NCBI RefSeq assembly: GCF_000226975.2 | Contig: NZ_CP019285.1 | Span: 2,542,001 to 2,606,000, forward strand | Length of the DNA: 64,000 bases | Direction of reading: 5' to 3' | Source: Halobiforma lacisalsi AJ5 | GTDB lineage: Archaea > Halobacteriota > Halobacteria > Halobacteriales > Natrialbaceae | Shown here: positions 1-64,000 of the stretch, one piece after another | Numbering within the stretch: the first letter of the stretch is position 1 | Layout of the letters: every line of letters begins with the position of its first letter | The notes under the pieces: model-generated | What the model saw: only the letters and a program-made list of their open reading frames with translations | Told to the model about the DNA's origin: nothing | Databases searched by the model: none | Translations under genes and position numbers: made by a program

Positions 1-647
1 TCGTGAACTACCGCAGTTCCGACGAGAAAGCCAGGGAGGTGACCGAGCGAATCCGGGAAAACGACGAGACGGCGATCGCGGTGGGGGCCGACGTCTCCGA
101 CCCGGACGACGTCTCCGAGATGGTCGAACGGGTCCACGAGGAAGTCGGGTCGATTGACGTCCTGGTCAACAACGCGGGGATCACGATAGACCGGAAGTTC
201 GAGAACATGACCTACGAGGACTGGACGACGGTCATGGAGGTCAACCTGAACGGGACGTTCAACTGCACGAAGGCGTTCTACGACGACATCAAGGACGCCG
301 ACAAGGGACGGCTCATCAACATCTCGAGCGTCGTCGGCCAGCAGGGCAACTACGGGCAGGCAAACTACGCGACCTCGAAGGGCGGGCTGATCGCGTTTAC
401 CCGGACGATCGCGCTGGAACTGGCGAGACACGGGTCGACGGCCAACTGCGTTGCGCCCGGGTTCACCGAGACGGACATGCTCGAGAAGGTTCCCGACCGG
501 ATCCGGGAGCAGATCCGGGACGATATCCCGCTGAACCGGTTCGCCGATACGACGGACATCGTCGGGATGGTGCGGTTCCTCGCGACGGACTACGCCGACT
601 ACATGACGGGCCAGGTCATTGGGATCAACGGCGGGATGGAGTGGTAG
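1..647 (+). CDS. SDR-family 3-oxoacyl-ACP/acetoacetyl-CoA reductase, 5' truncated
   Basis: The reading frame is open to the left edge of the window, so the N-terminus, including the glycine-rich NADP-binding turn, lies outside. What remains is a classical short-chain dehydrogenase: the NNAG structural motif at visible residues 56-59, the catalytic serine pair near 108-109, and the YxxxK pair at Y122/K126 (YATSK). The C-terminal GQVIGINGGMEW is the usual FabG/PhaB ending. The family reduces 3-ketoacyl thioesters with NAD(P)H. In haloarchaea such proteins serve polyhydroxyalkanoate synthesis (PhaB) or fatty-acyl metabolism. No pha genes are visible here, so the exact substrate is open. Confidence 0.85.
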   Translation, partial: VNYRSSDEKAREVTERIRENDETAIAVGADVSDPDDVSEMVERVHEEVGSIDVLVNNAGITIDRKFENMTYEDWTTVMEVNLNGTFNCTKAFYDDIKDADKGRLINISSVVGQQGNYGQANYATSKGGLIAFTRTIALELARHGSTANCVAPGFTETDMLEKVPDRIREQIRDDIPLNRFADTTDIVGMVRFLATDYADYMTGQVIGINGGMEW

Positions 648-769
648 CGGAAGTAGCTAGGGCGTCCCGGCCCCCTCCCCGACTGCCGTTTTCGGCACGG
701 AACGTCCCGGAACGGACGGAAAGCCGTTCGGATAGCACTCGTCCTCTCTCCGCGGGAGTCGGGACGACG

Positions 770-778
770 TATTATATC
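770..778 (+). promoter_or_regulatory. TATA-like box for the first Usp gene
   Basis: TATTATATC is centred about 27 bp before the ATG at 801, and no Shine-Dalgarno lies between. This is the normal geometry of a leaderless haloarchaeal promoter and it supports the start chosen for the Usp gene. Confidence 0.6.
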
Positions 779-800
779 GGATGAGAACGTATCCACAACT

Positions 801-1223
801 ATGAGCGATCGCATCCTCGTCCCGTACGATGGATCGGCGCCGTCGAAAGACGCCCTCGAGTACGCCTTCGAGAAGTTCCCGGACGCGGACGTCACCGCCC
901 TGTACGTCGTTCCGGCACCCGAAGGCTACTGGGGCGCGTTCGACGAGTCCACGGAGGTAACCCCCGACGACGAGGCCCGGGACCGGGGGCAGACGATCCT
1001 CGACGAGGCCGCCCAGCGGGCCGCCGAACACGACCGCGAGCTCGAGACCGAAGTCGCGACAGGGGAACCCGACCGCGAGATCGTCGCGTTCGCGGAAGAC
1101 CACGGGGTCGACACGATCGTCATCGGGAGTCACGGCCGCGAGGGCGTCTCGCGGGTCCTGCTGGGCAGCGTCGCCGAGACGGTCGTCCGACGCTCGCCGA
1201 TCCCGGTCGCGGTCGTCCGGTGA
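801..1223 (+). CDS. Universal stress protein (UspA family)
   Basis: A single 140-residue Usp domain. It opens with the beta-strand ILVPYDGSAPSKDALEYA and ends with the ATP-binding signature G-2x-G-9x-G-S (GSHGREGVSRVLLGS), then VVRRSPIPVAVVR. Usp proteins bind ATP/AMP and form dimers; their physiological roles in haloarchaea are mostly unknown. The stop overlaps the start of the next usp gene (GTGA at 1220-1223), so the two are translationally coupled. A TATA box at 770-778 suggests a leaderless transcript. The intact ATP motif suggests a nucleotide-binding member. Confidence 0.9.
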   Translation: MSDRILVPYDGSAPSKDALEYAFEKFPDADVTALYVVPAPEGYWGAFDESTEVTPDDEARDRGQTILDEAAQRAAEHDRELETEVATGEPDREIVAFAEDHGVDTIVIGSHGREGVSRVLLGSVAETVVRRSPIPVAVVR

Positions 1224-1720
1224 CGCCGGCGCGAGATCGGTCGGAACCTGACGAACTCGACCTCGACTTCGACCTCGAGCGGATCGACTCGATCCTCGTC
1301 CCGACCGACGGCAGCCCGGCCGCGGGCGAGGCACTCGAGCGAGCGATCCTGATAGCCGACGCGGCCGATGACGATGGCCCTGACCGGCCCATCGTCCACG
1401 TCCTCTCGGTCGTCGACGCGACGAGCGACCCGCTTCGGTTCGGCGCCGCCGAGGTCGCGGACCTCGAGCGCGCGAAGTGGCGACTGGTCGAGGACGTCGT
1501 CGCCACGGTCGACAGCCGCGACTGCGAAGTCCGTCCCGCGGTTCGGCGAGGCCGGCCCGCCTCGACGATCCTCTCGTACGCCGCGGACAACGACGTCGAC
1601 CTGCTCGTCGTCGGGCGAACCGGGCGTGGGAATATAGAGCGGACGCTGCTGGGGAGCGTCACCGACCGCCTGCTTCGGCGGTCGCCGATCCCCGTGCTCG
1701 TCGTGCCCGCGCCGTCTTAG
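1220..1720 (+). CDS. Universal stress protein (UspA family)
   Basis: 166 residues, starting with GTG inside the stop of the preceding usp gene (4-bp overlap), so it is almost certainly co-transcribed and coupled. An N-terminal extension of about 20 acidic residues precedes the Usp core (DSILVPTDGSPAAGEALERA). The ATP-binding motif is present as GRTGRGNIERTLLGS. Like its neighbour it should bind ATP and act in the cytoplasm; the partner or stress signal cannot be read from sequence. The pair may form a hetero-oligomer, which is inference from the coupling alone. Confidence 0.88.
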   Translation: MTPARDRSEPDELDLDFDLERIDSILVPTDGSPAAGEALERAILIADAADDDGPDRPIVHVLSVVDATSDPLRFGAAEVADLERAKWRLVEDVVATVDSRDCEVRPAVRRGRPASTILSYAADNDVDLLVVGRTGRGNIERTLLGSVTDRLLRRSPIPVLVVPAPS

Positions 1721-1786
1721 CGGCGGGGGGCGGGCGTAGGTTTACAACCGTTCCTCGCATTGGGTTCGATCACCACTCCGATACCG

Positions 1787-2263
1787 ATGTCACGATCGAC
1801 TTCGATTCTGGTCCCCCACGACGGGTCCGGGCACGCACAGTCGGCGCTGGAGTACGCTCTCGAGACCTTTCCGGACGGACGGATCGTCCTCTTTCACGCG
1901 ATCGACCCGTTCGAGCGGACCGACGACGAGGACGAAGACGAAGACGAGGACGAGGACGGGGATGGACTGACCCCGCTGACCGAAGCCTGGCACGAGAACA
2001 AGCGGGAAGCGGCGTCAGAACTCTTCGCGGAGGCCCTCGAGGCCGTCGACGTCGACCCCGACGACGCCGAAATCGAGACGGCCACCGCGGTCGGCTCCCC
2101 GCCACAGACGATCGTCGGCTACGTCGAGGACGCCGAGATCGATCAGGTCGTGATGGGGAGCCGCGGTAGAAGCACCCGGGGGACCGCGACGGACCTGCGT
2201 CTCGGCAGTACCGCGGAGGTCGTCGTCAGGCGGGTCGAGATTCCGGTCACAGTCGTGCGGTAA
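1787..2263 (+). CDS. Universal stress protein (UspA family) with acidic insert
   Basis: I start this gene at ATG 1787 (MSRSTSILVPHDGSG) rather than the in-frame TTG 27 bases earlier, because the Usp beta-1 strand begins immediately after the ATG. The protein has 158 residues. After the second strand there is a run of alternating Asp/Glu (about residues 37-54) that replaces the usual loop. The C-terminal nucleotide motif is altered: GSRGR is followed by a longer insertion before LGSTAEVVVRR, so ATP binding is uncertain. It is the third of three usp genes in the same direction. Confidence 0.85.
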   Translation: MSRSTSILVPHDGSGHAQSALEYALETFPDGRIVLFHAIDPFERTDDEDEDEDEDEDGDGLTPLTEAWHENKREAASELFAEALEAVDVDPDDAEIETATAVGSPPQTIVGYVEDAEIDQVVMGSRGRSTRGTATDLRLGSTAEVVVRRVEIPVTVVR

Positions 2264-2337
2264 GCGACGCGACGGGGTCGCCCGTTCCCACCGAGCTGTC
2301 TCGAGGCCGTGTACCGTCCGGCCGCCGGAAACGGCGG

Positions 2338-2799
2338 TCAGATCGCCTCCACGTCTCGAACGACGGTGACGGACACGGGCGCGCGTCGGACGACGACCTC
2401 GGCGACGCTGCCCAGCAGCAGCCGCGTCGGCCCGGTACGCCCGTGACTGCCGATCACGACGTGGTCGACGTCGTTCTCCTCGGCGTAGTCGACGATCTCG
2501 CGGGTGGGTTCGCCGGTGGTGCTTTCGGTCGTCACCTCGGCGTCGTATTCGGCCGCTATCTCCCTTACCTCTTCGAAGACCGATTCCTCCTCTTCGTGGG
2601 CCCGTTCGTACCACTCGTCAGAGCCCCGTGGCGGCTCGGTTCTGACGTCGACAGGCGTCGGCGTGCTGTATCCGGGTTCGGACGGGTCCAGTACGTGGAG
2701 TGCGACTACGGTAGCATCCTCGAACTCCTCGAGGGAGTGTTCGAGGGCCTGCCTGGACAACGGCGAGCCATCGACTGGGACGAGTATCTTCCGGGACAT
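2338..2799 (-). CDS. Universal stress protein (UspA family)
   Basis: 153 residues, a single Usp domain beginning MSRKILVPVDGSPLSRQALE. The canonical ATP-binding signature GSHGRTGPTRLLLGS is near the C-terminus. It is transcribed convergently to the three plus-strand usp genes. Upstream on the minus strand an AT-rich block (about 2824-2835, ATAGTATTTTG when read in gene orientation) lies at -27 and fits a leaderless promoter. A nucleotide-binding stress protein of unknown specific role. Confidence 0.9.
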   Translation of the reverse strand: MSRKILVPVDGSPLSRQALEHSLEEFEDATVVALHVLDPSEPGYSTPTPVDVRTEPPRGSDEWYERAHEEEESVFEEVREIAAEYDAEVTTESTTGEPTREIVDYAEENDVDHVVIGSHGRTGPTRLLLGSVAEVVVRRAPVSVTVVRDVEAI

Positions 2800-2868
2800 C
2801 GGGGACCCGTACCTCGCGGAGGGGCAAAATACTATGCGGGGGCGGGCGACAGCGGCCTCGAGTCGATC

Positions 2869-3300
2869 TTATCGGACGACGGTGACCGGGACGGGGGCGC
2901 GCCGGACGACCTGTTCGGCGACGCTGCCCAGCAGGATCCGCGACGCGCCCTTGCGGCCGTGGCTCCCGATCACGACGGCGTCGACCCCGTGGTCTTCCGC
3001 GTACTCGACGATTTCTCGGGCCGGGCGGCCGACGACGGTCTCCCTGGTGACGTCGTCAGGGTCGTGGCCGGCCTCGGCCGCGATCTCGACGGCCTCGTCG
3101 AACAGTCGCTCGGCGGCCTCGCACCTCGCCTCGATCAGCGCATCGTACGCGTAGAGAGATTCTTCGCCGTACATCGCCGTGGTGAGATCGACGACGTGTA
3201 GCAGGTAAAGATCGGTGTCGTCGACCGGGTGCGATTCGACCGCGTGGGCGACCGCCTTCCGGGCGGGATCGGAATCGTCGATTGGGATCAGCACGTCCAT
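2869..3300 (-). CDS. Universal stress protein (UspA family)
   Basis: The start is set at ATG 3300 (MDVLIPIDDSDPARKAVAHA). The frame stays open 123 bases further upstream, but that stretch is basic and unlike the family, and a T-rich promoter element sits about 27 bp before 3300. The 143-residue protein has a full ATP motif (GSHGRKGASRILLGS). It is divergent from the sulfatase gene across 121 bp. It is the fifth Usp in 2.5 kb and, with the one at 2338-2799, forms a second same-strand pair. Confidence 0.9.
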   Translation of the reverse strand: MDVLIPIDDSDPARKAVAHAVESHPVDDTDLYLLHVVDLTTAMYGEESLYAYDALIEARCEAAERLFDEAVEIAAEAGHDPDDVTRETVVGRPAREIVEYAEDHGVDAVVIGSHGRKGASRILLGSVAEQVVRRAPVPVTVVR

Positions 3301-3421
3301 GCCCCTCGTTCGTCGACCGCGGACAAAAAACCGTGTTGCCGGGTACCCGTGAGGTCGTGGCGACCCGTGGACGGTCCCGCGCCGCCCAACAGTTATTCGG
3401 GATATCGTTGTATTCCCCGTC

Positions 3422-4855
3422 ATGCCCGCCGATCGACCGAACGTCGTGCTGATTACCTGCCACGATCTGGGTCGGTACCTCGGTTGTTACGGGGCTGACG
3501 TCGAAACACCCCGGATCGACGAGTTCGCCGATCGCGGTGCCCTCTTCGAGAATCACTTCGTGACGGCCCCGCAGTGTTCGCCCAGCCGCGGCAGTTTCAT
3601 GACCGGCCGCCATCCCCACGTCAACGGCCTGATGGGGCTGGCCCACGGCGACTGGGAACTCGACGACGGCGAACGGATCCTCCCACACTACCTCGACGAC
3701 CTCGGCTACGAGACCCACCTGTTCGGGCTCCAGCACATCACCCAGGACACCGACCGCCTCGAGTACGAGTACGTCCACTCGGAGGGGAACCTCTACCCGG
3801 GTGTCTCGCCGGATGTCCACGAGGCCAACCGGGCGCGAAACGTCGCCTCGGTGGTCTCCGGCTTCCTCGAGAAAGCCGCGTTCGACGCGCCCTTCTTCGC
3901 CGCCGTCGGCTTCTTCGAACTCCATCGCGTCGAGGAGGAGAACGGCCGGTTCGGCTTCGACAGCGACTACTACGAGACGGACGACCCCGACGAGGTTCGA
4001 CCCCTGACCTATCTCCCCGATCGGCGCGGCGTCCGGCAGGACCTGGCGGAGATGCACGGTATGGTCCGGGCCGTCGACGACGCCGTCGGCTCGATCCTCG
4101 ATGCGCTGGCCGAGACCGGTCTCGAGGAGGAAACCCTGGTCGTCTTTACGACGGAACACGGGATCGCCTTCCCGCGGGCGAAGGGCAGTTGCTACGATCC
4201 GGGGATCGAGGCGGCGCTATTGCTCCGGTATCCCGGCGTGGCGGACGACGGGACGCGGTACGACGAACTGGTGAGCAACGTCGACGTGTTACCGACGCTG
4301 CTCGAGCTCGTCGCGTGGGACGGCGGTGACGGCGGTAACGACGGAGGCGGGGACGGGAACGGGAACGGGGACGAGAAAAGGGACGGCACCGTCGTGGACG
4401 ACCTCGAGCGCCCCGACGGGCTGAACGGGCGAAGCTTCCTGTCGCTGCTGACCGGTGACGAGTACGAGCCCCGCGAACGGGTGTTCGCCGGGATGACCTG
4501 GCACGACATGTACAACCCGGTCCGAGCGATCCGGACGGAGCAGTACAAGTACATTCGGAGCTTCTGGCACCTCCCGGAAGTGTACCTCACCAAGGACGTC
4601 TTCGCGAGCGAAGCCGGCCGGGCCGTCCGGGAGAGCGACGCCGTCCCGCCACGTCCGTACGAGGAACTGTACGACCTCGAGGAGAGCCCTCAGGAGAACG
4701 AGAACGTCGTCTTCGAACCCCGGTACCAGGACGTCCGCGAGGACCTCGCCCGCCAGCTCCACGAGTGGATGGCGGCGACTGACGACCCATTACTCGACGG
4801 GCCTGTCGTCCCCGGGGATTACGGGGCGATCACGACGTGGCCCTACGAGTCGTAG
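3422..4855 (+). CDS. Sulfatase (type I, formylglycine-dependent family)
   Basis: 477 residues of the alkaline-phosphatase/sulfatase superfamily. The signature CxPxR is present (C52-S-P-S-R56, in APQCSPSRGSFMTGRHP); the cysteine would be converted to formylglycine by a maturation enzyme that is not in this window. Other landmarks are the N-terminal metal region VLITCHDLGRYLGCYG and TTEHGIAFPRAKG, consistent with the heparan-N-sulfatase-like branch. Around residues 300-325 there is a Gly/Asp/Asn-rich insertion that looks like a disordered surface loop. No signal peptide is evident, so a cytoplasmic location is likely. AGTTATTCGG at 3391-3400 fits a leaderless promoter. Substrate unknown. Confidence 0.85.
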   Translation: MPADRPNVVLITCHDLGRYLGCYGADVETPRIDEFADRGALFENHFVTAPQCSPSRGSFMTGRHPHVNGLMGLAHGDWELDDGERILPHYLDDLGYETHLFGLQHITQDTDRLEYEYVHSEGNLYPGVSPDVHEANRARNVASVVSGFLEKAAFDAPFFAAVGFFELHRVEEENGRFGFDSDYYETDDPDEVRPLTYLPDRRGVRQDLAEMHGMVRAVDDAVGSILDALAETGLEEETLVVFTTEHGIAFPRAKGSCYDPGIEAALLLRYPGVADDGTRYDELVSNVDVLPTLLELVAWDGGDGGNDGGGDGNGNGDEKRDGTVVDDLERPDGLNGRSFLSLLTGDEYEPRERVFAGMTWHDMYNPVRAIRTEQYKYIRSFWHLPEVYLTKDVFASEAGRAVRESDAVPPRPYEELYDLEESPQENENVVFEPRYQDVREDLARQLHEWMAATDDPLLDGPVVPGDYGAITTWPYES

Positions 4856-4880
4856 CCGACGCGAGTCGTAGCCGACGCGG

Positions 4881-5981
4881 TCAGACCATCGCGTCGTCGC
4901 GTACGTCCGGGTTCCGGCGCACGTAGTCGACCAGCCGGTCCGCGTAGGATTCGAAGGGCGGCACCTCGATCCCGCTGCCCGCGAGCGCCCGACGGGTCGC
5001 CGGGCAGGCGTACCGCGTCGGGTGGTCGAGGTAGTCGAGGGTCGCCGGCTCGAGGTCGACATCGAGCCAGGCCTCGAGACGTTCGGTCACCGCCCGCGCG
5101 AGTGACTTCGTCGTCGGCACGCCGACGGTACGGTGACCGGCCGCGTCGGCGAGCACGTCCACGAACCGCGAGACGGGAAGCGGCGCGGGGTCACACAGCT
5201 GATAGACCTCGCCGACGGACTCTTCGCGGTCGCTGAGAGAGGCAATGGCGTCGACGACGAAGTCGCGGGGGACGACGTTGAGTTCGGCCCCGTCCGCGCC
5301 CGGCGGCGCGAACGTCACCGAGAGCCAGGACGGCTGAGCCAGCAGCAGCCGTAGCAGGTAGTATGGGCCGTCGTACTTGTCGGTCTCGCCGGTCCGGCTG
5401 TCCCCGACGACGATCGCGGGGCGGTAGATCGTTGCGGGGAGTCCGTCGGCCATCCGCTCCTGGACCGCCACCTCCGCGCGGTACTTGGTCTCCTCGTAGT
5501 GGTTGTTGAACGACTGGCCCTCCCGCAGGTGGTCCTCGGTGAAGACGCCGTCGTAGCGACCGCTGACGTAGCAGGTGCTCACGTAGTGGAGGCGAGCGCC
5601 GCGTTCCTCGACGAACTCGAGGACGTGTTCGGTCCCCCCGACGTTGACCGCCTCCGCCAGGTCGCGGTCGACCCCGAGGTCGTAGACGGCCGCGAGGTGG
5701 TAGACCTCGCCGACGTCGTCGAGCGCCGCCGCGTCGTCCAGTCCCAGGTCCGGCTCGGTGATATCGCCCTCGAGCAGGCGAACGTCCTCGTCGTCGACGC
5801 CCGCGAGCCCATCGGTGATCTCCCGCGCCCGACGGCGCGCGGTCTCGAGGTATCGGGGCTGGACCAGGCAGGCGACCGGCCCGTCCCCGCGGGCTAACAG
5901 CCGCTCGAGCAGGGCCGACCCCAGGAAGCCGGGGAAGCCGGTGAGAAACACCTCGGTGTCGGCGGCGTCGGTCACGGTCAC
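4881..5981 (-). CDS. NAD(P)-dependent SDR, thioester-reductase/male-sterility-like
   Basis: The start is GTG 5981, which overlaps the stop of the aldehyde dehydrogenase gene (GTGA), giving 366 residues. The frame stays open far upstream, but that part is only an antisense shadow of the dehydrogenase. The protein is an extended SDR: nucleotide motif TGFPGFLG (about 14-21), STCYVSG (135-141) and the catalytic YxxxK at Y162/K166 (HYEETKYRAE). This branch (NAD_binding_4) reduces acyl thioesters or sugar/lipid substrates. Coupling to an aldehyde dehydrogenase suggests both act on one aldehyde/acyl intermediate; that is inference. Confidence 0.8.
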   Translation of the reverse strand: MTVTDAADTEVFLTGFPGFLGSALLERLLARGDGPVACLVQPRYLETARRRAREITDGLAGVDDEDVRLLEGDITEPDLGLDDAAALDDVGEVYHLAAVYDLGVDRDLAEAVNVGGTEHVLEFVEERGARLHYVSTCYVSGRYDGVFTEDHLREGQSFNNHYEETKYRAEVAVQERMADGLPATIYRPAIVVGDSRTGETDKYDGPYYLLRLLLAQPSWLSVTFAPPGADGAELNVVPRDFVVDAIASLSDREESVGEVYQLCDPAPLPVSRFVDVLADAAGHRTVGVPTTKSLARAVTERLEAWLDVDLEPATLDYLDHPTRYACPATRRALAGSGIEVPPFESYADRLVDYVRRNPDVRDDAMV

Positions 5982-7564
5982 GGCACCCACCTCGTCAGCC
6001 GCCGCCGGACCGTTGTCAGTCCGGACATGATCCGGGCGAACCAGCCGGGATCGATCCCCGGCGGCGCGTCGAGCGGGCCGATCCGCGAGGTCGCGATCGT
6101 TCGGGCGTCGACGTAGCGGCGGAGGCCTTCGGGGCCGTGCCGCCGGCCGAGCCCTGAGTCGCCGAACCCGCCCATCGGGGCGTCGACGGCTGCCCAGCCG
6201 ACCGTGTACGGGTCGTTGACGCAGACGGTGCCGCAGTCTATCCGGCGGGCGACCGCCCGGCCGCGATCGCGGTCCTGCGTCCAGACGCTGGCATTGAGTC
6301 CGTACGACGTGTCGTTGGCCCGCTCGACCGCCTCGTCGACGTCCGCGACGGGGACGACCGAGACGACGGGGCCGAACGTCTCCTCGCAGGCGACCCGCGA
6401 GTCGGGGTCGACGTCGGTCAGGATCGTCGGCTCGTAGCAGAAGGGCCCGACGTCGGGCCGAGCGCGGCCGCCCGAGAGCAGCGCGGCGCCGTCGTCGACC
6501 GCGTCCTCGACGTGTTCGCGGACCTGCTCGAGGTGGTCCCCGTCGATCAGCGAGCCGACGTCCGGGCCGTACTCGAACGCGAGCCCGACCGAGAGCGACC
6601 GGGTCGCACCGACGAAGGCGTCGAGAAACTCGTCGTACCGCCGTTCGTCGACGTAGATCCGCTCGGGGGCCAGACAGAGCTGGCCCGCATTTGTGAACGC
6701 CCCCTTGACCGCGCCGCGGGCCGCCGTCTCGACGTCGGCGTCCTCGAGGACGAGCATCGGGTTCTTCCCGCCGAGTTCGAGGGAACAGTCGATCAGGTTC
6801 CGGCCGGCCCGCTCGGCGACCGCTCGGCCGGTCTCCGTACCCCCGGTGAACGCGACGTAGTCGACCTCGTCGATCAGGGCGGGCCCGGCCGTCGCCCCTT
6901 CGCCGGTGACGATCCCGAACACCCCCTCCGGGAGTCCCGCCTTCTCGAGGAGGTCGGCGAGGGCGAGCGCGATCAACGGCGTCCGTTCGTCGGGTTTGCA
7001 GACGACGGCGTTGCCGGCCAGCAGGGCGGGGATCGCGTCGGTCATCGCCAGCGTCAGCGGATAGTTCCACGGGGAGATCACGCCGACGACGCCGACCGGG
7101 TCGTACGTGACCGTCGCGTCGGCCGCGAGCGGAACCGCTCCCGAGCGCTCCTCGTCCCCGAGGACAGCGGGTCCGTTCTCGGCGTAGTACGAACACGTCA
7201 GCGGCACGTCCAGTACCTCCTCGAGTGCGTGGTGGCGCGCCTTGCCGGTCTCCAGTTGGACGACGTCGAGCAACTCCTCGCGGTACTCCCCGACGAGGTC
7301 GCCGAACCGCTCGAGGACGGCGGCCCGCTCCTCGATCGGCCTGTTCGCCCACGCCGCTTGCGCGGGCCGCGCTCGCTCGACCGCGGCGGCGACGTCCGCG
7401 GGGTCGCAGGCCGGTACGGAGGCGATCCCCTCGTCGGCGACCGGCGTCCGAACCTCGATCTCCGACCGGTCGCCGACCGTCTCGATACGTGCGGTGAGCC
7501 GGTCGAGCAGATCGGTCGTGATCCCCGTCCGCTCGAGGACCGTCGACTCCGTCGTCTGTGCCAT
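5978..7564 (-). CDS. Aldehyde dehydrogenase (NAD(P)-dependent)
   Basis: 528 residues. Catalytic landmarks of the ALDH superfamily are all present: SPWNYP with N167, FTGGTETG at about 239-246, general base E263 in LELGGK, and the nucleophilic cysteine C297 in NAGQLCLAPER. It oxidises an aldehyde to the acid; sequence alone does not fix the substrate, though the architecture is close to succinate-semialdehyde-type enzymes. The C-terminus has an extra basic tail of about 60 residues (ending RRRLTRWVP) that could associate with the membrane. It is the first gene of a two-gene operon with the SDR at 4881-5981. Confidence 0.9.
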   Translation of the reverse strand: MAQTTESTVLERTGITTDLLDRLTARIETVGDRSEIEVRTPVADEGIASVPACDPADVAAAVERARPAQAAWANRPIEERAAVLERFGDLVGEYREELLDVVQLETGKARHHALEEVLDVPLTCSYYAENGPAVLGDEERSGAVPLAADATVTYDPVGVVGVISPWNYPLTLAMTDAIPALLAGNAVVCKPDERTPLIALALADLLEKAGLPEGVFGIVTGEGATAGPALIDEVDYVAFTGGTETGRAVAERAGRNLIDCSLELGGKNPMLVLEDADVETAARGAVKGAFTNAGQLCLAPERIYVDERRYDEFLDAFVGATRSLSVGLAFEYGPDVGSLIDGDHLEQVREHVEDAVDDGAALLSGGRARPDVGPFCYEPTILTDVDPDSRVACEETFGPVVSVVPVADVDEAVERANDTSYGLNASVWTQDRDRGRAVARRIDCGTVCVNDPYTVGWAAVDAPMGGFGDSGLGRRHGPEGLRRYVDARTIATSRIGPLDAPPGIDPGWFARIMSGLTTVRRRLTRWVP

Positions 7565-7633
7565 ATCCTACACGTTCACTCGCGGCTACATGAAATTTCG
7601 GTCGGACGGGCAAGCGGATGCGGAACCGCCGAC

Positions 7634-8539
7634 TCACACCGACGCCGACACACCTCTGACGAGCGTCACCGTTCGCGGCGAGCGGCGGGCGACCCGTTCG
7701 GCTACCGAACCCACGAGCAACCGCGCCGCGAGCGAGCGGCCGTGACTCCCCATGACGATCTGGTCGAACTCGTTGGCCTCGGCGTAGTCGACGATCGCTG
7801 CCGCCGGCTTCTCGTCGGCCGTCGCCGTCTCGAGGGTCGCCCCGTACTCGTCGGCCAGGTCGGTCGCCGCCTCGAGGAGTTCGTCAGCGCGGTGCTCGTG
7901 GGCCGACAGGATCTTCTCGAGGTACGTCCCCTCGGCGCTCGCTCTCGAGCGATCGACCGGCAGCGCCAGGGCGTGGAAGGCGGTATGGCGCGCTTCCGGG
8001 AAGGTCGCGAGCGCGTACTCGAGGGCTGCCGTCGACTGTTCGGAGCCGTCGACCGGGACCAACACCTTGCCGGGGAACTGGCGCTCGCGGATCGCATCGG
8101 TCGACTCCGGAACGACCGTCGTCGTGACCGGGGCGCGTCGGACCACGGCCTCGCTGACGCGTCCGAGGAACGGTTGGTCGATCGGCGACGCCCCGTGACT
8201 GCCCAGGACGACGTGATCGACGCCGCGGTCGTCATCGTCACCGGCCGTGACCGAGAGGATCTCGGCGTGCGGTCGCCCCTCCCGTTGCTCCATCCGGAAC
8301 TCGCCGTCGTGTTCGGACTCGTCCGCGCGGTCGGCCGCGCGCTCGAGGACGCCCCCGTCCTCCCGACCATCGGGGGGTTCGGCCGGCGATGAATCACCGA
8401 TGCCCGTCCCGGGGTCGTGACGCGGGTCGTCGACGTGAAGGGCAGTGATCGATGCGTCCGGAAACGAGGTGAGCGCGTACTCGAGGGCGGCGAATCCCCG
8501 ATCCGAACCGTCGACGGGCACGAGAACGTGGTATGACAT
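7634..8539 (-). CDS. Tandem two-domain universal stress protein
   Basis: 301 residues comprising two Usp domains in one chain. The first (about 1-150) begins HVLVPVDGSDRGFAALEYA; the second (about 155-301) begins KVLVPVDGSEQSTAALEYA. The second half keeps the ATP motif (GSHGRSLAARLLVGS). In the first half the motif is degraded: GSHGASPIDQPFLGR has lost the final Gly-Ser. Tandem Usps form an intramolecular dimer, so here probably only one site binds nucleotide. It follows the ALDH/SDR operon in the same orientation but 69 bp upstream of it, and could share or precede its promoter. Confidence 0.88.
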   Translation of the reverse strand: MSYHVLVPVDGSDRGFAALEYALTSFPDASITALHVDDPRHDPGTGIGDSSPAEPPDGREDGGVLERAADRADESEHDGEFRMEQREGRPHAEILSVTAGDDDDRGVDHVVLGSHGASPIDQPFLGRVSEAVVRRAPVTTTVVPESTDAIRERQFPGKVLVPVDGSEQSTAALEYALATFPEARHTAFHALALPVDRSRASAEGTYLEKILSAHEHRADELLEAATDLADEYGATLETATADEKPAAAIVDYAEANEFDQIVMGSHGRSLAARLLVGSVAERVARRSPRTVTLVRGVSASV

Positions 8540-9231
8540 GGTACTGCTCTCGTGGAACGTTTCGAGGTTCGTCGCCGACCGGAATAAAGGTGCGCGGCGG
8601 TCGGGGGAGCGGGCCGTGCCAGTTCTCGAGGGATGGACGGTTCGGGAGACGGTTTATCGACTCTATATCAGATCTAGCTATATGGTGGTTTCCGTATGGA
8701 AATACCTCGAAAAGCGAGACGGAAAACGACTCGAGTTAATATCCGGTAAAACAGGCATTCGTGGTGTTTTTCACCGAGGTAACTGAGATTATCGATTCGA
8801 CCGTATCTGATCAAAATGCCAGGTAGCTGTTATTCACTAGTCGTATTAAATTCGATGTCAAACTATTTCTTCGTCAGCGCCGCCCGGTAGTAGTAAGCGT
8901 CGTGTGGCCACCGGACCCTCGCGACGCTCCAACCGGTTTCGGTCGTCGTCCCGGAGGCGGGACGGGCCGAACAGTCGGAACGTCGGTACCGTCCGGCGGC
9001 CGATCGAAGGCATCGACCGTCGGCGATGTTGGGCCATAACACAATTGAGAACTGAAGTAAGGTTTCTCATCGTACGACAGACGATTCGCTCTCCAGGCAG
9101 GTGGTGCCGAAACCATCCGCTAAACCGTTCCTATCTATCATCAAGAATTGTTGTCGTTCGAGGACGTTCCGAATGCGGCGATTGTAAACTCCACCAAGGA
9201 TTTTTTACATCCCCGTGACCATGGGTGTGTT
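8540..9231. other. Long intergenic region, partly AT-rich, no confident gene
   Basis: About 690 bp between the tandem usp gene and PEP carboxylase. The part from about 8640 to 8880 is clearly richer in A/T than the surroundings. One tiny plus-strand frame (8682-8786, 34 codons, starting MVVSVWKYLEKRD) has a TATA-like GGTTTATCG about 27 bp before its ATG, but nothing supports translation. The open frames on either strand between 8860 and 9220 have no recognisable domain and are arginine-rich, as expected for non-coding GC-rich DNA. The last 35 bp hold the promoter of the next gene. Confidence 0.5.
9199..9208 (+). promoter_or_regulatory. TATA-like box of ppc
   Basis: GATTTTTTAC at 9199-9208 is centred about 27 bp before ATG 9232. 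This placement favours 9232 as the leaderless start of PEP carboxylase over the TTG 84 bases further upstream in the same frame. Confidence 0.55.
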
Positions 9232-11979
9232 ATGCACCTGCACAACAGGGACGTCCGCCAGGACGTCCGCGAACTCGGCGCGTTGCTCGGAGACGTTCTT
9301 GAGGAGCAAACGTCCCGGAACGCGTTCGAGACCGTCGAGTCCTGCCGGCGAAATGCCATCGCCTATCGGTCGGGCGACCTCGAGTCCCGGGAGCCGCTGA
9401 TCGCGGAACTCGAGGGACTCTCCCCACACCAGCAACGGATCGTTTCTCGAGCGTTCACGACGTACTTCGAACTGATCAACCTCGCGGAAGAACGCGAACG
9501 CGTCCGCTCGATCCGAACCGATTCCCAGGAGGAAACGCTCGAGGACAGCCTCGAGACTGCCGCCGAGGAACTGGGAGAGGTAGACCTCGAGACCGCCCGG
9601 CAGGTGCTCGACGACGTGCTCATCGAGCCGACGTTCACCGCCCACCCGACGGAGGCACGGCGCAAGACCGTCAAATCGAAGCTCCGGACCATCTCGACGT
9701 ACCTCGAGACCGTCGACGAGCGGCTGTTAACCGACAAGGAGAAACGGCAGGTCTGGCGCGACGTCGACGCCGAGGTGACGAGCCTCTGGCAGACCCCACA
9801 GGTCCGCAACCGCCAACCCGAACCCGAAGACGAGGCCCGAAACGTCCAGTGGTACCTCGAGAACACGCTGTTCGACGTCGTCGGCGAGGTGTACGACGAA
9901 CTTGCCGACGCGATCGACGAAGAAATCGAGGGCGACCTCGAGGTGCCGAAGCTCTTCGAGTTCCGCTCGTGGGCCGGCAGCGACCGCGACGGCAACCCCT
10001 ACGTCACCCCCGAAGTGACCGCGGCCACGCTCGAGCGCCAGCGTGCGGTCATCCTCGAGAAGTACCGCGACCAGCTCAAGCGCCTCTCCGGGGTCCTCAG
10101 CCAGGACGGCAGCCGGATCACCGCGGGATCGGCGTTCGAAGCCTCGCTCGAGCGCGACCGCGAGCGGCTCCCCGGGACCGCCCGGGAGGCCGAGGATCGG
10201 TACCCGGACGAACCCTACCGTCAGAAACTCAAGCTCATGCGCGAACGGCTCGACCGGGTCGGCGACGTTCGGCCCGGCGGCTACGACGACGCCGACGAAC
10301 TCCGGGAGGACCTGGAGGTCATCGCCGAGAGCCTGCGGGACAACGGCGGCGAGAGCGTCGTCGATGCCCACGTCGATCCGATCCGGCGACGCGTCGCCAC
10401 CTTCGGCTTCTCGCTGGCGAGTCTCGACCTGCGTGACCACCAGGCGAAACACACCGAAGCCATCGCCGAAGCCCTCGAGACCGAGGGAATCGACTACCGT
10501 GCGCTCTCGGAGGACGAGCGCGTGGAGTTGCTGACCGACGCGGTCCTCCAGGACGAGTCGGTGATCGACCTCGGCGAACTCCGGGACGCGGACCTCTCGG
10601 AAGACTCGGCGCGGGTTCTGCGCCTGTTCGACGAACTCGGCGACTGGCAGACCGAGTACGGCGTCGAGGCCATCGATACCTACGCCATCTCGATGACCGA
10701 AGATCCCAGCCACGTTCTCGAGGTGCTGTTCCTCGCCGATCAGGCCGGCGTCGTCTCCCTGCCGGAACACTGCGGGATCGACATCGTGCCGCTGCTCGAG
10801 ACCGAGTACGCCCTCTCGGGTGCCCGGCGGATCATGGGGACGCTGTTCGAGAACGAGGCATACGCGAAGGCGCTCGAGGCCCGCGGCCGGACCCAGGAGA
10901 TCATGCTGGGGTACTCGGACTCGAACAAGGAGAACGGCTTTCTCGCCGCGAACTGGTCGCTGTACAAGAACCAGCGGCGACTCGGCGAGATCTGTGACGA
11001 CCACGACGTCACGATGCGGCTGTTCCACGGCCGTGGCGGCTCGATCTCGCGTGGCGGCGGCCCGATGAACGAGGCCCTGCTCGCCCTGCCGAACAGCACC
11101 GTCACGGGCCAGGTCAAGTTCACCGAACAGGGAGAGGCCATCGCGGAGAAGTACGCCAATCCCCGGATCGCCGAACGCAACATCGAGCAGATGCTGAACG
11201 CCCAGCTCCGGGCACGCAAGCGGGCGATCGAGCAACCCGAGGAGGAGGTCGCCGATGAGTGGACCGAGGCGATGGAGATCATGGCCGACGCCGCCCGACG
11301 GGAGTACCGCGATCTGCTCGAGAGCGACGGCTTCGTCCAGTACTTCGAGCAGGCGACGCCGATCACGGTCATCGAGGATCTCAACCTGGGATCGCGGCCG
11401 GCTTCCCGCAGCGGCGAGCGCACGGTCGAGGACCTCCGGGCGATCCCGTGGGTGTTCTCCTGGACGCAGTCGCGGTGTATCCTGCCTGGCTGGTACGCCA
11501 TCGCGGCCGGGATCGACGCCTACCTCGAGGGCGAGGAGCCACGCTCCTCGGGAACGTCGAGCGGCGAGGAACCGCGAGACGACGGCGGTTCGATCGAGAC
11601 GCTCCAGGAGATGTACGACGAGTGGGCGTTCTTCCGGACCACCCTCGATAACGCCGCGCTGTCGCTGTCCCGGACCGAACTCGAGATCGCCGAGCAGTAC
11701 GCCGACCTGGCCGACGACGACCTGCGCGAGCGGTTCTTCCCCCGCGTGAGCGAGGAGTACGAGCGGGCCTCGGACCTGATCAAGACGATCGGCCGCCGCG
11801 ACGAGTTGCATACCCGCGACTGGCTCGGCGAGAACCTCGAGCGGCGAAACCCGTACGTCGATCCGCTGAACCTGCTGCAGGTGTACCTGCTCGACCAGAC
11901 CCACCGGACGGACGTCGAAGAGCGAACGCTGCGGCTGACGGTCAAGGGGATCGCGGCCGGGATGAAGAATACGGGGTAG
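9232..11979 (+). CDS. ppc: Phosphoenolpyruvate carboxylase
   Basis: 915 residues, the usual length for bacterial-type PEPC. It carries the catalytic-histidine motif FTAHPTEARRKT (H138), the SDSNKENGF lysine region and the loop FHGRGGSISRGGGP, and ends MKNTG, equivalent to the conserved C-terminal MRNTG. It carboxylates PEP with bicarbonate to oxaloacetate, an anaplerotic step in the cytoplasm. Near residues 765-785 there is a Ser/Gly/Glu-rich insertion that most PEPCs lack, probably a surface loop. The gene stands alone with its own TATA box. Confidence 0.96.
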   Translation: MHLHNRDVRQDVRELGALLGDVLEEQTSRNAFETVESCRRNAIAYRSGDLESREPLIAELEGLSPHQQRIVSRAFTTYFELINLAEERERVRSIRTDSQEETLEDSLETAAEELGEVDLETARQVLDDVLIEPTFTAHPTEARRKTVKSKLRTISTYLETVDERLLTDKEKRQVWRDVDAEVTSLWQTPQVRNRQPEPEDEARNVQWYLENTLFDVVGEVYDELADAIDEEIEGDLEVPKLFEFRSWAGSDRDGNPYVTPEVTAATLERQRAVILEKYRDQLKRLSGVLSQDGSRITAGSAFEASLERDRERLPGTAREAEDRYPDEPYRQKLKLMRERLDRVGDVRPGGYDDADELREDLEVIAESLRDNGGESVVDAHVDPIRRRVATFGFSLASLDLRDHQAKHTEAIAEALETEGIDYRALSEDERVELLTDAVLQDESVIDLGELRDADLSEDSARVLRLFDELGDWQTEYGVEAIDTYAISMTEDPSHVLEVLFLADQAGVVSLPEHCGIDIVPLLETEYALSGARRIMGTLFENEAYAKALEARGRTQEIMLGYSDSNKENGFLAANWSLYKNQRRLGEICDDHDVTMRLFHGRGGSISRGGGPMNEALLALPNSTVTGQVKFTEQGEAIAEKYANPRIAERNIEQMLNAQLRARKRAIEQPEEEVADEWTEAMEIMADAARREYRDLLESDGFVQYFEQATPITVIEDLNLGSRPASRSGERTVEDLRAIPWVFSWTQSRCILPGWYAIAAGIDAYLEGEEPRSSGTSSGEEPRDDGGSIETLQEMYDEWAFFRTTLDNAALSLSRTELEIAEQYADLADDDLRERFFPRVSEEYERASDLIKTIGRRDELHTRDWLGENLERRNPYVDPLNLLQVYLLDQTHRTDVEERTLRLTVKGIAAGMKNTG

Positions 11980-12107
11980 TGATAGTGGAGTCGTCCGGTA
12001 GCCGGCGCCCCGTTCACTGACTCTCACACCGCGTTCGGCTCGAGTGTACCGACTGCGGATCGGCGCGCCGTCGAACTCGAGCCCCGGATCGGTACTATCC
12101 GTGTCTT

Positions 12108-13550
12108 TCAGTCGTCGTCATCGGCGATCGTCGACCGTTCGGGGTGGGTACCGGCGGCGATCGCCTGGTCGCGGAGGTCCTCCTCGATCTCCTCGAGGGA
12201 GCGCCCCTTCGTTTCGGGGACGAGCGTGTAGCTGAACGCGAGGGCGGCCAGGCAGAGCCCGCCGAAGAGCCAGAACGTCCACGCCTGGCCGATTGCGTCG
12301 ACCAGACCGAGGAAGCTGAGCGAGACGAGCAGGTTCGCCGCCCAGTTGACGACGGTCGCCGCACCCATCGCCGTCCCGCGGATCTGGGTCGGGTAGATCT
12401 CGGAGATGAGCAGCCAGAACACCGGGCCGAGACCGATCGCGAAGAACGCGACGTACAGCATCAGGCCGACCGTCGCGATCCAGCCGACGACGCCCGACAG
12501 GCCCGGCAGGAAGAACGCCAGTCCGAGCACGCCCAGCATTACGGTCATCCCCACGAGACCGGTGAGCAACAGCGGACGACGCCCGGTGCGATCGATCAGG
12601 AGGACCGCGACGACGGTCATCACGACGTTGACGACGCCGATGCCGACGGTCGCGAGGATCGACGCGGTATCCGCGAACCCGGTCGACTCGAGGATCACCG
12701 GGGCGTAGTACATGACGACGTTGATCCCGGTGACCTGCTGGAAGGCTGCGAGCCCGATACCGACGACGAGCATCGGGCGCACCCACGGCTGCAACAGATC
12801 GCCGAGCGAACTGGATTCGGTTTCGATCGTCTCCCTGATTTCGCGGAGTTCCTCGGCGACGCGACTCTCGGAGCGCGTCCGCGAGAGCACGTTCCGGGCG
12901 TCTCCCTCACGGCCCCGTTCGTAGAGCCAGCGCGGACTCTCCGGCATGAACAGCATGCCGACGAAGAGAACGACCGCGGGAGCCATTCCGACGCCGAGCA
13001 TCCAGCGCCACGCGCCGCCGCTCGAGAACGCGTAGTTGACGAGGTAGGCGACGAGGATGCCGCTCGTGATCGCCAACTGGTTCAGCGAGACCAGCGATCC
13101 CCGGATCGTCGGCGGAGCGATCTCGGAGATGTACAGCGGGCCGACGACCGCCGCGAAACCGATCCCGATGCCGTTGACGAATCGGGCGAGGATCAGCACT
13201 TCGACGTTCGGTGCGATCGCCATGGCGAGCGAGCCGACGAAGAAGATTACGGCTCCCACGAGGATGAGCCGTCGCCGGCCGAGGCGATCCGCCAGCCGTC
13301 CCCCGCACGCCGAACCGACGATCGCACCCCCCATCGCACCGCTGACGATGAGCCCTTCCACGAGGGAGGAACTCACCGGGTAGCCAAGCAACGCGGTTAG
13401 TTCGAAACTCGATTTGATATACAACATGGCACCGGCGATGACGCCGGTGTCGAACCCGAACAGAAGCCCGTTGAGCGCCGCCAGCGCGGCGACGACGTAG
13501 ACGAACGAGTTCCGTTCGGAGTTCCCGGAGCGGGTTGGGATCAGTGGCAT
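12108..13550 (-). CDS. MFS sugar porter (SP family)
   Basis: 480 residues with about twelve hydrophobic segments. Sugar-porter signatures are visible: GRLADRLGRRRLI after helix 2, PESPRWLYERGR after helix 6, the inter-domain repeat DRTGRRPLLL, and PETKGRSLEEIEEDL after helix 12. Such proteins import sugars or inositol by proton or sodium symport across the cytoplasmic membrane; the substrate is not evident. The AT-rich upstream region (about 13560-13640) includes AGAAATAATT near -20 to -26. No sugar-catabolic gene is adjacent. Confidence 0.9.
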   Translation of the reverse strand: MPLIPTRSGNSERNSFVYVVAALAALNGLLFGFDTGVIAGAMLYIKSSFELTALLGYPVSSSLVEGLIVSGAMGGAIVGSACGGRLADRLGRRRLILVGAVIFFVGSLAMAIAPNVEVLILARFVNGIGIGFAAVVGPLYISEIAPPTIRGSLVSLNQLAITSGILVAYLVNYAFSSGGAWRWMLGVGMAPAVVLFVGMLFMPESPRWLYERGREGDARNVLSRTRSESRVAEELREIRETIETESSSLGDLLQPWVRPMLVVGIGLAAFQQVTGINVVMYYAPVILESTGFADTASILATVGIGVVNVVMTVVAVLLIDRTGRRPLLLTGLVGMTVMLGVLGLAFFLPGLSGVVGWIATVGLMLYVAFFAIGLGPVFWLLISEIYPTQIRGTAMGAATVVNWAANLLVSLSFLGLVDAIGQAWTFWLFGGLCLAALAFSYTLVPETKGRSLEEIEEDLRDQAIAAGTHPERSTIADDDD

Positions 13551-13739
13551 AGTCCAACGCTGAAGAATTATTTCTTACAATAGTAAACAAACCCATCGAT
13601 TTATCGAGACAAACATCAATTATCACCATGTTCGTCCAGCAATAATACACATCACTTGAGAAGTGTGATGGAATGGCGTAGACCGACGACGTCTCCGGAC
13701 CGGCTCCACGGGTACGCGCGAGTCCTAGCTGCGGCCCGG

Positions 13740-14690
13740 TTACTGGATCGTCGGGACCGGCACCGACTCGAGGACGCCCTCCACGACCCGGGTTTTGTCG
13801 ACGTCGTTGACGGTCGCATCGGGTGTCAACACCAGCCGGTGAGCGAGGACCGGCTTCGCGACGCGTTTGATGTCGTCCGGCGTGACGTACTCGCGGCCGC
13901 GGATCGTCGCGTAAGCCCGGGCGGCCTCGAACAGCCGCTGGGTCCCCCGCGGGGAGACGCCGACCTCGACCCGGCCGTCAGTTCGCGTCTCGCGGGCCAG
14001 TGCGGCCACGTACTCGAGCAGGTCGTCGTCGACGCGGATCGTCTCCGGCACCGACCGGAGGTGGTCGACCTGGTCGGGCTCGAGCACCGACTCGACCGAG
14101 GGACTCGTCGTTTCGCGGCCGGCCCGCCGGCGCAGGAGATCGATCTCGCCGTCCTCGTCGGGGTACCCCATCGCGGTTTTGACGAGGAAGCGGTCGACCT
14201 GGGCTTCGGGAAGCGGGAACGTTCCCTCCTGTTCGACTGGGTTCTGCGTCGCGATGACGAAGAACGGGTCCGGAAGCTGGCGGGTCTCGCCGTCGACCGT
14301 GACCTGGCTCTCCTCCATCGCCTCGAGCAGGGCGGCCTGCGTTTTCGGCGGCGCGCGATTGATCTCGTCGGCGAGCACGATGTTGGCGAAGATCGGCCCC
14401 TCGTTGAACTCGAAGGTCCGCTCGCGCTCGTTGAACACGTGCGTTCCGGTGACGTCCGCGGGGAGGAGGTCGGGCGTGAACTGGATGCGGGAAAACGAGA
14501 GGCCGAGCGCGTCGGCGACGCTGCGGGCGGTCAGCGTCTTGCCGGTGCCGGGTACGTCCTCGACGAGGACGTGTCCGCGCGCGACGACGCCGACGAGGAT
14601 CTCTTCGAGGAACGACCGGTCGCAGATGACGGCGTCGCCGACCGTCTCGAGGACGGCCTCGCACTCGCTGCTGGCCTGGGTGACGTCCAT
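13740..14690 (-). CDS. MoxR-family AAA+ ATPase
   Basis: I place the start at ATG 14690 (MDVTQASSEC), since the 34 codons before it do not resemble the family. The 316-residue protein has Walker A EDVPGTGKT (44-52), Walker B LADEINRAPP, the sensor-1 region IATQNPVEQEGT, and a C-terminal lid with SPRGTQRLFEAARA. MoxR proteins are chaperone-like ATPases that usually pair with DUF58 and VWA-domain proteins. Neither is adjacent: the upstream neighbour is tRNA-Ser and the downstream neighbour is the convergent end of nothing recognisable. The partner proteins must therefore be encoded elsewhere. Confidence 0.92.
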   Translation of the reverse strand: MDVTQASSECEAVLETVGDAVICDRSFLEEILVGVVARGHVLVEDVPGTGKTLTARSVADALGLSFSRIQFTPDLLPADVTGTHVFNERERTFEFNEGPIFANIVLADEINRAPPKTQAALLEAMEESQVTVDGETRQLPDPFFVIATQNPVEQEGTFPLPEAQVDRFLVKTAMGYPDEDGEIDLLRRRAGRETTSPSVESVLEPDQVDHLRSVPETIRVDDDLLEYVAALARETRTDGRVEVGVSPRGTQRLFEAARAYATIRGREYVTPDDIKRVAKPVLAHRLVLTPDATVNDVDKTRVVEGVLESVPVPTIQ

Positions 14691-14848
14691 GGACACGGCG
14701 TCGGGGCCTTTCGTCAAATCGTTTACGCTCGCCCGGACCGTGCCGGGGACGTCGAGACCGAGGGTTCGGGACGGGAATCGGGAACCCGTCACAGGCGGCG
14801 GGAAAAATCGAAACCGGTAAAAACGTCACGCGGGTAGATGGGAGTGAG

Positions 14849-14933
14849 CCGAGATAGCCTAGCCCGGCCAAGGCGGCAGATTCGAAATCTGCTGTCCTCA
14901 CGGACTCGGGAGTTCAAATCTCCCTCTCGGCGC
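14849..14933 (+). tRNA. tRNA-Ser (anticodon CGA)
   Basis: An 85-nt class II tRNA. The acceptor stem GCCGAGA (14849-14855) pairs with TCTCGGC (14926-14932), with discriminator G14933. The anticodon stem GCAGA/TCTGC (14877-14881/14889-14893) encloses loop TTCGAAA with anticodon CGA at 14884-14886, which reads UCG serine codons. A long variable arm follows, as expected for serine, and the T-arm is GGGAG-TTCAAAT-CTCCC (14909-14925). No intron is visible and CCA is not encoded. Confidence 0.95.
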
Positions 14934-15226
14934 TTCTGTGGCGACCAACGACGACGAGAGACGCGTAGCGGCGCGAATCATCCGGTCGCCGCGACTTGTA
15001 ACGGGCGGAGTCAATTCATCGATATCGACCTTCTCGAGCACTGCAAGCGGCCGTTTTCCCCTCTTGACGACGACCCGTCATTCGCAGGCTTGTCGTTTTT
15101 CGATATGGGTGTGGTCGGCATGGGTGTGACTGTCAATGCTCCGTTCTGTGCGCGCGTGTCGCTTGTGTCCGCCCGCACTCGTGATCGTGATCGAGTTCGG
15201 AGCCGAGCGCGAGGTGAGGCCGGTCG

Positions 15227-16648
15227 ATGAGTGACGCACCCGACGACGCTACCGACGACGATGCGTTCCACCCGCTGGGTGAAACCGCCGAAGCGGAGTT
15301 CGAGGCGATGCTGGAGGAGACCGAGTACGACGCGGAACTCGGGATGGAGATGGCGAAAGACGCGATGCGGCTCACGAAGGGGGAGATCACCGAGGAGGAG
15401 TTCTACGATCGCTATCACGAGGACGTCCTCGAGGAGTTCGGCGAGGACGAACGGCCGATGGCCGATCGGATCGAGGCGGCCCGGGAAGAGCCGGACGACC
15501 CCGGTGCCGTCGGCGAGTTGCTCTCGACGATCGGCGGCGACGAGTCACGGCGGAAGATGATGAAGAAGATGGGCGCCGGTGCCAGCGCCGTCGGACTCGG
15601 TGCGTTCGGGGCCAGCAAGTCTCCGGATCCGCCGTCGAGCGTGACCCAGGAAGAGGAGGACGACGGCCACGGCGGGGGCGGCGACGCCGAGGCGGAGGGA
15701 ACCCAGTGGGGAATGGCGCTCGACCTCGAGGTCTGTGACGGCTGTCTCTCCTGTGTCGTGGCCTGTAACGCCGAACACAACTGGAACCAGGGGGCAAACT
15801 GGATGTACATCCTGGCCTACGACGACGGGCTCGTCGAGTCCCCGGAGGCCGAGGACTACGAGTCGACCCGCGATTTCAACTACCTGATCCGGCCCTGCCA
15901 GCACTGTACCGACGCGCCCTGCGAGAAGGTGTGCCCGACGACGGCCCGCCACACCCGCGACGACGGCGGACTCGTCCTGACCGACTACGACGTCTGTATC
16001 GGCTGTCGATACTGTCAGGTCGCCTGTCCGTACGGCGTCAACTATTTCAAGTGGGACGACCCGAACGAGACCGCCCAGGAGATGGACGCCGACATGCGGT
16101 TCGACAAGCGCGACCGCTGGGTCGCCGGCGCCGGTCCCCGGGGCGTCATGGAGAAATGCGTTTTCGATCCGCCGAGACAGGACGGACAGATGGGCGAGGA
16201 CATGGTCGGGACCACGGCCTGCGAAGAGGCCTGTCCCCCGGGCGCGATCCAGTTCGGCGACATGCACGACCCCGAGAGCGATCCCCAGCAGTACCTCGAG
16301 AACGTCGCGCTCGCCCGCGCGCAAGAGCACGATCCCGAGGACGAAGAGCTCCAGGACGCGATCGCGATCCTCGAGGGCGAGGAGGAGCCGGCGGAGGACG
16401 AGGACGACGATGGACTGACCGAAGACGAGGCCCAGGATCTCCTCGAGGACGAGTACGGCGACGGAACCGGGCGGTTCAAACTCCTCGAGGAGTACAACAC
16501 CAACCCGAACGTCACCTACATCGGTAACGAGCCAGGGCCTCACGCCGAGCAGGTCCCGGGACCGGTCGCCTACGACGACGTGGGGATGACCGACGTCCGC
16601 AAGGACGAACTCGACGAAAAGACGGTCGGCGGCGAACTGGGGCTCTGA
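15227..16648 (+). CDS. 4Fe-4S dicluster electron-transfer subunit (DmsB/NrfC-like)
   Basis: 473 residues. The C-terminal two-thirds has four cysteine clusters of the DmsB/PsrB type: CDGCLSCVVAC (from C170), CQHCTDAPCEKVCP, CIGCRYCQVACP and CEEACPPGA, enough for four [4Fe-4S] clusters. Such proteins pass electrons between a membrane quinol-interacting subunit and a molybdopterin catalytic subunit. Residues 1-105 form an acidic helical N-terminus, followed by SRRKMMKK (107-114) and a short Ala/Gly-rich stretch that looks like an internal Tat signal. No catalytic or membrane partner is adjacent. An acidic insertion lies near 385-410. Confidence 0.85.
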   Translation: MSDAPDDATDDDAFHPLGETAEAEFEAMLEETEYDAELGMEMAKDAMRLTKGEITEEEFYDRYHEDVLEEFGEDERPMADRIEAAREEPDDPGAVGELLSTIGGDESRRKMMKKMGAGASAVGLGAFGASKSPDPPSSVTQEEEDDGHGGGGDAEAEGTQWGMALDLEVCDGCLSCVVACNAEHNWNQGANWMYILAYDDGLVESPEAEDYESTRDFNYLIRPCQHCTDAPCEKVCPTTARHTRDDGGLVLTDYDVCIGCRYCQVACPYGVNYFKWDDPNETAQEMDADMRFDKRDRWVAGAGPRGVMEKCVFDPPRQDGQMGEDMVGTTACEEACPPGAIQFGDMHDPESDPQQYLENVALARAQEHDPEDEELQDAIAILEGEEEPAEDEDDDGLTEDEAQDLLEDEYGDGTGRFKLLEEYNTNPNVTYIGNEPGPHAEQVPGPVAYDDVGMTDVRKDELDEKTVGGELGL

Positions 16649-16803
16649 CCGGCGGCGGCCGACGTTTCGGCGACCGAATCCGGTTTCGTTCTCGCTTCGA
16701 ACTGGCGCCGTGAGACTCGAGCCGGTTCGCAATCCGCCTTTCGCGCGCCACGTCCTCCGGAGGCGATGCGGACGTTTCTTGCTCCCGGACGCGTAGCTCC
16801 GGT

Positions 16804-17001
16804 ATGGACACTCGCGACCGACTGATCGTCGGCACCCTGTGGATCGCCGTCGCCGCGCTGATAGCGACGACGCTCGAGTCGGCCGTGCCGGACTCCGCGG
16901 TCGGCGTCGTGCAACTGTTCGTGGTCGCTCTCGCACTGTTTCTGGCGGTACTCTACCTGTTCGATCCATGGGACGTGATCAGCAACCGCCAGTTCCATTG
17001 A
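16804..17001 (+). CDS. Small membrane protein, two transmembrane helices
   Basis: 65 residues, MDTRDRLIVGTLWIAVAALI at the N-terminus. Two hydrophobic segments are visible, about residues 8-24 and 34-54, separated by a short loop with ESAVPDSA. The C-terminus DPWDVISNRQFH would face the cytoplasm if the positive-inside rule holds. It is 155 bp after the iron-sulfur protein and could be its membrane partner, but it is far too small for a quinol-binding NrfD/DmsC subunit. I do not recognise the family. Confidence 0.6.
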   Translation: MDTRDRLIVGTLWIAVAALIATTLESAVPDSAVGVVQLFVVALALFLAVLYLFDPWDVISNRQFH

Positions 17002-17110
17002 ACTGACGGCTACTGGTGGACGTCATCTCAGACGGATCGCTGTCCCGGGGTACCGGCGCGACCGTCGTCCGGGTCACGGTTGCGCCGGAACTGACGGCCA
17101 GGAACCCGTA

Positions 17111-18643
17111 TCAGTCGTCCGCCGGCGCGAGCGGCTGCGATTCGCTCGCGAGCAACCGGTCGAGCGCGTCGACCATCGCCTCGACGCTCGCGCGAGTGAT
17201 GTCGGCCTCGCTGCGGGCCACGGTCACCGAGCGGTCGTTCCGGACCATCGTCACCTCGACGGTAACGACGGCGTCGGTGCCGCCGGTGACAGCGTCGACG
17301 TGGTAGGACTCGAGTTCTGCGTCGGCCTGCGAGCCGAGCGCCTCCCGGACGGCCGACACTGCGGCGTCGACCGGCCCCGAACCGGTACCGCTGGCGACTC
17401 GCTCCTCGCCGTCGACGTCGAGGCGGACGCTCGCCGTGGGGACCGCCCCGCCGCTGGTTGCGTTGAGATCGCACAGTTCGACGACGCGCTCGCGGTCGTC
17501 GCCCGTCACGTCCTCGGCGATCGCCAGCAGATCGGCGTCGGTAACCCGGCGGCCGCGATCACCGAGTTCGGTCACTCGGGTGGCGATCTCGGCGACCTCG
17601 TCGTCGGTCGCCTCGACGCCGTGTTCCTCGAGGGCGGCCTCGACGCCCGCCCGGCCGGTGTGTTTGCCGAGCGCGAGTCGTCGTTCGCGGCCGACCGTCT
17701 CCGGCGGGTACGGCTCGTACATCTTGTCGTCTTTCAGCGTGCCGTCGGTGTGGATTCCGCTCTCGTGGGTGAAGGCGTTCTCGCCGACGACGGCCTTGTT
17801 CGGTGGCAACTGGACGCCGGTCGCCCGCGAGACGACCTGGGCGAGGTCGTACAGTTGCTCGAGGTCGACGGTCTCGACGCCGTAGACGTGCTCGAGGGCG
17901 ATCGCGACCTCCTCGAGGGCGACGTTGCCGGCGCGCTCGCCGAGTCCGTCGACCGTACAGTGGACCAGATCGGCCCCCGCGGAGACGGCCGCCAGTGCGT
18001 TCGCCACCCCGAGTCCGAGGTCGTCGTGGGTGTGTGCGCTGACCGGCCCCAGCTCCGCGAGCCGGGCCACCGCCGTCGCGGTGCGTTCCGGTCCCGCGTG
18101 CCCGACAGTGTCGGCGAAACAGAACCGGTCCGCGCCCGCTTCGAGGGCCCGCTCGCCCAGGGCCTCGAGATAGTCGAGGTCCGCTCGCGAGCCGTCCTCG
18201 CCGATGACCTCGACCCACAGGTCGTGGTCCGTGGCGTACTCGACGAGTTCGGCCGTCGTCGCGAGGTTGTCCTCGAGCGAGGTGCCCACCTTCGACTCGA
18301 CGTGTCGGTCGCTTGCAGGGACGACGACGTGGACGCCGTCGACGTCACACTCGAGCGCGAGGTCGACATCGCGTTCCAGCCCACGGCAGAAACTCGTGAC
18401 GCGGGCGTCCAGGTCCAGATCCGTGACGCGCGAGATCGCGCGGCGTTCGCCCGCGCCCGTACACGCGCTGCCGGCCTCGACGACCGAGACGCCAGCACGC
18501 TCGAGCGAGCGGGCCACGTCGACTTTCTCGTCGGGCGACAGCGAGACGCCGGGAGCTTGTTCGCCATCTCTGAGCGTCGTGTCGAGCAGGCGGACGGTAC
18601 GATCGGACGGAATCGTCTCTTCGGGGGTGTGATCTACGGACAA
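17111..18643 (-). CDS. (R)-citramalate / 2-isopropylmalate synthase
   Basis: 510 residues of the LeuA/CimA family. Motifs: [18 protein letters not shown] at the N-terminus (metal and substrate binding), [18 protein letters not shown] (metal-binding histidines), [23 protein letters not shown], and a C-terminal regulatory domain of about 120 residues. The enzyme condenses acetyl-CoA with pyruvate (citramalate, isoleucine route) or 2-oxoisovalerate (leucine route); sequence inspection does not decide between them. It is not next to ilv or leu genes. The only start codon in the open frame is TTG at 18643, an unusual choice. Confidence 0.88.
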
Positions 18644-18851
18644 GAGTGATGAACTGCGACTACGTTCGTCGCGGAATTTCGCGCCCAGCCGGGTTGCCCC
18701 GACTTCCTCTATCCTCGTCAGGCGATGAGAATGGATCTCGTGCCATCGTGTCTCGTCCTATCGAACCCACCTGACTTAAACCCACGTATTATGGCAGCGT
18801 TTACGATCACGGACTCGAGACGGCAACGTTCCGGAAGGAGTGAACGTTCGG

Positions 18852-19241
18852 TCACTCACCCTCGAGGACGACCCGGTCGCCGGGGTCGACGCCCGCCGCC
18901 GTTCCCGCGGGCAACTCGAGGATGGTGTCGGCCCGGGCACGCTCGAAGCCGCGCCAGGGGCGGAGCCGTTCGACCCGTTCGACGACGCCGTCGACGAGCC
19001 AGACGACGTCGAGCGGAACGAAGACGAACAGCATGTGAACGTCCCGGGTCTTCGCCGCGTCGAACCGGAACGCGAGCGCGTAGTCGTCGGGAAGCGATCG
19101 GCGGAACATGAGTCCGCGGGTCTGGCTGACGATCGAATCCGCGAGGTCGACCGTCGATGCAAGGGTCGTCGGCTCGCCGTCGGCCGGTTCGTGACGTACG
19201 CGCACGACCTCGAGTGGATCCCGGGACCTCAAAAAGCTCAC
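18852..19241 (-). CDS. DUF192 family protein
   Basis: 129 residues from GTG 19241. The core matches the DUF192 pattern by eye: a segment TRGLMFRRSLPDDYALAFRF, then RDVHMLFVFVPLDVVWLVDG, then a C-terminal LELPAGTAAGVDPGDRVVLE. In characterised contexts this beta-rich domain is small and secreted or membrane-associated; its function is unknown. No obvious signal peptide is seen here. It lies immediately downstream of the transducer gene in the same direction (gap 41 bp), so the two may be co-transcribed. The exact start is uncertain. Confidence 0.75.
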   Translation of the reverse strand: MSFLRSRDPLEVVRVRHEPADGEPTTLASTVDLADSIVSQTRGLMFRRSLPDDYALAFRFDAAKTRDVHMLFVFVPLDVVWLVDGVVERVERLRPWRGFERARADTILELPAGTAAGVDPGDRVVLEGE

Positions 19242-19282
19242 GTCCGTCGGCCGGACGGCGGCCGCCCCCGGGGACGTCGCGT

Positions 19283-21805
19283 CTACTCCGGCGAATCCGG
19301 TTCGGCGCCCTCGGTCCGGACGACGTCGCCGTCCTCGTCGAAGGCGAACGCGGCATCGGTGTCGTCCGTGCTCGAGTTCCCGTCGCTCGCTTCGGACTCT
19401 CCGCTGTTCCCGTCGTCCCGTGATTCCGCTTCAGTGATCTCCTCGAGTCCCGCGACGTCGTCGAGCGACGCGGCCTCGCGGTCGCCGTCGGCGTCCGTGT
19501 CGAACCGATCCAGCGCCTCCGAGAGGACCGTCGCCTGCTGGCTCAGTTCGTCCGCGGAGTTCGACACCTCGGTCAGCGCGGAGGTCTGCTCCTCGGCGGC
19601 CGCGGCAACCGTTTCGGCTTCGGCGGTCGTCTCTTCCGAAATCGTCGCCACTTCGTCGACCATCGCGACGACCTCCTGGGTCGACGCGGCCTGCTGTTCG
19701 GTCGCCGCCGATATCTCCTGGACGCCGTCGTTCGTCTGGCCGGCGTAGTCGGCGATGTCCTCGAGCGCCGTGACGACGTCGGAGACGAGGTCGTTGACCC
19801 GTTCGATCTCCTCGCTGGTTTGATCGACCTCCGTAGCCGATCGCTCGGTCTGGGTCTGGACCGCCTCGAGGCGGTCGCCGATCTGCTTTGCGGCCCCCTT
19901 GACGTCCTGGGAGAGTTCCTTGACCTCCGCGGCGACCGTGCTGAACCCTTCCGTGTCGCTGCCGCTCGCGGAGCGGGAGGCCTCGATGTTGGCGTTCAGC
20001 GCGAGCATGTTCGTCTGCTCGGCGATCTCGGCGATCGTATCGGCCAGTTCGTCGATCTGGTCGACCTGCTCGCGCAGTTCGTCGAACTCGGCGACGACGT
20101 CGCGGTACTCGTCCTCGAGGTCGTCACAGGCGTCGATCGCCTCCTGGGCGGCCTCGCGCCCGTCGCGGCTGGTGCGGGCGGTTCGTTCGGCGATGTCGGC
20201 GACGTCGTTCGAGGAGGCCGCGATCTGCTGGGTCGTCGTCGACAGGTTGTTCATCTGGGTGTCGACCGACTGCAGCGACTGGTGTTGCCGTTCGGCGCCA
20301 TCGGAGATTTCCTGGATCGAACTGCTGACCTCCCGGCTCGCGGAGCGGACTTCCTCGCTCGAGGCAGTGACCTGCTCGCTGGCCGTCGCGACGTCGGTCG
20401 CGAACTGAGTGAGCCGGTCGATCGTCGTCTCGATCTCGGCGAGCATCTCGTTGAACTCCTCGGCGATCTCGGTCATCGCCTCGTGTTCGCCGTCGGCGTC
20501 CATTCGGACGGTCAGGTCGCCGTCGGCGGCCGACTGCATCACGTCGCTGTAGTCGGTGGCCTTCCGCTCGAGGTGGTCGTTGATCCGCTCGACCTCCTCG
20601 CGCTCGGCTTCGGCCTCGGCGCGGGCCCGCTCGGCCTCGTGGATCGTGTCCTTGAGTTCGGCCCGCATCGAGTCGAAGCCGTCGTAGAGTCGCCCGATAT
20701 TGTCGATGCGCTTCGTCTCGAGATCGACGTCGAGGTCCCCCTCCTCCATTCGGGCGGCCTTTTGGGTGAGACGGTCGATCGAAGCGGCTGTATTGCGGCC
20801 GAGAACCGCCCCGACGAGACCGATCAGGAGGACCCCGCCGACCGTGGCCAGCGTGCCGTACTGGTTGACCGTGTCGACGAACCCGTAGGCGTCCCCGGCC
20901 GACGTATGGGTCAGCACGATCAACCCCATCTCCGTGCCGTGGTAGGCCGCGACGTAGCCGTCCGGTGTGAACTCGTAGGGTTCGTCCGCGAGCGAGCCGC
21001 CGGGCGACCCCTCGTACGCGATGGCGTCCGAGTGGGTGGGGCTCTGACTCCCGAGAGCCTCGTCGAGCAGGCTGTGGTCGTTCTCGTACTCCTCGAGGAA
21101 GCGGTTCCCGACGAAATCGCCCTGGAGCGCGTCCTGTCCGGTCCCGGTGAACGTGCCGTCGAGAACCAGTCGGCCGTCGCGATCGACCGCGAACGTGACG
21201 GAATCTCGCTCCTCGCCCCCGCCGAGGTCCGTCATCACGTCCTCGAGGTCGAAGGTCATCACGATGGCCGTCCGGTCCGAGCCACTGGTGCTGACGTAGT
21301 AGGAGACGGCCGCCGAACCGTCGGTTTCGTAGGCATCGGTGCGCTGGACCTCGACCGCGGACAGTTCGGAATCGATCCGATCGCGGTCTGGGAAATCGAC
21401 GTCCTCGAGCGTCTGGGCGTCGTCAGCGGTCGTCGCGAGGAGATCGCCCGTCTCCTGGTCGACGTAGTGGACGTCGACGACCTGTCCGGAGAGATCCAGT
21501 TGCAGGTCGTTGAGGTACGACTGGATCTCGCCGACCTCCCCGTCCTCGACGACGGGCGTGTTGGCGGTACTCGCGGTTCGCCGCTCGTTTTGCTCGTTCC
21601 AGTTGTCGATCGTGATCGCCTCCTGTCTCGCGAACGCCTCCTGGTCCTCGAGGGCGTTCGCCTCGACGCTGTCGGTGACGCTCGCCGTCGCGACCAGGCC
21701 GATCGCCCCCACCGAGAGCGCCAACAGTAACAGAACGATGCCGAACTTGAGCGCGTAACTGCGCCTGATGACCGCCGGAACCAGACCTCGCATCTTCCCG
21801 ATCAT
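19283..21805 (-). CDS. Methyl-accepting transducer (haloarchaeal Htr type)
   Basis: I use ATG 21805 (MIGKMRGLVPAVIRRSYALK); the open frame extends 21 codons further, and ATG 21793 is also possible. Layout for 840 residues: TM1 near 18-43, an extracellular sensor domain of about 260 residues (Cache-like), TM2 (GVLLIGLVGAVLG), two HAMP-like segments, then a long coiled-coil signalling domain with the conserved tip IAEQTNMLALNANIEASR. The tail beyond the coiled coil is acidic. Such transducers control CheA and flagellar rotation in response to an external ligand, here unknown. No che genes are adjacent. Confidence 0.9.
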   Translation of the reverse strand: MIGKMRGLVPAVIRRSYALKFGIVLLLLALSVGAIGLVATASVTDSVEANALEDQEAFARQEAITIDNWNEQNERRTASTANTPVVEDGEVGEIQSYLNDLQLDLSGQVVDVHYVDQETGDLLATTADDAQTLEDVDFPDRDRIDSELSAVEVQRTDAYETDGSAAVSYYVSTSGSDRTAIVMTFDLEDVMTDLGGGEERDSVTFAVDRDGRLVLDGTFTGTGQDALQGDFVGNRFLEEYENDHSLLDEALGSQSPTHSDAIAYEGSPGGSLADEPYEFTPDGYVAAYHGTEMGLIVLTHTSAGDAYGFVDTVNQYGTLATVGGVLLIGLVGAVLGRNTAASIDRLTQKAARMEEGDLDVDLETKRIDNIGRLYDGFDSMRAELKDTIHEAERARAEAEAEREEVERINDHLERKATDYSDVMQSAADGDLTVRMDADGEHEAMTEIAEEFNEMLAEIETTIDRLTQFATDVATASEQVTASSEEVRSASREVSSSIQEISDGAERQHQSLQSVDTQMNNLSTTTQQIAASSNDVADIAERTARTSRDGREAAQEAIDACDDLEDEYRDVVAEFDELREQVDQIDELADTIAEIAEQTNMLALNANIEASRSASGSDTEGFSTVAAEVKELSQDVKGAAKQIGDRLEAVQTQTERSATEVDQTSEEIERVNDLVSDVVTALEDIADYAGQTNDGVQEISAATEQQAASTQEVVAMVDEVATISEETTAEAETVAAAAEEQTSALTEVSNSADELSQQATVLSEALDRFDTDADGDREAASLDDVAGLEEITEAESRDDGNSGESEASDGNSSTDDTDAAFAFDEDGDVVRTEGAEPDSPE

Positions 21806-21940
21806 GAGTTCGAAGTATAATTCTCCTGTCTCTGATAACCTCAAAAATCTTTCTCCGGATTCTATCACTGATGATTACTGATGGGTATGGCGACGAACGG
21901 ACGGAGGATTCAATTCCTCGCGGCCCCAATCCCGGGCCGG

Positions 21941-22495
21941 ATGGAAAAAACGCCCCAGGGGACGCCGGTCGGAGTCGACGACCCCTACGAGTACGCGGGC
22001 GTCTGCGATCACCTGACCGGCGAGGGGACGTGCCGGTATGCGTTCGGCCACTACGAGCACGACCCCGAGTTCGCGCGCGAGCGCGCTCAGGAGGACTACG
22101 AGTGTCCCGTCGTCGACCCCGAGCGCGAGGAGACGTGGGCCGACTGCCCGCACTTCCGGTCGCGCAACCGCGACCGGGAGTGCGTCCGCTGTGGCCTCGA
22201 GGAAAAGCGGATGGCCCACGACGACGAGCGGCCGCTGCTCGAGGAACACCACCTCTCCTACGCCCGTGATGGCGAGGAACTCTCCCACGAGATCACGATC
22301 TATCTCTGTCGCTGGTGTCACTCGAAGGTCCACGACTCGTGGGCGCGGATCACCGACGACGCCGCGCCGGAGCCCGAAGCCATCGCGGAACTCGAGGGCC
22401 GGCGGAGCCGCGAGCAGGACGAACTGGGCTTCGAGTCGGCGGCGGACCGGTACGACCCGGGTGCGGGCGACGACGCCGGGACGGCCGACGAGTGA
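21941..22495 (+). CDS. Haloarchaeal zinc-binding protein with HNH-like motif
   Basis: I start at ATG 21941 (MEKTPQGTPVGVDDP) instead of the in-frame ATG at 21881, whose 20 extra residues are basic and untypical. The 184-residue protein has several Cys/His clusters: an N-terminal CDHLTGEGTCRY, then CVRCG, EEHHLSY, and CRWCHSKVH. The CxxC...HH...CxxCH...H order is that of the HNH/beta-beta-alpha-metal fold, so a nuclease or nucleic-acid-binding role is possible but unproven. It is conserved in haloarchaea as a domain of unknown function as far as I recall. Divergent from the transducer gene. Confidence 0.6.
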   Translation: MEKTPQGTPVGVDDPYEYAGVCDHLTGEGTCRYAFGHYEHDPEFARERAQEDYECPVVDPEREETWADCPHFRSRNRDRECVRCGLEEKRMAHDDERPLLEEHHLSYARDGEELSHEITIYLCRWCHSKVHDSWARITDDAAPEPEAIAELEGRRSREQDELGFESAADRYDPGAGDDAGTADE

Positions 22496-22563
22496 GCGGC
22501 TCCCGCCCGTTCCGTGGCGCTCGCCGGGAGACCCCTTAACCGCCGGAGTCCCGAACCGCCGAC

Positions 22564-23706
22564 GTGTCACAGGTACTCGTCTACGGCTCGTACGGGTTCG
22601 TCGGCTCCCTGATCGCCCGCGAAGCGATCGACCGGGGGCTCGAGGTCGTCCTCGCCGGTCGTGACGGTGACCGGCTCCGGCAGCAGGTCGACGACCTCGA
22701 CCGGCCGGGCCGGCGGTTCGCGCTCGAGGACCCCGACGTCGTCGCCGAGGCGATCGACGGCGCGGACGTCGACTGCGTGTTGAACTGTGCCGGCCCCTTC
22801 TCGAACACGGCCGACCCGCTCGTCGAGGGCTGTCTGCGGACGAACACCGACTACGTCGACATCACCGGCGAAATCCCCGTCATCGAGGGGATCGCCGACC
22901 GCGACGCGGCGGCGATCGACGCCGGCGTCTCGTTGCTCCCGGCCGTCGGCTTCTCGGTCGTCGCAATGGACTGTCTCGCGGCGCACCTCGACCGGCGACT
23001 CCCCGAAGCCGACGCGCTCGCACTCGGCGCGGACTCGCTGCGCCCGCCCTCGATCGGCACCGTCCGGACCGTCCTCGAGGGGGCCGAAGACGGCGGAGCC
23101 GTCTACCGGGACGGGACGCTCGAACGCGTGCCGGCCGCGTGGCGGACGCGACGGATCGACTTCGGCCGGGGAACCAGACCGGCGGTGACGATGCCGACGG
23201 GCGACGTCTCGACGGCCCACTACACGACTGGCGTGCCGGACGTGACCGTCTACGTCCTCGCGCCGCCGCCGGTCACGACGGCGCTGAAAGCCCACCGCTA
23301 CCTCGCGCCGATCGTCGCCGCCACGCCGGTCCGCGAGACGCTGAAGCAACTCGCGGGCTACGTCCGAGAGGGACCCGGTTCGTGGTCCCGAAAGCGCGGG
23401 TCGGTGTACGTCTGGGGCGAAGCGCGGGTCGATAGTGAGGCCGGCGAGGGTGGCGACCCCGACGAGAAGGAGCCCCAAACCCGTGCGGTCTCGCGACTCC
23501 AGACCCCGGACGCCTACGTCGTGACCGTCGACGCCGCCGTGACCGCGGTCGAACGCGTCCTCGAGGGGGACGTCGACCCCGGCTTTCGAACGCCAGGCGG
23601 TGCGTTCGGCCCCGAATTCGTCCTCGAACTCGAGGGCGTCGACGGGTTCTTCGACGAGTCGACGCCCGAATCCGGGACGCCGCCGGTCGACGTTTGCTCG
23701 CCCTGA
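22564..23706 (+). CDS. Saccharopine-dehydrogenase-like NAD(P)-binding protein
   Basis: 380 residues from GTG 22564. The N-terminus is a Rossmann fold with VLVYGSYGFVGSLIAREAID (GxxGxxG) and AGRDGDRL, followed by DVDCVLNCAGPF, the saccharopine-dehydrogenase / trans-acting enoyl-reductase pattern. These proteins act on various small substrates or on lipid precursors, and true lysine metabolism is unlikely here. A run of acidic residues around 295-310 is probably a surface loop. It follows the HNH-like gene by 68 bp in the same direction; whether they share a transcript is unclear. Confidence 0.82.
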   Translation: MSQVLVYGSYGFVGSLIAREAIDRGLEVVLAGRDGDRLRQQVDDLDRPGRRFALEDPDVVAEAIDGADVDCVLNCAGPFSNTADPLVEGCLRTNTDYVDITGEIPVIEGIADRDAAAIDAGVSLLPAVGFSVVAMDCLAAHLDRRLPEADALALGADSLRPPSIGTVRTVLEGAEDGGAVYRDGTLERVPAAWRTRRIDFGRGTRPAVTMPTGDVSTAHYTTGVPDVTVYVLAPPPVTTALKAHRYLAPIVAATPVRETLKQLAGYVREGPGSWSRKRGSVYVWGEARVDSEAGEGGDPDEKEPQTRAVSRLQTPDAYVVTVDAAVTAVERVLEGDVDPGFRTPGGAFGPEFVLELEGVDGFFDESTPESGTPPVDVCSP

Positions 23707-23720
23707 GGGCGGCGGTCGGC

Positions 23721-24515
23721 TTACACCAGGTCGCCGCGTCCGCGACCCGATGGATTCGCCTCGACCGACGGGATCTCGCCCGTCTCGGCCAGGCTCTTGA
23801 ACCGACGGAGGCTCTCGCCTGCGACCAGGTCGACAGGGGTGCCGAACCGCGAGAGCACCGCGTCGCCGATCGGGCCGCCCGGCGGATCGTACTCGATCTC
23901 GAGGTCGACCAGCGTGCCCCGATCCCCCGGTGCCGGCTCGAACGAGATCGTACACTCGTAGCCGATCGGTGCGCCCTCGAGCGACTGCCAGCGGAGCCGG
24001 TCGCCCGGTTCGTCCTCGACCAGCAGGGCCTCCCACTCGAGGGACCGGCCCAGCGGGGCGTCCGCGCGCCAGTGGTGGCGTTCCTCGGCCGCCGGATCGC
24101 CGGAGACGTCGGCGAACCGGCCGGCGATCCGGTCGAGGTGGTCGGGATCGCGCCAGTACTCCGTGAGTTCCGCTGCCGGTTGCCCCACGATGATCGATCG
24201 CGCGACGGTCGGCTTTCGCTCGTCGTACGCGGCCTCGAGAGCGAGTCCCTCGCCGGCGTCCCCGTCGGTGTCGAGCAGCCGATAGAGCCGGCTACGACCG
24301 GTCAATCCGCGGGTGACCAGGGCCGCACCGACCGCCGCCGTCGACGCGCCGGAGAGGGACCGATCCCGGAGGCCGCGTACGACGAGCGCGCCGCCGATCG
24401 CCGCCGACGCGACGCGTTCCCACCGGCCGACGTTCGGTTCGTCGGTAGCCCGGGAGCGCCGATCCGGAGGAGCGGTCCGCTCGTCGAACGCGGTTTCGCT
24501 CGAGTCGGCCGTCAT
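23721..24515 (-). CDS. SRPBCC (START/polyketide-cyclase-like) family protein
   Basis: The start is ATG 24515 (MTADSSETAFDERTAPP), since upstream in-frame codons run into the tandem 42-bp repeats. 264 residues: a polar N-terminus, then a short Gly/Ala-rich hydrophobic region (about 33-75, AAIGGALVVRG and TAAVGAALVTRG) that may be a membrane-inserting hairpin. The rest is an SRPBCC domain (SIIVGQPAAELTEYWRDPDHLDRI to YECTISFEPAPGDRGTLVDL), the coenzyme-Q-binding/cyclase-like cup fold. Ligand unknown. It converges on the saccharopine-like gene with 14 bp between stops. Confidence 0.8.
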   Translation of the reverse strand: MTADSSETAFDERTAPPDRRSRATDEPNVGRWERVASAAIGGALVVRGLRDRSLSGASTAAVGAALVTRGLTGRSRLYRLLDTDGDAGEGLALEAAYDERKPTVARSIIVGQPAAELTEYWRDPDHLDRIAGRFADVSGDPAAEERHHWRADAPLGRSLEWEALLVEDEPGDRLRWQSLEGAPIGYECTISFEPAPGDRGTLVDLEIEYDPPGGPIGDAVLSRFGTPVDLVAGESLRRFKSLAETGEIPSVEANPSGRGRGDLV

Positions 24516-24881
24516 TGTCGCCCTCTCGGAGGACCGCGGAGCGGTTCGACGCGAGGCCGGCCGTGGCCGGGAGCCGCGACGGTCGACGCTGCCGGTCCGG
24601 GGGAATGTGGACGTCGGTGCCGGGAACGAACGTTGGGTTGCATCGGTCGTGTGAGGTACTCGAGCGAACCTCACCAATGGTGGTTGGGGCTGCGAGTGCA
24701 CGCTCGGGGACCTCACCAATGGTGGTTGGGGCTGCGAGTGCACGCTCGGGGAGTCCACCGATGCGGACGCGGGGCTATCGTCGACCGCGGCACGGTTCCA
24801 AGGCCGTCACCGAGGGTGAGGAGAACGCACCGCTTGAGGGCGATTGCGGTCGAAAGGCCGACCGGTAGCCGCGAGCCTCCG
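24516..24881. other. Intergenic region containing a tandem 42-bp repeat
   Basis: 366 bp between the SRPBCC gene and the small DUF5800-like gene. It holds the exact tandem repeat at 24668-24751 (separate entry). Outside the repeat I see no domain-bearing frame. The frame that continues the SRPBCC gene upstream crosses the repeat and encodes a low-complexity Pro/Gln/Ser/His stretch that is not credible as protein. Confidence 0.6.
24668..24751. repeat. Two exact tandem copies of a 42-bp unit
   Basis: The unit ACCTCACCAATGGTGGTTGG... runs 24668-24709 and is repeated without change at 24710-24751. Each unit contains an 11-bp palindrome CACCA-A-TGGTG (24672-24682 and 24714-24724). The copies lie 150-235 bp upstream of the SRPBCC start. 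Perfect identity suggests a recent duplication or a maintained protein-binding site. Confidence 0.9.
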
Positions 24882-25079
24882 TCAGTCCAGAATGTCGCCG
24901 ATTCGCCGCGGTTCGCCCTGCAGGTTCGGCTGCTCTGCGACGATCTTCAGCACTTCGTGGTCCGTGACGTCGTGGTAGGATTTCTCGGTTGCCTCCTCGA
25001 TGAGGTCCCGCTCGAGGCGGAACTCGGTCCCTTCGTACACGACGTCGACGCCATCGTCGTCGAACGCGAGAGTCGTCAT
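24882..25079 (-). CDS. Small conserved haloarchaeal protein (DUF5800-like)
   Basis: 65 residues, starting ATG 25079 (MTTLAFDDDGVDVVYEGTEF). Upstream, TTTTTATTA in gene orientation (25101-25109 on the plus strand as taataaaaa) sits at -27, which confirms this leaderless start over the longer frame that reaches 25223. The protein is acidic and compact, with TEKSYHDVTDHEVLKIVAEQ and a C-terminal GEPRRIGDILD. From memory it matches a small haloarchaeal family of unknown function, DUF5800; I cannot verify that. It is divergent from the alpha-glucosidase. Confidence 0.7.
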   Translation of the reverse strand: MTTLAFDDDGVDVVYEGTEFRLERDLIEEATEKSYHDVTDHEVLKIVAEQPNLQGEPRRIGDILD

Positions 25080-25253
25080 GACCGGCCGTACGAGGTGGGA
25101 TAATAAAAACGGGGCGGCTGGGAACGCAACCGCCCCGGTTCCCTGCGGCGTTCCCACCGTCATCGAACTCGAGACGGCACGCGGATCTCGCCGATCCTCC
25201 CGTACGAGAAAATATTTCATCATTATTTTGACGAAGGGTGACGGAGCGTACGT

Positions 25254-27035
25254 ATGAGCGACGCTAGTCGAAGCGATTCGGGGACGCGACCGACGGGCGA
25301 CTCCGATCGGGACCTCGAGCGCCGGTGGTGGAAGGAGGCCGTCGTCTACCAGATCTATCCGCGGAGTTTCAACGACTCGAACGGGGACGGGATCGGCGAC
25401 ATCCCCGGCATCCTCGAGAAAGTCGACTACCTAGAAGCGCTGGGCGTCGACGTCGTCTGGCTCAACCCCGTCTACGAGTCGCCGATGGCCGACAACGGGT
25501 ACGACATCGCCGACTACCGGTCGATCCACCCCGAGTTCGGGACGATGGACGACTGGGAGCGGCTGCTCGAGGAGCTCCACGCCCGGGACATGCGCCTGAT
25601 CATGGACCTGGTGGTCAACCACACCTCCGACGAACACGAGTGGTTCGTCCGATCCCGGGAGGGCGATCCCGAGTACGCGGACTACTATTACTGGCGGGAA
25701 GGGCGGGGCGACGGCCCCGGCGGAAAAGGCCAGCCGCCGAACAACTGGAACTCGTTCTTCGAGGGGCCGGCCTGGACCTACGACGACGAGCGCGGCGAGT
25801 ACTACCTCCACCTCTTCGACGAGAAACAGCCCGACCTGAACTGGCGCAACGAGGCCGTCCGCGAGTCCGTCTACGAGATGATGACGTGGTGGCTCGAGCA
25901 GGGCATCGACGGCTTCCGGATGGACGTCATCAACCTGATCTCCAAACCGGAGGGGCTGCCGGACGGCGACCCCGACGAGGGCCTGACCGGCGCGGAGCAC
26001 TTCACGAACGGGCCACGATCAGGGCAGTACATCGACGAAATGTGCGAGCGGGTGCTCTCCGAGGAGGAGATGACCGTCGGCGAGATGGTCGGCGTCGACG
26101 CCGAGACGGCCCGCGAGTACGTCGGCGGGGACGGCTCCGGCCTCTCGATGCTGATCCACTTCGAACACATGGGCGTCGACACCGGCGACGGCGGCAAGTG
26201 GGACGTCGAGGAGCTGGACCTGCTCGAGTTCAAGGACGTCATCACCGACTGGCAGGAAACGCTGGCCGACGAGGGGTGGAACTGCCTCTACCTGAGCAAC
26301 CACGACCAGCCGCGGGCGGTCTCCCGGTTCGGCGACGACGGCGAGTACCGGCGCGAGTCGGGCAAGCTGCTCGCCACGTTCCTGTTCACGCTGCAGGGGA
26401 CACCCTTCGTCTACCAGGGACAGGAGATCGGGATGACGAATACCACGTTCGAGACGCGAGACGAGATTCGGGACGTCGAGGCCGCGAACTTCGTCGAGGC
26501 GGCCCTCGAGTCCGGCGAGTACGACTCCTACGAGGAGGTCCGCCCGATCGTCGAGGCACGGAGCCGGGACAACGCCCGGACGCCGATGCAGTGGTCCGAC
26601 GAGCCACACGCCGGATTCACCGGCGAGGAGGGTGACGGCGAGCCCTGGCTCCCGGTCAACGACGACTCCGAGGCGGTCAACGTCGCGGCCGCGCGGGCCG
26701 ACGGGGACTCGATCTGGCACTACTACCGGGAGTTGATCGACCTCCGGGAGCGCCGGGACGTCTTCGTTTACGGCGACTACGAACTGCTGGCGCCGGACCA
26801 CCCCGAGGTGTTCGCGTACCGGCGGACGCTCGAGGACGAGACGCTGGTCGTCGCCTGTAACTTCTTCGACGGCGAGCCGACGGTCGAACTCCCGGCGCTG
26901 GCGGAGGCGGAGGAGTCGCCCGACCTCCTGCTCGGGACCCACGGGCACGGCGACGAGAACGGGGGCCGGCGACGATCGGACTCGGGAGCGACACTCGAGT
27001 TGCGCCCCTACGAGGCCCGCGTGTACGAACTGTAG
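25254..27035 (+). CDS. GH13 alpha-glucosidase / oligo-1,6-glucosidase
   Basis: 593 residues of glycoside hydrolase family 13. Conserved regions: VYQIYPRSFNDSNGDGIGD (31-49, the calcium-site QPDLN-type region follows later), MDLVVNHTSDEH (117-128), nucleophile D224 in GFRMDVIN, acid/base E277 in VGEM, and the transition-state pair H350-D351 in LSNHDQP. It hydrolyses terminal alpha-glucosidic bonds of maltose, isomaltose or short oligosaccharides. No signal peptide is seen, so it is cytoplasmic. The promoter CATTATTTTG at 25221-25230 fits a leaderless start. No sugar transporter is adjacent. Confidence 0.93.
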   Translation: MSDASRSDSGTRPTGDSDRDLERRWWKEAVVYQIYPRSFNDSNGDGIGDIPGILEKVDYLEALGVDVVWLNPVYESPMADNGYDIADYRSIHPEFGTMDDWERLLEELHARDMRLIMDLVVNHTSDEHEWFVRSREGDPEYADYYYWREGRGDGPGGKGQPPNNWNSFFEGPAWTYDDERGEYYLHLFDEKQPDLNWRNEAVRESVYEMMTWWLEQGIDGFRMDVINLISKPEGLPDGDPDEGLTGAEHFTNGPRSGQYIDEMCERVLSEEEMTVGEMVGVDAETAREYVGGDGSGLSMLIHFEHMGVDTGDGGKWDVEELDLLEFKDVITDWQETLADEGWNCLYLSNHDQPRAVSRFGDDGEYRRESGKLLATFLFTLQGTPFVYQGQEIGMTNTTFETRDEIRDVEAANFVEAALESGEYDSYEEVRPIVEARSRDNARTPMQWSDEPHAGFTGEEGDGEPWLPVNDDSEAVNVAAARADGDSIWHYYRELIDLRERRDVFVYGDYELLAPDHPEVFAYRRTLEDETLVVACNFFDGEPTVELPALAEAEESPDLLLGTHGHGDENGGRRRSDSGATLELRPYEARVYEL

Positions 27036-27145
27036 CCGGCGCGTTCGTCCGAGGCGACGGTGTACGTCGAGTCGGGCAGTCGGTTCGTCGCGAGTCGCGA
27101 CGGGCCGCCGGGTGCCCGTCTGCTGTGCGTCAGACGACGCGCGAG

Positions 27146-27154
27146 CTTTATTAC
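27146..27154 (+). promoter_or_regulatory. TATA-like box of the bactofilin-like gene
   Basis: CTTTATTAC is centred about 29 bp before GTG 27179. The spacing supports a leaderless start at 27179 rather than the in-frame ATG at 27125, which lies upstream of this element. Confidence 0.5.
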
Positions 27155-27178
27155 TGGGGGGTCACATTGGATGCGAGT

Positions 27179-28039
27179 GTGGCCTTCAGCAGGGATCCGC
27201 TCGACGAACTCGTCGTCCCCGACGGGACCGAGGTCAAGGAAGTCGCCGTAGAGACGGACGGAGACGTCCTCGTCGGTAGCAGAGCGACGATCGAGTTCGG
27301 CGTCCGCGGTCGGAACGTACTCGCGGGCGAGAGCGTCGAGGTCGACGGCGAGATCGAAGCCGAGGGCGACTGCCGGCTGGACATGTGGTGTGACGTCGCC
27401 GAGAACGTCCTGGTCGGCGAGGACGCCTACATCGGCGAGCGGGTCCACATCGGCGGCGAACTGAAAGTCGCCGGCGACTTAGACATCGGCGACGACGTCG
27501 ACATCGAGGAGGGATTCGAGGCCAACGGCTGGATCGTCATCCGGAACCCCATGCCGACGATCGTCTTGCTTTTCGTCTACCTCAAGCACCTCCTGCTGAT
27601 CGGCGAGGAGGACACGGCCCAGCGGCTCATTTCGGAACTCGTCGAGGAGGAGGGGGACGACGAACCCGACGCCGACCCGCTCGTGATCCCGCGGAACGCG
27701 ACGCTGGGCGACGACGCCTGGCGCGTCTCGACGCCCGCGACCATCGGTTCGAACTGCCGGCTCCACGGCAACGTCCGCGCCGAACGCCTCGAGGTCGGCC
27801 GTGAGTGCAACGTCTTCGGCAGTCTACGGGCTCGAAACGACGTCTCGGTCGGCGAGGGGACCCGCATTCACGGCGACCTGACGACCCGCGACGGGGACGT
27901 CGTCCTCGAGGACGACGCTCGCGTGCTCGGCGACGTCTCCTGTGAGAACCTGCGGCTCGCCCCCGGAGCGGAGGTCGACGGTACGATCCGGGCGACCGGC
28001 GAGATCACGATGGAGACGACCGAACGCGAACGGGAGTAG
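27179..28039 (+). CDS. Bactofilin-like polymer-forming protein
   Basis: I set the start at GTG 27179 (read as MAFSRDPLDELVVPDGTEV) because a TATA box precedes it at the leaderless distance. 286 residues dominated by short beta-helix repeats of the form x-V-x-G-D/E-x-x-I-G (for example DVLVGSRATIEFG, NVLVGEDAYIGERVHIGG, DVSVGEGTRIHGDL). A hydrophobic helix (PTIVLLFVYLKHLLLI, about 126-141) and a charged linker split the protein into two beta-helical halves. Bactofilins polymerise without nucleotides into cytoskeletal filaments. An archaeal homologue could scaffold the envelope, but function here is inference. Confidence 0.75.
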   Translation: MAFSRDPLDELVVPDGTEVKEVAVETDGDVLVGSRATIEFGVRGRNVLAGESVEVDGEIEAEGDCRLDMWCDVAENVLVGEDAYIGERVHIGGELKVAGDLDIGDDVDIEEGFEANGWIVIRNPMPTIVLLFVYLKHLLLIGEEDTAQRLISELVEEEGDDEPDADPLVIPRNATLGDDAWRVSTPATIGSNCRLHGNVRAERLEVGRECNVFGSLRARNDVSVGEGTRIHGDLTTRDGDVVLEDDARVLGDVSCENLRLAPGAEVDGTIRATGEITMETTERERE

Positions 28040-28055
28040 CGCCGCCGGCTTCGTG

Positions 28056-28202
28056 ATGCCGGTCTGGCTGTCGCTGGTCGGTCTCGAGGCGCCACTGCCG
28101 AACCTCAGCCGGGCCGGACTGGTTTCTCACGTTCTCTGGGGGACGGTCCTCGGGGGATTCTACGAAGGCGTCTCCCGCTGGCTCTCGTGGCCGCGTCGGT
28201 GA
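28056..28202 (+). pseudogene. Possible C-terminal remnant of a membrane protein
   Basis: A 48-codon frame (MPVWLSLVGLEAPLPNLSRAG...) with a hydrophobic amphipathic stretch (LVSHVLWGTVLGGFYEGVSRWL) begins 17 bp after the bactofilin stop. Sequence of this type occurs at the C-terminus of small haloarchaeal membrane proteins, with the rest absent, so I read it as a decayed fragment. It could instead be a genuine short ORF. Weak evidence either way. Confidence 0.3.
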
Positions 28203-28354
28203 CGCCCGCCCTCCGGCTCTGGCCGAAATAGGTTTTCGAGGCGAGTCGTGGCTATCGGCGCGAGTTTCTACTGGCGATTTTTACCCCTATTCTTAATACT
28301 GATAAATGCGATAGGGAAAGACGAGCATGGTAATAAAAGACACACTTCGCGGAT

Positions 28355-28360
28355 GGAGGT
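28355..28360 (+). promoter_or_regulatory. Shine-Dalgarno deciding the etfB start
   Basis: GGAGGT lies 4 nt before ATG 28365. The alternative ATG at 28353 overlaps this element and has none of its own, so 28365 is preferred. This operon is one of the few in the window with a clear Shine-Dalgarno. Confidence 0.6.
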
Positions 28361-28364
28361 ATCC

Positions 28365-29249
28365 ATGCGATCGATCGTACTGACGAAGGGCGTCCCGGAC
28401 TTCTCGGAGGGGGCAGTGTCGTTCGACGAGGACGGCCACCTGGAGCGAGGGAAGACGCCGACGGTGATGAACCCGAACGACGAGTTCGCGGTCCAGGCGG
28501 CGCTCCAGACGAAGGTCCGCCACGGCGGGCACGTCAGCGGGATGAGCATGGGGCCACCGGGGTACGCGGAGGTACTCGAGGAGGCGATGGAATCGGTCTA
28601 TCTCGACGACAGCTACCTCCTCTCGGATCGGGAACTCGCGGCCTCGGACACGTGGGCGACGGCGATCACCCTGAACGCGGGCCTCGAGACGTACCAGGAG
28701 CAGGTCGCGGAGATCGACCTCGTGTTCGCGGGGTTCAAGACGGCCGACGGCGAGACGGGCCAGACCGGTCCACAGACCTGCTGGGGGATGGACTGGCCGA
28801 TCGTCACCCACGTGATCGCGCTGGACGTCGATCCCGAGGAGCGTCGGCTGCGGGCGAAGCGACTCGTGGAGGGCGACGTCGACGAGATCGAGACGGTCGA
28901 AGCGCCCCTGCCGTGTTTCGTCGTCACCGATCCCGAGTTCGAGCCCACCTACCGGAAAGCGTCCCACCGGCTGACCCACAAGCAACTCCGCGCGGAGACC
29001 CAGGAGCGGGCGGCCAACCACGAGGAGCATCTGACCACGTGGGACCACGTCGACCTGAACCTCGACCCCGACTACATCGGGCTCGACGGCTCGCCGACGA
29101 TCGTCTCCTCGGTCGACCCGATTCCCAAAGCGCCGTCCGAGCGGGAGGCGACGATGATCGATCCGGGCGAGGACGACATGGGCGAAGTCCTCGAAGAGAT
29201 GCACCCGTTCGCCGCGGGAGGGGACGCCGGCACGGGGACAGGTGATTGA
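28365..29249 (+). CDS. etfB: Electron transfer flavoprotein beta subunit
   Basis: 294 residues, beginning MRSIVLTKGVPDFSEGAVSF. Landmarks of EtfB/FixA: VMNPNDEFAVQAAL, SMGPPGYAEVLEEAMESVYLDDSYLLSDRELAASDTWATA, and GQTGPQTCWGMDWP. With EtfA it forms the FAD/AMP-binding heterodimer that accepts electrons from dehydrogenases. The C-terminus carries an extra tail beyond the usual beta subunit. First gene of the operon etfB-etfA-fixCX-unknown. FixA-type subunits in such clusters can bifurcate electrons between ferredoxin and quinone; whether this one does is inference. Confidence 0.93.
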   Translation: MRSIVLTKGVPDFSEGAVSFDEDGHLERGKTPTVMNPNDEFAVQAALQTKVRHGGHVSGMSMGPPGYAEVLEEAMESVYLDDSYLLSDRELAASDTWATAITLNAGLETYQEQVAEIDLVFAGFKTADGETGQTGPQTCWGMDWPIVTHVIALDVDPEERRLRAKRLVEGDVDEIETVEAPLPCFVVTDPEFEPTYRKASHRLTHKQLRAETQERAANHEEHLTTWDHVDLNLDPDYIGLDGSPTIVSSVDPIPKAPSEREATMIDPGEDDMGEVLEEMHPFAAGGDAGTGTGD

Positions 29250-29251
29250 CC

Positions 29252-30880
29252 ATGACCATGGATCCGAACGAACACACGGTCGACGAACTCGAGGATGAAC
29301 TGGAATCGATCGACGACGAGGACGTACTCCAGTCGATTCTGGAAGCCGAGCAGGCGGGCCGGGACCGCAAGACGGCCCGCGAGGCGGTCCATCGGCGGCT
29401 CGAGGCCGTCGGTGCGGTCGACGGAGAAAGCGAGAGCGGCAGTGAGAGCGAGGGTCTCGAGGGCGACACCGAGACGGAAGGCGAGTACGAGGAGACGGAG
29501 GAGACGGTCGGTGAGGAGGCGGAAGGCGAAGAGATCGAGGAGGTAGCCGAAGACGAAGACGAAGACGAAGCCGAAGCTGGTGACGGCAACGCAGAAGGAG
29601 AGCAAGAGGAGGAAGACGACGAACTCTCTCACCCCACTCGCGACAAACGACACGTCCGCGCCCTCGAAGATGGCGACTACGCCGACATGTGGGTGTTCTG
29701 CGAGACCCAGCAGGGGGAACTCATCGACGTCTCGAAGGAGATGCTGGGGAAGGCCCGTCGCCTGATGGACGAGTTCGCGGAGGAGTATGGAGACGAGGAG
29801 AACGTCGTCGCCTTCCTGATGGGCGACGACTGCGAAGGGCTGGCCGAGGAGTGTATCGCCTACGGGGCCGACGTCGCGGTCTACCACGACGACGACCGAC
29901 TCGAGCGGTTCTTGCACAAACCCTACACCGAAATCTCGGCACACATGGCCCGCGGCGAAGGGTCGATCGAGAGCACGGAGTGGCGCGACTACGACCAGCC
30001 CCGTTACATCCTGTTCCCGGCGACGAACAACGGCCGGGACCTCTCGGCGAAGGTGCAGGCCGAACTCGACTCCGGGCTCGCCTCGGACTGTTCGGACCTG
30101 TACATCGAGGAGAACGAGGTCTCGAACCCCGTCAAGACGGGCGAGCCCGGCGTCAAGAAAACGTTCGAGAAGGTCCTTCATATGAAGCGTCCGGACTTCT
30201 CGGGCTTCGAGTACTCGACCATCCTCTGTCTCGACAACCCGGGTCGGGAGTTCCACCCGCAGGGCGCGTCCGTGATTCCGGGGAGTTTCGAGCCGATCGA
30301 GCCGGAGTACGATCGGGACGGGCTGGTCGTCGAACACGAGATGCCCCTCGAGGACGACTGGTTCCGCGTCGAGATCACCGAACAGGACCGGCTCGAAGCG
30401 GGCATCGACCTCACGGGTCACGAGGTGATCGTCTGTCTCGGGCGGGGTATCGCGGACGATCCCACCGAGGGGATGGAACTCGGGCTGGACCTGGTCGACG
30501 CGTTCGAGGACGCGGAACTGGGCATCACCCGGGGCATCGTCACCTCCTCCTACCAGTTCGAGGGCCACGTCGAGGAGTACTCGAAGGAGGAACGACAGAT
30601 CGGCGAGACGGGACAGGTCGTCGCGCCCGATCTCTACATCGCCGCCGGCGTCTCCGGCGCGGTCCAGCACAAGGTCGGGATGGACGAGTCGGAGACGATC
30701 GTCGCGATCAACACGGACACCGACGCCCGCATCCGGGACTTCTCGGACTACTTCATCGAGGGCGACCTGTTCGAGGTGCTCCCGGAACTGACCGAGGCGA
30801 TCGAGTCCGGCCGGACCGAACTCGAGGCGATCGCGGACGGGGGCGGCGACGGAAGCGAAAACGGGGGTGAGGGCCGATGA
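29252..30880 (+). CDS. etfA: Electron transfer flavoprotein alpha subunit with acidic N-terminal extension
   Basis: I start at ATG 29252; ATG 29258 and TTG 29246 are alternatives. 542 residues, much longer than the usual 310-330. Residues 1-60 form a small helical region (LEDELESIDDEDVLQSILEA), 60-125 is an almost uninterrupted Glu/Asp/Gly/Ser low-complexity linker, and from about 130 the EtfA fold begins (WVFCETQQGELIDVSKEML). The FAD domain is C-terminal (GRGIADDPTEGMELGLDLVD, TGQVVAPDLYIAAGVSGAVQH). It partners EtfB and hands electrons to FixC. The extension is the odd feature. Confidence 0.9.
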   Translation: MTMDPNEHTVDELEDELESIDDEDVLQSILEAEQAGRDRKTAREAVHRRLEAVGAVDGESESGSESEGLEGDTETEGEYEETEETVGEEAEGEEIEEVAEDEDEDEAEAGDGNAEGEQEEEDDELSHPTRDKRHVRALEDGDYADMWVFCETQQGELIDVSKEMLGKARRLMDEFAEEYGDEENVVAFLMGDDCEGLAEECIAYGADVAVYHDDDRLERFLHKPYTEISAHMARGEGSIESTEWRDYDQPRYILFPATNNGRDLSAKVQAELDSGLASDCSDLYIEENEVSNPVKTGEPGVKKTFEKVLHMKRPDFSGFEYSTILCLDNPGREFHPQGASVIPGSFEPIEPEYDRDGLVVEHEMPLEDDWFRVEITEQDRLEAGIDLTGHEVIVCLGRGIADDPTEGMELGLDLVDAFEDAELGITRGIVTSSYQFEGHVEEYSKEERQIGETGQVVAPDLYIAAGVSGAVQHKVGMDESETIVAINTDTDARIRDFSDYFIEGDLFEVLPELTEAIESGRTELEAIADGGGDGSENGGEGR

Positions 30881-32559
30881 GTGCCGACACCGCCGATCGC
30901 GAACACTACGAGGCCGTCGTCGTCGGCTGCGGACCGGGCGGCGCGGCGGCTGCGGCGCGGCTCGCGGAACACGGCGTCGAGACGCTCGTCCTGGAACGGG
31001 GCACGGAGGCCGGCTCGAAGAACGTCTCCGGCGGCCTGATCTACGCCGAAGATTCGGCACCGTACACGATCGACGACCTCTTCGACGGCTTCCGCGAGAA
31101 AGCCGCCGAGCGGCCGGTCACCGACTACCGGATCCACAACGTCGCGGGCAACAGCGTCAAAACCTACGACCTCAGGGACCTCCACGAGCACGATACCGAC
31201 TGGTGTGAGGCGGTCCTCCGGCGACGGATGGACTCGTGGCTCGAGCAGCGCGTCCACGAGAAGACGAGCGAGACGGGCGGCGGCGTGCTGACGAACGTCC
31301 GGGTGAACGGCCTCCTTCGCGAAAACGGGGAAATCGTCGGCGTCACCTGCGACGAACTCGAGCCGATCGAGGCAGACCTGATCGTCGCCGCCGACGGCGT
31401 CAACTCCGAACTCGCCCGCGACGCGGGTCTGATGGACTGGGAAGAACCCGAGGAGTGGTTCCAGGGCGTCAAGGCCGTCGTGGATATGGACCCCGACGTC
31501 ATCGACGACCGGTTCAACCTCGAGGAGGACGAAGGGGCCGCTCACCTCTTCTCGGGGGACCTGTTCGAGGACGTCCGCGGCGGCGGCTTCCTCTATACGA
31601 ACGAGGACTCGCTGTCGATCGGGACCGTCTTCCATCTCGACAGCCTCGTCGAGCAGCAGGCAGAGCCCCATCAACTGCTCGACGCCCTGCTAACACACCC
31701 GATGATGGCTCGGTGGCTCGGCGACGAGTACGAGGAACGCGAGTACGGCGCGAAGCTCGTCCCCGACTCGAAGAAGGTCGCCCACCCCGAGCCCTACCAG
31801 GATCGGCTCGTCCTCGTCGGCGACGCCGCCGGCCAGATGCAGGCTCAGGGACCGATCATCAAGGGGATGAACCACGCCGTCACGGCCGGGGCGCTGGCAG
31901 CCGACGCCTTCGCCGTCACGCGGGGCAACGCCGATCCCGAGGCCGCCGGCCGGCGCTACGCCAAGCTGCTCGAGGACTCGGGCACGATGGACAAACTCCG
32001 GCCCCGACGGTACGAACTCGCCCGCGCAGTCGGCGAGCGCGAGACCGTGACGAACGCCGTCGAACGCGTCCTCGACTCGCCGGTCGGCCGCGTCGCACTC
32101 GGGAACCCGATCTCGAACCGGCTTCTCGAGCGGGCGTACAACTCGCCGTTCCTGGTCTCGATGCTACCGGACACGCGGACGGGCTACGTGACGGTCCCGT
32201 CGATCATCGGTGAGGAACATGGCCGCACCATCCAGTGGGAGACCGACATCGAACCGCCGAACCTCGAGGAGCGGATCGGCGAGTTGACCTACGATACGGA
32301 CGTCGGCAACCCGCACATCGAACTCGAGGACGAGTCGTTCGACGCGAGCGGGGCGGCGGTTTACGCCTGCCCGGTCAGCGCGGAGGACTTCGGCGGCGGC
32401 TGCTACCGCTCGGAGGAGGTCACGCACAACGGCACTGAGGAGACGGTCGTCAGCCTCGACACCCAGCCCTGCGTCGAGTGTGGGACCTGCGCGATCGTTG
32501 CCGACACGACGTGGGAACACCCCCGCGGGGGGAAGGGTGTGGAGTATCGCGAGGGGTGA
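30877..32559 (+). CDS. fixC: FixC-FixX fusion: ETF-quinone oxidoreductase with ferredoxin tail
   Basis: 560 residues. The start overlaps the etfA stop (ATGA). N-terminal FAD-binding GCGPGGAAAAARLAEHGVET, substrate-domain landmarks LVLVGDAAGQMQAQGPIIKGMNHAV, and from about 490 a FixX ferredoxin domain with YACPVSAEDFGGGCY and CVECGTC. In many bacteria FixC and FixX are separate; here they are one chain. It takes electrons from the EtfAB flavins to the quinone pool at the inner face of the membrane. In a FixABCX arrangement, NADH-driven reduction of ferredoxin is possible. Confidence 0.93.
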   Translation: MSADTADREHYEAVVVGCGPGGAAAAARLAEHGVETLVLERGTEAGSKNVSGGLIYAEDSAPYTIDDLFDGFREKAAERPVTDYRIHNVAGNSVKTYDLRDLHEHDTDWCEAVLRRRMDSWLEQRVHEKTSETGGGVLTNVRVNGLLRENGEIVGVTCDELEPIEADLIVAADGVNSELARDAGLMDWEEPEEWFQGVKAVVDMDPDVIDDRFNLEEDEGAAHLFSGDLFEDVRGGGFLYTNEDSLSIGTVFHLDSLVEQQAEPHQLLDALLTHPMMARWLGDEYEEREYGAKLVPDSKKVAHPEPYQDRLVLVGDAAGQMQAQGPIIKGMNHAVTAGALAADAFAVTRGNADPEAAGRRYAKLLEDSGTMDKLRPRRYELARAVGERETVTNAVERVLDSPVGRVALGNPISNRLLERAYNSPFLVSMLPDTRTGYVTVPSIIGEEHGRTIQWETDIEPPNLEERIGELTYDTDVGNPHIELEDESFDASGAAVYACPVSAEDFGGGCYRSEEVTHNGTEETVVSLDTQPCVECGTCAIVADTTWEHPRGGKGVEYREG

Positions 32560-32565
32560 TCGCGC

Positions 32566-32955
32566 GTGAGCCGGTACGGACCCCGAATCGCCGCACTCGA
32601 GCGCCGGGCCGAACGGGAGCGGCGGCACCTCGAGCGCGCCGATTCTCCACTCGAGGGGCGAGACGACGGCGTGCTCCGCCCCGAAGAGCCGAGCGAGTAC
32701 CTCCGGGACGGTGCCGGCCCGGCGATCTGGCTCTACGTCGAGGGGCGAACCGGCGGGCGACTCGTCCAGTTCTCGCCCGCCGAACTCGCGGCCCTCGAGT
32801 CGGCGATGAACGACTGGTTCGAGTGTTACGCGCTGTGTCACGGGGTCGATCTCGACGCCGAGTTCACCGTTAGGGAAGCGGCGGAACTGCTACTCGAGAC
32901 GCGAAACGTGATCGACACGGCGCAGTTGTTGACGCAGGTCCCGGCGAGAGCGTAG
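32566..32955 (+). CDS. Unknown protein, last gene of the etf operon
   Basis: 129 residues from GTG 32566, six bases after the fixCX stop, so very likely co-transcribed. The N-terminus is a charged helix rich in Arg and Glu (RIAALERRAERERRHLE); the middle has AIWLYVEGRTGGRLVQFSPAELAALE, and the C-terminus AAELLLETRNVIDTAQLLTQVP is helical. Two cysteines (CYALC) occur mid-protein. No membrane segment, signal peptide or known domain is visible to me. Its position suggests a role in electron transfer or in assembly of the EtfAB-FixCX complex, which is inference from context only. Confidence 0.7.
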   Translation: MSRYGPRIAALERRAERERRHLERADSPLEGRDDGVLRPEEPSEYLRDGAGPAIWLYVEGRTGGRLVQFSPAELAALESAMNDWFECYALCHGVDLDAEFTVREAAELLLETRNVIDTAQLLTQVPARA

Positions 32956-33026
32956 ACGATCACCGCTGGTACCGTCGAACGGCAACCGCCCCGAACAGTA
33001 ATCCTCACTCGTCCCGTACCGAACAC

Positions 33027-33680
33027 GTGGCGCTGATCGTCGAGTACGAACTCCGGACGCCGGTACTCGCCACGGTCGAGGCAGCCGCCGCACGGATTCG
33101 ACTCGAGGAGATCTATCGTACCGATGCCGACCGGCTGAAACTCCTGTTCTGGGCGACCGGCGAAGGGCTAGACTCGCTGCGGGCCGTCCTGACGGACGAC
33201 TCGAACGTCGCGAGCGTCTCCCTGCTCGACGACGCCGGCGAGCGGCGGCTGTACAGCGTCGTGCTCACCGAGGAGGCGGCGACGGGGCTCACCTACCCCG
33301 TCGCCGCCGAGCACGACGTCGTGTTGCTCGAGGCCGTCGTTACCGACTCGACGGTCGTCCGGGCGAGGGCACCGAACCGGACGGCCCTGTTCTCGTACCG
33401 CGAGGAGTGTGCGAACCGGGGGATCGAGCTCCGGCTCAAACGTATCTACCGCGAGGAAGCGTGGACGACCGACCGCTACGGCATCACGAACCGACAATGG
33501 GAGGCCCTCGAGGCCGCGCTCGAGGCGGGCTACTTCGAGGTTCCCCGGGGAACGACCCTCTCGGAACTCGCGACCGAACTCGGCATCTCGGACCAGGCGC
33601 TGTCCGCGCGGCTCCGTCGGGGCCAGGCGAACCTCCTGGAGCACACCATTCGAGAAAGCGGCCCCGATAAGAAGGGTTGA
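33027..33680 (+). CDS. HTH-10 (Bat-type) transcription regulator
   Basis: 217 residues from GTG 33027. The N-terminal half is a small sensing domain (IVEYELRTPVLATVEAAAARIRLEEIYRT...) and the C-terminal half ends in the haloarchaeal HTH-10 domain (LTNRQWEALEAALEAGYFEVPRG, TLSELATELGISDQALSARLRRGQANLL). This family, named after the bacterio-opsin activator Bat, regulates diverse haloarchaeal genes; the target is not evident. It is followed at 46 bp by a HalOD1 gene, another signal-output domain, and lies just upstream of the phosphate/arsenic locus. Confidence 0.88.
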   Translation: MALIVEYELRTPVLATVEAAAARIRLEEIYRTDADRLKLLFWATGEGLDSLRAVLTDDSNVASVSLLDDAGERRLYSVVLTEEAATGLTYPVAAEHDVVLLEAVVTDSTVVRARAPNRTALFSYREECANRGIELRLKRIYREEAWTTDRYGITNRQWEALEAALEAGYFEVPRGTTLSELATELGISDQALSARLRRGQANLLEHTIRESGPDKKG

Positions 33681-33726
33681 GCAGCCAACCCGGTTCCTTT
33701 CCCCGTTCGTTCCCGTTCCTGGGAAC

Positions 33727-34053
33727 ATGAGCACTGAACAGTTGTCGACGGAGCCGGAGCCGGAGCGGGAGCGGGAGCCGAACGACGGGCGATTCGTCTA
33801 TCGAGCGGACGACGACCGGCCGCTCAGCGAGGCGGTCGTCGCCGCGGTCGCGGCGGACGACGGGACCGACGACGTGATGGCCGTCGCCGGGGAGTACGGT
33901 CCTCTATACGACGCGATCGATCCCGGTGCGCTGGATTCGCTGTTCGACTCCTCCGGAACGCCGGACCGGAGCGGGAGTATCTCCTTTACGTATGCGAACC
34001 GCCGCGTCGAGGTCGACTCGACCGGACGCGTCGTCCTCCGTTCTCGCGTCTAA
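33727..34053 (+). CDS. HalOD1 output-domain protein
   Basis: 108 residues from ATG 33727. After an acidic, proline-containing N-terminus (STEPEPEREREPNDG) it has the HalOD1 core: LSEAVVAAVAADDGTDDV, PLYDAIDPGALDSLF and the C-terminal beta pair ISFTYANRRVEVDSTGRVVL. HalOD1 is a haloarchaea-specific domain found alone or attached to sensors, with no known biochemical activity. The gene follows the HTH-10 regulator in the same direction and may be co-expressed with it. Confidence 0.85.
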   Translation: MSTEQLSTEPEPEREREPNDGRFVYRADDDRPLSEAVVAAVAADDGTDDVMAVAGEYGPLYDAIDPGALDSLFDSSGTPDRSGSISFTYANRRVEVDSTGRVVLRSRV

Positions 34054-34124
34054 GTTCTCGCTCGAGACCGCTCGAGCGCGCCGAACGAACCGCGTCAGCC
34101 GAGGGTAACGGAGCCGTCTGTTCG

Positions 34125-34796
34125 TCAGTAGATCAGTTCGTCGTCGTTCTCGACCATGTACAGCGTCCGTGCGGCGATGTTGACCGCGTGATCGCCGACC
34201 CGTTCCAGGTCCCGGACCGTCAACAGGAGCCGCGAGACGTCCTGGAGGAGCTGTTCGACCTCGTCGGCGGCCTCGAGTTCGCGCTCGATCAGGTCTCGAA
34301 CGACGATCTCGCTGGCCCGTTCGGCGAGGTCGTCGAGATCGTCGTCTCGATCGGCCAGTTCGCGACACCTGTCGGTGTTTTCGGTGTCGTAGGCGTTCAT
34401 CGCATCCTCGACCATCTCGAGGGTGATCTCGCCCATCGACTGAACGTCGACGTCCGGGAAGAGATCCCGCGTCGCGTCGAGGGTGTACTCCCCGAGGTTG
34501 ACCGCGAGGTCGCCGATCCGCTCGAGGTCGGTGATGATCTTGAACGAGGCGGCGATAAAGCGGAGGTCGCTCGCGACGGGTTGCTGGAGCGCGAGCAGGT
34601 CGATACACTCCTGCTCGAGGTCGAGGTACATGCGGTTGATCTCGCCGTCGCCCTCGATCACTTCCCGGGCGAGGTCCTCGTTTTTCTGCTCTAGGGCGTC
34701 GAGCCCCATCCGCAACCGTTCCATCACGACTTCGCTCATGTAGAGGATGTCTTCGCGGAGTTCCGCGAGTTTCTCCTGATAAGATTTCCGAGCCAT
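34125..34796 (-). CDS. phoU: PhoU phosphate-signalling protein
   Basis: I start at ATG 34796 (MARKSYQEKLAELREDILYM); a purine-rich GGAAAGGTGG lies upstream. 223 residues with two PhoU repeats, each ending in the metal-binding E/DxxxD pattern: FKIITDLERIGDLAVNLGEY and LLLTVRDLERVGDHAVNIAA. PhoU dampens phosphate uptake and links Pst transport to the regulatory system. In most haloarchaea it is directly behind pstB; here it is separated from the pst operon by a sensor kinase and the arsenic genes. It is one of two PhoU-type proteins in this window. Confidence 0.92.
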   Translation of the reverse strand: MARKSYQEKLAELREDILYMSEVVMERLRMGLDALEQKNEDLAREVIEGDGEINRMYLDLEQECIDLLALQQPVASDLRFIAASFKIITDLERIGDLAVNLGEYTLDATRDLFPDVDVQSMGEITLEMVEDAMNAYDTENTDRCRELADRDDDLDDLAERASEIVVRDLIERELEAADEVEQLLQDVSRLLLTVRDLERVGDHAVNIAARTLYMVENDDELIY

Positions 34797-34927
34797 GGTC
34801 CATCCACCTTTCCGGGCGGAAATATAGCTTGTGCTCACTGTATTTGACGGGGGCGGTCGTCGCCGTCGCTATCGCCCCGTCTTTGCGGCGGCTACGGCGA
34901 TATCGACGCGAATCGGGCGGCGAAAGC

Positions 34928-34940
34928 GTTAATTGATCAG
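34928..34940 (+). promoter_or_regulatory. arsR promoter with adjoining TGATCA site
   Basis: GTTAATTGA (34928-34936) is centred about 27 bp before ATG 34959, fitting a leaderless arsR transcript. The palindrome TGATCA (34934-34939) overlaps its downstream edge. The same hexamer, extended as TGATCAG, recurs beside the next promoter at 35504. Autorepression by ArsR at this site is a reasonable inference. Confidence 0.45.
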
Positions 34941-34958
34941 GTGCTAAAATGAGAGCTA

Positions 34959-35369
34959 ATGACCGACGCTACAGGTCGGCTCGAGCGATACCTGGCCGAC
35001 GAACTGGGCGAGTGTCGCGACGACGACCTCGAGAAACGACTCGACGAACTCGAGTCCCTCGACGGCGAGTTCGCGGAGTCGACGCTGGAACGGGACGTGG
35101 GAGTCCTCTCCGCGCTGGCGAACGAAACTCGGTACCGGATCGTCCGCTTGCTGGTCGAGGCCGACGGCGAACTCTGTGTCTGCGAGCTGTCGCCGCTGCT
35201 CGACGTTAGCCAGAGCGCGATCAGTCACGCCCTCTCCCGACTGCACGAGGAGGGGCTGGTAACCCGGCGGAAGGACGGCAAGTGGCGCAAGTACGAACCG
35301 ACACGGCGGGCGATCGCCCTCGTGACCGCGCTGGACGGGACGCGCCGTCGGAGCAGTACTCGATCGTAG
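34959..35369 (+). CDS. arsR: ArsR-family arsenite-responsive repressor
   Basis: 136 residues. A winged-helix core (VLSALANETRYRIVRLLVEADGEL, then CVCELSPLLDVSQSAISHAL and GLVTRRKDGKWRKYEPT) sits behind a 45-residue charged helical N-terminus. The classic arsenite-sensing ELCVCEL motif at the start of the recognition-helix region is present, with cysteines two apart. It should repress the downstream ars genes until As(III) or Sb(III) binds. It is followed after 172 bp by the RidA-like gene and then acr3, all in one direction. Confidence 0.88.
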   Translation: MTDATGRLERYLADELGECRDDDLEKRLDELESLDGEFAESTLERDVGVLSALANETRYRIVRLLVEADGELCVCELSPLLDVSQSAISHALSRLHEEGLVTRRKDGKWRKYEPTRRAIALVTALDGTRRRSSTRS

Positions 35370-35409
35370 TCGCTCGTCCGTTCCGGTTCGTCCTGGGCCA
35401 TCACAGAAC

Positions 35410-35426
35410 ACGAATTGTTCATTCGT
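35410..35426. repeat. Inverted repeat between arsR and the RidA-like gene
   Basis: ACGAAT (35410-35415), spacer TGTTC, then ATTCGT (35421-35426): a perfect 6-bp inverted repeat in AT-richer DNA downstream of arsR. It may be a terminator hairpin or an operator. It lies 85-100 bp before the TATA box of the next gene. Confidence 0.5.
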
Positions 35427-35502
35427 ATCTACGTCCGATTTCGGCCCCGTTCCGAATACACTCCCCAAACAGGCCAGAGTAGCACGTATTCGGCACTCTA
35501 AA

Positions 35503-35519
35503 ATGATCAGATATACATA
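35503..35519 (+). promoter_or_regulatory. Promoter of the RidA-like/acr3 unit with TGATCAG site
   Basis: ATATACATA (35511-35519) is centred about 27 bp before ATG 35542. Directly upstream, ATGATCAG (35503-35510) repeats the TGATCAG seen at the arsR promoter. The second promoter suggests that the RidA-like gene and acr3 can be expressed independently of arsR. Confidence 0.5.
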
Positions 35520-35541
35520 CCTGGAGTCGCTCATTTGAGAT

Positions 35542-36000
35542 ATGGTTGAATCGAATGTGAGTCGACGGAACGAACCGGGCGAATCACAGGAGGACCCTGG
35601 CACCGACAGAAGCCGACCGAGTTCCGCCGGATGCCGGCAACGGGAGTCGACGGCCTCGACCGGTGCGTTCGGCCAGCGAATCGGGCGGTCGGACCTCGTC
35701 TTCCTCGAGGGAATCCTCCCTGCTGCGGACGGGCGCGTCGGCGATGAACCGATCGAGCGCCAGACCGAACGCTGCCTCGATCGGCTCGAGGAGGTCCTCG
35801 CGGGCTACGGCCTCGGCCTCGAGGACCTGGTGCGTGTCAGGGTCGCGATGACGGATCTGGACGCGGAGAGTCGTCGGCAGGTCGACGACGCCTACGCCGA
35901 GCGGTTCGACTGCGAATTCCCGCCACGGACGGTGGAGGGTGTCTGTGAACTGCCGGGCGACGCCAGGATCCAGCTCGAGGCGATCGCAGCCGACGAATGA
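35542..36000 (+). CDS. RidA/YjgF-like protein in the ars cluster
   Basis: 152 residues. A polar N-terminal extension of about 35 residues precedes a Rid-family domain: ASTGAFGQRIGRSDLVFLEGILPA, IERQTERCLDRLEEVLAGYG, LEDLVRVRVAMTDL, and the C-terminal FPPRTVEGVCELPGDARIQLEAIA. The arginine equivalent to the catalytic Arg of RidA (in PPRTV) is present. Rid proteins hydrolyse reactive enamines/imines; some branches are chaperone-like. Placement between arsR and acr3, with its own promoter, suggests a role under arsenic or thiol stress. That link is inference. Confidence 0.8.
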   Translation: MVESNVSRRNEPGESQEDPGTDRSRPSSAGCRQRESTASTGAFGQRIGRSDLVFLEGILPAADGRVGDEPIERQTERCLDRLEEVLAGYGLGLEDLVRVRVAMTDLDAESRRQVDDAYAERFDCEFPPRTVEGVCELPGDARIQLEAIAADE

Positions 36001-36106
36001 CGCGACCGATGAAACTGCTCAGGTACTCGAAACCCACGACGCGAGAGGTCGTATCGGGACGGAACTGGATGGGATCGACGGCCGGTCGGACGGAGGGACG
36101 GGATCG

Positions 36107-37291
36107 ATGAACGATGGAGACAACGTCCACGAACACGGGCCGGACTGTGGCTGTCCGGACTGTGGCGATCCGCGGTCGATGGACGTTCTCGACAAGTACC
36201 TGACCGTCTGGATCTTCGCGGCGATGGCGGTCGGCGTCGGACTCGGCTACGTCGCACCCGGCGTCGTCGCGCCGATCCAGGAGTACCACCTCGTCGAGAT
36301 CGGACTGATCCTGATGATGTACCCGCCGCTGGCGAAGGTCGACTACCGGCGGCTGCCGACGGTGTTCAGGAAGTGGCGGGTGCTCAGTCTCAGTCTGCTG
36401 CAAAACTGGCTCATCGGACCGACGCTGATGTTCCTGCTTGCAGTGGTCTTCTTCAGCGGACTCGTCCCGCCGTTTCCGGCCAATCCCGAGTACTTCCTCG
36501 GGCTGGTCTTCATCGGCATGGCCCGCTGTATCGCCATGGTACTCGTCTGGAACGACCTTGCGGATGGTTCGAGCGAGTACGCCGCCGGGCTGGTGGCGTT
36601 CAACAGCGTGTTCCAGATCCTTACCTACGGGGTGTACGTCTGGTTCTTCGCGCTGTTTCTCCCGCCACTGTTGGGAATGGACGCTCTCGTGGCTGGGATC
36701 GGTGCGTTCGAGATCACCGTCGAGCAGGTCTTCCGCGCGATCGCGATCTTCCTCGGCGTTCCGTTCGCCGCGGGCATCCTCACCCGCCTGGGCGGGGTGC
36801 ATACCAGGGGCGAAGAGTGGTACGACGAGGAGTTCGTCCCGAAAATCAGCCCCCTCACCCTGGTCGCACTGCTGTTTACGGTTATCGTCATGTTCGCCAC
36901 ACAGGGTGACAACATTCTCGCACAGCCGACCGACGTCCTCTGGATCGCGGTCCCGCTGACGATCTACTTCGTCGTGATGTTTCTGGTAAGCTTCGCGATG
37001 GGCCGTGGCATCGGTGCGGACTACTCGACGACGACGGCGATCGGCTTTACTGCCGCGTCGAACAACTTCGAACTCGCGATCGCGGTCGCCGTCGCCGTCT
37101 TCGGCGTCGGTTCCGGGGTCGCCTTCGCGACCGTCGTCGGCCCGCTGATCGAGGTTCCGGTTCTGCTGGCACTGGTCCACGTCGCGATCCGCCTCCAGGA
37201 ACGGTTCGACTGGACGGGGTACGAAACCGGAACGCTCGAGAACGCCGAGGGTGGCGTCGAGGTCGATCGGGCGACCGAAACGGACGACTGA
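36107..37291 (+). CDS. acr3: ACR3-type arsenite efflux permease
   Basis: Start at ATG 36107 (MNDGDNVHEHGPDCGCPDC) with GGAGG 10 nt upstream; the open frame extends back across the RidA-like gene without family resemblance. 394 residues with about ten hydrophobic helices. The functional cysteine is in MARCIAMVLVWNDLA and the conserved glutamate in FTAASNNFELAIAVAVAVFG, both typical of ACR3. It exports As(III) across the membrane. Before helix 1 there is an unusual Cys-containing tail (GPDCGCPDCGDP). No arsenate reductase or ArsA is adjacent. The gene is convergent with the sensor kinase. Confidence 0.92.
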   Translation: MNDGDNVHEHGPDCGCPDCGDPRSMDVLDKYLTVWIFAAMAVGVGLGYVAPGVVAPIQEYHLVEIGLILMMYPPLAKVDYRRLPTVFRKWRVLSLSLLQNWLIGPTLMFLLAVVFFSGLVPPFPANPEYFLGLVFIGMARCIAMVLVWNDLADGSSEYAAGLVAFNSVFQILTYGVYVWFFALFLPPLLGMDALVAGIGAFEITVEQVFRAIAIFLGVPFAAGILTRLGGVHTRGEEWYDEEFVPKISPLTLVALLFTVIVMFATQGDNILAQPTDVLWIAVPLTIYFVVMFLVSFAMGRGIGADYSTTTAIGFTAASNNFELAIAVAVAVFGVGSGVAFATVVGPLIEVPVLLALVHVAIRLQERFDWTGYETGTLENAEGGVEVDRATETDD

Positions 37292-37328
37292 CCTTCCCGG
37301 CGAGCCGTCCGCTCGAGCCACTCGCGGG

Positions 37329-39617
37329 CTACTCGACGAACTCGACGCCCGTTATTTCGAACCGGACGCCCCCGTCGACGCTGTCGCTCACACGGACGTC
37401 CCAGCCGTGGGCGTCGACGATCTGTTTCACGATGTACAGGCCGAACCCTGTCCCGTCGCTGGACGTCGAGTAACCGACGTCGAACACGTCCTCGCGGTCC
37501 GCCTCCGAAATTCCCGGTCCGTCGTCGGCGACGTAGAACCCGTCGTCCTCGTCCTCGTCCTCGAGATTGCCGATCCGGACCGTCACGTCGTTGCCGCCGT
37601 GATCGATCGCGTTCCGGACGAGGTTCTCGAAGAGTTGCTGGAGCCGCCCGGCGTCGGCCTCCAGTTCCCGATCGCACTCGACCTCGAGCGTTGCATCCGC
37701 CGTGGCGACGCTCCGCCAGCAGCGCTCGGCCAGTGACGCGAGGTTGATACGTTCCCGTTCGCCGATCTCCTCCCCGTTGCGCGCGAGCGACAGCAGGTCC
37801 TCGATCAGTCCGTCGATACGGTCGAGCGCCCACTCGACTTCCTCGAGGTGTTCGTCGACCGTCTCCGGTCCGTCCGAACGGGCTAGCTCGAGGTTCCCTT
37901 TCGCGACCGAAACCGGATTACGGAGGTCGTGGGAAACGACGCTGACGAACTCGTCCAGCCGCTCGTTCTGTCGCTCTAGCTGCTCGGTTCGCTCGTGGAG
38001 CGCGCGCTTGTCCTGCAACTGGGCGAGTTTGACCGTCGCGTGACCGACGAGGAGTTCGGCGAACTCGCGGTCGTGACGGTCGAACGCCTCGACGTCGCTC
38101 GAGACGGTCTGGAACGTGCCGAACTCCCCGATCGGGATCGTCAGTGCCGAGCGGTACTCCGGATCCGCCGGGGTGATCTCGCTCTCACGGAGGTCGTCGA
38201 CGACGATCGTCTCCTGGCGGGTGTACGCCCTCGTGGCGAAGCTGTCTTCCTCTAGTGACGTCCGATCGTGGTACTCCCGGTCGTCGACCTCGAGCGTCCA
38301 GGCTTCCTGGATCAGGTAACCGTCCCGTTCGACGTCGATCGCCACGAGATCGAACTCGAGGATCCGTTCGGCCGTCTCGGTGAGTGCCTCGTAGACCGCC
38401 GTGGGTTCGTCCGCGCCGCCGATCCGTCTGGCCGCAGCGTGGAGCGCGGACAGCGTCCGTTCGCGGTCCTTTCGCTCCGAGATCTTTCGAGAGTTGACGA
38501 CGTAGCCGTCGAGCGCGGTATCGATCACGCCGCTGGTGACCGACTCGAGCCAGACCCACGAGCCGTCGGCGTGTTCGAACCGGTATTCGACTCGCCTCCT
38601 GTCGGGTTCGGCGTCGACCGGTTGCTCGGTCATCGACCGGAACGTCTCCAGAACGCGGTCCCGGTCCTCGGGATGCACGTACTCGAACGCGTTCTCACCG
38701 ACCAGTTCGTCGGGCTCGTAGCCCAGCACCCGTTCGATGGCCGCACTCTCGTACGAGATCGTCCCGTCTTTTTCGAGGACGGTGATGACGTCCATCGCGT
38801 TCTCGATATAGGCCCGGTAGCGACGGGTGACGCGCTCGAGTTCCCGTTCCTGGGTCTTGCGCTCGGTGATGTCGCGGGTGAAGCCGACGATTCGGGCCAC
38901 GGTCCCCTCCTCGTCGAAGACGGGTTCGCACTTCACCCAGACCCAGCCCGTCTCTCCGTTCCGCCGAATCCGGTACTCGAAGTCGTTCGCCTCGCCGTTC
39001 GAGGCCGCTTCCATCACCTCTTCGACTAGGTCCCGATCCTCCGGATGAACGGCCTGCAGGAAATCCAGGGGGTCTTCCTCGAGGGCCTCCCGGGAGCGTC
39101 CCCAGACCCGTTCGTATCCGGAGACGAACAACAGTTCCTCCCACTCGGCATCGAACATCCAGACACAGTCGGGGATGTTCTCGGTGAGGTCCGCCAATCG
39201 CCGTCGGAATCGGTCGGCTTCCCGCTCGCTTCGCCGCCTCTCCACGGCGTTCTCGATCCGGTTGGCGAGGACTGCGTACTGTCCCGTCCCGGTCTCCTTC
39301 CGGACGTAGTCGGTGGCGCCGGCCGAAATCGCCTCGCTTGCGACCTCGTCGGTGCCTTTCGCGGTAAAGAGGATGAACGGCAAGTCGGGATACGCCGCTC
39401 GAACGGCCTCGAGAAACTCGAGACCGTTTCGACCGGGCATCTCGTAGTCGGAGACGACGCAGTCGATCCCGCCGGCCTCGAGTCGATCCAGGCCCGCCTC
39501 GACGTTCGTCGCGGTGACGACCGAGAGCCGATCGTCCGCTCGCTCGAGAAACGTCGCTGCGAGCTCCGCGAACTCGGCATCGTCGTCGACGTGCAGGACC
39601 CGAATCGGGTCAGCCAT
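37329..39617 (-). CDS. Hybrid sensor histidine kinase (REC-PAS-PAS-GAF-HisKA-HATPase)
   Basis: 762 residues. Domains in order: an N-terminal receiver (about 1-120) with the phospho-acceptor in CVVSDYEMPG; PAS (about 135-255, ending FTRDITERK); a second PAS (about 265-375); GAF (about 395-535); HisKA with the H-box VSVVSHDLRNPVSV; and a HATPase with ENLVRNAIDHGG, DDGPGI and GTGFGLYIVKQIV. No membrane segments, so a cytoplasmic sensor. It sits between acr3 and pstB in the orientation of the pst operon. A phosphate-sensing role is suggested only by position. Confidence 0.92.
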   Translation of the reverse strand: MADPIRVLHVDDDAEFAELAATFLERADDRLSVVTATNVEAGLDRLEAGGIDCVVSDYEMPGRNGLEFLEAVRAAYPDLPFILFTAKGTDEVASEAISAGATDYVRKETGTGQYAVLANRIENAVERRRSEREADRFRRRLADLTENIPDCVWMFDAEWEELLFVSGYERVWGRSREALEEDPLDFLQAVHPEDRDLVEEVMEAASNGEANDFEYRIRRNGETGWVWVKCEPVFDEEGTVARIVGFTRDITERKTQERELERVTRRYRAYIENAMDVITVLEKDGTISYESAAIERVLGYEPDELVGENAFEYVHPEDRDRVLETFRSMTEQPVDAEPDRRRVEYRFEHADGSWVWLESVTSGVIDTALDGYVVNSRKISERKDRERTLSALHAAARRIGGADEPTAVYEALTETAERILEFDLVAIDVERDGYLIQEAWTLEVDDREYHDRTSLEEDSFATRAYTRQETIVVDDLRESEITPADPEYRSALTIPIGEFGTFQTVSSDVEAFDRHDREFAELLVGHATVKLAQLQDKRALHERTEQLERQNERLDEFVSVVSHDLRNPVSVAKGNLELARSDGPETVDEHLEEVEWALDRIDGLIEDLLSLARNGEEIGERERINLASLAERCWRSVATADATLEVECDRELEADAGRLQQLFENLVRNAIDHGGNDVTVRIGNLEDEDEDDGFYVADDGPGISEADREDVFDVGYSTSSDGTGFGLYIVKQIVDAHGWDVRVSDSVDGGVRFEITGVEFVE

Positions 39618-39752
39618 ACCACCGCCTTGTGATTTTTCTCAGTAATGCTTTGTGGTAGACCGTGACAACGAGGTGACAGCGGTGCTCACCGTTCGAGCTA
39701 CGGACCCGAGACGGACGACCGGCGGCCCGTAGATCGAAACGAATCTTGGGGG

Positions 39753-40616
39753 TTACCCGAACTTGCCGGTGATGTAGTCCTCGACGCGGTCGTGTTCGGG
39801 ATTCTCGAAGATCTTGTTCGTGTCGTCGAACTCCACGAGGCGGCCTCCGGTGAGGAAGACGGCCGTTTTGTCCGAGATGCGGGCCGCCTGCTGCATGTTG
39901 TGGGTGACGATGACGACCGTGTACTCCTCGGCGAGTTCCTCGACCAGGTCCTCGATCTTCGAGGTCGCGACGGGGTCGAGCGCCGACGCCGGCTCGTCCA
40001 TCAGGATGACCTCCGGGTCGGGTGCGATCGCTCGCGCAATGCACAGGCGCTGCTGCTGGCCGCCCGACAGCTCGAGGCCGCTGGTATCCAGCTGGCCTTC
40101 GACCTCGTCGAGGAGGGCGGCCCGCTCAAGGGCAGTGTGAACTTTCTCGTCGAGGTCGCCGTCGTCTTCGCCCTGGACGCGGAGGCCGTAGGCGACGTTG
40201 TCGTAGATGGACTTGGGGAAGGGGTTCGGCTTCTGGAAGACCATGCCGATCTTCCGGCGGAGGGCGACGGGGTCGACGTCGTCGTCGTAGACGTTCTTCC
40301 CGCGGAAGAAGAGGTCGCCCTCGACGCGGGCGACGTCGATGAGGTCGTTCATTCGGTTGATCGACCGCAAGAACGTCGACTTCCCACAGCCCGACGGGCC
40401 GATCAGCGCCGTCACCTGCTGTTCCGGGATTTCCATCGAGATACTCTGTAGTGCCTGGTCGTCGCCGTAGTAGACGTCCAGGTCCCGCGACTCGATCACT
40501 GGATCGGCGACCGAACCCGAACGGTCGGTTGCGGGTTCGGCGTCCGTCGCTGGTTCGGTCGTCGGTCGGTCGTCGGTACGGTCGGTCGGAGTCTGGGTGG
40601 TCGTGCGTTGGGTCAT
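39753..40616 (-). CDS. pstB: Phosphate ABC transporter ATPase PstB, copy 1
   Basis: 287 residues. After a 45-residue Thr/Asp-rich tail comes the ABC domain: Walker [11 protein letters not shown]-loop [14 protein letters not shown], signature [14 protein letters not shown], Walker [14 protein letters not shown] and the switch histidine in [13 protein letters not shown]. It energises phosphate import through PstCA. The start is 7 bp after the pstA stop, so it is the last gene of pstS-C-A-B. From the codon for Ile-Glu-Ser-Arg onward it is nearly identical to the copy at 43821-44687, both in protein and in DNA. Confidence 0.95.
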
Positions 40617-40623
40617 CGGGTGA

Positions 40624-41574
40624 TCACTCCTGGGTCTGGTATCGGTTGCGGATGACGATCGCGATCGAGTTGATCGACAGCAGGATGACGAGCAGCGTCA
40701 CCACGCCGGCCGCGACGACGCCGTACTGGAACTCCGTCTCGGGGAGGTCCGCCCACGTGTAGATCTGCATGGGCATCGCACTGATCTTGCTGAAGAGGCT
40801 GTTCGGAACGCCGAAGACGGCCGTGGGAGCGCCGATCATGATAAGCGGCGCGGTCTCGCCGATCGCCCGCCCGAGCGCGAGGATCGTCCCGGTCAGGATG
40901 CCGGGCATCGCCCGCGGGAGGACGACGTTGCGGATCGTCTGCCACTTCGTCGCGCCCATGCCATAGCTGGCCTGGCGCTGTGAATCGGGCACCGAGCGGA
41001 TCGCCTCCTGGGCCGAGATGATGACGATCGGCAGGATGAGCAGGGACACCGTGAAGCCGGCCACCAGCAACGTCCCGAATCCGATATTGAGCAGCCCCAC
41101 GAACAGGCCGAGCCCGAGCAGCCCGTAGACGACCGAGGGGACACCGGCGAGGTTCGCGATGTTGAGCTGGATGAACCGGGTCAGCGGCCCGTCGCTTGCG
41201 TACTCCTCGAGGTAGATCGCCGCGCCGACGCCCAGCGGGAAGGTGATCAGCGCGATCAGGATCATCAGCGCGATCGAGCCGACGATCGCCGGGAAGAAGC
41301 CAGCGTTGTACGGATTGCTGAAGCTCGGCGGGTTCGTGAGGAACGCCCAGTCGACCCACGGCCCGTTCGCGGGGTCGAAGATCGCCAGCGCGTCCACGAG
41401 TACGTTGAGGAGCAACGCGGCGAGCGCGACGATGCCGACCAGCGCCGCCGCCAGCGTGAGCCAGCGGAACGCGACGTCTTTCGTCCGACTCACCTGTTCG
41501 AACGACGGTTGTCGTGGCGATTCCGATGCGTCAGTGAGATCCGTTTCCGTTGTCGAGTCCGTTTCCGAAGACAT
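40624..41574 (-). CDS. pstA: Phosphate ABC transporter permease PstA
   Basis: 316 residues from ATG 41574; stop and start overlap with pstC as TAATG. A polar N-terminus ([16 protein letters not shown]) precedes six hydrophobic helices with the binding-protein-dependent permease signature in the cytoplasmic loop ([22 protein letters not shown]). It forms the membrane channel with PstC. Periplasm-side regions contain [15 protein letters not shown]. The tight coupling to pstC and the 7-bp gap to pstB mark a single operon. Confidence 0.94.
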
Positions 41575-42497
41575 TAGCGGTACACCTCCCGGTAGCGCGA
41601 GGAGACCCACTCGCTGAAGAGGTTCATCGCGAACGTGATGACGAACAGCGTCAACCCGACCGCGAACAGGCTCTTGTACTCGGTCGACTGTCCGACGACG
41701 TCGCTGGCCCCGATCTGGACCATCGCGGCGGTCATCGTCTGGACCGACTCGAGGAACATCCCGCCGGGATCGGTCAGGTCGATCATCCGGGGGGTCATCC
41801 CCGCGGCGATGGCGACGATCATCGTCTCACCGATCGCCCGCGAGAGCGCGAGGATGTACGACGAGAGGATGCCGGACAGCGCGGCCGGGACGACGACCGA
41901 CGTCGAGACGGTGAACTTCGTCGCGCCGAGCCCGTAACTGGCCTGGCGAAGCGAGTCCGGAACCGAACTCATCGCGTCCTCGCTGATCGAGGAGACCATC
42001 GGAATGATCATGATCCCGACCATGATCGACGCCGACAGCGCGTTGAAGGTTCCCAGCGGAAGGATGCGGTCGAGTACTGGCGTCACGTAGACGAGCGCGA
42101 AGTAGCCGTAGACGACCGTCGGGACACCCGTGAGCACCTCGAGCGCGGGCTTGAGGTAGGCCCGTCTCCGCTCGGTGGCATACTCCGAGAGGTAGATCGC
42201 CGTCAGCAGTCCGATCGGCAGGGCGATCGCGGCGGAGCCGAAGGTAATGATCAGCGTGCCGGAGATCAGCGGCCAGACACCGTACACTTCGTTCGAGGGA
42301 GTCCACTCGGTCCCGGTGAGGAACTCGAGCGGGGGAACGGCCGCGAAGAAGTCGACGGCGTCGTACAGCAGCGTGCCGATGATCGCCAGCGTCGTCAGGA
42401 TCGAGAGGAAGGCACACACCGCGAAGAAGGTCTTGAACGCGATGCCTCGGAACGAGCGAGCGCCGTCGTTCGTGAGATCGGGCGCGTCAGTACTCAT
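41574..42497 (-). CDS. pstC: Phosphate ABC transporter permease PstC
   Basis: 307 residues from ATG 42497, whose start overlaps the pstS stop (ATGA). Six transmembrane helices and the permease EAA-like loop (GATKFTVSTSVVVPAALSGIL) are visible, along with GTEWTPSNEVYGVWPLISGT, the region typical of PstC between helices 1 and 2. It pairs with PstA. The overlap chain pstS-pstC-pstA indicates translational coupling throughout the operon. Confidence 0.94.
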   Translation of the reverse strand: MSTDAPDLTNDGARSFRGIAFKTFFAVCAFLSILTTLAIIGTLLYDAVDFFAAVPPLEFLTGTEWTPSNEVYGVWPLISGTLIITFGSAAIALPIGLLTAIYLSEYATERRRAYLKPALEVLTGVPTVVYGYFALVYVTPVLDRILPLGTFNALSASIMVGIMIIPMVSSISEDAMSSVPDSLRQASYGLGATKFTVSTSVVVPAALSGILSSYILALSRAIGETMIVAIAAGMTPRMIDLTDPGGMFLESVQTMTAAMVQIGASDVVGQSTEYKSLFAVGLTLFVITFAMNLFSEWVSSRYREVYR

Positions 42498-43471
42498 TCG
42501 TCGACCACCTCCTCGACGACCTCCTCGAACTTCTCGAGGTTCTCGTCGCGCACCTCCTCGGAGACCGGGACGTAGCCGACTTCGTTGATGAGATCGGTCG
42601 AACTCCGCTCGAGGTAGAACCGAACGAAGTCCCGCACTTCGGGCCGTTCCAGCGACTCCCGTGCGGCGTAGATGTACAGCGGCCGGGAGAGCGGCGTATA
42701 CTCGCCCTCGCGAGCAGTCTCGAGCGATGGACCGACACAGCCGTCGCCGTCGTCGATCTCGAGGCCCTTTACCTGCTCGGGGTTCTCGTCGTAGTAGGCG
42801 AACCCGAAGTACCCCATCGCGTACTGGTTACCCTGGATCCCCTGGACGATCGTCCGGTCACGTTCGGTGGCGTGGTAGTCGGTCCGGTGGGTGTCGTCCT
42901 CCTCGAGGATCGTCTCGGCGAAGTAGTCGAAGGTCCCCGAGGTCGTGTCCGCGCCGAAGAACTCGATCTCCTCGTCGGGCCACTCGTCACGGACGTCGCT
43001 CCAGCGATCGGCACCGCCTTCGCGCCAGAACTCCCGGAGTTCCTCGACGGTGAGGCAGTCGACTTCCTCGAGGTCCGGGCTGACGACGACAGTCAGCGCG
43101 TCCGTCGCGACGGTGAACTCGATCGGATCGATTCCGTTCTCTCCGCACTGTTCCCGTTCGACGTCGGCGATTCCGCGGCTCGCGTTGTTGATATCCGTCA
43201 TCCCGGGGCAGAAGAAGTTCGAGAAGCCGCCGCCGGTCCCCGTCTGACTGATCGAGACGGTCACGTCGTCCCGCTCTTTCGAGAACTCGGACGCGACCAC
43301 CTCGGTGATGGGGAACACGGTCGAACTCCCGGCGACGTTTACCTCCCGTGCCCTGTCCGCGAGCGTGCCGGCACAGCCGGCGAGCCCGGTCGACGCCACC
43401 GCGGCCGACCCGGCCAAAAAACGCCGCCGTCCGAGCCCGGACGACGGTTCGCCAGTGGAGTCTTTCGACAT
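42494..43471 (-). CDS. pstS: Phosphate-binding lipoprotein PstS
   Basis: 325 residues from ATG 43471 (a GTG one codon upstream is less likely). The N-terminus is a Tat lipoprotein signal: GRRRFLAG followed by a lipobox LAGC, so the mature protein is anchored outside the cell through the cysteine. The body is a type II periplasmic-binding fold: VNVAGSSTVFPITEVVASEF, VSISQTGTGGGFSNFFCPG, INNASR and TSGTFDYFAE are the phosphate-coordinating regions. First gene of pstS-C-A-B. A strong TATA and a candidate Pho-type box lie upstream. Confidence 0.95.
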   Translation of the reverse strand: MSKDSTGEPSSGLGRRRFLAGSAAVASTGLAGCAGTLADRAREVNVAGSSTVFPITEVVASEFSKERDDVTVSISQTGTGGGFSNFFCPGMTDINNASRGIADVEREQCGENGIDPIEFTVATDALTVVVSPDLEEVDCLTVEELREFWREGGADRWSDVRDEWPDEEIEFFGADTTSGTFDYFAETILEEDDTHRTDYHATERDRTIVQGIQGNQYAMGYFGFAYYDENPEQVKGLEIDDGDGCVGPSLETAREGEYTPLSRPLYIYAARESLERPEVRDFVRFYLERSSTDLINEVGYVPVSEEVRDENLEKFEEVVEEVVDE

Positions 43472-43820
43472 CACTAGGGGATGGCCAACTGCCGGATAAG
43501 TACCATACTATGATGGATATATAGCGGTACGTAGTCATGGGGAAACACGACCTCGAGACGGAGCCAACGGTTATCTCTCGGTACGGGTCTCGAAACACCT
43601 GTTACGGAGAGAAAAGACGCTAAATCGGTCGATCGGCGGCGGGACCGTTAGCTCAGCCACCTGCTCGAGTGACGAGTACGTAGAAGCCGAACGCGTTCGG
43701 AAAGCGATCACGAAAACGGGGAGCCTCAGATTGCAGTCGTATTCGACGGATGAAACGCCGGTCCCGCAGCCCGTCGACGTGACGATACGTAGCCGGATCG
43801 GAACCGTACCGAGGACGGCG
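43472..43820. other. Intergenic region between pstB copy 2 and pstS
   Basis: 349 bp without a credible gene. It holds the pstS promoter (43516-43532) and an imperfect palindrome CCATACTATGATGG (43503-43516) between that promoter and the pstS start. The remaining 280 bp towards pstB copy 2 show no domain-bearing frame on either strand; that stretch may be what is left after loss of genes between a former pstB and pstS. Confidence 0.5.
43516..43532 (-). promoter_or_regulatory. pstS promoter: TATA box abutting a 10-bp box
   Basis: Read on the minus strand, ACGTACCGCT (43532-43523) is followed directly by ATATATC (43522-43516). The TATA element predicts a transcript starting about 20-25 nt before pstS. 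The ACGTACCGCT decamer is repeated exactly upstream of the second pstB (44857-44848), so it is a candidate phosphate-responsive activator site. Confidence 0.5.
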
Positions 43821-44687
43821 CTACCCGAACTTGCCGGTGATGTAGTCTTCGACGCGGTCGTGTTCGGGATTCTCGAAGATCTTGTTCGTGTCGTCGAACT
43901 CCACGAGGCGGCCTCCGGTGAGGAAGACGGCGGTCTTGTCCGAGATGCGGGCCGCCTGCTGCATGTTGTGGGTGACGATGATGACCGTGTACTCCTCGGC
44001 GAGTTCCTCGACCAGGTCCTCGATCTTCGAGGTCGCGACGGGGTCGAGCGCCGACGCCGGCTCGTCCATCAGGATCACTTCCGGGTCGGGCGCGATCGCT
44101 CGCGCAATGCACAGGCGCTGCTGCTGGCCGCCGGAGAGGTCCAGCCCGCTCGTCTCGAGTTGGTCCTCGACCTCGTCGAGGAGGGCAGCCCGCTCGAGGG
44201 CGGTGTGGACCTGTTCGTCGAGGTCGCCGTCGTCTTCGCCCTGGACGCGGAGGCCGTAGGCGACGTTGTCGTAGATGGACTTGGGGAAGGGGTTCGGCTT
44301 CTGGAAGACCATGCCGATCTTCCGGCGCAGGGCGACGGGATCGACGTCGTCGTCGTAGACGTTCTTCCCGCGGAAGAAGAGGTCGCCCTCGACGCGAGCG
44401 ACGTCGATGAGGTCGTTCATCCGGTTGATCGACCGCAAGAACGTCGACTTCCCACAGCCCGACGGGCCGATCAGCGCCGTCACCTGCTGTTCCGGGATCT
44501 CCATCGAGATACTCTGTAGCGCCTGGTCGTCGCCGTAGTAGACGTCCAGGTCCCGCGACTCGATGATCGTCTCGGCCGGTTCGGCGTCGCGGCGAGAATC
44601 TTCGTCGGTAACCGACCCGATCCCGGATTCCGGACGGCCGGTCTCGGACGTCGATACAGTTCCTGGGCCGCCGCCGTTCGCGGTCAT
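43821..44687 (-). CDS. pstB: Phosphate ABC transporter ATPase PstB, copy 2
   Basis: 288 residues. The N-terminal 46 residues ([20 protein letters not shown]...) are unrelated to copy 1, but from Ile-Glu-Ser-Arg onward the two proteins differ at only about six positions (for example Lys/Gln, Gly/Asp, Asp/Glu, Glu/Asp and two Val/Ile). All ABC motifs are intact: [18 protein letters not shown] and [11 protein letters not shown]. It lies 349 bp upstream of pstS in the same direction, so the locus reads pstB2-pstS-pstC-pstA-pstB1. It may serve the same permease or a second Pst system whose other genes are gone. Confidence 0.94.
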
Positions 44688-45268
44688 GCGAGGTACCTAG
44701 GAGTTGTGGCTCCGGCAGTTACCTGTTCCGGATTCGTTCGAGCGGATCCGAACGGATCGCTCGCGCTGGTCTCGAAACCGTACGGGGACGGGGGACGCTC
44801 CGTCATTACGTCGAGGAACGAACTCGGTCGTCAAGTACCCCGCTATGAGCGGTACGTGTCTCACCCGAGACCTACATATCGATACGTATCTGCTTACCGG
44901 TCCACGCGGTATCCGTACGGATTCGGGGGCTGGACGGTCGAGTCGAAGCGAGTCGTACCCCACAACCTCGAGCGGGCCATATATCGGGCAGCTCTGTTGA
45001 AACCCTCGGAGAAGATATCTGCAATAGCTTCTCCTCTGCTGCGTCGATTATCGCAATGGGGGCTGGAGACGTGAAGGCCGTGCTCGACGCAATTGGTGAA
45101 CCGACTCCGAGCACGAACCACCTCCAACCCGATTTCGGTCAATGACTGGAGTGCGAGCGGGACAGCTCGTGGAAGTCATCTTCGTCCACTGTCGGGTACG
45201 GGGACTACTGAAAATACAACGGGGAACGGAGCGGTGATAGGTCGGTGTGAACCTACAGGAACCGGCTC
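44688..45268. other. Intergenic region upstream of pstB copy 2
   Basis: 581 bp of lower GC. It contains the decamer box at 44848-44857 and a palindromic GATACGTATC (44881-44890). A plus-strand frame from about 44978 to the TGA at 45140-45142 reads as plausible protein (VETLGEDICNSFSSAASIIA, then GAGDVKAVLDAIGE) but has no start codon, so it may be a decayed gene end. I recognise no family in it. The rest shows no supportable gene. Confidence 0.4.
44844..44857 (-). promoter_or_regulatory. Second copy of the ACGTACCGCT box, upstream of pstB copy 2
   Basis: On the minus strand ACGTACCGCT (44857-44848) is followed by CATAG, a weaker TATA than at pstS. The position would give a leader of roughly 130 nt before pstB copy 2. 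Identity with the pstS box suggests joint phosphate control. Confidence 0.4.
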
Positions 45269-45931
45269 TTACTCATCACCGTCCAGGATGTTGTCCGGCG
45301 ATAGATCGATTCGCAGGATATCCCCGGCCGAGACGGTTATTCCTGTATCGCTTTCACTGCCGAGCGTGAAATCGAACGTCCCGTCGCCACCATGTTCGAT
45401 CGAACTCTCGTTGAGGTCGAACTCGACGGTCTCAGTGGCGGAATACTGAGTTACGTCCTCAACGTCACTGGGTTCGTCCTGTTGATCCGGCTGGTCCAGA
45501 TCGATATCACTGGCATCGATCGAGACGGAATCCGTGGTGTCGAGTTTCACAGGCTCATCCGTCGACGTGACGGCCTGACGATCGAGGTCGACGTCCGCGA
45601 TAACCCGCGTTTCGTCGGGGGCATCGATCGGGGCGACTTTGACGTACATCGTGTCGTCGTGTAACTCCGATGCCCAGACGTCGAAGTGGACGGCAGCACC
45701 GTCATCGAAGTAGTTCTGGACGGTGTCGTTCTGCCAGGCCGTTGTGAGAGCACGGTCGATCTCGGCATCCGTCATCGCGTCCGAATTAGTGATCTCGGTC
45801 GTGTAGTTCGCGGGCAATCCATCGGCTGATAGGGTATCAGCTGTCGAACTGGTCATCGCTGCGGTAGTGACACTGCCAGCCCCAAGGACGAGCAGTGCAA
45901 CGATCGCAAGCACGGGTACTGTATGTCGCAT
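45269..45931 (-). CDS. Secreted acidic protein of unknown function
   Basis: 220 residues from ATG 45931 with GAGGTG 7 nt upstream. The N-terminus is a Sec-type signal (MRHTVPVLAIVALLVLGAGS, cleavage likely near TTAAM). The mature part is very acidic. Residues 50-125 have helix-then-strand character (AEIDRALTTAWQNDTVQNYF, then VKVAPIDAPDETRVIADVDL) that resembles a PepSY-like unit, and the C-terminal part is a beta-rich Asp/Thr/Ser segment. The DNA is visibly less GC-rich than neighbouring genes. It is transcribed in the same direction as the membrane regulator behind it. Function unknown. Confidence 0.7.
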   Translation of the reverse strand: MRHTVPVLAIVALLVLGAGSVTTAAMTSSTADTLSADGLPANYTTEITNSDAMTDAEIDRALTTAWQNDTVQNYFDDGAAVHFDVWASELHDDTMYVKVAPIDAPDETRVIADVDLDRQAVTSTDEPVKLDTTDSVSIDASDIDLDQPDQQDEPSDVEDVTQYSATETVEFDLNESSIEHGGDGTFDFTLGSESDTGITVSAGDILRIDLSPDNILDGDE

Positions 45932-46022
45932 TGGTGTGTCACCTCGTTGGGAGTGCCATACCCAGCCTCGAGTCGGCCTCGAGTCAGCAGTATGGGTGCT
46001 GCTTCTCCGAGATTGCTCGAGC

Positions 46023-46039
46023 CGGGAGTGAGACTCCCG
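46023..46039. repeat. Inverted repeat upstream of the secreted protein gene
   Basis: CGGGAGT (46023-46029), spacer GAG, then ACTCCCG (46033-46039): a perfect 7-bp inverted repeat between the regulator stop and the next gene. It could be the terminator hairpin of the regulator gene or an operator. Closer to the gene, GCCTCGAGTC occurs twice 11 bp apart (45965 and 45976). Confidence 0.55.
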
Positions 46040-46052
46040 AGTACACCATTCG

Positions 46053-46114
46053 CTGAAAGACCGGAAAGTGTTTGATTGGAAACTAGTTTTGGAACGCCTT
46101 TCAGACTCGTTTCT
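46053..46114. promoter_or_regulatory. Cluster of TGAAA/TTTCA half-sites, copy near 45931 gene
   Basis: TGAAA at 46054, GGAAA at 46063 and 46078, then TTTCA at 46099 and TTTCT at 46110. The outer elements CTGAAAG (46053-46059) and CTTTCAG (46098-46104) are exact inverted copies. It resembles the array at 46781-46838 and may be bound by the same regulator. Confidence 0.45.
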
Positions 46115-46128
46115 CGTAGCTGGTCGTC

Positions 46129-46731
46129 TCACTTCAAAACGACGACGTTGCCCATTCCTCTCCGCTTCCGTTCGACTAACCCTTTGCCCTCGAGGGTGTC
46201 GAGTGTTCGGCTAACCGTGGCCTTCGAGAGATCCGTGTCCGCGACGATCTCTCGTTGAGGGAGTGTGCCGTCCGCATCGAGCACGGTCGAATAGACGGTT
46301 TCCTCGTGGTTTTGCAGTCGAGCAACCGTTTCTTCCCACTGCTCTTGCTGATCACGGTCCCTGAATTGTACGGTCGCATCCCCACGGGTAACCGCAGTAC
46401 GTTCAGTTGTCCGAGGCTGTGCCGTCGGTGATGATCGGTTCTCCGTCCTTTCGACGGACCGTCCGCTGGATCCAGCGGTCGCGGCTGTAGTAAAAGACTC
46501 GAGGAGGAATAGATAGGTTCCACTGGCACCGAGAAGCGAAGCGGCAACAGCGATAATCGCGACGTCAGTATAGGTAAAGTACTGGCCTAATTGGGTGGTC
46601 TCCGTACCGTTTTCCCCAACGGAGACCATGACTGGCGATGGTGTAATCAACTGCGTGGCAAGCACGAAGATCGCGGCAACGAAGACGGCTGCCGCACCCA
46701 GGTGCTTCCCATGGAGGGCTGACAGATCCAT
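46129..46731 (-). CDS. Membrane-anchored winged-helix regulator
   Basis: 200 residues from ATG 46731 (MDLSALHGKHLGAAAVFVAA). Two transmembrane helices (about 11-30 and 56-76) flank a 25-residue external loop (SVGENGTETTQLGQYF). After a Ser/Thr/Arg linker comes a cytoplasmic winged helix of the MarR/IclR style: ETVYSTVLDADGTLPQREIV, then DTDLSKATVSRTLDTLEGKG and a basic wing LVERKRRGMGNVVVLK. A one-component membrane regulator is the natural reading. It is divergent from the secreted-protein gene at 46880 and followed by another at 45931; regulation of both is inference. Confidence 0.8.
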   Translation of the reverse strand: MDLSALHGKHLGAAAVFVAAIFVLATQLITPSPVMVSVGENGTETTQLGQYFTYTDVAIIAVAASLLGASGTYLFLLESFTTAATAGSSGRSVERTENRSSPTAQPRTTERTAVTRGDATVQFRDRDQQEQWEETVARLQNHEETVYSTVLDADGTLPQREIVADTDLSKATVSRTLDTLEGKGLVERKRRGMGNVVVLK

Positions 46732-46780
46732 ACGGTCAGATAGTGGAAACCTCCCTCTAATGCGTATCGCTCTTGTGCCG

Positions 46781-46838
46781 TGAAACAGGGCTGAAACAGC
46801 CGTGAAATGCGTTTTCAACGCGTTTCCAACTGCTTTCA
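46781..46838. promoter_or_regulatory. Phased array of six TGAAA/TTTCA half-sites
   Basis: In the divergent promoter region, TGAAA occurs at 46781, 46792 and 46803 (exactly 11 bp apart), followed by TTTCA at 46813, TTTCC at 46823 and TTTCA at 46834 (10-11 bp apart). GGCTG-AAA-CAGCC (46789-46801) is a perfect palindrome within it. One-turn spacing would place all sites on one face of the helix, as for a cooperatively bound operator. Confidence 0.55.
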
Positions 46839-46879
46839 GCACAGTATTGATTGGGTCTTTCACCGAATAGAAGACACGA

Positions 46880-47527
46880 ATGGTGTCCGAGTTACAGTCC
46901 AAGATCATGTTCCTGGGTAGTTTGGCCCTCCTCGGCGTTGGACTCGCTGTGGCTGGAACTGCAGTGGGTGTCCCTACCCCACTCGTCGACTCTCAACCGA
47001 GTTCGGAATTCGTCGTCTCGGCGGAAAACGTCACACTCGAGCACGGTGACGAGCAGGCGGCCGTCGTCGAGGATATGAGCCATGTCGACCAGGTCGAGAT
47101 CGATCGCCAAGACGGCGGTACGTTCCACGTCAACACGACTACAGAGCAACCCCTGACCGAACGTGACCGCCGAGACGCACAGGCGATCGCTCGAACTAAC
47201 GAAACCGTTCGACAAGCACTCGCGGATGTCGAACAGTACGAGATGACCGTCGAACCGATTCAACAGATCTCGGCGGATGCGATGGAGACAACGACGCTCT
47301 CCGGGCTCAACGAAACGTCGACGGATAACGGTACGGAGACAGCGACGTTCTCGATCTCGACCGGAGGGCAGAACGAAAGTGTGACTATCGACCGTGATCC
47401 TACGTATCTCGAGGACGAAGCGACCGTTAGGGTAGTCCATCCCGGTGAAGATGAGACGTACTACTCGATCACAGTGGACCTCGAGACTGAGACGGTCACT
47501 GATATCACGGATTGGACGGATATATAG
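46880..47527 (+). CDS. Secreted or membrane-anchored protein of unknown function
   Basis: 215 residues from ATG 46880. An N-terminal hydrophobic helix (FLGSLALLGVGLAVAGTAVG, about 11-30) acts as signal or anchor. The outer part is rich in Asn/Thr with several N-glycosylation-type NxT/S sites. It contains a helical unit (DAQAIARTNETVRQALADVE) and a C-terminal strand pair TYYSITVDLETETVTDITDW, a layout echoing the secreted protein at 45269-45931 (PepSY-like by eye). Lower GC than surrounding genes. It diverges from the membrane regulator across the half-site array. Confidence 0.68.
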   Translation: MVSELQSKIMFLGSLALLGVGLAVAGTAVGVPTPLVDSQPSSEFVVSAENVTLEHGDEQAAVVEDMSHVDQVEIDRQDGGTFHVNTTTEQPLTERDRRDAQAIARTNETVRQALADVEQYEMTVEPIQQISADAMETTTLSGLNETSTDNGTETATFSISTGGQNESVTIDRDPTYLEDEATVRVVHPGEDETYYSITVDLETETVTDITDWTDI

Positions 47528-47847
47528 ATCGACGATTCGAACGATGAATTCGTCCGGTCGCGACGCTGCTGGGAGCAGTTTCGTGAATTCGACCATAGGT
47601 GCATCGTCTGCGATCTCGATTGACCGCTCTAATGATCAGTACAGGTGAAAATCTGGTACTCCGTTTCACTCGATTTTGTCTCCGTCCAGGAGGGTGTCAA
47701 CGGAACCCATCGGTCCGGTTCCACCGGACTGATCGGACCGAAGGCGGTCGAACTCGGTCTCGCCAACGACCGGATACGCTATGGCCCCCTCCGATGACGG
47801 GTCTATAGATAGGAGTCGATTTATGTACGGACCGTCAACGCGCGACC
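47528..47847. other. Intergenic region before the AbrB-PhoU gene
   Basis: 320 bp without a gene I can support. It includes GTGAAA/TTTCAC (47645-47650 and 47664-47669), an inverted pair similar to the half-sites of the upstream module, and the hairpin GTCCGG-TTCCA-CCGGAC (47713-47729), which could be a terminator. The last 30 bp hold the promoter of the next gene. Confidence 0.5.
47818..47828 (+). promoter_or_regulatory. TATA-like box of the AbrB-PhoU gene
   Basis: GATTTATGTAC is centred about 26 bp before ATG 47848, consistent with a leaderless transcript. Confidence 0.5.
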
Positions 47848-48849
47848 ATGGAGACGCGCAAGGTCCAGGTAACGGGCGGATCGACGTACACCGTCTCCCT
47901 GCCCAAGGAGTGGGCGACGGACAACGACGTCAGTTCCGGGACGACAGTGGAACTGTACCCAGAGGACGACGCCCTGCTGTTGACCCCACAGAGCGAGAGC
48001 GACCGACAGGAGGGCACGCTCGACGTCTCGGATCTCGAGGGAGAACGTCTTACGCGGGCCGTGATGACGATGTACGTCAGCGGCTTCGACATTATTCGAC
48101 TCGAGGCCGGCCGGATCACGACCGACCAGCGACGGGCGATCCGGTCGGCAACCCAGAGCCTGGTCGGCGTCGAAGTCTTAGAGGAGACGACCGACAGCGT
48201 CGTCATCCAGGATCTGCTCGATTCCTCGGAGCTGTCGATCGTCAACGCCGTCCGGCGGATGCGCCTGATCGCGACCTCGATGCTCGAGGACGCGGTGACG
48301 GCGCTGGTCGAGAACGACGACGACATCGCCCACGACGTCATCGAACGGGACGACGACGTCGACCGACTCTGGCTCGTGGTCTCGCGGATCTTCCGTGCCA
48401 CCCTCCGATCGCCGCGGGCGGCCGAGGAACTCGGCGTCTCCCGCGAGGACTGTTTCGACTTCCACTCTAGCGCCCGCCAACTGGAACGCGTCGCAGACCA
48501 CGCCGCGAAGATCAGCCAGCTCGCGCTCAAACTCGAGGAGATTCCCGAAAGCGTCGCCGAGGCGCTCGTCGCGTTGCAAGACGACGCCGCCGACGTCCTC
48601 GAGAAAGCGATGGACGCGTTGTTCGTCGAGGAAACCGACGAGGCAAACGCCCTGGGTCATGCCGCACGCGAGGCAGTCCTCGAGATCGACGAGCACACAC
48701 GTCACATTGACGATATGCTCCGCGAGCAGGAGCCGGTCCAGGCCCAGTCGCTCGGGCTGATCGTCGACTCGCTGTCCCGGAGCGCCGACTACGGCGGTAA
48801 CATCGCCGAAACCGCTCTCCAGAAGGCAGCGCCTCGACCGCGATCCTGA
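47848..48849 (+). CDS. AbrB-PhoU regulator of phosphate metabolism
   Basis: 333 residues. The N-terminus (METRKVQVTGGSTYTVSLPKEW...) is a SpoVT/AbrB swapped-hairpin DNA-binding domain; from about 100 there are two PhoU-like helical repeats (IVNAVRRMRLIATSMLEDAV and FHSSARQLERVADHAAKISQ). Archaeal proteins of this type are thought to sense the Pst state and bind DNA directly, unlike plain PhoU. With the pst genes, PhoU at 34125 and the kinase at 37329, it completes a phosphate locus. A leaderless promoter precedes it. Confidence 0.88.
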   Translation: METRKVQVTGGSTYTVSLPKEWATDNDVSSGTTVELYPEDDALLLTPQSESDRQEGTLDVSDLEGERLTRAVMTMYVSGFDIIRLEAGRITTDQRRAIRSATQSLVGVEVLEETTDSVVIQDLLDSSELSIVNAVRRMRLIATSMLEDAVTALVENDDDIAHDVIERDDDVDRLWLVVSRIFRATLRSPRAAEELGVSREDCFDFHSSARQLERVADHAAKISQLALKLEEIPESVAEALVALQDDAADVLEKAMDALFVEETDEANALGHAAREAVLEIDEHTRHIDDMLREQEPVQAQSLGLIVDSLSRSADYGGNIAETALQKAAPRPRS

Positions 48850-48944
48850 GCCCGACTCGATCGGATCGTACAGCGCTGTCGGCGATTTGACCTGTGAATC
48901 GCCGGGCCGGAAAGTAGATTTACAGGTAGTAGAAAGTGGTCCGC

Positions 48945-49388
48945 ATGCTCTCGAAGCGGCAATTTCTCGCGTGGACCGGCACCACAGTTCTCTCGCTTGC
49001 CGGGTGTGTGACGGCGAATATGGAGGCGGTCGACTACTACATCAAGGGCGACGACGCGTACGAGGCTGCCGAAGAGGCCAGAGCGAACGGCGACCTCGAG
49101 GGTGCACTGGAGGAGTACGAACGAGCCGCCGAGCGATTCGACGCCGCCTACGAGGCCTCGGAGACTGAACAGGCGAAGACGTTCAGCTACGAGGCCCGGG
49201 AACTGGCCCGGCTCCATGCCAAAGCCGCCCGGAACAAGCTCGAGGCGAAAAACGAGTTCGACGACGAGGCGGCGTACGAACGGGCCGATCTCGCCGAGTT
49301 CCTCGAAGACGACGAGCGGACACTGCTGGAGGAGTACGAGATCCGGAAGACGTCGGCGTTCGAGCGTCGGACGCGCATTCCGACCTGA
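48945..49388 (+). CDS. Putative Tat lipoprotein with helical repeats
   Basis: 147 residues from ATG 48945; GTG 48936 is the alternative. The N-terminus MLSKRQFLAWTGTTVLSLAGC resembles a Tat-type lipoprotein signal, though with Lys-Arg instead of the twin Arg, and a lipobox ending at the Cys. The mature part is a charged alpha-helical region rich in Ala and Glu (AYEAAEEARANGDLEGALEE), with a periodicity like TPR-type helical hairpins. It is probably anchored on the outside of the membrane. Function unknown. Confidence 0.65.
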   Translation: MLSKRQFLAWTGTTVLSLAGCVTANMEAVDYYIKGDDAYEAAEEARANGDLEGALEEYERAAERFDAAYEASETEQAKTFSYEARELARLHAKAARNKLEAKNEFDDEAAYERADLAEFLEDDERTLLEEYEIRKTSAFERRTRIPT

Positions 49389-49505
49389 GCGGATCGGGTT
49401 TTGTTCGTCGGTTCGACGCCGGAACCGCCGCGAAATCGAACGACCCCTCGAGAAGCGAGCCGTCGGCTGGGCGGCCCTGAACGTCGGAAAAGGGGAAGGG
49501 AGGCG

Positions 49506-49883
49506 TTACTTGTCCGCTTCGAGGACGGCGTTGACCTGTCCGGTCTGGCCGGGACGGGACGTCACGCGCGCCGTGCCTTCGGACGTCTCGATGACCGCGC
49601 CCTTCGTGATGATGTTTCGGCGGACGTAGTTCGGGTTGGCTTCGTTCTCGACGACGTCCTCGATCTCGGCCGTGACGGTTTCCTCGCCTTTGTTGACGCT
49701 CGCGACGTTGGTCGCCAGCGCGCGGGTCTTGGTATCGTTCCCGCGAACGTCGACGGTCCGGAACCGGGGCTCGCCGACCTGCGTCTCGGTCGGGAGTCGG
49801 CCGAGTTCGTTCTTTCGGCGCTTTCGAACGTTCTTCAGTCGACCGCCGGTACGCTTGCGCGTAGAGCGTCCCTGATCTTGCAT
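49506..49883 (-). CDS. rps8e: 30S ribosomal protein S8e
   Basis: 125 residues, beginning MQDQGRSTRKRTGGRLKNVR. The Lys/Arg-rich N-terminus, RRKNELGRLPTETQVGE, and the C-terminal NPNYVRRNIITKGAVIETSEGTARVTSRPGQTG are characteristic of archaeal S8e, a small-subunit protein without a bacterial counterpart. This confirms the archaeal origin of the window. It is encoded alone, away from ribosomal operons. It is less acidic than most neighbouring proteins, as expected for an RNA binder. Confidence 0.97.
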   Translation of the reverse strand: MQDQGRSTRKRTGGRLKNVRKRRKNELGRLPTETQVGEPRFRTVDVRGNDTKTRALATNVASVNKGEETVTAEIEDVVENEANPNYVRRNIITKGAVIETSEGTARVTSRPGQTGQVNAVLEADK

Positions 49884-50025
49884 ATCCGGGAGAAAGCCCG
49901 GCGCCTACTTGAATGCACGCTTTCACGCCGGCGGATCGACGGCCCGTTCGGGGTCCGCCGTGGCGGTTGCGGTCCGGTCCGGTCCGGTTCCGGCTTCGGC
50001 TTCGGTCGTCGCGATCCCCGGCCCC

Positions 50026-51444
50026 TCACTCGTCCGGAACCAGACAGTACGCGTGGCCGGGTTCCTCGAGGATCGTCTCCTCCTCGTCGTCCCAGTAGTT
50101 CGAGAAGACGCCGCGTTCGGCGTAGTAGATCCGCCCGTCGTGGGGGACCGGGGCGCTCGTGACGTGGCCGCGGTTCTCGACGCGCCACCGCCGGGTTCCC
50201 GTCTCGGCGTCGAGCGCGTACAGATACGAGTCGTACGAGCCGACCAGCACCGATCCCGCGGTGACCGTCAGTGCTCCGATGATCGATCCGTTGACGTCCG
50301 TCGCCCACAGTTCCTCGCCGGTGTCGCAGTCGAGGGCGTAGACGTATCCGTCGTTGCTGCCGGTGTAGACGACGTCCGCCTCCGGATCGAGCGCCGGGTT
50401 CGCCATGATCCGGCCGTCGGTCTCGAACGACCACTGCTCGGTTCCGTCCTCGAGGTCCAGACAGTAGAAGTGCTCGTCCCAGGATCCGAAGTAGCCGTAG
50501 CCGTCGTGAGCCGCGATGGTCCCTTTGATCTCCGCGCCGAGGTTGAACTCGCCGTCCGCCTTCGATTCGCCGTCGGGTCCGTCCTCGCCGCCGGTCTGGA
50601 ACTTCCAGGCGAACTCGAGGGAGGGGAACTCCCAGCAGTAGACGGCGCCGTCGTTCGACCCGGCGCAGATCCGCCCGGTCTCGAGGTCGATCGTCGGCGA
50701 CGGGTGGGACTGCCCCCAGATCCGATCGTCGCTCCAGGTCGGTTCGCCGGTTTCGGCGTCGAACGTCCAGAGTGCACCGGAGGACGGGCTCCCGTACTCG
50801 ACGATCACGTAGAGAGTACCCTCGTAGTAGGCGGGGCTCGAGCCGATCGCGAGCGTGCCGTCGAGTTCGCTCGAGCGGGTCCGCCAGACGAGTTCTCCCG
50901 TCTCGACGTCGATCGCGTACAGGTCGCCGTCGTACCCCCCGATGTAGGCGGTTCCGTCGACGATAGCCGGAGAACCGTGGAAACCGAGCTTGGTCGCGCC
51001 GGTCTCCGTGAGCCATTGGGGTTCACCGGACGGCTCGACGCCGTGAACCCAGCCCGTATCGCCCGCCATCACCATCGTGTCGCCGTCGGGCGTCGGAACG
51101 GGGCTGGACTTGGCCGCGGTGTGACCGACGTTGTTGATCGGGAACGACCAGTTGACGCTGACCTCGTCCGGGACGACCTCGTCGGGATAGTAGCCGAGTC
51201 GGCGAAGCCCGCGCTGGAACATCCTCACGTCGTCGTCGGGGTGGCTCGCGTACGCCGAGACGGTATCGGCCGCGTCGCGGTCGGACATGGACGTGGACGG
51301 CGATCCGTCTCCGTCGGCCGACGTCCACGGGGTCGCACAGCCGGCCAGTCCGGCGGCCGACGCAACGCCGGCCGCACGGAGGAACTGCCGCCGGCTACGG
51401 TCGGTTTCGTCTTCGATTCGCGGGATCGGAGATCGATCGGACAT
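50026..51444 (-). CDS. PQQ-type beta-propeller lipoprotein
   Basis: 472 residues. A Tat signal (DRSRRQFLRAAGVASAAG) ends in the lipobox LAGC, so the protein is exported folded and lipid-anchored. The rest consists of repeats with the PQQ-propeller signature, for example VYCWEF, YALDCDTGEELWATD, LYALDAETGTRRWRVE and LYAIDVETGELVW, giving a seven- or eight-bladed propeller. Homologues bind cofactor in dehydrogenases or act as scaffolds like BamB; no catalytic or PQQ-ligand residues are obvious here. A role as an extracellular scaffold or binding protein is the safer reading. Confidence 0.85.
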   Translation of the reverse strand: MSDRSPIPRIEDETDRSRRQFLRAAGVASAAGLAGCATPWTSADGDGSPSTSMSDRDAADTVSAYASHPDDDVRMFQRGLRRLGYYPDEVVPDEVSVNWSFPINNVGHTAAKSSPVPTPDGDTMVMAGDTGWVHGVEPSGEPQWLTETGATKLGFHGSPAIVDGTAYIGGYDGDLYAIDVETGELVWRTRSSELDGTLAIGSSPAYYEGTLYVIVEYGSPSSGALWTFDAETGEPTWSDDRIWGQSHPSPTIDLETGRICAGSNDGAVYCWEFPSLEFAWKFQTGGEDGPDGESKADGEFNLGAEIKGTIAAHDGYGYFGSWDEHFYCLDLEDGTEQWSFETDGRIMANPALDPEADVVYTGSNDGYVYALDCDTGEELWATDVNGSIIGALTVTAGSVLVGSYDSYLYALDAETGTRRWRVENRGHVTSAPVPHDGRIYYAERGVFSNYWDDEEETILEEPGHAYCLVPDE

Positions 51445-51530
51445 ACGGGGGTCTGCTGGAACTCGCGTAGCGATTCTTCAAAACGGTCCCGATGTTCGAC
51501 GGCGGTCGGAGGTGCCGGGCCCCGACGTCG

Positions 51531-53786
51531 TTAGTCCTGCTGGGCGTCGACGACCGCTACGCTGGCCAGGTTCACGATGTCCTTGACCTCGTCGCCCCGC
51601 TGGAGGACGTGAACCGGCTTGTCCATGCCGACCAGCATCGGCCCGATGGCGTCCGCGCCGCCGAGCCGCTGGAGCAGTTTGTAGCCGATGTTACCCGACT
51701 CGAGGTTCGGGAAGACCAGCACGTTCGCGGGCTGGTCGAGTTCCGAGAAGCCGTAGGTCCCCTCGAGAATGTCCTCGACGACGGCGGTGTCGGCCTGCAT
51801 TTCGCCGTCGACCGGGAAGTCGACTTCGGGGTCGTCCTGCAGCATGTTCGCGGCGCGGCGCGGTTTGCGGGTGCCTTCGTTGTCGACGCTACCGAAGTTC
51901 GAGTACGACAGCAGTGCTGCGCGGGGTTCGACGTTGAACCGCCGGGCGAGGTCGCCGGTCAGTTTGGTGACCTCCGCGAGCACTTCCTCGTCGGGGTCCT
52001 GGTTGACCGTCGCGTCGGCGACGAACACGACGCGGTTCTTGAACGTCAGCATGTAGACACCCGCGGCGTAGTCGACGTCGTCTGCGGTGCCGATGACCTG
52101 CAGGGGCGGCCGCAGCGCCGAGGGGTAGTGATGCGAGAGGCCGGTCAGGAGGGCGTCGGCGTCGCCCTGTTCGACCATCACGCTCCCGAAATAGTTCGTG
52201 TCGTTTTCGATGAGATCGGTAGCCTCGGTCCGGGTGATCCCCTTGCGCTGGCGGAGGTCGTGAAGGCGTGCGGCGTACTCCTCGTAGTCGCCGACGGAGG
52301 GGTCCGCGACCTGCGGATCGAAGTCCAGTCCGAGGTTCGCCGCAGTCTGTCGGATCTCGCTTTCGTCCCCGATGAGGATCGGAGCGGCGATCCCCTGCTC
52401 CTGGATCTGGTAGGCCGCCCGAATCATCTTCTCGTTTTCGCCCTCCGCCAGGGCGACCGTCTTGGGGTCGCTCTTGGCCTTGTTGAGGACGACCCGCATC
52501 ATTTCGCGGGACTTGCCGAGGCGGGCCTCGAGTTCCTCCTCGTACGCGTCGGGGTCGATCTCGGTCCGGGCGGCACCGGACTCCACCGCGGCCTCGGCGA
52601 CGGCCGGGGCAACGCGAAACAGCACGCGCGGGTCGACCGGCTTGGGGATGATGTAGTCGGGGCCGTACTGGAGCGGTTCGTCGCCGTAGGCCTTGACGAC
52701 CGCGTCGGGAACGTCCTGGCGGGCGAGGTCCGCAAGCGCCTCGGCACAGGCGACCTTCATCGCCTCGTTGATCTCGGTCGCGCGGACGTCGAGCGCCCCA
52801 CGGAAGATGAACGGGAACCCGAGGACGTTGTTGACCTGATTCGGATAGTCCGACCGCCCCGTCGCCATGATGACGGTGTCGTCCCGGGCCTCTTTGGCCT
52901 CCTCGTAGCCGATCTCGGGGTCGGGATTGGCCATCGCGAAGATGATCGGATCCTCGGCCATCGACCGGACCATCTCCTCGTCGACGATCCCGCCGATCGA
53001 CAGGCCGACGAAGACGTCGGCACCCTCCATCGCGTCCGCGAGGTCGCCCTCGGGGACGTCGCGAGCGAACTGTTGTTTGTATTCGTTGACGTCGCCCCGT
53101 TCGGCGCGGGGCTCGGTGATGATCCCCGAGGAGTCACACATCGTGATGTTCTCCCGCTTGCAGCCGAGCGAAACGTAAAACTTCGCTGTCGCGATCGCGC
53201 TCGCGCCCGCACCGGAGAAGACGATCTCGAGGTCCTCGAGGTCCTTGTCGGCGATATCTGCGGCGTTGAGCAGCGCCGCGCCGGAGATGATCGCGGTCCC
53301 GTGCTGGTCGTCGTGGAAGACCGGGATGTCGATCTCCTCGCGGAGCCGTTCCTCGATCGTGAAACACTCGGGGGCCTTGATGTCCTCCAAGTTGATCCCG
53401 CCGAAGGTCGGTTCCATCATCTTGACGGCCTCGACGAACTTGTGGGGATCGGACTCGTCGAGTTCGAGGTCGAAGACGTCGATGTCCGCGAACCGCTTGA
53501 AGAGGACGCCTTTCCCCTCCATGACGGGCTTGGACGCCTGTGCGCCGATGTCACCGAGCCCCAGTACGGCGGAGCCGTTCGAGACGACGCCGACGAGGTT
53601 CCCTTTCGAAGTGTACGTATAGGCTTCGTCGGCGTCCTCGTCGATTTCCATACACGGCGCGGCGACGCCGGGCGAATACGCGAGCGAGAGGTCACGCTGC
53701 GTATTCGTCGGTTTCGTCGTCGAAATCTCGATCTTTCCGGGTGGATCGGTCCGGTGGTAGTCCAGTGAATCCTCGTCGAGTCCCAT
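51531..53786 (-). CDS. maeB: NADP-dependent malic enzyme with phosphotransacetylase-like domain
   Basis: 751 residues from ATG 53786 ([20 protein letters not shown]). The first 170 residues are the malic N-domain ([42 protein letters not shown]), then a nucleotide-binding domain with [19 protein letters not shown], and from about 430 a phosphate-acetyltransferase-like domain that in MaeB is regulatory. It decarboxylates malate to pyruvate and produces NADPH. It complements PEP carboxylase elsewhere in the window in C3/C4 balance. The gene is transcribed alone, divergent from coaD. Confidence 0.95.
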
Positions 53787-53894
53787 ATGGAGGACAGTGC
53801 GGGCCACCACTAAAAACAATGCGAAGGGTTGTTTCGACGGACGTCGAACCGTTCTGCGGGAGCCTGTCGTTCAAGCGGCCCCCCGATTCGACCG

Positions 53895-53902
53895 TTTTAT
53901 AC
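53895..53902 (+). promoter_or_regulatory. TATA box of coaD
   Basis: TTTTATAC is centred 27-28 bp before ATG 53926, a strong leaderless-promoter match that fixes the start at 53926. Confidence 0.6.
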
Positions 53903-53925
53903 GGGGCGCGCAAGTGTGGTCGGGT

Positions 53926-54396
53926 ATGGACGTCGCGCTTGGTGGGACGTTCGACCCCGTTCACGACGGCCACCGCAAGCTGTTCGAACGGGCGTTCGAA
54001 CTCGGGGACGTGACTGTCGGACTGACGAGCGACGAGCTCGCGCCGAAAACGCGGCAGGTGGATCGACCGGTTCGGAGCTACGAAGAACGCGAGACCGATC
54101 TCGAGGCGGCCCTCGAGACGTTCGCCGACGAGTACGACCGCGAGTTCGAGATCCGTACCCTCGAGAAACCGACCGGGATCGCGACCGAGCCACAGTTCGA
54201 CTATCTGGTCGTCTCGCCGGAGACCCGGGAGGGCGGAGAACGGATCAACGAGATTCGCCGCGAACACGGATACGATCCGCTCGAGGTCGTCGTCGTCCCA
54301 CACGTTCGCGCGGATGACGGGGACATCATCTCGAGTACACGTATCGTCCAGGGCGAGATCGACGAGCACGGCAACGTGCTGGACGACGCCGAGTGA
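53926..54396 (+). CDS. coaD: Phosphopantetheine adenylyltransferase, archaeal type
   Basis: 156 residues from ATG 53926. It is a nucleotidyltransferase with GGTFDPVHDGHRKLFERAF (the HxGH-like site appears as HDGH) and the C-terminal DGDIISSTRIVQGEID (the ISST motif). It transfers AMP from ATP to phosphopantetheine, the penultimate step of CoA synthesis, in the form shared by archaea and the eukaryotic PPAT domain. It has its own leaderless promoter and is divergent from malic enzyme. Confidence 0.93.
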   Translation: MDVALGGTFDPVHDGHRKLFERAFELGDVTVGLTSDELAPKTRQVDRPVRSYEERETDLEAALETFADEYDREFEIRTLEKPTGIATEPQFDYLVVSPETREGGERINEIRREHGYDPLEVVVVPHVRADDGDIISSTRIVQGEIDEHGNVLDDAE

Positions 54397-54524
54397 CGGT
54401 CGGTCCCGCTTTCGCATCGTTTTCACCGCCTAATATCGTCTTTCGACCGCTACCCGACCGTCAGCACGGCATAACACCGCCCTAATCGGTTGTTACCGGC
54501 GACAGTAATCGAGCGTGGCTCGAA

Positions 54525-54833
54525 CTACCAGCCCGGCGGCTCGAGGCCGGCCCGCTCGAGGACGTCCTTCCAGCGCGACTGTATCGAGAGCCGAGAGACC
54601 TCCGCGGCCTCGGCGACCTCGCCCTGCGTGCGTCCCTCGCCGGCGACGAGCGATCCCGCGTAGACGCTCGCGGCAAGCACTGCCCGCTTCGAACGATCGT
54701 CGTCCGGGACGTCGGTCAGAAAGAGGTCCGTCGCCGTGGATCGTGCTTCCGTCGAGAGGTCGAGCCGATCGGCGATCCGCTCGAGGTCCTCGAGCCACGA
54801 TCGGTACTCGATCCGGTCTCGAGCGCTGTGCAT
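54525..54833 (-). CDS. Minimal TFIIB-like protein (single cyclin fold)
   Basis: 102 residues. It lacks the zinc ribbon and B-finger of TFB but matches one cyclin-like repeat: SWLEDLERIADRLDLSTEAR, KRAVLAASVYAGSLVAGEGR and the helix-turn-helix RTQGEVAEAAEVSRLSIQSRW. This last segment is the part that in TFB contacts the BRE upstream of TATA. It could be a stand-alone DNA-binding protein that modulates initiation, or a helper for other TFBs. A TATA-like element (read as GGGTTTATTTCC) precedes it at -27. Confidence 0.82.
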   Translation of the reverse strand: MHSARDRIEYRSWLEDLERIADRLDLSTEARSTATDLFLTDVPDDDRSKRAVLAASVYAGSLVAGEGRTQGEVAEAAEVSRLSIQSRWKDVLERAGLEPPGW

Positions 54834-55030
54834 ACCGGGACTATCGCCTCATCGGAAATAAACCCGCGGTCACGAATCGGAAACGATCGCAACGATCGTG
54901 GGGCGAATCGCCAATACGGTGCTACTCGATCCAACGTACAGCTACGAACGACTATGCGAACCGGCCGTTCTCCCGCGGTTTCACTAGGAGACAACTACTA
55001 AAGCGGGGGGACGACAAACGAGAAGTCGAC

Positions 55031-55243
55031 GTGACGCTTCCCGACCGGCGGTCTCATCGGGACTACTACATGAAGGAACCAACCTGCAAACTCGTCTGTA
55101 CCGGTTGCGGCCTCGAGATGCCGTACCGGGACCGATCGCTGGCCGAGCAAGCGGCGGAGCTCCACCAGCTACGCGATCCGGAGCACGTGACCTTTATCGT
55201 CCCGCCGGACTGGTCCCCGGAGGAGCCGGTCAAGCATCAGTGA
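55031..55243 (+). CDS. Small zinc-ribbon-like protein
   Basis: 70 residues from GTG 55031; ATG 55070 (57 residues, MKEPTCKLVCTGCGLEMPY) is the alternative. A CTACTAAAG element near -30 of 55031 favours the longer form. Cysteines CKLVCTGC and a histidine-containing helix (LAEQAAELHQL) suggest a small metal site, and the C-terminus VTFIVPPDWSPEEP is proline-rich. No family recognised. It ends 52 bp before the tRNA-Leu gene. Confidence 0.55.
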   Translation: MTLPDRRSHRDYYMKEPTCKLVCTGCGLEMPYRDRSLAEQAAELHQLRDPEHVTFIVPPDWSPEEPVKHQ

Positions 55244-55295
55244 CGACGCGTCGGATCGACAGGTTCTTACTCGATTCGTGAAAAGGCGGGAGTGC

Positions 55296-55380
55296 GCGCG
55301 GGTAGCCAAGCTAGGCCAACGGCGCAGCGCTTAGGACGCTGTCCCGTAGGGGTCCGCCGGTTCGAATCCGGTCCCGCGCA
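55296..55380 (+). tRNA. tRNA-Leu (anticodon TAG)
   Basis: An 85-nt class II tRNA. The acceptor GCGCGGG (55296-55302) pairs with CCCGCGC (55373-55379), discriminator A55380. The anticodon arm CAGCG/CGCTG (55325-55329/55337-55341) encloses loop CTTAGGA with anticodon TAG at 55332-55334, reading CUA/CUG leucine codons. A long variable arm and T-arm CCGG-TTCGAAT-CCGG follow. The last 20 bases are duplicated downstream. Confidence 0.95.
55360..55379. repeat. tRNA-Leu 3' end, first copy of a 20-bp direct repeat
   Basis: GTTCGAATCCGGTCCCGCGC, the T-arm and 3' acceptor of tRNA-Leu, is repeated exactly at 55472-55491. Such a duplication of a tRNA 3' end is the usual trace of site-specific integration or excision (att-like). 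Confidence 0.75.
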
Positions 55381-55410
55381 TTCTCCGCGAACAACACCGT
55401 GAGCGGAGAA
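55381..55410. repeat. Hairpin directly after tRNA-Leu
   Basis: TTCTCCGC (55381-55388) and GCGGAGAA (55403-55410) form a perfect 8-bp stem with a 14-nt loop. It may act in processing or termination. Confidence 0.6.
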
Positions 55411-55420
55411 TGCAGTCAGC

Positions 55421-55497
55421 GGATTCGAACGAGAGAAGACGCGCACAACGGAGTGAGCACGTCTTCGCGTTGTTCGAATCCGGTCCCGCGCCTTTTT
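55421..55497 (+). terminator. Long hairpin with T-run after the tRNA-Leu repeat
   Basis: GGATTCGAAC (55421-55430) pairs with GTTCGAATCC (55472-55481), and inside it GAAGACG (55435-55441) pairs with CGTCTTC (55460-55466). A T5 run follows at 55493-55497. Together this looks like a plus-strand terminator. Its outer stem uses the duplicated tRNA sequence. Confidence 0.5.
55472..55491. repeat. Second copy of the tRNA-Leu 3' end
   Basis: Exact copy of 55360-55379, placed 112 bp downstream. The spacer is too short to hold an element now, so this is either an excision scar or an unused attachment site. Confidence 0.75.
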
Positions 55498-55680
55498 CAA
55501 TCGAAGACGATAGCCTCGAGCGTGCCAGCACCCTCACCACCCGGGCCACAATCCGTCTCGACTACTCGAGTCCGAACCAGCGGGAGCACATTGTCAACAA
55601 CGGATCACGACCGGAGAGGGATCAATAAACGCAGCCTACGGGAGAGAAAAGCGACAGACGAACGTCAGACGTCCCAAAAC

Positions 55681-55690
55681 GCTTATTCGC
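55681..55690 (+). promoter_or_regulatory. TATA-like box of dacZ
   Basis: GCTTATTCGC is centred about 28 bp before ATG 55713. Leaderless geometry. Confidence 0.5.
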
Positions 55691-55712
55691 GCGGAACCAA
55701 CTTGTAAAAGCA

Positions 55713-56525
55713 ATGGACGGGTTAGACGACGTGTTCGGGGATCTCTTCTCGAGTGTCGACGGCGTGTTGTTGTTCTCGCCGAGCGGATCCTACTACGAGC
55801 GGTTCGCGACGATGGACGACGTCGACGTCATCGTCGTCGGCACCGACAACGACGTCGGTGCGGACACGTTCGTCGAACTCCCGCTCGCGTTCGACGACGT
55901 CTCCGACCGGATCAAGTTCGGCCTCGAGGGTGCGTTCGAAGAGGGAGTGATCGAGGACGGCGACGAACTCGCCTGCGCGACGCGGCTTTTCGACAACGAG
56001 ATCGATACCGTTTCACGCGTGCGGGCGAGTGCCGACGACCACACGGGCATCTACGATCTCTTCGCCAAGTCGCGGGCCGAACCCGACGTCATCAAGTCCG
56101 TGCTCGAGTTGGCGATCGAACTCGGCAAGAAGGGCCAGAAGGGCAAGCCCGTCGGCGCGCTGTTCATCGTCGGCGACGCGGGCAAGGTGATGAACAAGTC
56201 CCGGCCGCTGTCGTACAACCCCTTCGAGAAGTCCCACGTCCACGTGGGCGATCCGATCGTCAACGTAATGTTGAAGGAGTTCTCCCGACTCGACGGCGCG
56301 TTCGTCATCTCCGACGCGGGCAAGATCGTCTCGGCGTATCGCTACCTCGAGCCGTCGGCGGAGGGGGTCGACATTCCGAAGGGGCTGGGCGCGCGGCACA
56401 TGGCCGGCGGCGCGATCACCAGGGACACGAACGCGATCGCGATCGTACTCTCGGAGAGCGACGGGCTCGTCCGGGCGTTCAAGGGCGGCGAGATGATCCT
56501 GGAGGTCGACCCGGAGGCCTACTGA
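55713..56525 (+). CDS. dacZ: Diadenylate cyclase DacZ (c-di-AMP synthase)
   Basis: 270 residues. An archaeal N-terminal domain (MDGLDDVFGDLFSSVDGVLLFSP..., about 1-120) precedes a DisA_N/DAC domain: PVGALFIVGDAGKVM, the catalytic LDGAFVISDAGKIVSAYRYL (DGA motif), GLGARHMAGGAITRDT (equivalent of the RHR motif, here Arg-His-Met) and AIVLSESDGLVRAF. It makes c-di-AMP from two ATP, a signal tied to osmotic control in haloarchaea. mscS follows one base after its stop, so one operon is likely. Confidence 0.9.
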   Translation: MDGLDDVFGDLFSSVDGVLLFSPSGSYYERFATMDDVDVIVVGTDNDVGADTFVELPLAFDDVSDRIKFGLEGAFEEGVIEDGDELACATRLFDNEIDTVSRVRASADDHTGIYDLFAKSRAEPDVIKSVLELAIELGKKGQKGKPVGALFIVGDAGKVMNKSRPLSYNPFEKSHVHVGDPIVNVMLKEFSRLDGAFVISDAGKIVSAYRYLEPSAEGVDIPKGLGARHMAGGAITRDTNAIAIVLSESDGLVRAFKGGEMILEVDPEAY

Positions 56526-56526
56526 C

Positions 56527-57291
56527 ATGGACTGGCAGACGTTTATCGAGGAGCCGGCGGTCATCGCCGCCGCGGTCCTCGCGCTCGGCCTCGTCGTCGG
56601 CTACCTCGTCGGGCGGCTCAACAAGGAGTTGCTCACGGCGGCGGGAGTGCCCGACGCGGTCGAGGGGACGCCGTTCGAGCGGACGGCACAGTCGCTCGGT
56701 ACGTCCACCGTCGAGATCGTCGCCCGACTGAGTTCGTGGTTCATCTACGGGATCGCGATCCTGACAGCGATCCACATCGCCCAGTTGCTGAACACCGACG
56801 CGTTCTGGTTCCGGGTGACGGAGTTCATCCCGCAGGTCTTCGTCGCCGTCCTGGTGCTCATCCTCGGGTTCATCATCGCGGACAAGTCCGAACTCGCGGT
56901 CAGCGAGTATCTACGGGGGGTCAAGCTCCCCGAAATTTCACTGCTTCCGCGACTGATCAAGTACTCCGTTCTCTACGTCACGTTCATCATCGCACTGGGA
57001 CAGATCGGCGTCCACGTTCTCGCGCTGTTGATCCTGCTGACGGTGTACGCCGTCGGCGTCGTAATCGTCTTCACGGTCGCGTTCAAGGACTTCCTCGTCT
57101 CGAGTGCTGCAGGGATCTACCTCCTGTTGAACCAGCCCTACGGGATCGGCGACGAGGTCCGGATCGGCGACCAGTCGGGGATCGTCCAGGAGGTCGATCT
57201 GTTCGTCACGAAGATCGAGAACGACTCCGAGGAGTACATCGTGCCGAACCGGAAGGTCCTGGACGAAGGCGTCGTTCGAAATCGAGAGTAG
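56527..57291 (+). CDS. MscS-family mechanosensitive channel
   Basis: 254 residues. Hydrophobic helices at about 13-33 and 60-90, then 95-115 and a pore-like helix before the MscS beta-domain (KDFLVSSAAGIYLLLNQPYGIGDEVRIGDQ, then GIVQEVDLFVTKIENDSEEYIVPNRKVLDEG). It should open under membrane tension and release solutes on down-shock. Position one base after dacZ ties a c-di-AMP synthase to an osmotic channel. The C-terminal vestibule is shorter than in E. coli MscS. Confidence 0.88.
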   Translation: MDWQTFIEEPAVIAAAVLALGLVVGYLVGRLNKELLTAAGVPDAVEGTPFERTAQSLGTSTVEIVARLSSWFIYGIAILTAIHIAQLLNTDAFWFRVTEFIPQVFVAVLVLILGFIIADKSELAVSEYLRGVKLPEISLLPRLIKYSVLYVTFIIALGQIGVHVLALLILLTVYAVGVVIVFTVAFKDFLVSSAAGIYLLLNQPYGIGDEVRIGDQSGIVQEVDLFVTKIENDSEEYIVPNRKVLDEGVVRNRE

Positions 57292-57392
57292 GGACGGCGT
57301 CGTTCTCAGGCCGCCCGCTCGACGTGTTTCACGTAGTGGCGGCCGCGGGGCCGCTTCCTTCCCGGCGTCGGGGTCGATTTCGACCGTCCGGT

Positions 57393-58226
57393 TCAGACGT
57401 CCTCGAGATCCAGCGAGAGTCCCGCGTGCCAGCGGTCGACGCCGGCCTCGCGCTTGGCCTCGTCCATCTTCGCCAGCAGGTGCGTCGCGAGCGTCGCCGT
57501 CTCGGCGGCCCGGGACTCGCCTTCGGTGCGGAACTCGCCGCCGTCGCGGTCGGCGTAGACCGTACAGACCGCGCCGCCGCGCAGCCCGTAGAGGTTCGCG
57601 AGCGTGAGGATGGCGCTTGCCTCCATCTCGATGTTCTTGACGTTTGCCTCCACGAGCTGGTCGACGAGGTCTTCGGAGCCGGCTGCCTCGAAGCCGTCGT
57701 AGCCGGACCGGCCCTGGCCCGCGTAGAAGGAGTCGGCGCTCATGGTGACGCCGGTGTGGTAGTCGTAGCCCAGTCGCTCGGCTGCGGCGACGAGCGCGCT
57801 GACGACCTCGTGGTCGGCGACGGCCGGGTAGTCCTCACGGACGTACTCGTCGCTGGTGCCCTCCTGGCGGACCCCGCCGGTCGTGATGACGAGGTCGCCG
57901 ACGTCCATCTCGGGCTGGAGCGCGCCACAGGACCCGACCCGGATGAACGTGTCCGTGCCCACGCGGGCCAGTTCCTCGACCGCGATGGCGGCCGAGGGGC
58001 TGCCGATCCCCGTCGAGGTGACCGAGATCGGCGTCCCTTCGTAGCTGCCCGTCGCGGTCCGGTACTCGCGGTGGTGGGCGCGGATCTCGTGGTCGTCCCA
58101 GTGAGCGACGATCTTCTCGAGGCGCTCCGGGTTCCCGGGCAGGAGGACGGTGTCCGCGACGTCCTCGGGGGCGACCTCGAGGTGGTACTGTACGTCCGCG
58201 TTCGGATCTTCGCTGTCGGCTGGCAT
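57393..58226 (-). CDS. udp: Uridine phosphorylase (nucleoside phosphorylase family)
   Basis: 277 residues from ATG 58226 (MPADSEDPNADVQYHLEVAP). Family motifs: DTVLLPGNPERLEKI, the phosphate-site SVTSTGIGSPSAAIAVEEL, FIRVGSCGALQPEMDVGDLVI, and NIEMEASAILTLANL (substrate Met/Glu). It splits uridine and phosphate to uracil and ribose-1-phosphate; close relatives act on other nucleosides, so the exact preference is open. It lies in a nucleoside uptake and salvage locus and shares a TATA box with the divergent DUF488 gene. Confidence 0.9.
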   Translation of the reverse strand: MPADSEDPNADVQYHLEVAPEDVADTVLLPGNPERLEKIVAHWDDHEIRAHHREYRTATGSYEGTPISVTSTGIGSPSAAIAVEELARVGTDTFIRVGSCGALQPEMDVGDLVITTGGVRQEGTSDEYVREDYPAVADHEVVSALVAAAERLGYDYHTGVTMSADSFYAGQGRSGYDGFEAAGSEDLVDQLVEANVKNIEMEASAILTLANLYGLRGGAVCTVYADRDGGEFRTEGESRAAETATLATHLLAKMDEAKREAGVDRWHAGLSLDLEDV

Positions 58227-58253
58227 TCGACGCGGGGGTTCGGGCCGGCACCG

Positions 58254-58260
58254 TATATAA
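58254..58260. promoter_or_regulatory. Shared TATA box for udp and the DUF488 gene
   Basis: TATATAA (58254-58260) is the only AT-rich element in the 58-bp gap between ATG 58226 (minus) and ATG 58285 (plus). Its centre is about 28 bp from the plus start and 30 bp from the minus start, so one symmetrical TATA box could serve two leaderless genes. Confidence 0.6.
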
Positions 58261-58284
58261 ATGCGGGGCACGCGTACCGCCGGT

Positions 58285-58737
58285 ATGGCACGCGGTACCG
58301 AATCCGGATCGCTCGCTGACACCTACGTCGCCGCCCTCCAGCACGACCGGGCCGACCTGCCGCCGGAGACGACGCTCGTCGGGGTCGTCCGAAAGCCCGC
58401 GCCGTGGTTTCACGCCGCGGTCGACGAGAACCGCCCCGCGCTGGGGCCGCCCGCCGACCTCCTCGAGGCCGCCAAGGCGGCCGAGGAGGAGTTCAAGATG
58501 CAAGGACTGTGCGAGGAAGGAGCCCACGACGCGGCCTGGGATCGGGTCGACTTCGCCGACGCGTACCGCGATCACATCGAGACGGACCCGAAGGCACGGG
58601 CGGCCCTGGCGGACCTCGAGGCACGCATCGAGTCCGGCGAGTCGCTCGCGCTGGTCTGTTACGAGAACACCGACAAGAAGCGGTGTCACCGGACGATCCT
58701 CCGGGAACGGCTCGAGGAACGGATCGAGGCGGAATAG
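58285..58737 (+). CDS. DUF488 family protein
   Basis: 150 residues from ATG 58285; the frame begins eight codons earlier, inside the promoter, so 58285 is preferred. The DUF488 pattern is visible at the C-terminus: LALVCYENTDKKRCHRTILRERL, with the conserved Cys and the CHR. The first part has LVGVVRKPAPWFH. DUF488 proteins are cytoplasmic with no established activity. It is divergent from uridine phosphorylase and convergent with cytidine deaminase, the only plus-strand gene within the nucleoside locus. Confidence 0.82.
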   Translation: MARGTESGSLADTYVAALQHDRADLPPETTLVGVVRKPAPWFHAAVDENRPALGPPADLLEAAKAAEEEFKMQGLCEEGAHDAAWDRVDFADAYRDHIETDPKARAALADLEARIESGESLALVCYENTDKKRCHRTILRERLEERIEAE

Positions 58738-58749
58738 GGCCGAAACGCG

Positions 58750-59181
58750 CTACTCGAGCGTCTCCTCGCTGATCGTGTTCGGGAGGAGCTCTCCCAGCGC
58801 GTACTCCGTCGGTTCCACTCCCTCGCCCTCGTCACAGATGACCCGCAGGTCGTCGTCGCAGAACTCCGCGAGCGTCTGGCGACACATCCCGCAGGGGGTG
58901 ACGCCGTCCCGGCGGTCCGAACTGACCGCGAGCCGCGTGAACTCGCCGTGGCCGTTCTTGACCGCCTCGGCGATCGCCACCTCCTCGGCGTGGAGGCTGT
59001 TGCTGAAGTTCGCGTTCTCGAGGTTGCAGCCGACGAACACCTCGCCGTCTCCGGTCTCGATCGCCGCGCCGACCGCGTACTCGGAGTAGGGAACGTGAGC
59101 CTGCGACTGGATCTCCCGGGCGCGCTCGATGAGGTCCCCGTCGTCGCGGTCGCCAGCGTCGTTCGACTTCTCGGCACTCAT
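58750..59181 (-). CDS. cdd: Cytidine deaminase
   Basis: 143 residues. The zinc/catalytic motifs are HAEEVAIAE (H64, E66) and PCGMCRQ (C97, C100). YSEYAVGAAI and the N-terminal IQSQAHVP help define the pyrimidine-nucleoside pocket. It converts cytidine or deoxycytidine to uridine, which the phosphorylase at 57393 can then cleave. It is 67 bp after the second permease gene in the same direction, so it probably belongs to the transporter operon. Confidence 0.94.
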   Translation of the reverse strand: MSAEKSNDAGDRDDGDLIERAREIQSQAHVPYSEYAVGAAIETGDGEVFVGCNLENANFSNSLHAEEVAIAEAVKNGHGEFTRLAVSSDRRDGVTPCGMCRQTLAEFCDDDLRVICDEGEGVEPTEYALGELLPNTISEETLE

Positions 59182-59248
59182 GGTGATCTGTACTGCCTCG
59201 AGGAGGGGTAAGAAGGCATCGACCGGCGATCGCCTCGCCGGAAGGCAG

Positions 59249-60286
59249 TCAGTCCTCGCCGGATTCGTAGTTCTCGCCGGCCGCTTCCGGCAGTCGGGTC
59301 TTGCCGACGAAGACCAGGACGACGATCACCGTCACGTACGGGATCGTCCGGATCAGCTCCGTCGGGACGGCGTATCCGGCGGCCTGGAGCCGGACCTGGA
59401 TCGCGTCGAGACCGGCAAAGAGGAACGAGCCGGCAAGCGCGCCGATCGGGTGGTAGTTCGCGAACAGGTAGGTCGCGATGGCGATGAACCCGCGGCCGCC
59501 GATGTCGGTCTCGCCGCCACCGGCGAAGGTGCCCAGCTGGCCGAGCGCGAAGCCGGCCCCGCCGAGCCCGGCGAACACGCCCGAGAGGATGACCGCCGCG
59601 TAGCGGACCTTCCGGACGTCGACGCCGGCGGTGTCGAGCGCCTTCGGGTTCTCGCCGCTCGCGACGACCCAGCGGCCGAAGCTCGTCCGCGAGAGCAGAT
59701 ACCAGCCGAGGACGGCCGAGATAAGCATGATCCAGACCTGCGGCGGGGTGTCGAACAGCAAGTAGCCCACGAGCGGGAACTCGGAGAGCACCGGTACCGT
59801 CACGTTGTCGAACGTTCCGACGGTGGCCGTGTTGGGGCTCTCGAAGACGATCCGCGAGACGAACGGCGCGAGCCCGAGCGCGATGAGCCAGACCGCCAGG
59901 CCAGCGATGATCTGGTCGGCCTTGAACTCGATGCAGACGACCGCGAACACGAGCGCGAACAGCGTGCTCACGAGCACGCCCGCGAGCAGCCCCCACCAGT
60001 GGTGGGAGATCAGTAGCGTCGACTCGCCGGAGCCGAGCCGGAACGTGACCACGACGCCGGTAAACGCCGAGACGATCAGCAGACCTTCGATACCGATGTT
60101 GATGACGCCGCTTTTTTCGGCGAAGATGCCGCCGATGGCCGCCAGCGCGATCGGGACGGCCAGCCGCAGCGTCGCCGTGTGCGTACTCGGACTGGCGAGC
60201 GCGAGGAAGAGGACGGTCGCGACCAGTCCTCCGCCGACGACTGCCTGCATGTAGCTCGACTCGGGAATGGGCAGTCGATCACGCAT
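59249..60286 (-). CDS. Nucleoside ABC transporter permease (BmpA-type system), second subunit
   Basis: 345 residues from ATG 60286; a GGAGGT 7 nt upstream (60294-60299 on the plus strand) decides against the ATG at 60292. About nine hydrophobic helices with the branched-chain-type permease features AIGGIFAEKSGVINIGIEGLLIV and GGVRGAGFALGQLG-like loops. It overlaps the stop of the first permease by 8 bp. With that subunit it forms the membrane channel of a purine/pyrimidine nucleoside importer. Confidence 0.9.
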   Translation of the reverse strand: MRDRLPIPESSYMQAVVGGGLVATVLFLALASPSTHTATLRLAVPIALAAIGGIFAEKSGVINIGIEGLLIVSAFTGVVVTFRLGSGESTLLISHHWWGLLAGVLVSTLFALVFAVVCIEFKADQIIAGLAVWLIALGLAPFVSRIVFESPNTATVGTFDNVTVPVLSEFPLVGYLLFDTPPQVWIMLISAVLGWYLLSRTSFGRWVVASGENPKALDTAGVDVRKVRYAAVILSGVFAGLGGAGFALGQLGTFAGGGETDIGGRGFIAIATYLFANYHPIGALAGSFLFAGLDAIQVRLQAAGYAVPTELIRTIPYVTVIVVLVFVGKTRLPEAAGENYESGED

Positions 60287-61529
60287 CGGCATCACCTCCG
60301 GTCTCGCTCTCGGCGTCCCCGCCGTCCGCTCGAGCGGGCCGCTCCCGCTCGACGTGGACGTACCGCGAGCCGATCATCCGGAAGAACTCCGGCATCGCCA
60401 CGAAGAGGATGATGAGCCCGCTGAGCACGCCGACCAGTTCCGGCGGCACGTCCGTCGCGGTACCGATAGACCGGCTCCCGCTCTGGAGGATGCCGAACAG
60501 GAACGCCGCGGCGCCGACCCCGAGCGGGTTGTTCCCCGCCAGGATCGAGACGGCGATCCCGTCGAACCCGAGTTCCGGCACGTTCTCGAGCCAGCGCCCG
60601 TGGACCATCAGCACCCAGAAGGCGCCGCCGATCCCGCCGAGCGCGCCCGAGAGCGTCATGCTCGAGACGACCATGCGCTTGTCGTCGACGCCGCCGTAGG
60701 CGGCCGCCTCGGGCTGGACGCCGCTGGTTCGGAGTTCGTATCCGAACGACGTGCGGGCGAGCAGCCAGGCGACCCCGAGCATGAGCGCGACGGCGAAGGC
60801 AAACGCCAGCAGCGAGAAGTCCATCCGGCCGCCGAAGCCGACGTACGGAATCGTCGGAATCTCGGCGTACTCCGGCACGGGCTGAGTCTGGGGATTGCTG
60901 CTGTTGGGGTCCTGGAACTGCCAGGACAGCAGCGTCGAGGCGACCCCGACCGCGACGAAGTTGAGCATGATCGTCGTGATCACCTCGTTCGCGTCGGCGT
61001 AGGCCTTCAGCGCCCCGGGGATCGCCCCGAACAGGCCGCCGAAGATCGCGCCGACGAGGACGCCAATCGGGATGAGGACGATCGTCCCGACGAGTCCGCC
61101 GGGAACGATCGCCGCCGCGTACACGACGCTGACCGCCGTCGCGAGCCCACCGACGACTAACTGTCCCTGCGTCCCGATGTTGAACAGCCCCGCACGGAAG
61201 GCCACGGCGACCGACAGCCCCGTGAAGATCAACAGCGTCGTCTGCTGGAGCGTCGTCGCCAGGCTGTAGTTCATCGGCGACCAGCCGCCCTGGAGTGGGT
61301 GGCCCATCGCGCCGAGGAACAGCTCGTAGTAGACCTGGATCGGGTTGTAACAGAACGTCCAGCCGGCCAGGTCGAGCCCCGTACGACAGGAGGCGAACCC
61401 GCCGGAGACGAACACGAGGACGGCACCGACGAGGATCGAGGCGAACAGCGCGGCGACGCTGACCGCGATCCGTTCGACGGCCGAGGCGCGAACGAGTCGC
61501 TCGATCAGTCGTTCGACCCGGTCCCTCAT
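60279..61529 (-). CDS. Nucleoside ABC transporter permease (BmpA-type system), first subunit
   Basis: 416 residues from ATG 61529, overlapping the ATPase stop (ATGA). Hydrophobic helices throughout, with SVAVAFRAGLFNIGTQGQLVVGGLA and AYADANEVITTIMLNFVAVG, typical of the YufP-like permease. The C-terminal tail is charged (RERPARADGGDAESETGGDA). The chain of overlapping genes ATPase-permease-permease indicates a single translationally coupled operon. Confidence 0.92.
   Translation of the reverse strand: MRDRVERLIERLVRASAVERIAVSVAALFASILVGAVLVFVSGGFASCRTGLDLAGWTFCYNPIQVYYELFLGAMGHPLQGGWSPMNYSLATTLQQTTLLIFTGLSVAVAFRAGLFNIGTQGQLVVGGLATAVSVVYAAAIVPGGLVGTIVLIPIGVLVGAIFGGLFGAIPGALKAYADANEVITTIMLNFVAVGVASTLLSWQFQDPNSSNPQTQPVPEYAEIPTIPYVGFGGRMDFSLLAFAFAVALMLGVAWLLARTSFGYELRTSGVQPEAAAYGGVDDKRMVVSSMTLSGALGGIGGAFWVLMVHGRWLENVPELGFDGIAVSILAGNNPLGVGAAAFLFGILQSGSRSIGTATDVPPELVGVLSGLIILFVAMPEFFRMIGSRYVHVERERPARADGGDAESETGGDADA
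60294..60299 (-). promoter_or_regulatory. Shine-Dalgarno deciding the second permease start
   Basis: GGAGGT on the minus strand lies 7 nt before ATG 60286, the best spacing of the candidate starts. It lies within the upstream permease gene. Confidence 0.55.
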
Positions 61530-63223
61530 GCCGAATCACCCGCCGGTTCGTCGCGTCCGTCGCCCCCACCGTCCGCGGAGACACCGGACCCGTCGCCGCG
61601 GAAGCTCGCATCCGCGTCGGCGTTCTCGGACGGGCGCTGGCCCGCCATCAGCAGTCCCAGTTCCTCCTCGGTGAGATCGTCGGGATCGGTCACGTCCATG
61701 AACTCGCCCTCGTAGATGACTCCCAGTCGGTCCGAGAGGCTCCGCACTTCGTCGAGTTTGGAGGAGACGAGCAGGATGGCGACCCCCTCCTGGCGGAGTT
61801 CGAGCAGTCGGTCGTGGATGAACTCCGTCGAACCGATGTCGACGCCCCGAGTGGGGTGGGTCGCGACCACGAGGTCGGGGTCGCGCTCGAACTCGCGGCC
61901 GACGATGAACTTCTGCTGGTTGCCGCCCGACAGCGACACCGCGTCGGCGTCGGGGTCGGGCGGCCGTACGTCGTAGGTTTCGATGATGTCTTCGGTATGG
62001 GTCCGGACCGACTCCCAGTCGATCCGTCCGGACTGAGAGAACTCCTCGGAACGCTGGCTGCCGAGCACGCCGTTCTCGACCAAGTCGAACGGCATGACCA
62101 GCCCCTGCTCGTGGCGATCCTCCGGAACGTACGCCATGCCGGCGTCGATCCGTTCCCGGCGGGACCAGTCGGTCACGTCCTCGCCGTCGAAGGTGATCCG
62201 CCCCTCGTCGGGGGTCCGGAGTCCGGTGACGGCTTCGATCAGTTCCCCCTGGCCGTTGCCGTCGACGCCCGCGATACCGAAGATCTCGCCGCTCCGGATC
62301 TCGAGATCGATCCCGGAGACGACCTCGACGTCGCGTTCGTCTTCGACGACGACGTCGTCCGCGGACAGGACCACGTCGCCCGTCTCGCAGGGGTCGGCCT
62401 CGGCTTCCAGCAGCACCTCGCGGCCGACCATGTACTCGGCGAGTTCGTCCTGGGTCGTCCCCTCGGGGTCGACCGTGCCGACGGATTTCCCGTCCCGGAG
62501 GACCGTGATCTCGTCGGCCGCGTGGGTCGCCTCGCCGAGTTTGTGCGTGATGAAAATGATCGTCTTCCCCTGGGCCGTAAGCTCCTCGAGGACTTCGTAC
62601 AGCCCCTCGACTTCCTGGGGCGTGAGGACGGCCGTCGGCTCGTCGAGGATGAGCACGTCTGCGCCGCGATACAGCGCCTTGAGGATCTCGACGCGCTGCT
62701 GTGCGCCGACGCTGAGGTCGGCGACCGTCGCTCCCGGATCGACGTCGAACCCGTATCGGTCACAGAGGTCGCGGATCTCGCGGTCGATCCGTTCGCGGTC
62801 GACCGCGAGCCCGAACCACTTCCGGGGTTCGTTGCCGAGCGCGATGTTCTCCGCGACGGTCATCGTGTCGACCAGCATGAAGTGCTGGTGGATCATCCCG
62901 ATTCCCGCGTCGATGGCGTCCCGTGGGGAGTCGAACGAGCGTTCCTCGCCGTCGACGACGACCCGGCCCCCTTCGGGCTGGTAGAGCCCGTAGAGGACGT
63001 TCATCAGCGTCGTCTTCCCCGCACCGTTCTCCCCGAGCAACGCGTGGACGGACCCCCGTTCGACGCGGAGGTCGACGTCGTCGTTGGCGACGACGCCCGG
63101 GAACCGCTTTGTGATCCCGTCGAGGTGGACGGCCAGGTCGGCCGCCCGCCTCGAGTCGGGACCGGTGCCCCCTCGAGCGGTTTCCCCTTCCTCGGTAGTG
63201 GTGCCTGTGCCGGAGTCGGTCAT
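61526..63223 (-). CDS. Nucleoside ABC transporter ATPase, two NBDs in one chain
   Basis: 565 residues from ATG 63223 (the frame runs on upstream across the binding-protein gene without meaning). Two ABC domains are fused. The first (about 28-250) has Walker A GENGAGKTTL, signature LSVGAQQRVEIL and Walker B LILDEPTAVLT. The second (about 285-520) has a modified Walker A (IAGVDGNGQGEL), signature LSGGNQQKFIVGREF and Walker B region VATHPTRGVDIGS. This is the architecture of sugar/nucleoside importers. It is 4 bp after the binding-protein stop. Confidence 0.93.
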   Translation of the reverse strand: MTDSGTGTTTEEGETARGGTGPDSRRAADLAVHLDGITKRFPGVVANDDVDLRVERGSVHALLGENGAGKTTLMNVLYGLYQPEGGRVVVDGEERSFDSPRDAIDAGIGMIHQHFMLVDTMTVAENIALGNEPRKWFGLAVDRERIDREIRDLCDRYGFDVDPGATVADLSVGAQQRVEILKALYRGADVLILDEPTAVLTPQEVEGLYEVLEELTAQGKTIIFITHKLGEATHAADEITVLRDGKSVGTVDPEGTTQDELAEYMVGREVLLEAEADPCETGDVVLSADDVVVEDERDVEVVSGIDLEIRSGEIFGIAGVDGNGQGELIEAVTGLRTPDEGRITFDGEDVTDWSRRERIDAGMAYVPEDRHEQGLVMPFDLVENGVLGSQRSEEFSQSGRIDWESVRTHTEDIIETYDVRPPDPDADAVSLSGGNQQKFIVGREFERDPDLVVATHPTRGVDIGSTEFIHDRLLELRQEGVAILLVSSKLDEVRSLSDRLGVIYEGEFMDVTDPDDLTEEELGLLMAGQRPSENADADASFRGDGSGVSADGGGDGRDEPAGDSA

Positions 63224-63227
63224 GCGA

Positions 63228-64000
63228 TTACAGTTCCTGTGGGACGTCGATCTCGCCGTCGATGATCGCCTGTCTGGACTCGTCGAGTGCGCCCGTGACG
63301 TCGTCGGGGATCTCGTCTCCGATCGTGTCACCGTAGACTGCCCTGACGCCCTCTTCCTCGAGGCCGAGGCGTTCGGTTTCGCCGCCCTCGAACGCATCGT
63401 TGACGACCGACTCGACGGCGGAGTAGACCGCGGTGTCGACCTGCTTGACCATGCTCGCGAGGATGACGTCCGCGTAGTCGGGTTCGGTCAGCGACTGGTC
63501 GGCGTCGACGCCGATCGCGAACCGACCCTCGGACTGTGCGGCCTGGAGCACGCCGACGCCGGTTCGACCCGCCGCGTGGAAGACGATGTCGGCGTCCTGG
63601 TCCTGGTACATCGACAGCGCGGCCTCCTGGCCGCCGGCGGTGTCGTTGAAGTCGCCGACGTAGGAGGTAACGACCTCCGCGTCCTCGTTCGCGTACTCGA
63701 CGCCGGCTTTGAATCCGGCCTCGAACGACTCGATCAGCGGCGATTCGACGCCACCGACGAACCCGACCGTGTTCGCGTCGGGATTCGTCTCGCTTTCGGC
63801 CGCGGCGAACTCCATGTCCGTCAGCAGGCCTGCGAGGTGACCGACCTGGAACGATCCCTCCGGCTCGCCGAAGATGTAGCTTCGGACGTTGTCCACCTCG
63901 AGGACCTCGTCGATGATGATGAAGTCCTGGTCGGGGTAGGCATCCGCGTTCTCCTCGAGCGCGTCGAGCTGTGCGAAGCCGATACAGGAGACGAGGTCGT
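63228..64000 (-). CDS. BMP-family nucleoside-binding lipoprotein, N-terminus outside window
   Basis: The frame is open to the right edge (first visible residues DLVSCIGFAQLDALEENA), so signal peptide and lipobox are not seen. The remaining 257 residues belong to the Bmp/Med family of solute-binding proteins: GHLAGLLTDMEF, NTVGFVGGVESPLIESFEAGFKAGVEYA, VFHAAGRTGVGVLQAAQ and GVDADQSLTEPDYADVILASMVKQVD. It captures nucleosides outside the cell for the ATPase/permease genes that follow. First gene of this operon as far as can be seen. Confidence 0.88.
   Translation of the reverse strand, partial: DLVSCIGFAQLDALEENADAYPDQDFIIIDEVLEVDNVRSYIFGEPEGSFQVGHLAGLLTDMEFAAAESETNPDANTVGFVGGVESPLIESFEAGFKAGVEYANEDAEVVTSYVGDFNDTAGGQEAALSMYQDQDADIVFHAAGRTGVGVLQAAQSEGRFAIGVDADQSLTEPDYADVILASMVKQVDTAVYSAVESVVNDAFEGGETERLGLEEEGVRAVYGDTIGDEIPDDVTGALDESRQAIIDGEIDVPQEL

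Follow-up and report, generated by a model that had tools for sequence, protein, structure and literature searches.

In co-component systems such as ToxR/ToxS and VtrA/VtrC, a membrane-held regulator is encoded beside one or more genes for small extracytoplasmic partners in a fast-evolving cassette; the regulators of the ToxR/VtrA type carry an N-terminal CadC-like HTH, one transmembrane (TM) segment and a folded periplasmic domain, and their partners are lipocalin-like (Kinch et al. 2022, PMC9214523). In archaea, ArnR and ArnR1 of Sulfolobus are membrane-bound one-component regulators with an N-terminal HTH, a HAMP domain, a sensor domain and C-terminal TM segments, which regulate the archaellum/pili through defined promoter boxes (PMC6396743). 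Transmembrane transcription regulators (TTRs), i.e., single proteins that combine a DNA-binding domain with at least one TM region, are reported for archaea generally (Demey et al. 2023, PMC10269533).

Here we analyzed three neighbouring genes, g1, g2 and g3, in the window, i.e., a 64,000-nt stretch of the Halobiforma lacisalsi AJ5 genome (Table 1). The adjacency of g2 to g3 and g1 places the gene of a membrane-tethered regulator next to those of extracytoplasmic partners, the arrangement by which co-component systems are recognized, and the trio shares with ToxR/ToxS and VtrA/VtrC the character of a fast-evolving cassette. Unlike ToxR and VtrA, g2 has two TM segments joined by a 25-residue loop and a C-terminal winged HTH (wHTH) that is DUF7343/MarR-like rather than CadC-like. 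The trio also differs from both systems in having two PepSY/cystatin-like partners and an archaeal host; by this comparison, it appears to resemble co-component systems in design, not in family. With ArnR and ArnR1, g2 shares the two TM segments and the nature of an archaeal membrane-bound one-component regulator, but its TM segments are N-terminal and its wHTH C-terminal, which places it outside the ArnR definition, and ArnR comes without secreted partners. As a single protein with TM segments as well as a DNA-binding domain, g2 falls within the TTR definition and is like the TTRs in domain make-up; set against the available part of that source, the dedicated secreted pair, the operator array and the module are the trio's alone. 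CsmR was considered and set aside, because the available part of its description presents it as an archaellum and cell-shape regulator, not as this trio. No description of the trio was found in the open-access literature searched.

Table 1. Positions in the window of the trio, its predicted regulatory regions and the flanking genes.
Feature	Position	Strand	Remarks
g1	45269-45931	-	220 aa, exported acidic protein; start at 45931
g2	46129-46731	-	200 aa, membrane regulator with two TM segments
g3	46880-47527	+	215 aa, membrane-anchored exported acidic protein
g1 5′ leader, putative	45932-46054	-	structured, by folding; presumed transcription start
g1 promoter	46054-46114	-	TTTC-N18-TCTTTCA (46054-46082) and GAAA/TTTC half-sites upstream to 46114
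g2/g3 divergent promoter region	46732-46879	.	11-bp-phased half-site array
Exact array doublets, g2/g3 region	46781-46796 and 46792-46807		
g3 promoter element TTTC-N18-TCTTTCA	46834-46862	+	
Flanking pstB-type ABC ATPase	43821-44687		
Flanking AbrB/MazE-like + PhoU protein	47848-48849		

The original prediction, made from the DNA letters of the window, had placed the three genes in a lower-GC island between the pstB-type ATPase gene and the AbrB-PhoU gene. GC measurement and Pfam bore this out, with a GC content of 0.54-0.59 in the trio versus about 0.62-0.67 on either side, and the three genes are neighbours more than by chance, since they lie together in many haloarchaeal families. Downstream of the AbrB-PhoU gene, at 48936-49388 (+), lies a gene for a 150-aa protein, lipoprotein-like or anchored, with acidic helical repeats resembling TPRs, for which no Pfam family exceeded the cut-off.

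The scan with g2 returned 24 loci, to which the g3 and g1 searches added more; at most of these g3 lies next to g2, and most also have g1. In an independent sample of 117 genomes of the order, g3 was present in 24 genomes, and both g2 and g1 adjoined it at all 22 strong loci, the window's included (L073-L094; a marginal locus, L095, E 5e-4, and a solitary copy on the second contig of the window's genome, L096, were left out of this count). A further locus (L097), the second in its genome (G029), has g2 and g3 with no recognized g1. Two gene orders were observed, g3<- g2-> g1->, as in the window, where g2 and g1 share a strand, with g1 coming after g2, and g3 runs divergently, and g1<- g3-> g2->. 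The flanking genes behaved differently: when the eight proteins that flank the trio in the window were compared with 24 other loci, a single one, the ABC ATPase, was matched, at 33% identity and near one locus. Hence the co-occurrence in other genomes by which the original prediction proposed to be judged was found, and so was the self-contained nature that it had attributed to the module: the trio stands as a unit of its own, and the pst/phoU neighbours do not travel along with it. In a metagenome-assembled genome (Euryarchaeota Ods01, L021), a distant g2 homologue lies after an acidic, N-terminally anchored protein (4367-4993) and before another exported protein; the anchored protein has a g3-like design and escapes the g3 profile, and this locus is possibly a divergent form of the module.

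The regulator g2 belongs to DUF7343 (PF24034; 46.5 bits versus a gathering cut-off of 27.6) and is also above the cut-off for MarR families in Pfam; DUF7343 is not named in the literature searched. A simple hydropathy scan, by which the TM segments of all three proteins were called, gave two hydrophobic stretches in g2 (residues 6-24 and 59-77), and the predicted topology leaves an outer loop of ~25 residues (about 30-54) whose conservation (0.67) is level with that of TM2 (0.65). A long, poorly conserved linker (mean 0.32) connects TM2 to the C-terminal wHTH (about residues 136-200), which is near-invariant across homologues. The sole match in a PDB sequence search was the Lrs14-like regulator 6cmv. 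The same genome (G000) encodes ten DUF7343 proteins above the cut-off (L051-L060), several of them in reading frames of 400-530 aa, which may be further membrane regulators belonging to this haloarchaeal family, and the window holds a weak DUF7343-like match under the cut-off at 35133-35282 (+), within a 138-aa frame.

Both exported proteins are without a Pfam family above the cut-off or an NCBIfam family. g1 has an N-terminal hydrophobic export-type signal and a strongly acidic composition (49 D+E versus 7 K+R), and g3 a single N-terminal hydrophobic segment (residues 9-27) followed by an acidic outer part. Comparison of their profiles (hhalign 94%, E 1.5e-7, 40 columns) indicated that they are remote homologues. 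g1 is the most variable member of the trio, and some of its homologues carry up to four tandem units. Its structural model is confident only at about residues 37-129, which form a strand, a helix and four strands, with a low-confidence tail; in the g3 model (mean pLDDT 72), a beta-rich part precedes a helix and four strands with an insert, which is included in the domain at residues 88-215.

The original prediction had suggested that both secreted proteins contain a PepSY-like unit, and here the level of comparison matters. Neither model had a Foldseek match at E <= 0.001, and the structural matches come from a second look with VIA-align. The g3 domain matched copper amine oxidase domains best (Z 9.2, 87 residues, rmsd 4.0) and, at lower scores, the PepSY chains 4exr (Z 5.7) and 3nqy 122-204 (Z 5.6); for the g1 model the values were 6.5 to amine oxidases and 4.8 to PepSY chains. 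4exr (CD1622) and 3nqy 122-204 (in the vibriolysin propeptide) are PepSY domains, and the amine oxidase matches are to the N-terminal domains called cystatin-like. All of these share with g1 and g3 a helix followed by antiparallel strands, and Z values of 4.8-9.2 may mean a common arrangement only; therefore we speak of a PepSY/cystatin-like fold and not of the PepSY family. At the sequence level, g1 and g3 are unlike PepSY domains: no match to PF03413 was found in Pfam or within their own genome, and hhalign against six haloarchaeal PepSY segments gave 17% for g3 and 1% for g1. The suggestion thus applies at most to the fold and is rejected for sequence membership. As to whether the partners are lipocalin-like, the models consist of a helix and strands and matched amine oxidase and PepSY domains among the families listed. 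A PDB sequence search with the g1 profile gave no match up to E 10, and the haloarchaeal literature searched yielded one survey naming PepSY, solely in connection with a protease family.

The gap between g3 and g2 carries GAAAC/GTTTC half-sites in nearly all compared genera. Half-sites in the same orientation are mostly spaced by 11 bp (11/22), and those in opposite orientation by 7, 18, 29 or 40 bp (7+11n), so that pairs form 12-bp palindromes, GAAACGCGTTTC, each shifted from the next by roughly one turn of the helix. Their density was 4.56 per 160 bp upstream of g3 versus 0.35 per 150 bp over the loci. In the window, the g3/g2 gap has 8 GAAA/TTTC sites versus 2.1 expected, a number reached in none of 1000 dinucleotide shuffles, and the g2-g1 gap has 5 versus 1.7 expected (p 0.006), with the longer GAAAC/GTTTC form not significant there (p 0.10). 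A further element, TTTC-N18-TCTTTCA, is common to the g1 and g3 promoters with the identical 18-nt spacing; two of its five occurrences in the genome are these promoters. Another exact copy lies in the window at 1868-1896 (+), far from the trio, possibly by chance.

The distribution of the array was followed by a pattern-based scan, with no weight matrix. The 4.38-Mb genome has two exact copies of the doublet TTTCAN5GTTTCA, and both lie inside the g3/g2 gap; with one mismatch, 23 sites were found versus 5 for the reversed control. In ten other module-bearing genomes, seven of the 11 exact GTTTCAN5GTTTCA doublets fall inside the module by position, and the four outside are not far above the reversed control, which had 2 in all 16 genomes; none was found in the six genomes that are without the module. 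A stricter array pattern gave only 3 matches in 17 genomes and was uninformative. The array therefore appears nearly restricted to the module, and given the four outside doublets and the one-mismatch sites, a wider regulon is conceivable. In the permuted loci, it lies between g1 and g3 and the region upstream of g2 is nearly bare, so that in the order g1<- g3-> g2-> it is no longer directly before g2; therefore it belongs above all to the g1 and g3 promoters. We infer that g2 binds the array, because of its linkage to it and its near-invariant wHTH. Since both secreted genes and g2 adjoin the same operator-like array, the earlier proposal that the wHTH controls both of them gains strong comparative evidence, and the predicted DNA wiring of the trio is, by comparison among loci, well supported.

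The putative g1 leader, from the promoter element to the start codon, is 54-190 nt long, and in each of the 32 leaders examined folding gave one dominant hairpin domain, taking up 57-98% of the leader, despite differing sequences. In the window, a single predicted hairpin covers 95% of the leader, with a dinucleotide-shuffle z of -3.1. The g1 leaders had a mean z of -2.9. Random segments taken from these loci gave -0.3 (p 2e-12), and the sequences upstream of g3 gave -1.5 (p 8e-5); the p-values are optimistic, since the leader start was picked by rule from a presumed transcription start and the 32 leaders are not independent. The hairpin could possibly control the translation of g1 or the stability of its mRNA.

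In the tree, g2 of the window groups with copies of Haloferacaceae, Natronoarchaeaceae and Natronomonadaceae (99/96) and not with those from its own family (e.g., Halopiger and Natrialba), and the window copy of the trio looks horizontally acquired. Plasmid-borne copies were found in Halobellus, Halostella, Halomontanus, Haloarcula and Haloferax mediterranei, annotated, where they are annotated at all, as 'hypothetical protein' and 'MarR family transcriptional regulator'. All three genes and the half-site arrays occur both in Haloferax mediterranei (plasmid pHME505; g3 E6P09_RS15890, g2 RS15895, g1 RS15900) and in Haloarcula hispanica (pHH400; g1 HAH_RS19045, g3 RS19040, g2 RS19035), each in a different order. 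A second g3 copy (L037, G000:C2:61576-62208), on a 216-kb contig of the same genome, shows 81% protein identity and 85% over 628 bp. With g2, g1 and the array all absent beside it, it was rejected as a second module; it has the look of a remnant truncated by an insertion element, because the homology begins just past the gene start and the copy follows TnpA/TnpB-like reading frames.

We propose, giving it an even chance, that the trio works as a mobile module which senses the envelope in a closed loop. It would be an archaeal counterpart of ToxR/ToxS-type co-component signalling, with its own secreted partners as the main output. In this reading, the membrane-held wHTH of g2 would bind cooperatively to the array of GAAACGCGTTTC-like palindromes, phased at 11 bp, in the g3/g2 gap, and to its shorter form in front of g1, and would thereby control g3, g1 and its own gene, and little else. 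Activation is slightly preferred over repression, because weak TATA-like sequences follow downstream of the array. The anchored g3, at the short conserved outer loop of g2, would most likely be the extracytoplasmic co-sensor through which a signal reaches g2, as ToxS is for ToxR and VtrC for VtrA, because it is anchored and lies beside g2 in both gene orders; counting against this role, the outer loop is shorter than the sensor domains of ToxR and VtrA. Nor would a regulator confined to its own partners be of obvious benefit to the cell. The exported g1 would be a secreted output, because it is exported and the most variable member, and/or a ligand that closes the loop by contacting g2, and its hairpin leader could add a post-transcriptional layer.

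The same evidence can be read in other ways. It is conceivable, if rather unlikely, that g2 senses the envelope through its own TM segments or loop and induces outward-acting g1 and g3, which do not feed back on it. The operator evidence would fit equally, the outer loop, conserved like TM2, could sense directly, and the variable number of units and the acidic exported body of g1 would suit such effectors. PepSY domains may inhibit proteases, and the fold of g1 and g3 resembles the PepSY domain of the vibriolysin propeptide; they would then be, e.g., PepSY-like inhibitors of extracellular proteases or surface-protecting proteins, but PepSY membership fails at the sequence level. Against effectors without co-sensing, g3 is kept beside g2 wherever it is found intact, as expected of a functional partner. 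It is improbable that, by an anti-sigma-like logic, proteolysis in the membrane or the linker frees the wHTH once the secreted partners stop shielding g2: the long unconserved linker is compatible with cleavage, but neither a cleavage motif nor a protease gene linked to the trio was noted, and such a linker is equally expected of a tether.

Slightly less probable still is that the array serves another, unlinked regulator while g2 controls other genes. Binding of g2 to the array is deduced from comparison, and one-mismatch sites occur elsewhere in the genome; on the other hand, the array hardly occurs outside the module, moves with g1 and g3 in permuted loci of different families, and its exact doublet is absent from the module-free genomes. 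A role of the trio as accessory to the phosphate (pst/phoU) cluster, as its place between pstB and the AbrB-PhoU gene could suggest, is hardly credible, and the link is largely refuted by the neighbours not being conserved at the 24 other loci.

A broader claim, to which we give somewhat less than an even chance, is that the trio represents a type of signalling cassette new to archaea. It would combine a phased operator dedicated to a membrane-held wHTH, two homologous PepSY/cystatin-like extracytoplasmic partners that the regulator reads or that read it, a regulon limited to the trio, a structured leader as second control of the secreted output, and horizontal spread. Few studies have addressed how archaea transmit envelope signals directly to DNA, and the trio offers a compact case, with a predicted operator, a predicted three-gene regulon, and copies in Haloferax mediterranei ATCC 33500 and Haloarcula hispanica ATCC 33960, so that archaeal membrane-bound transcription control becomes directly testable. 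If our reading is true, co-component signalling, which has been described in enteric bacteria, would extend to archaea with different protein folds, and the g2 trio would constitute a sensing circuit of the cell surface not described before, portable among haloarchaea.
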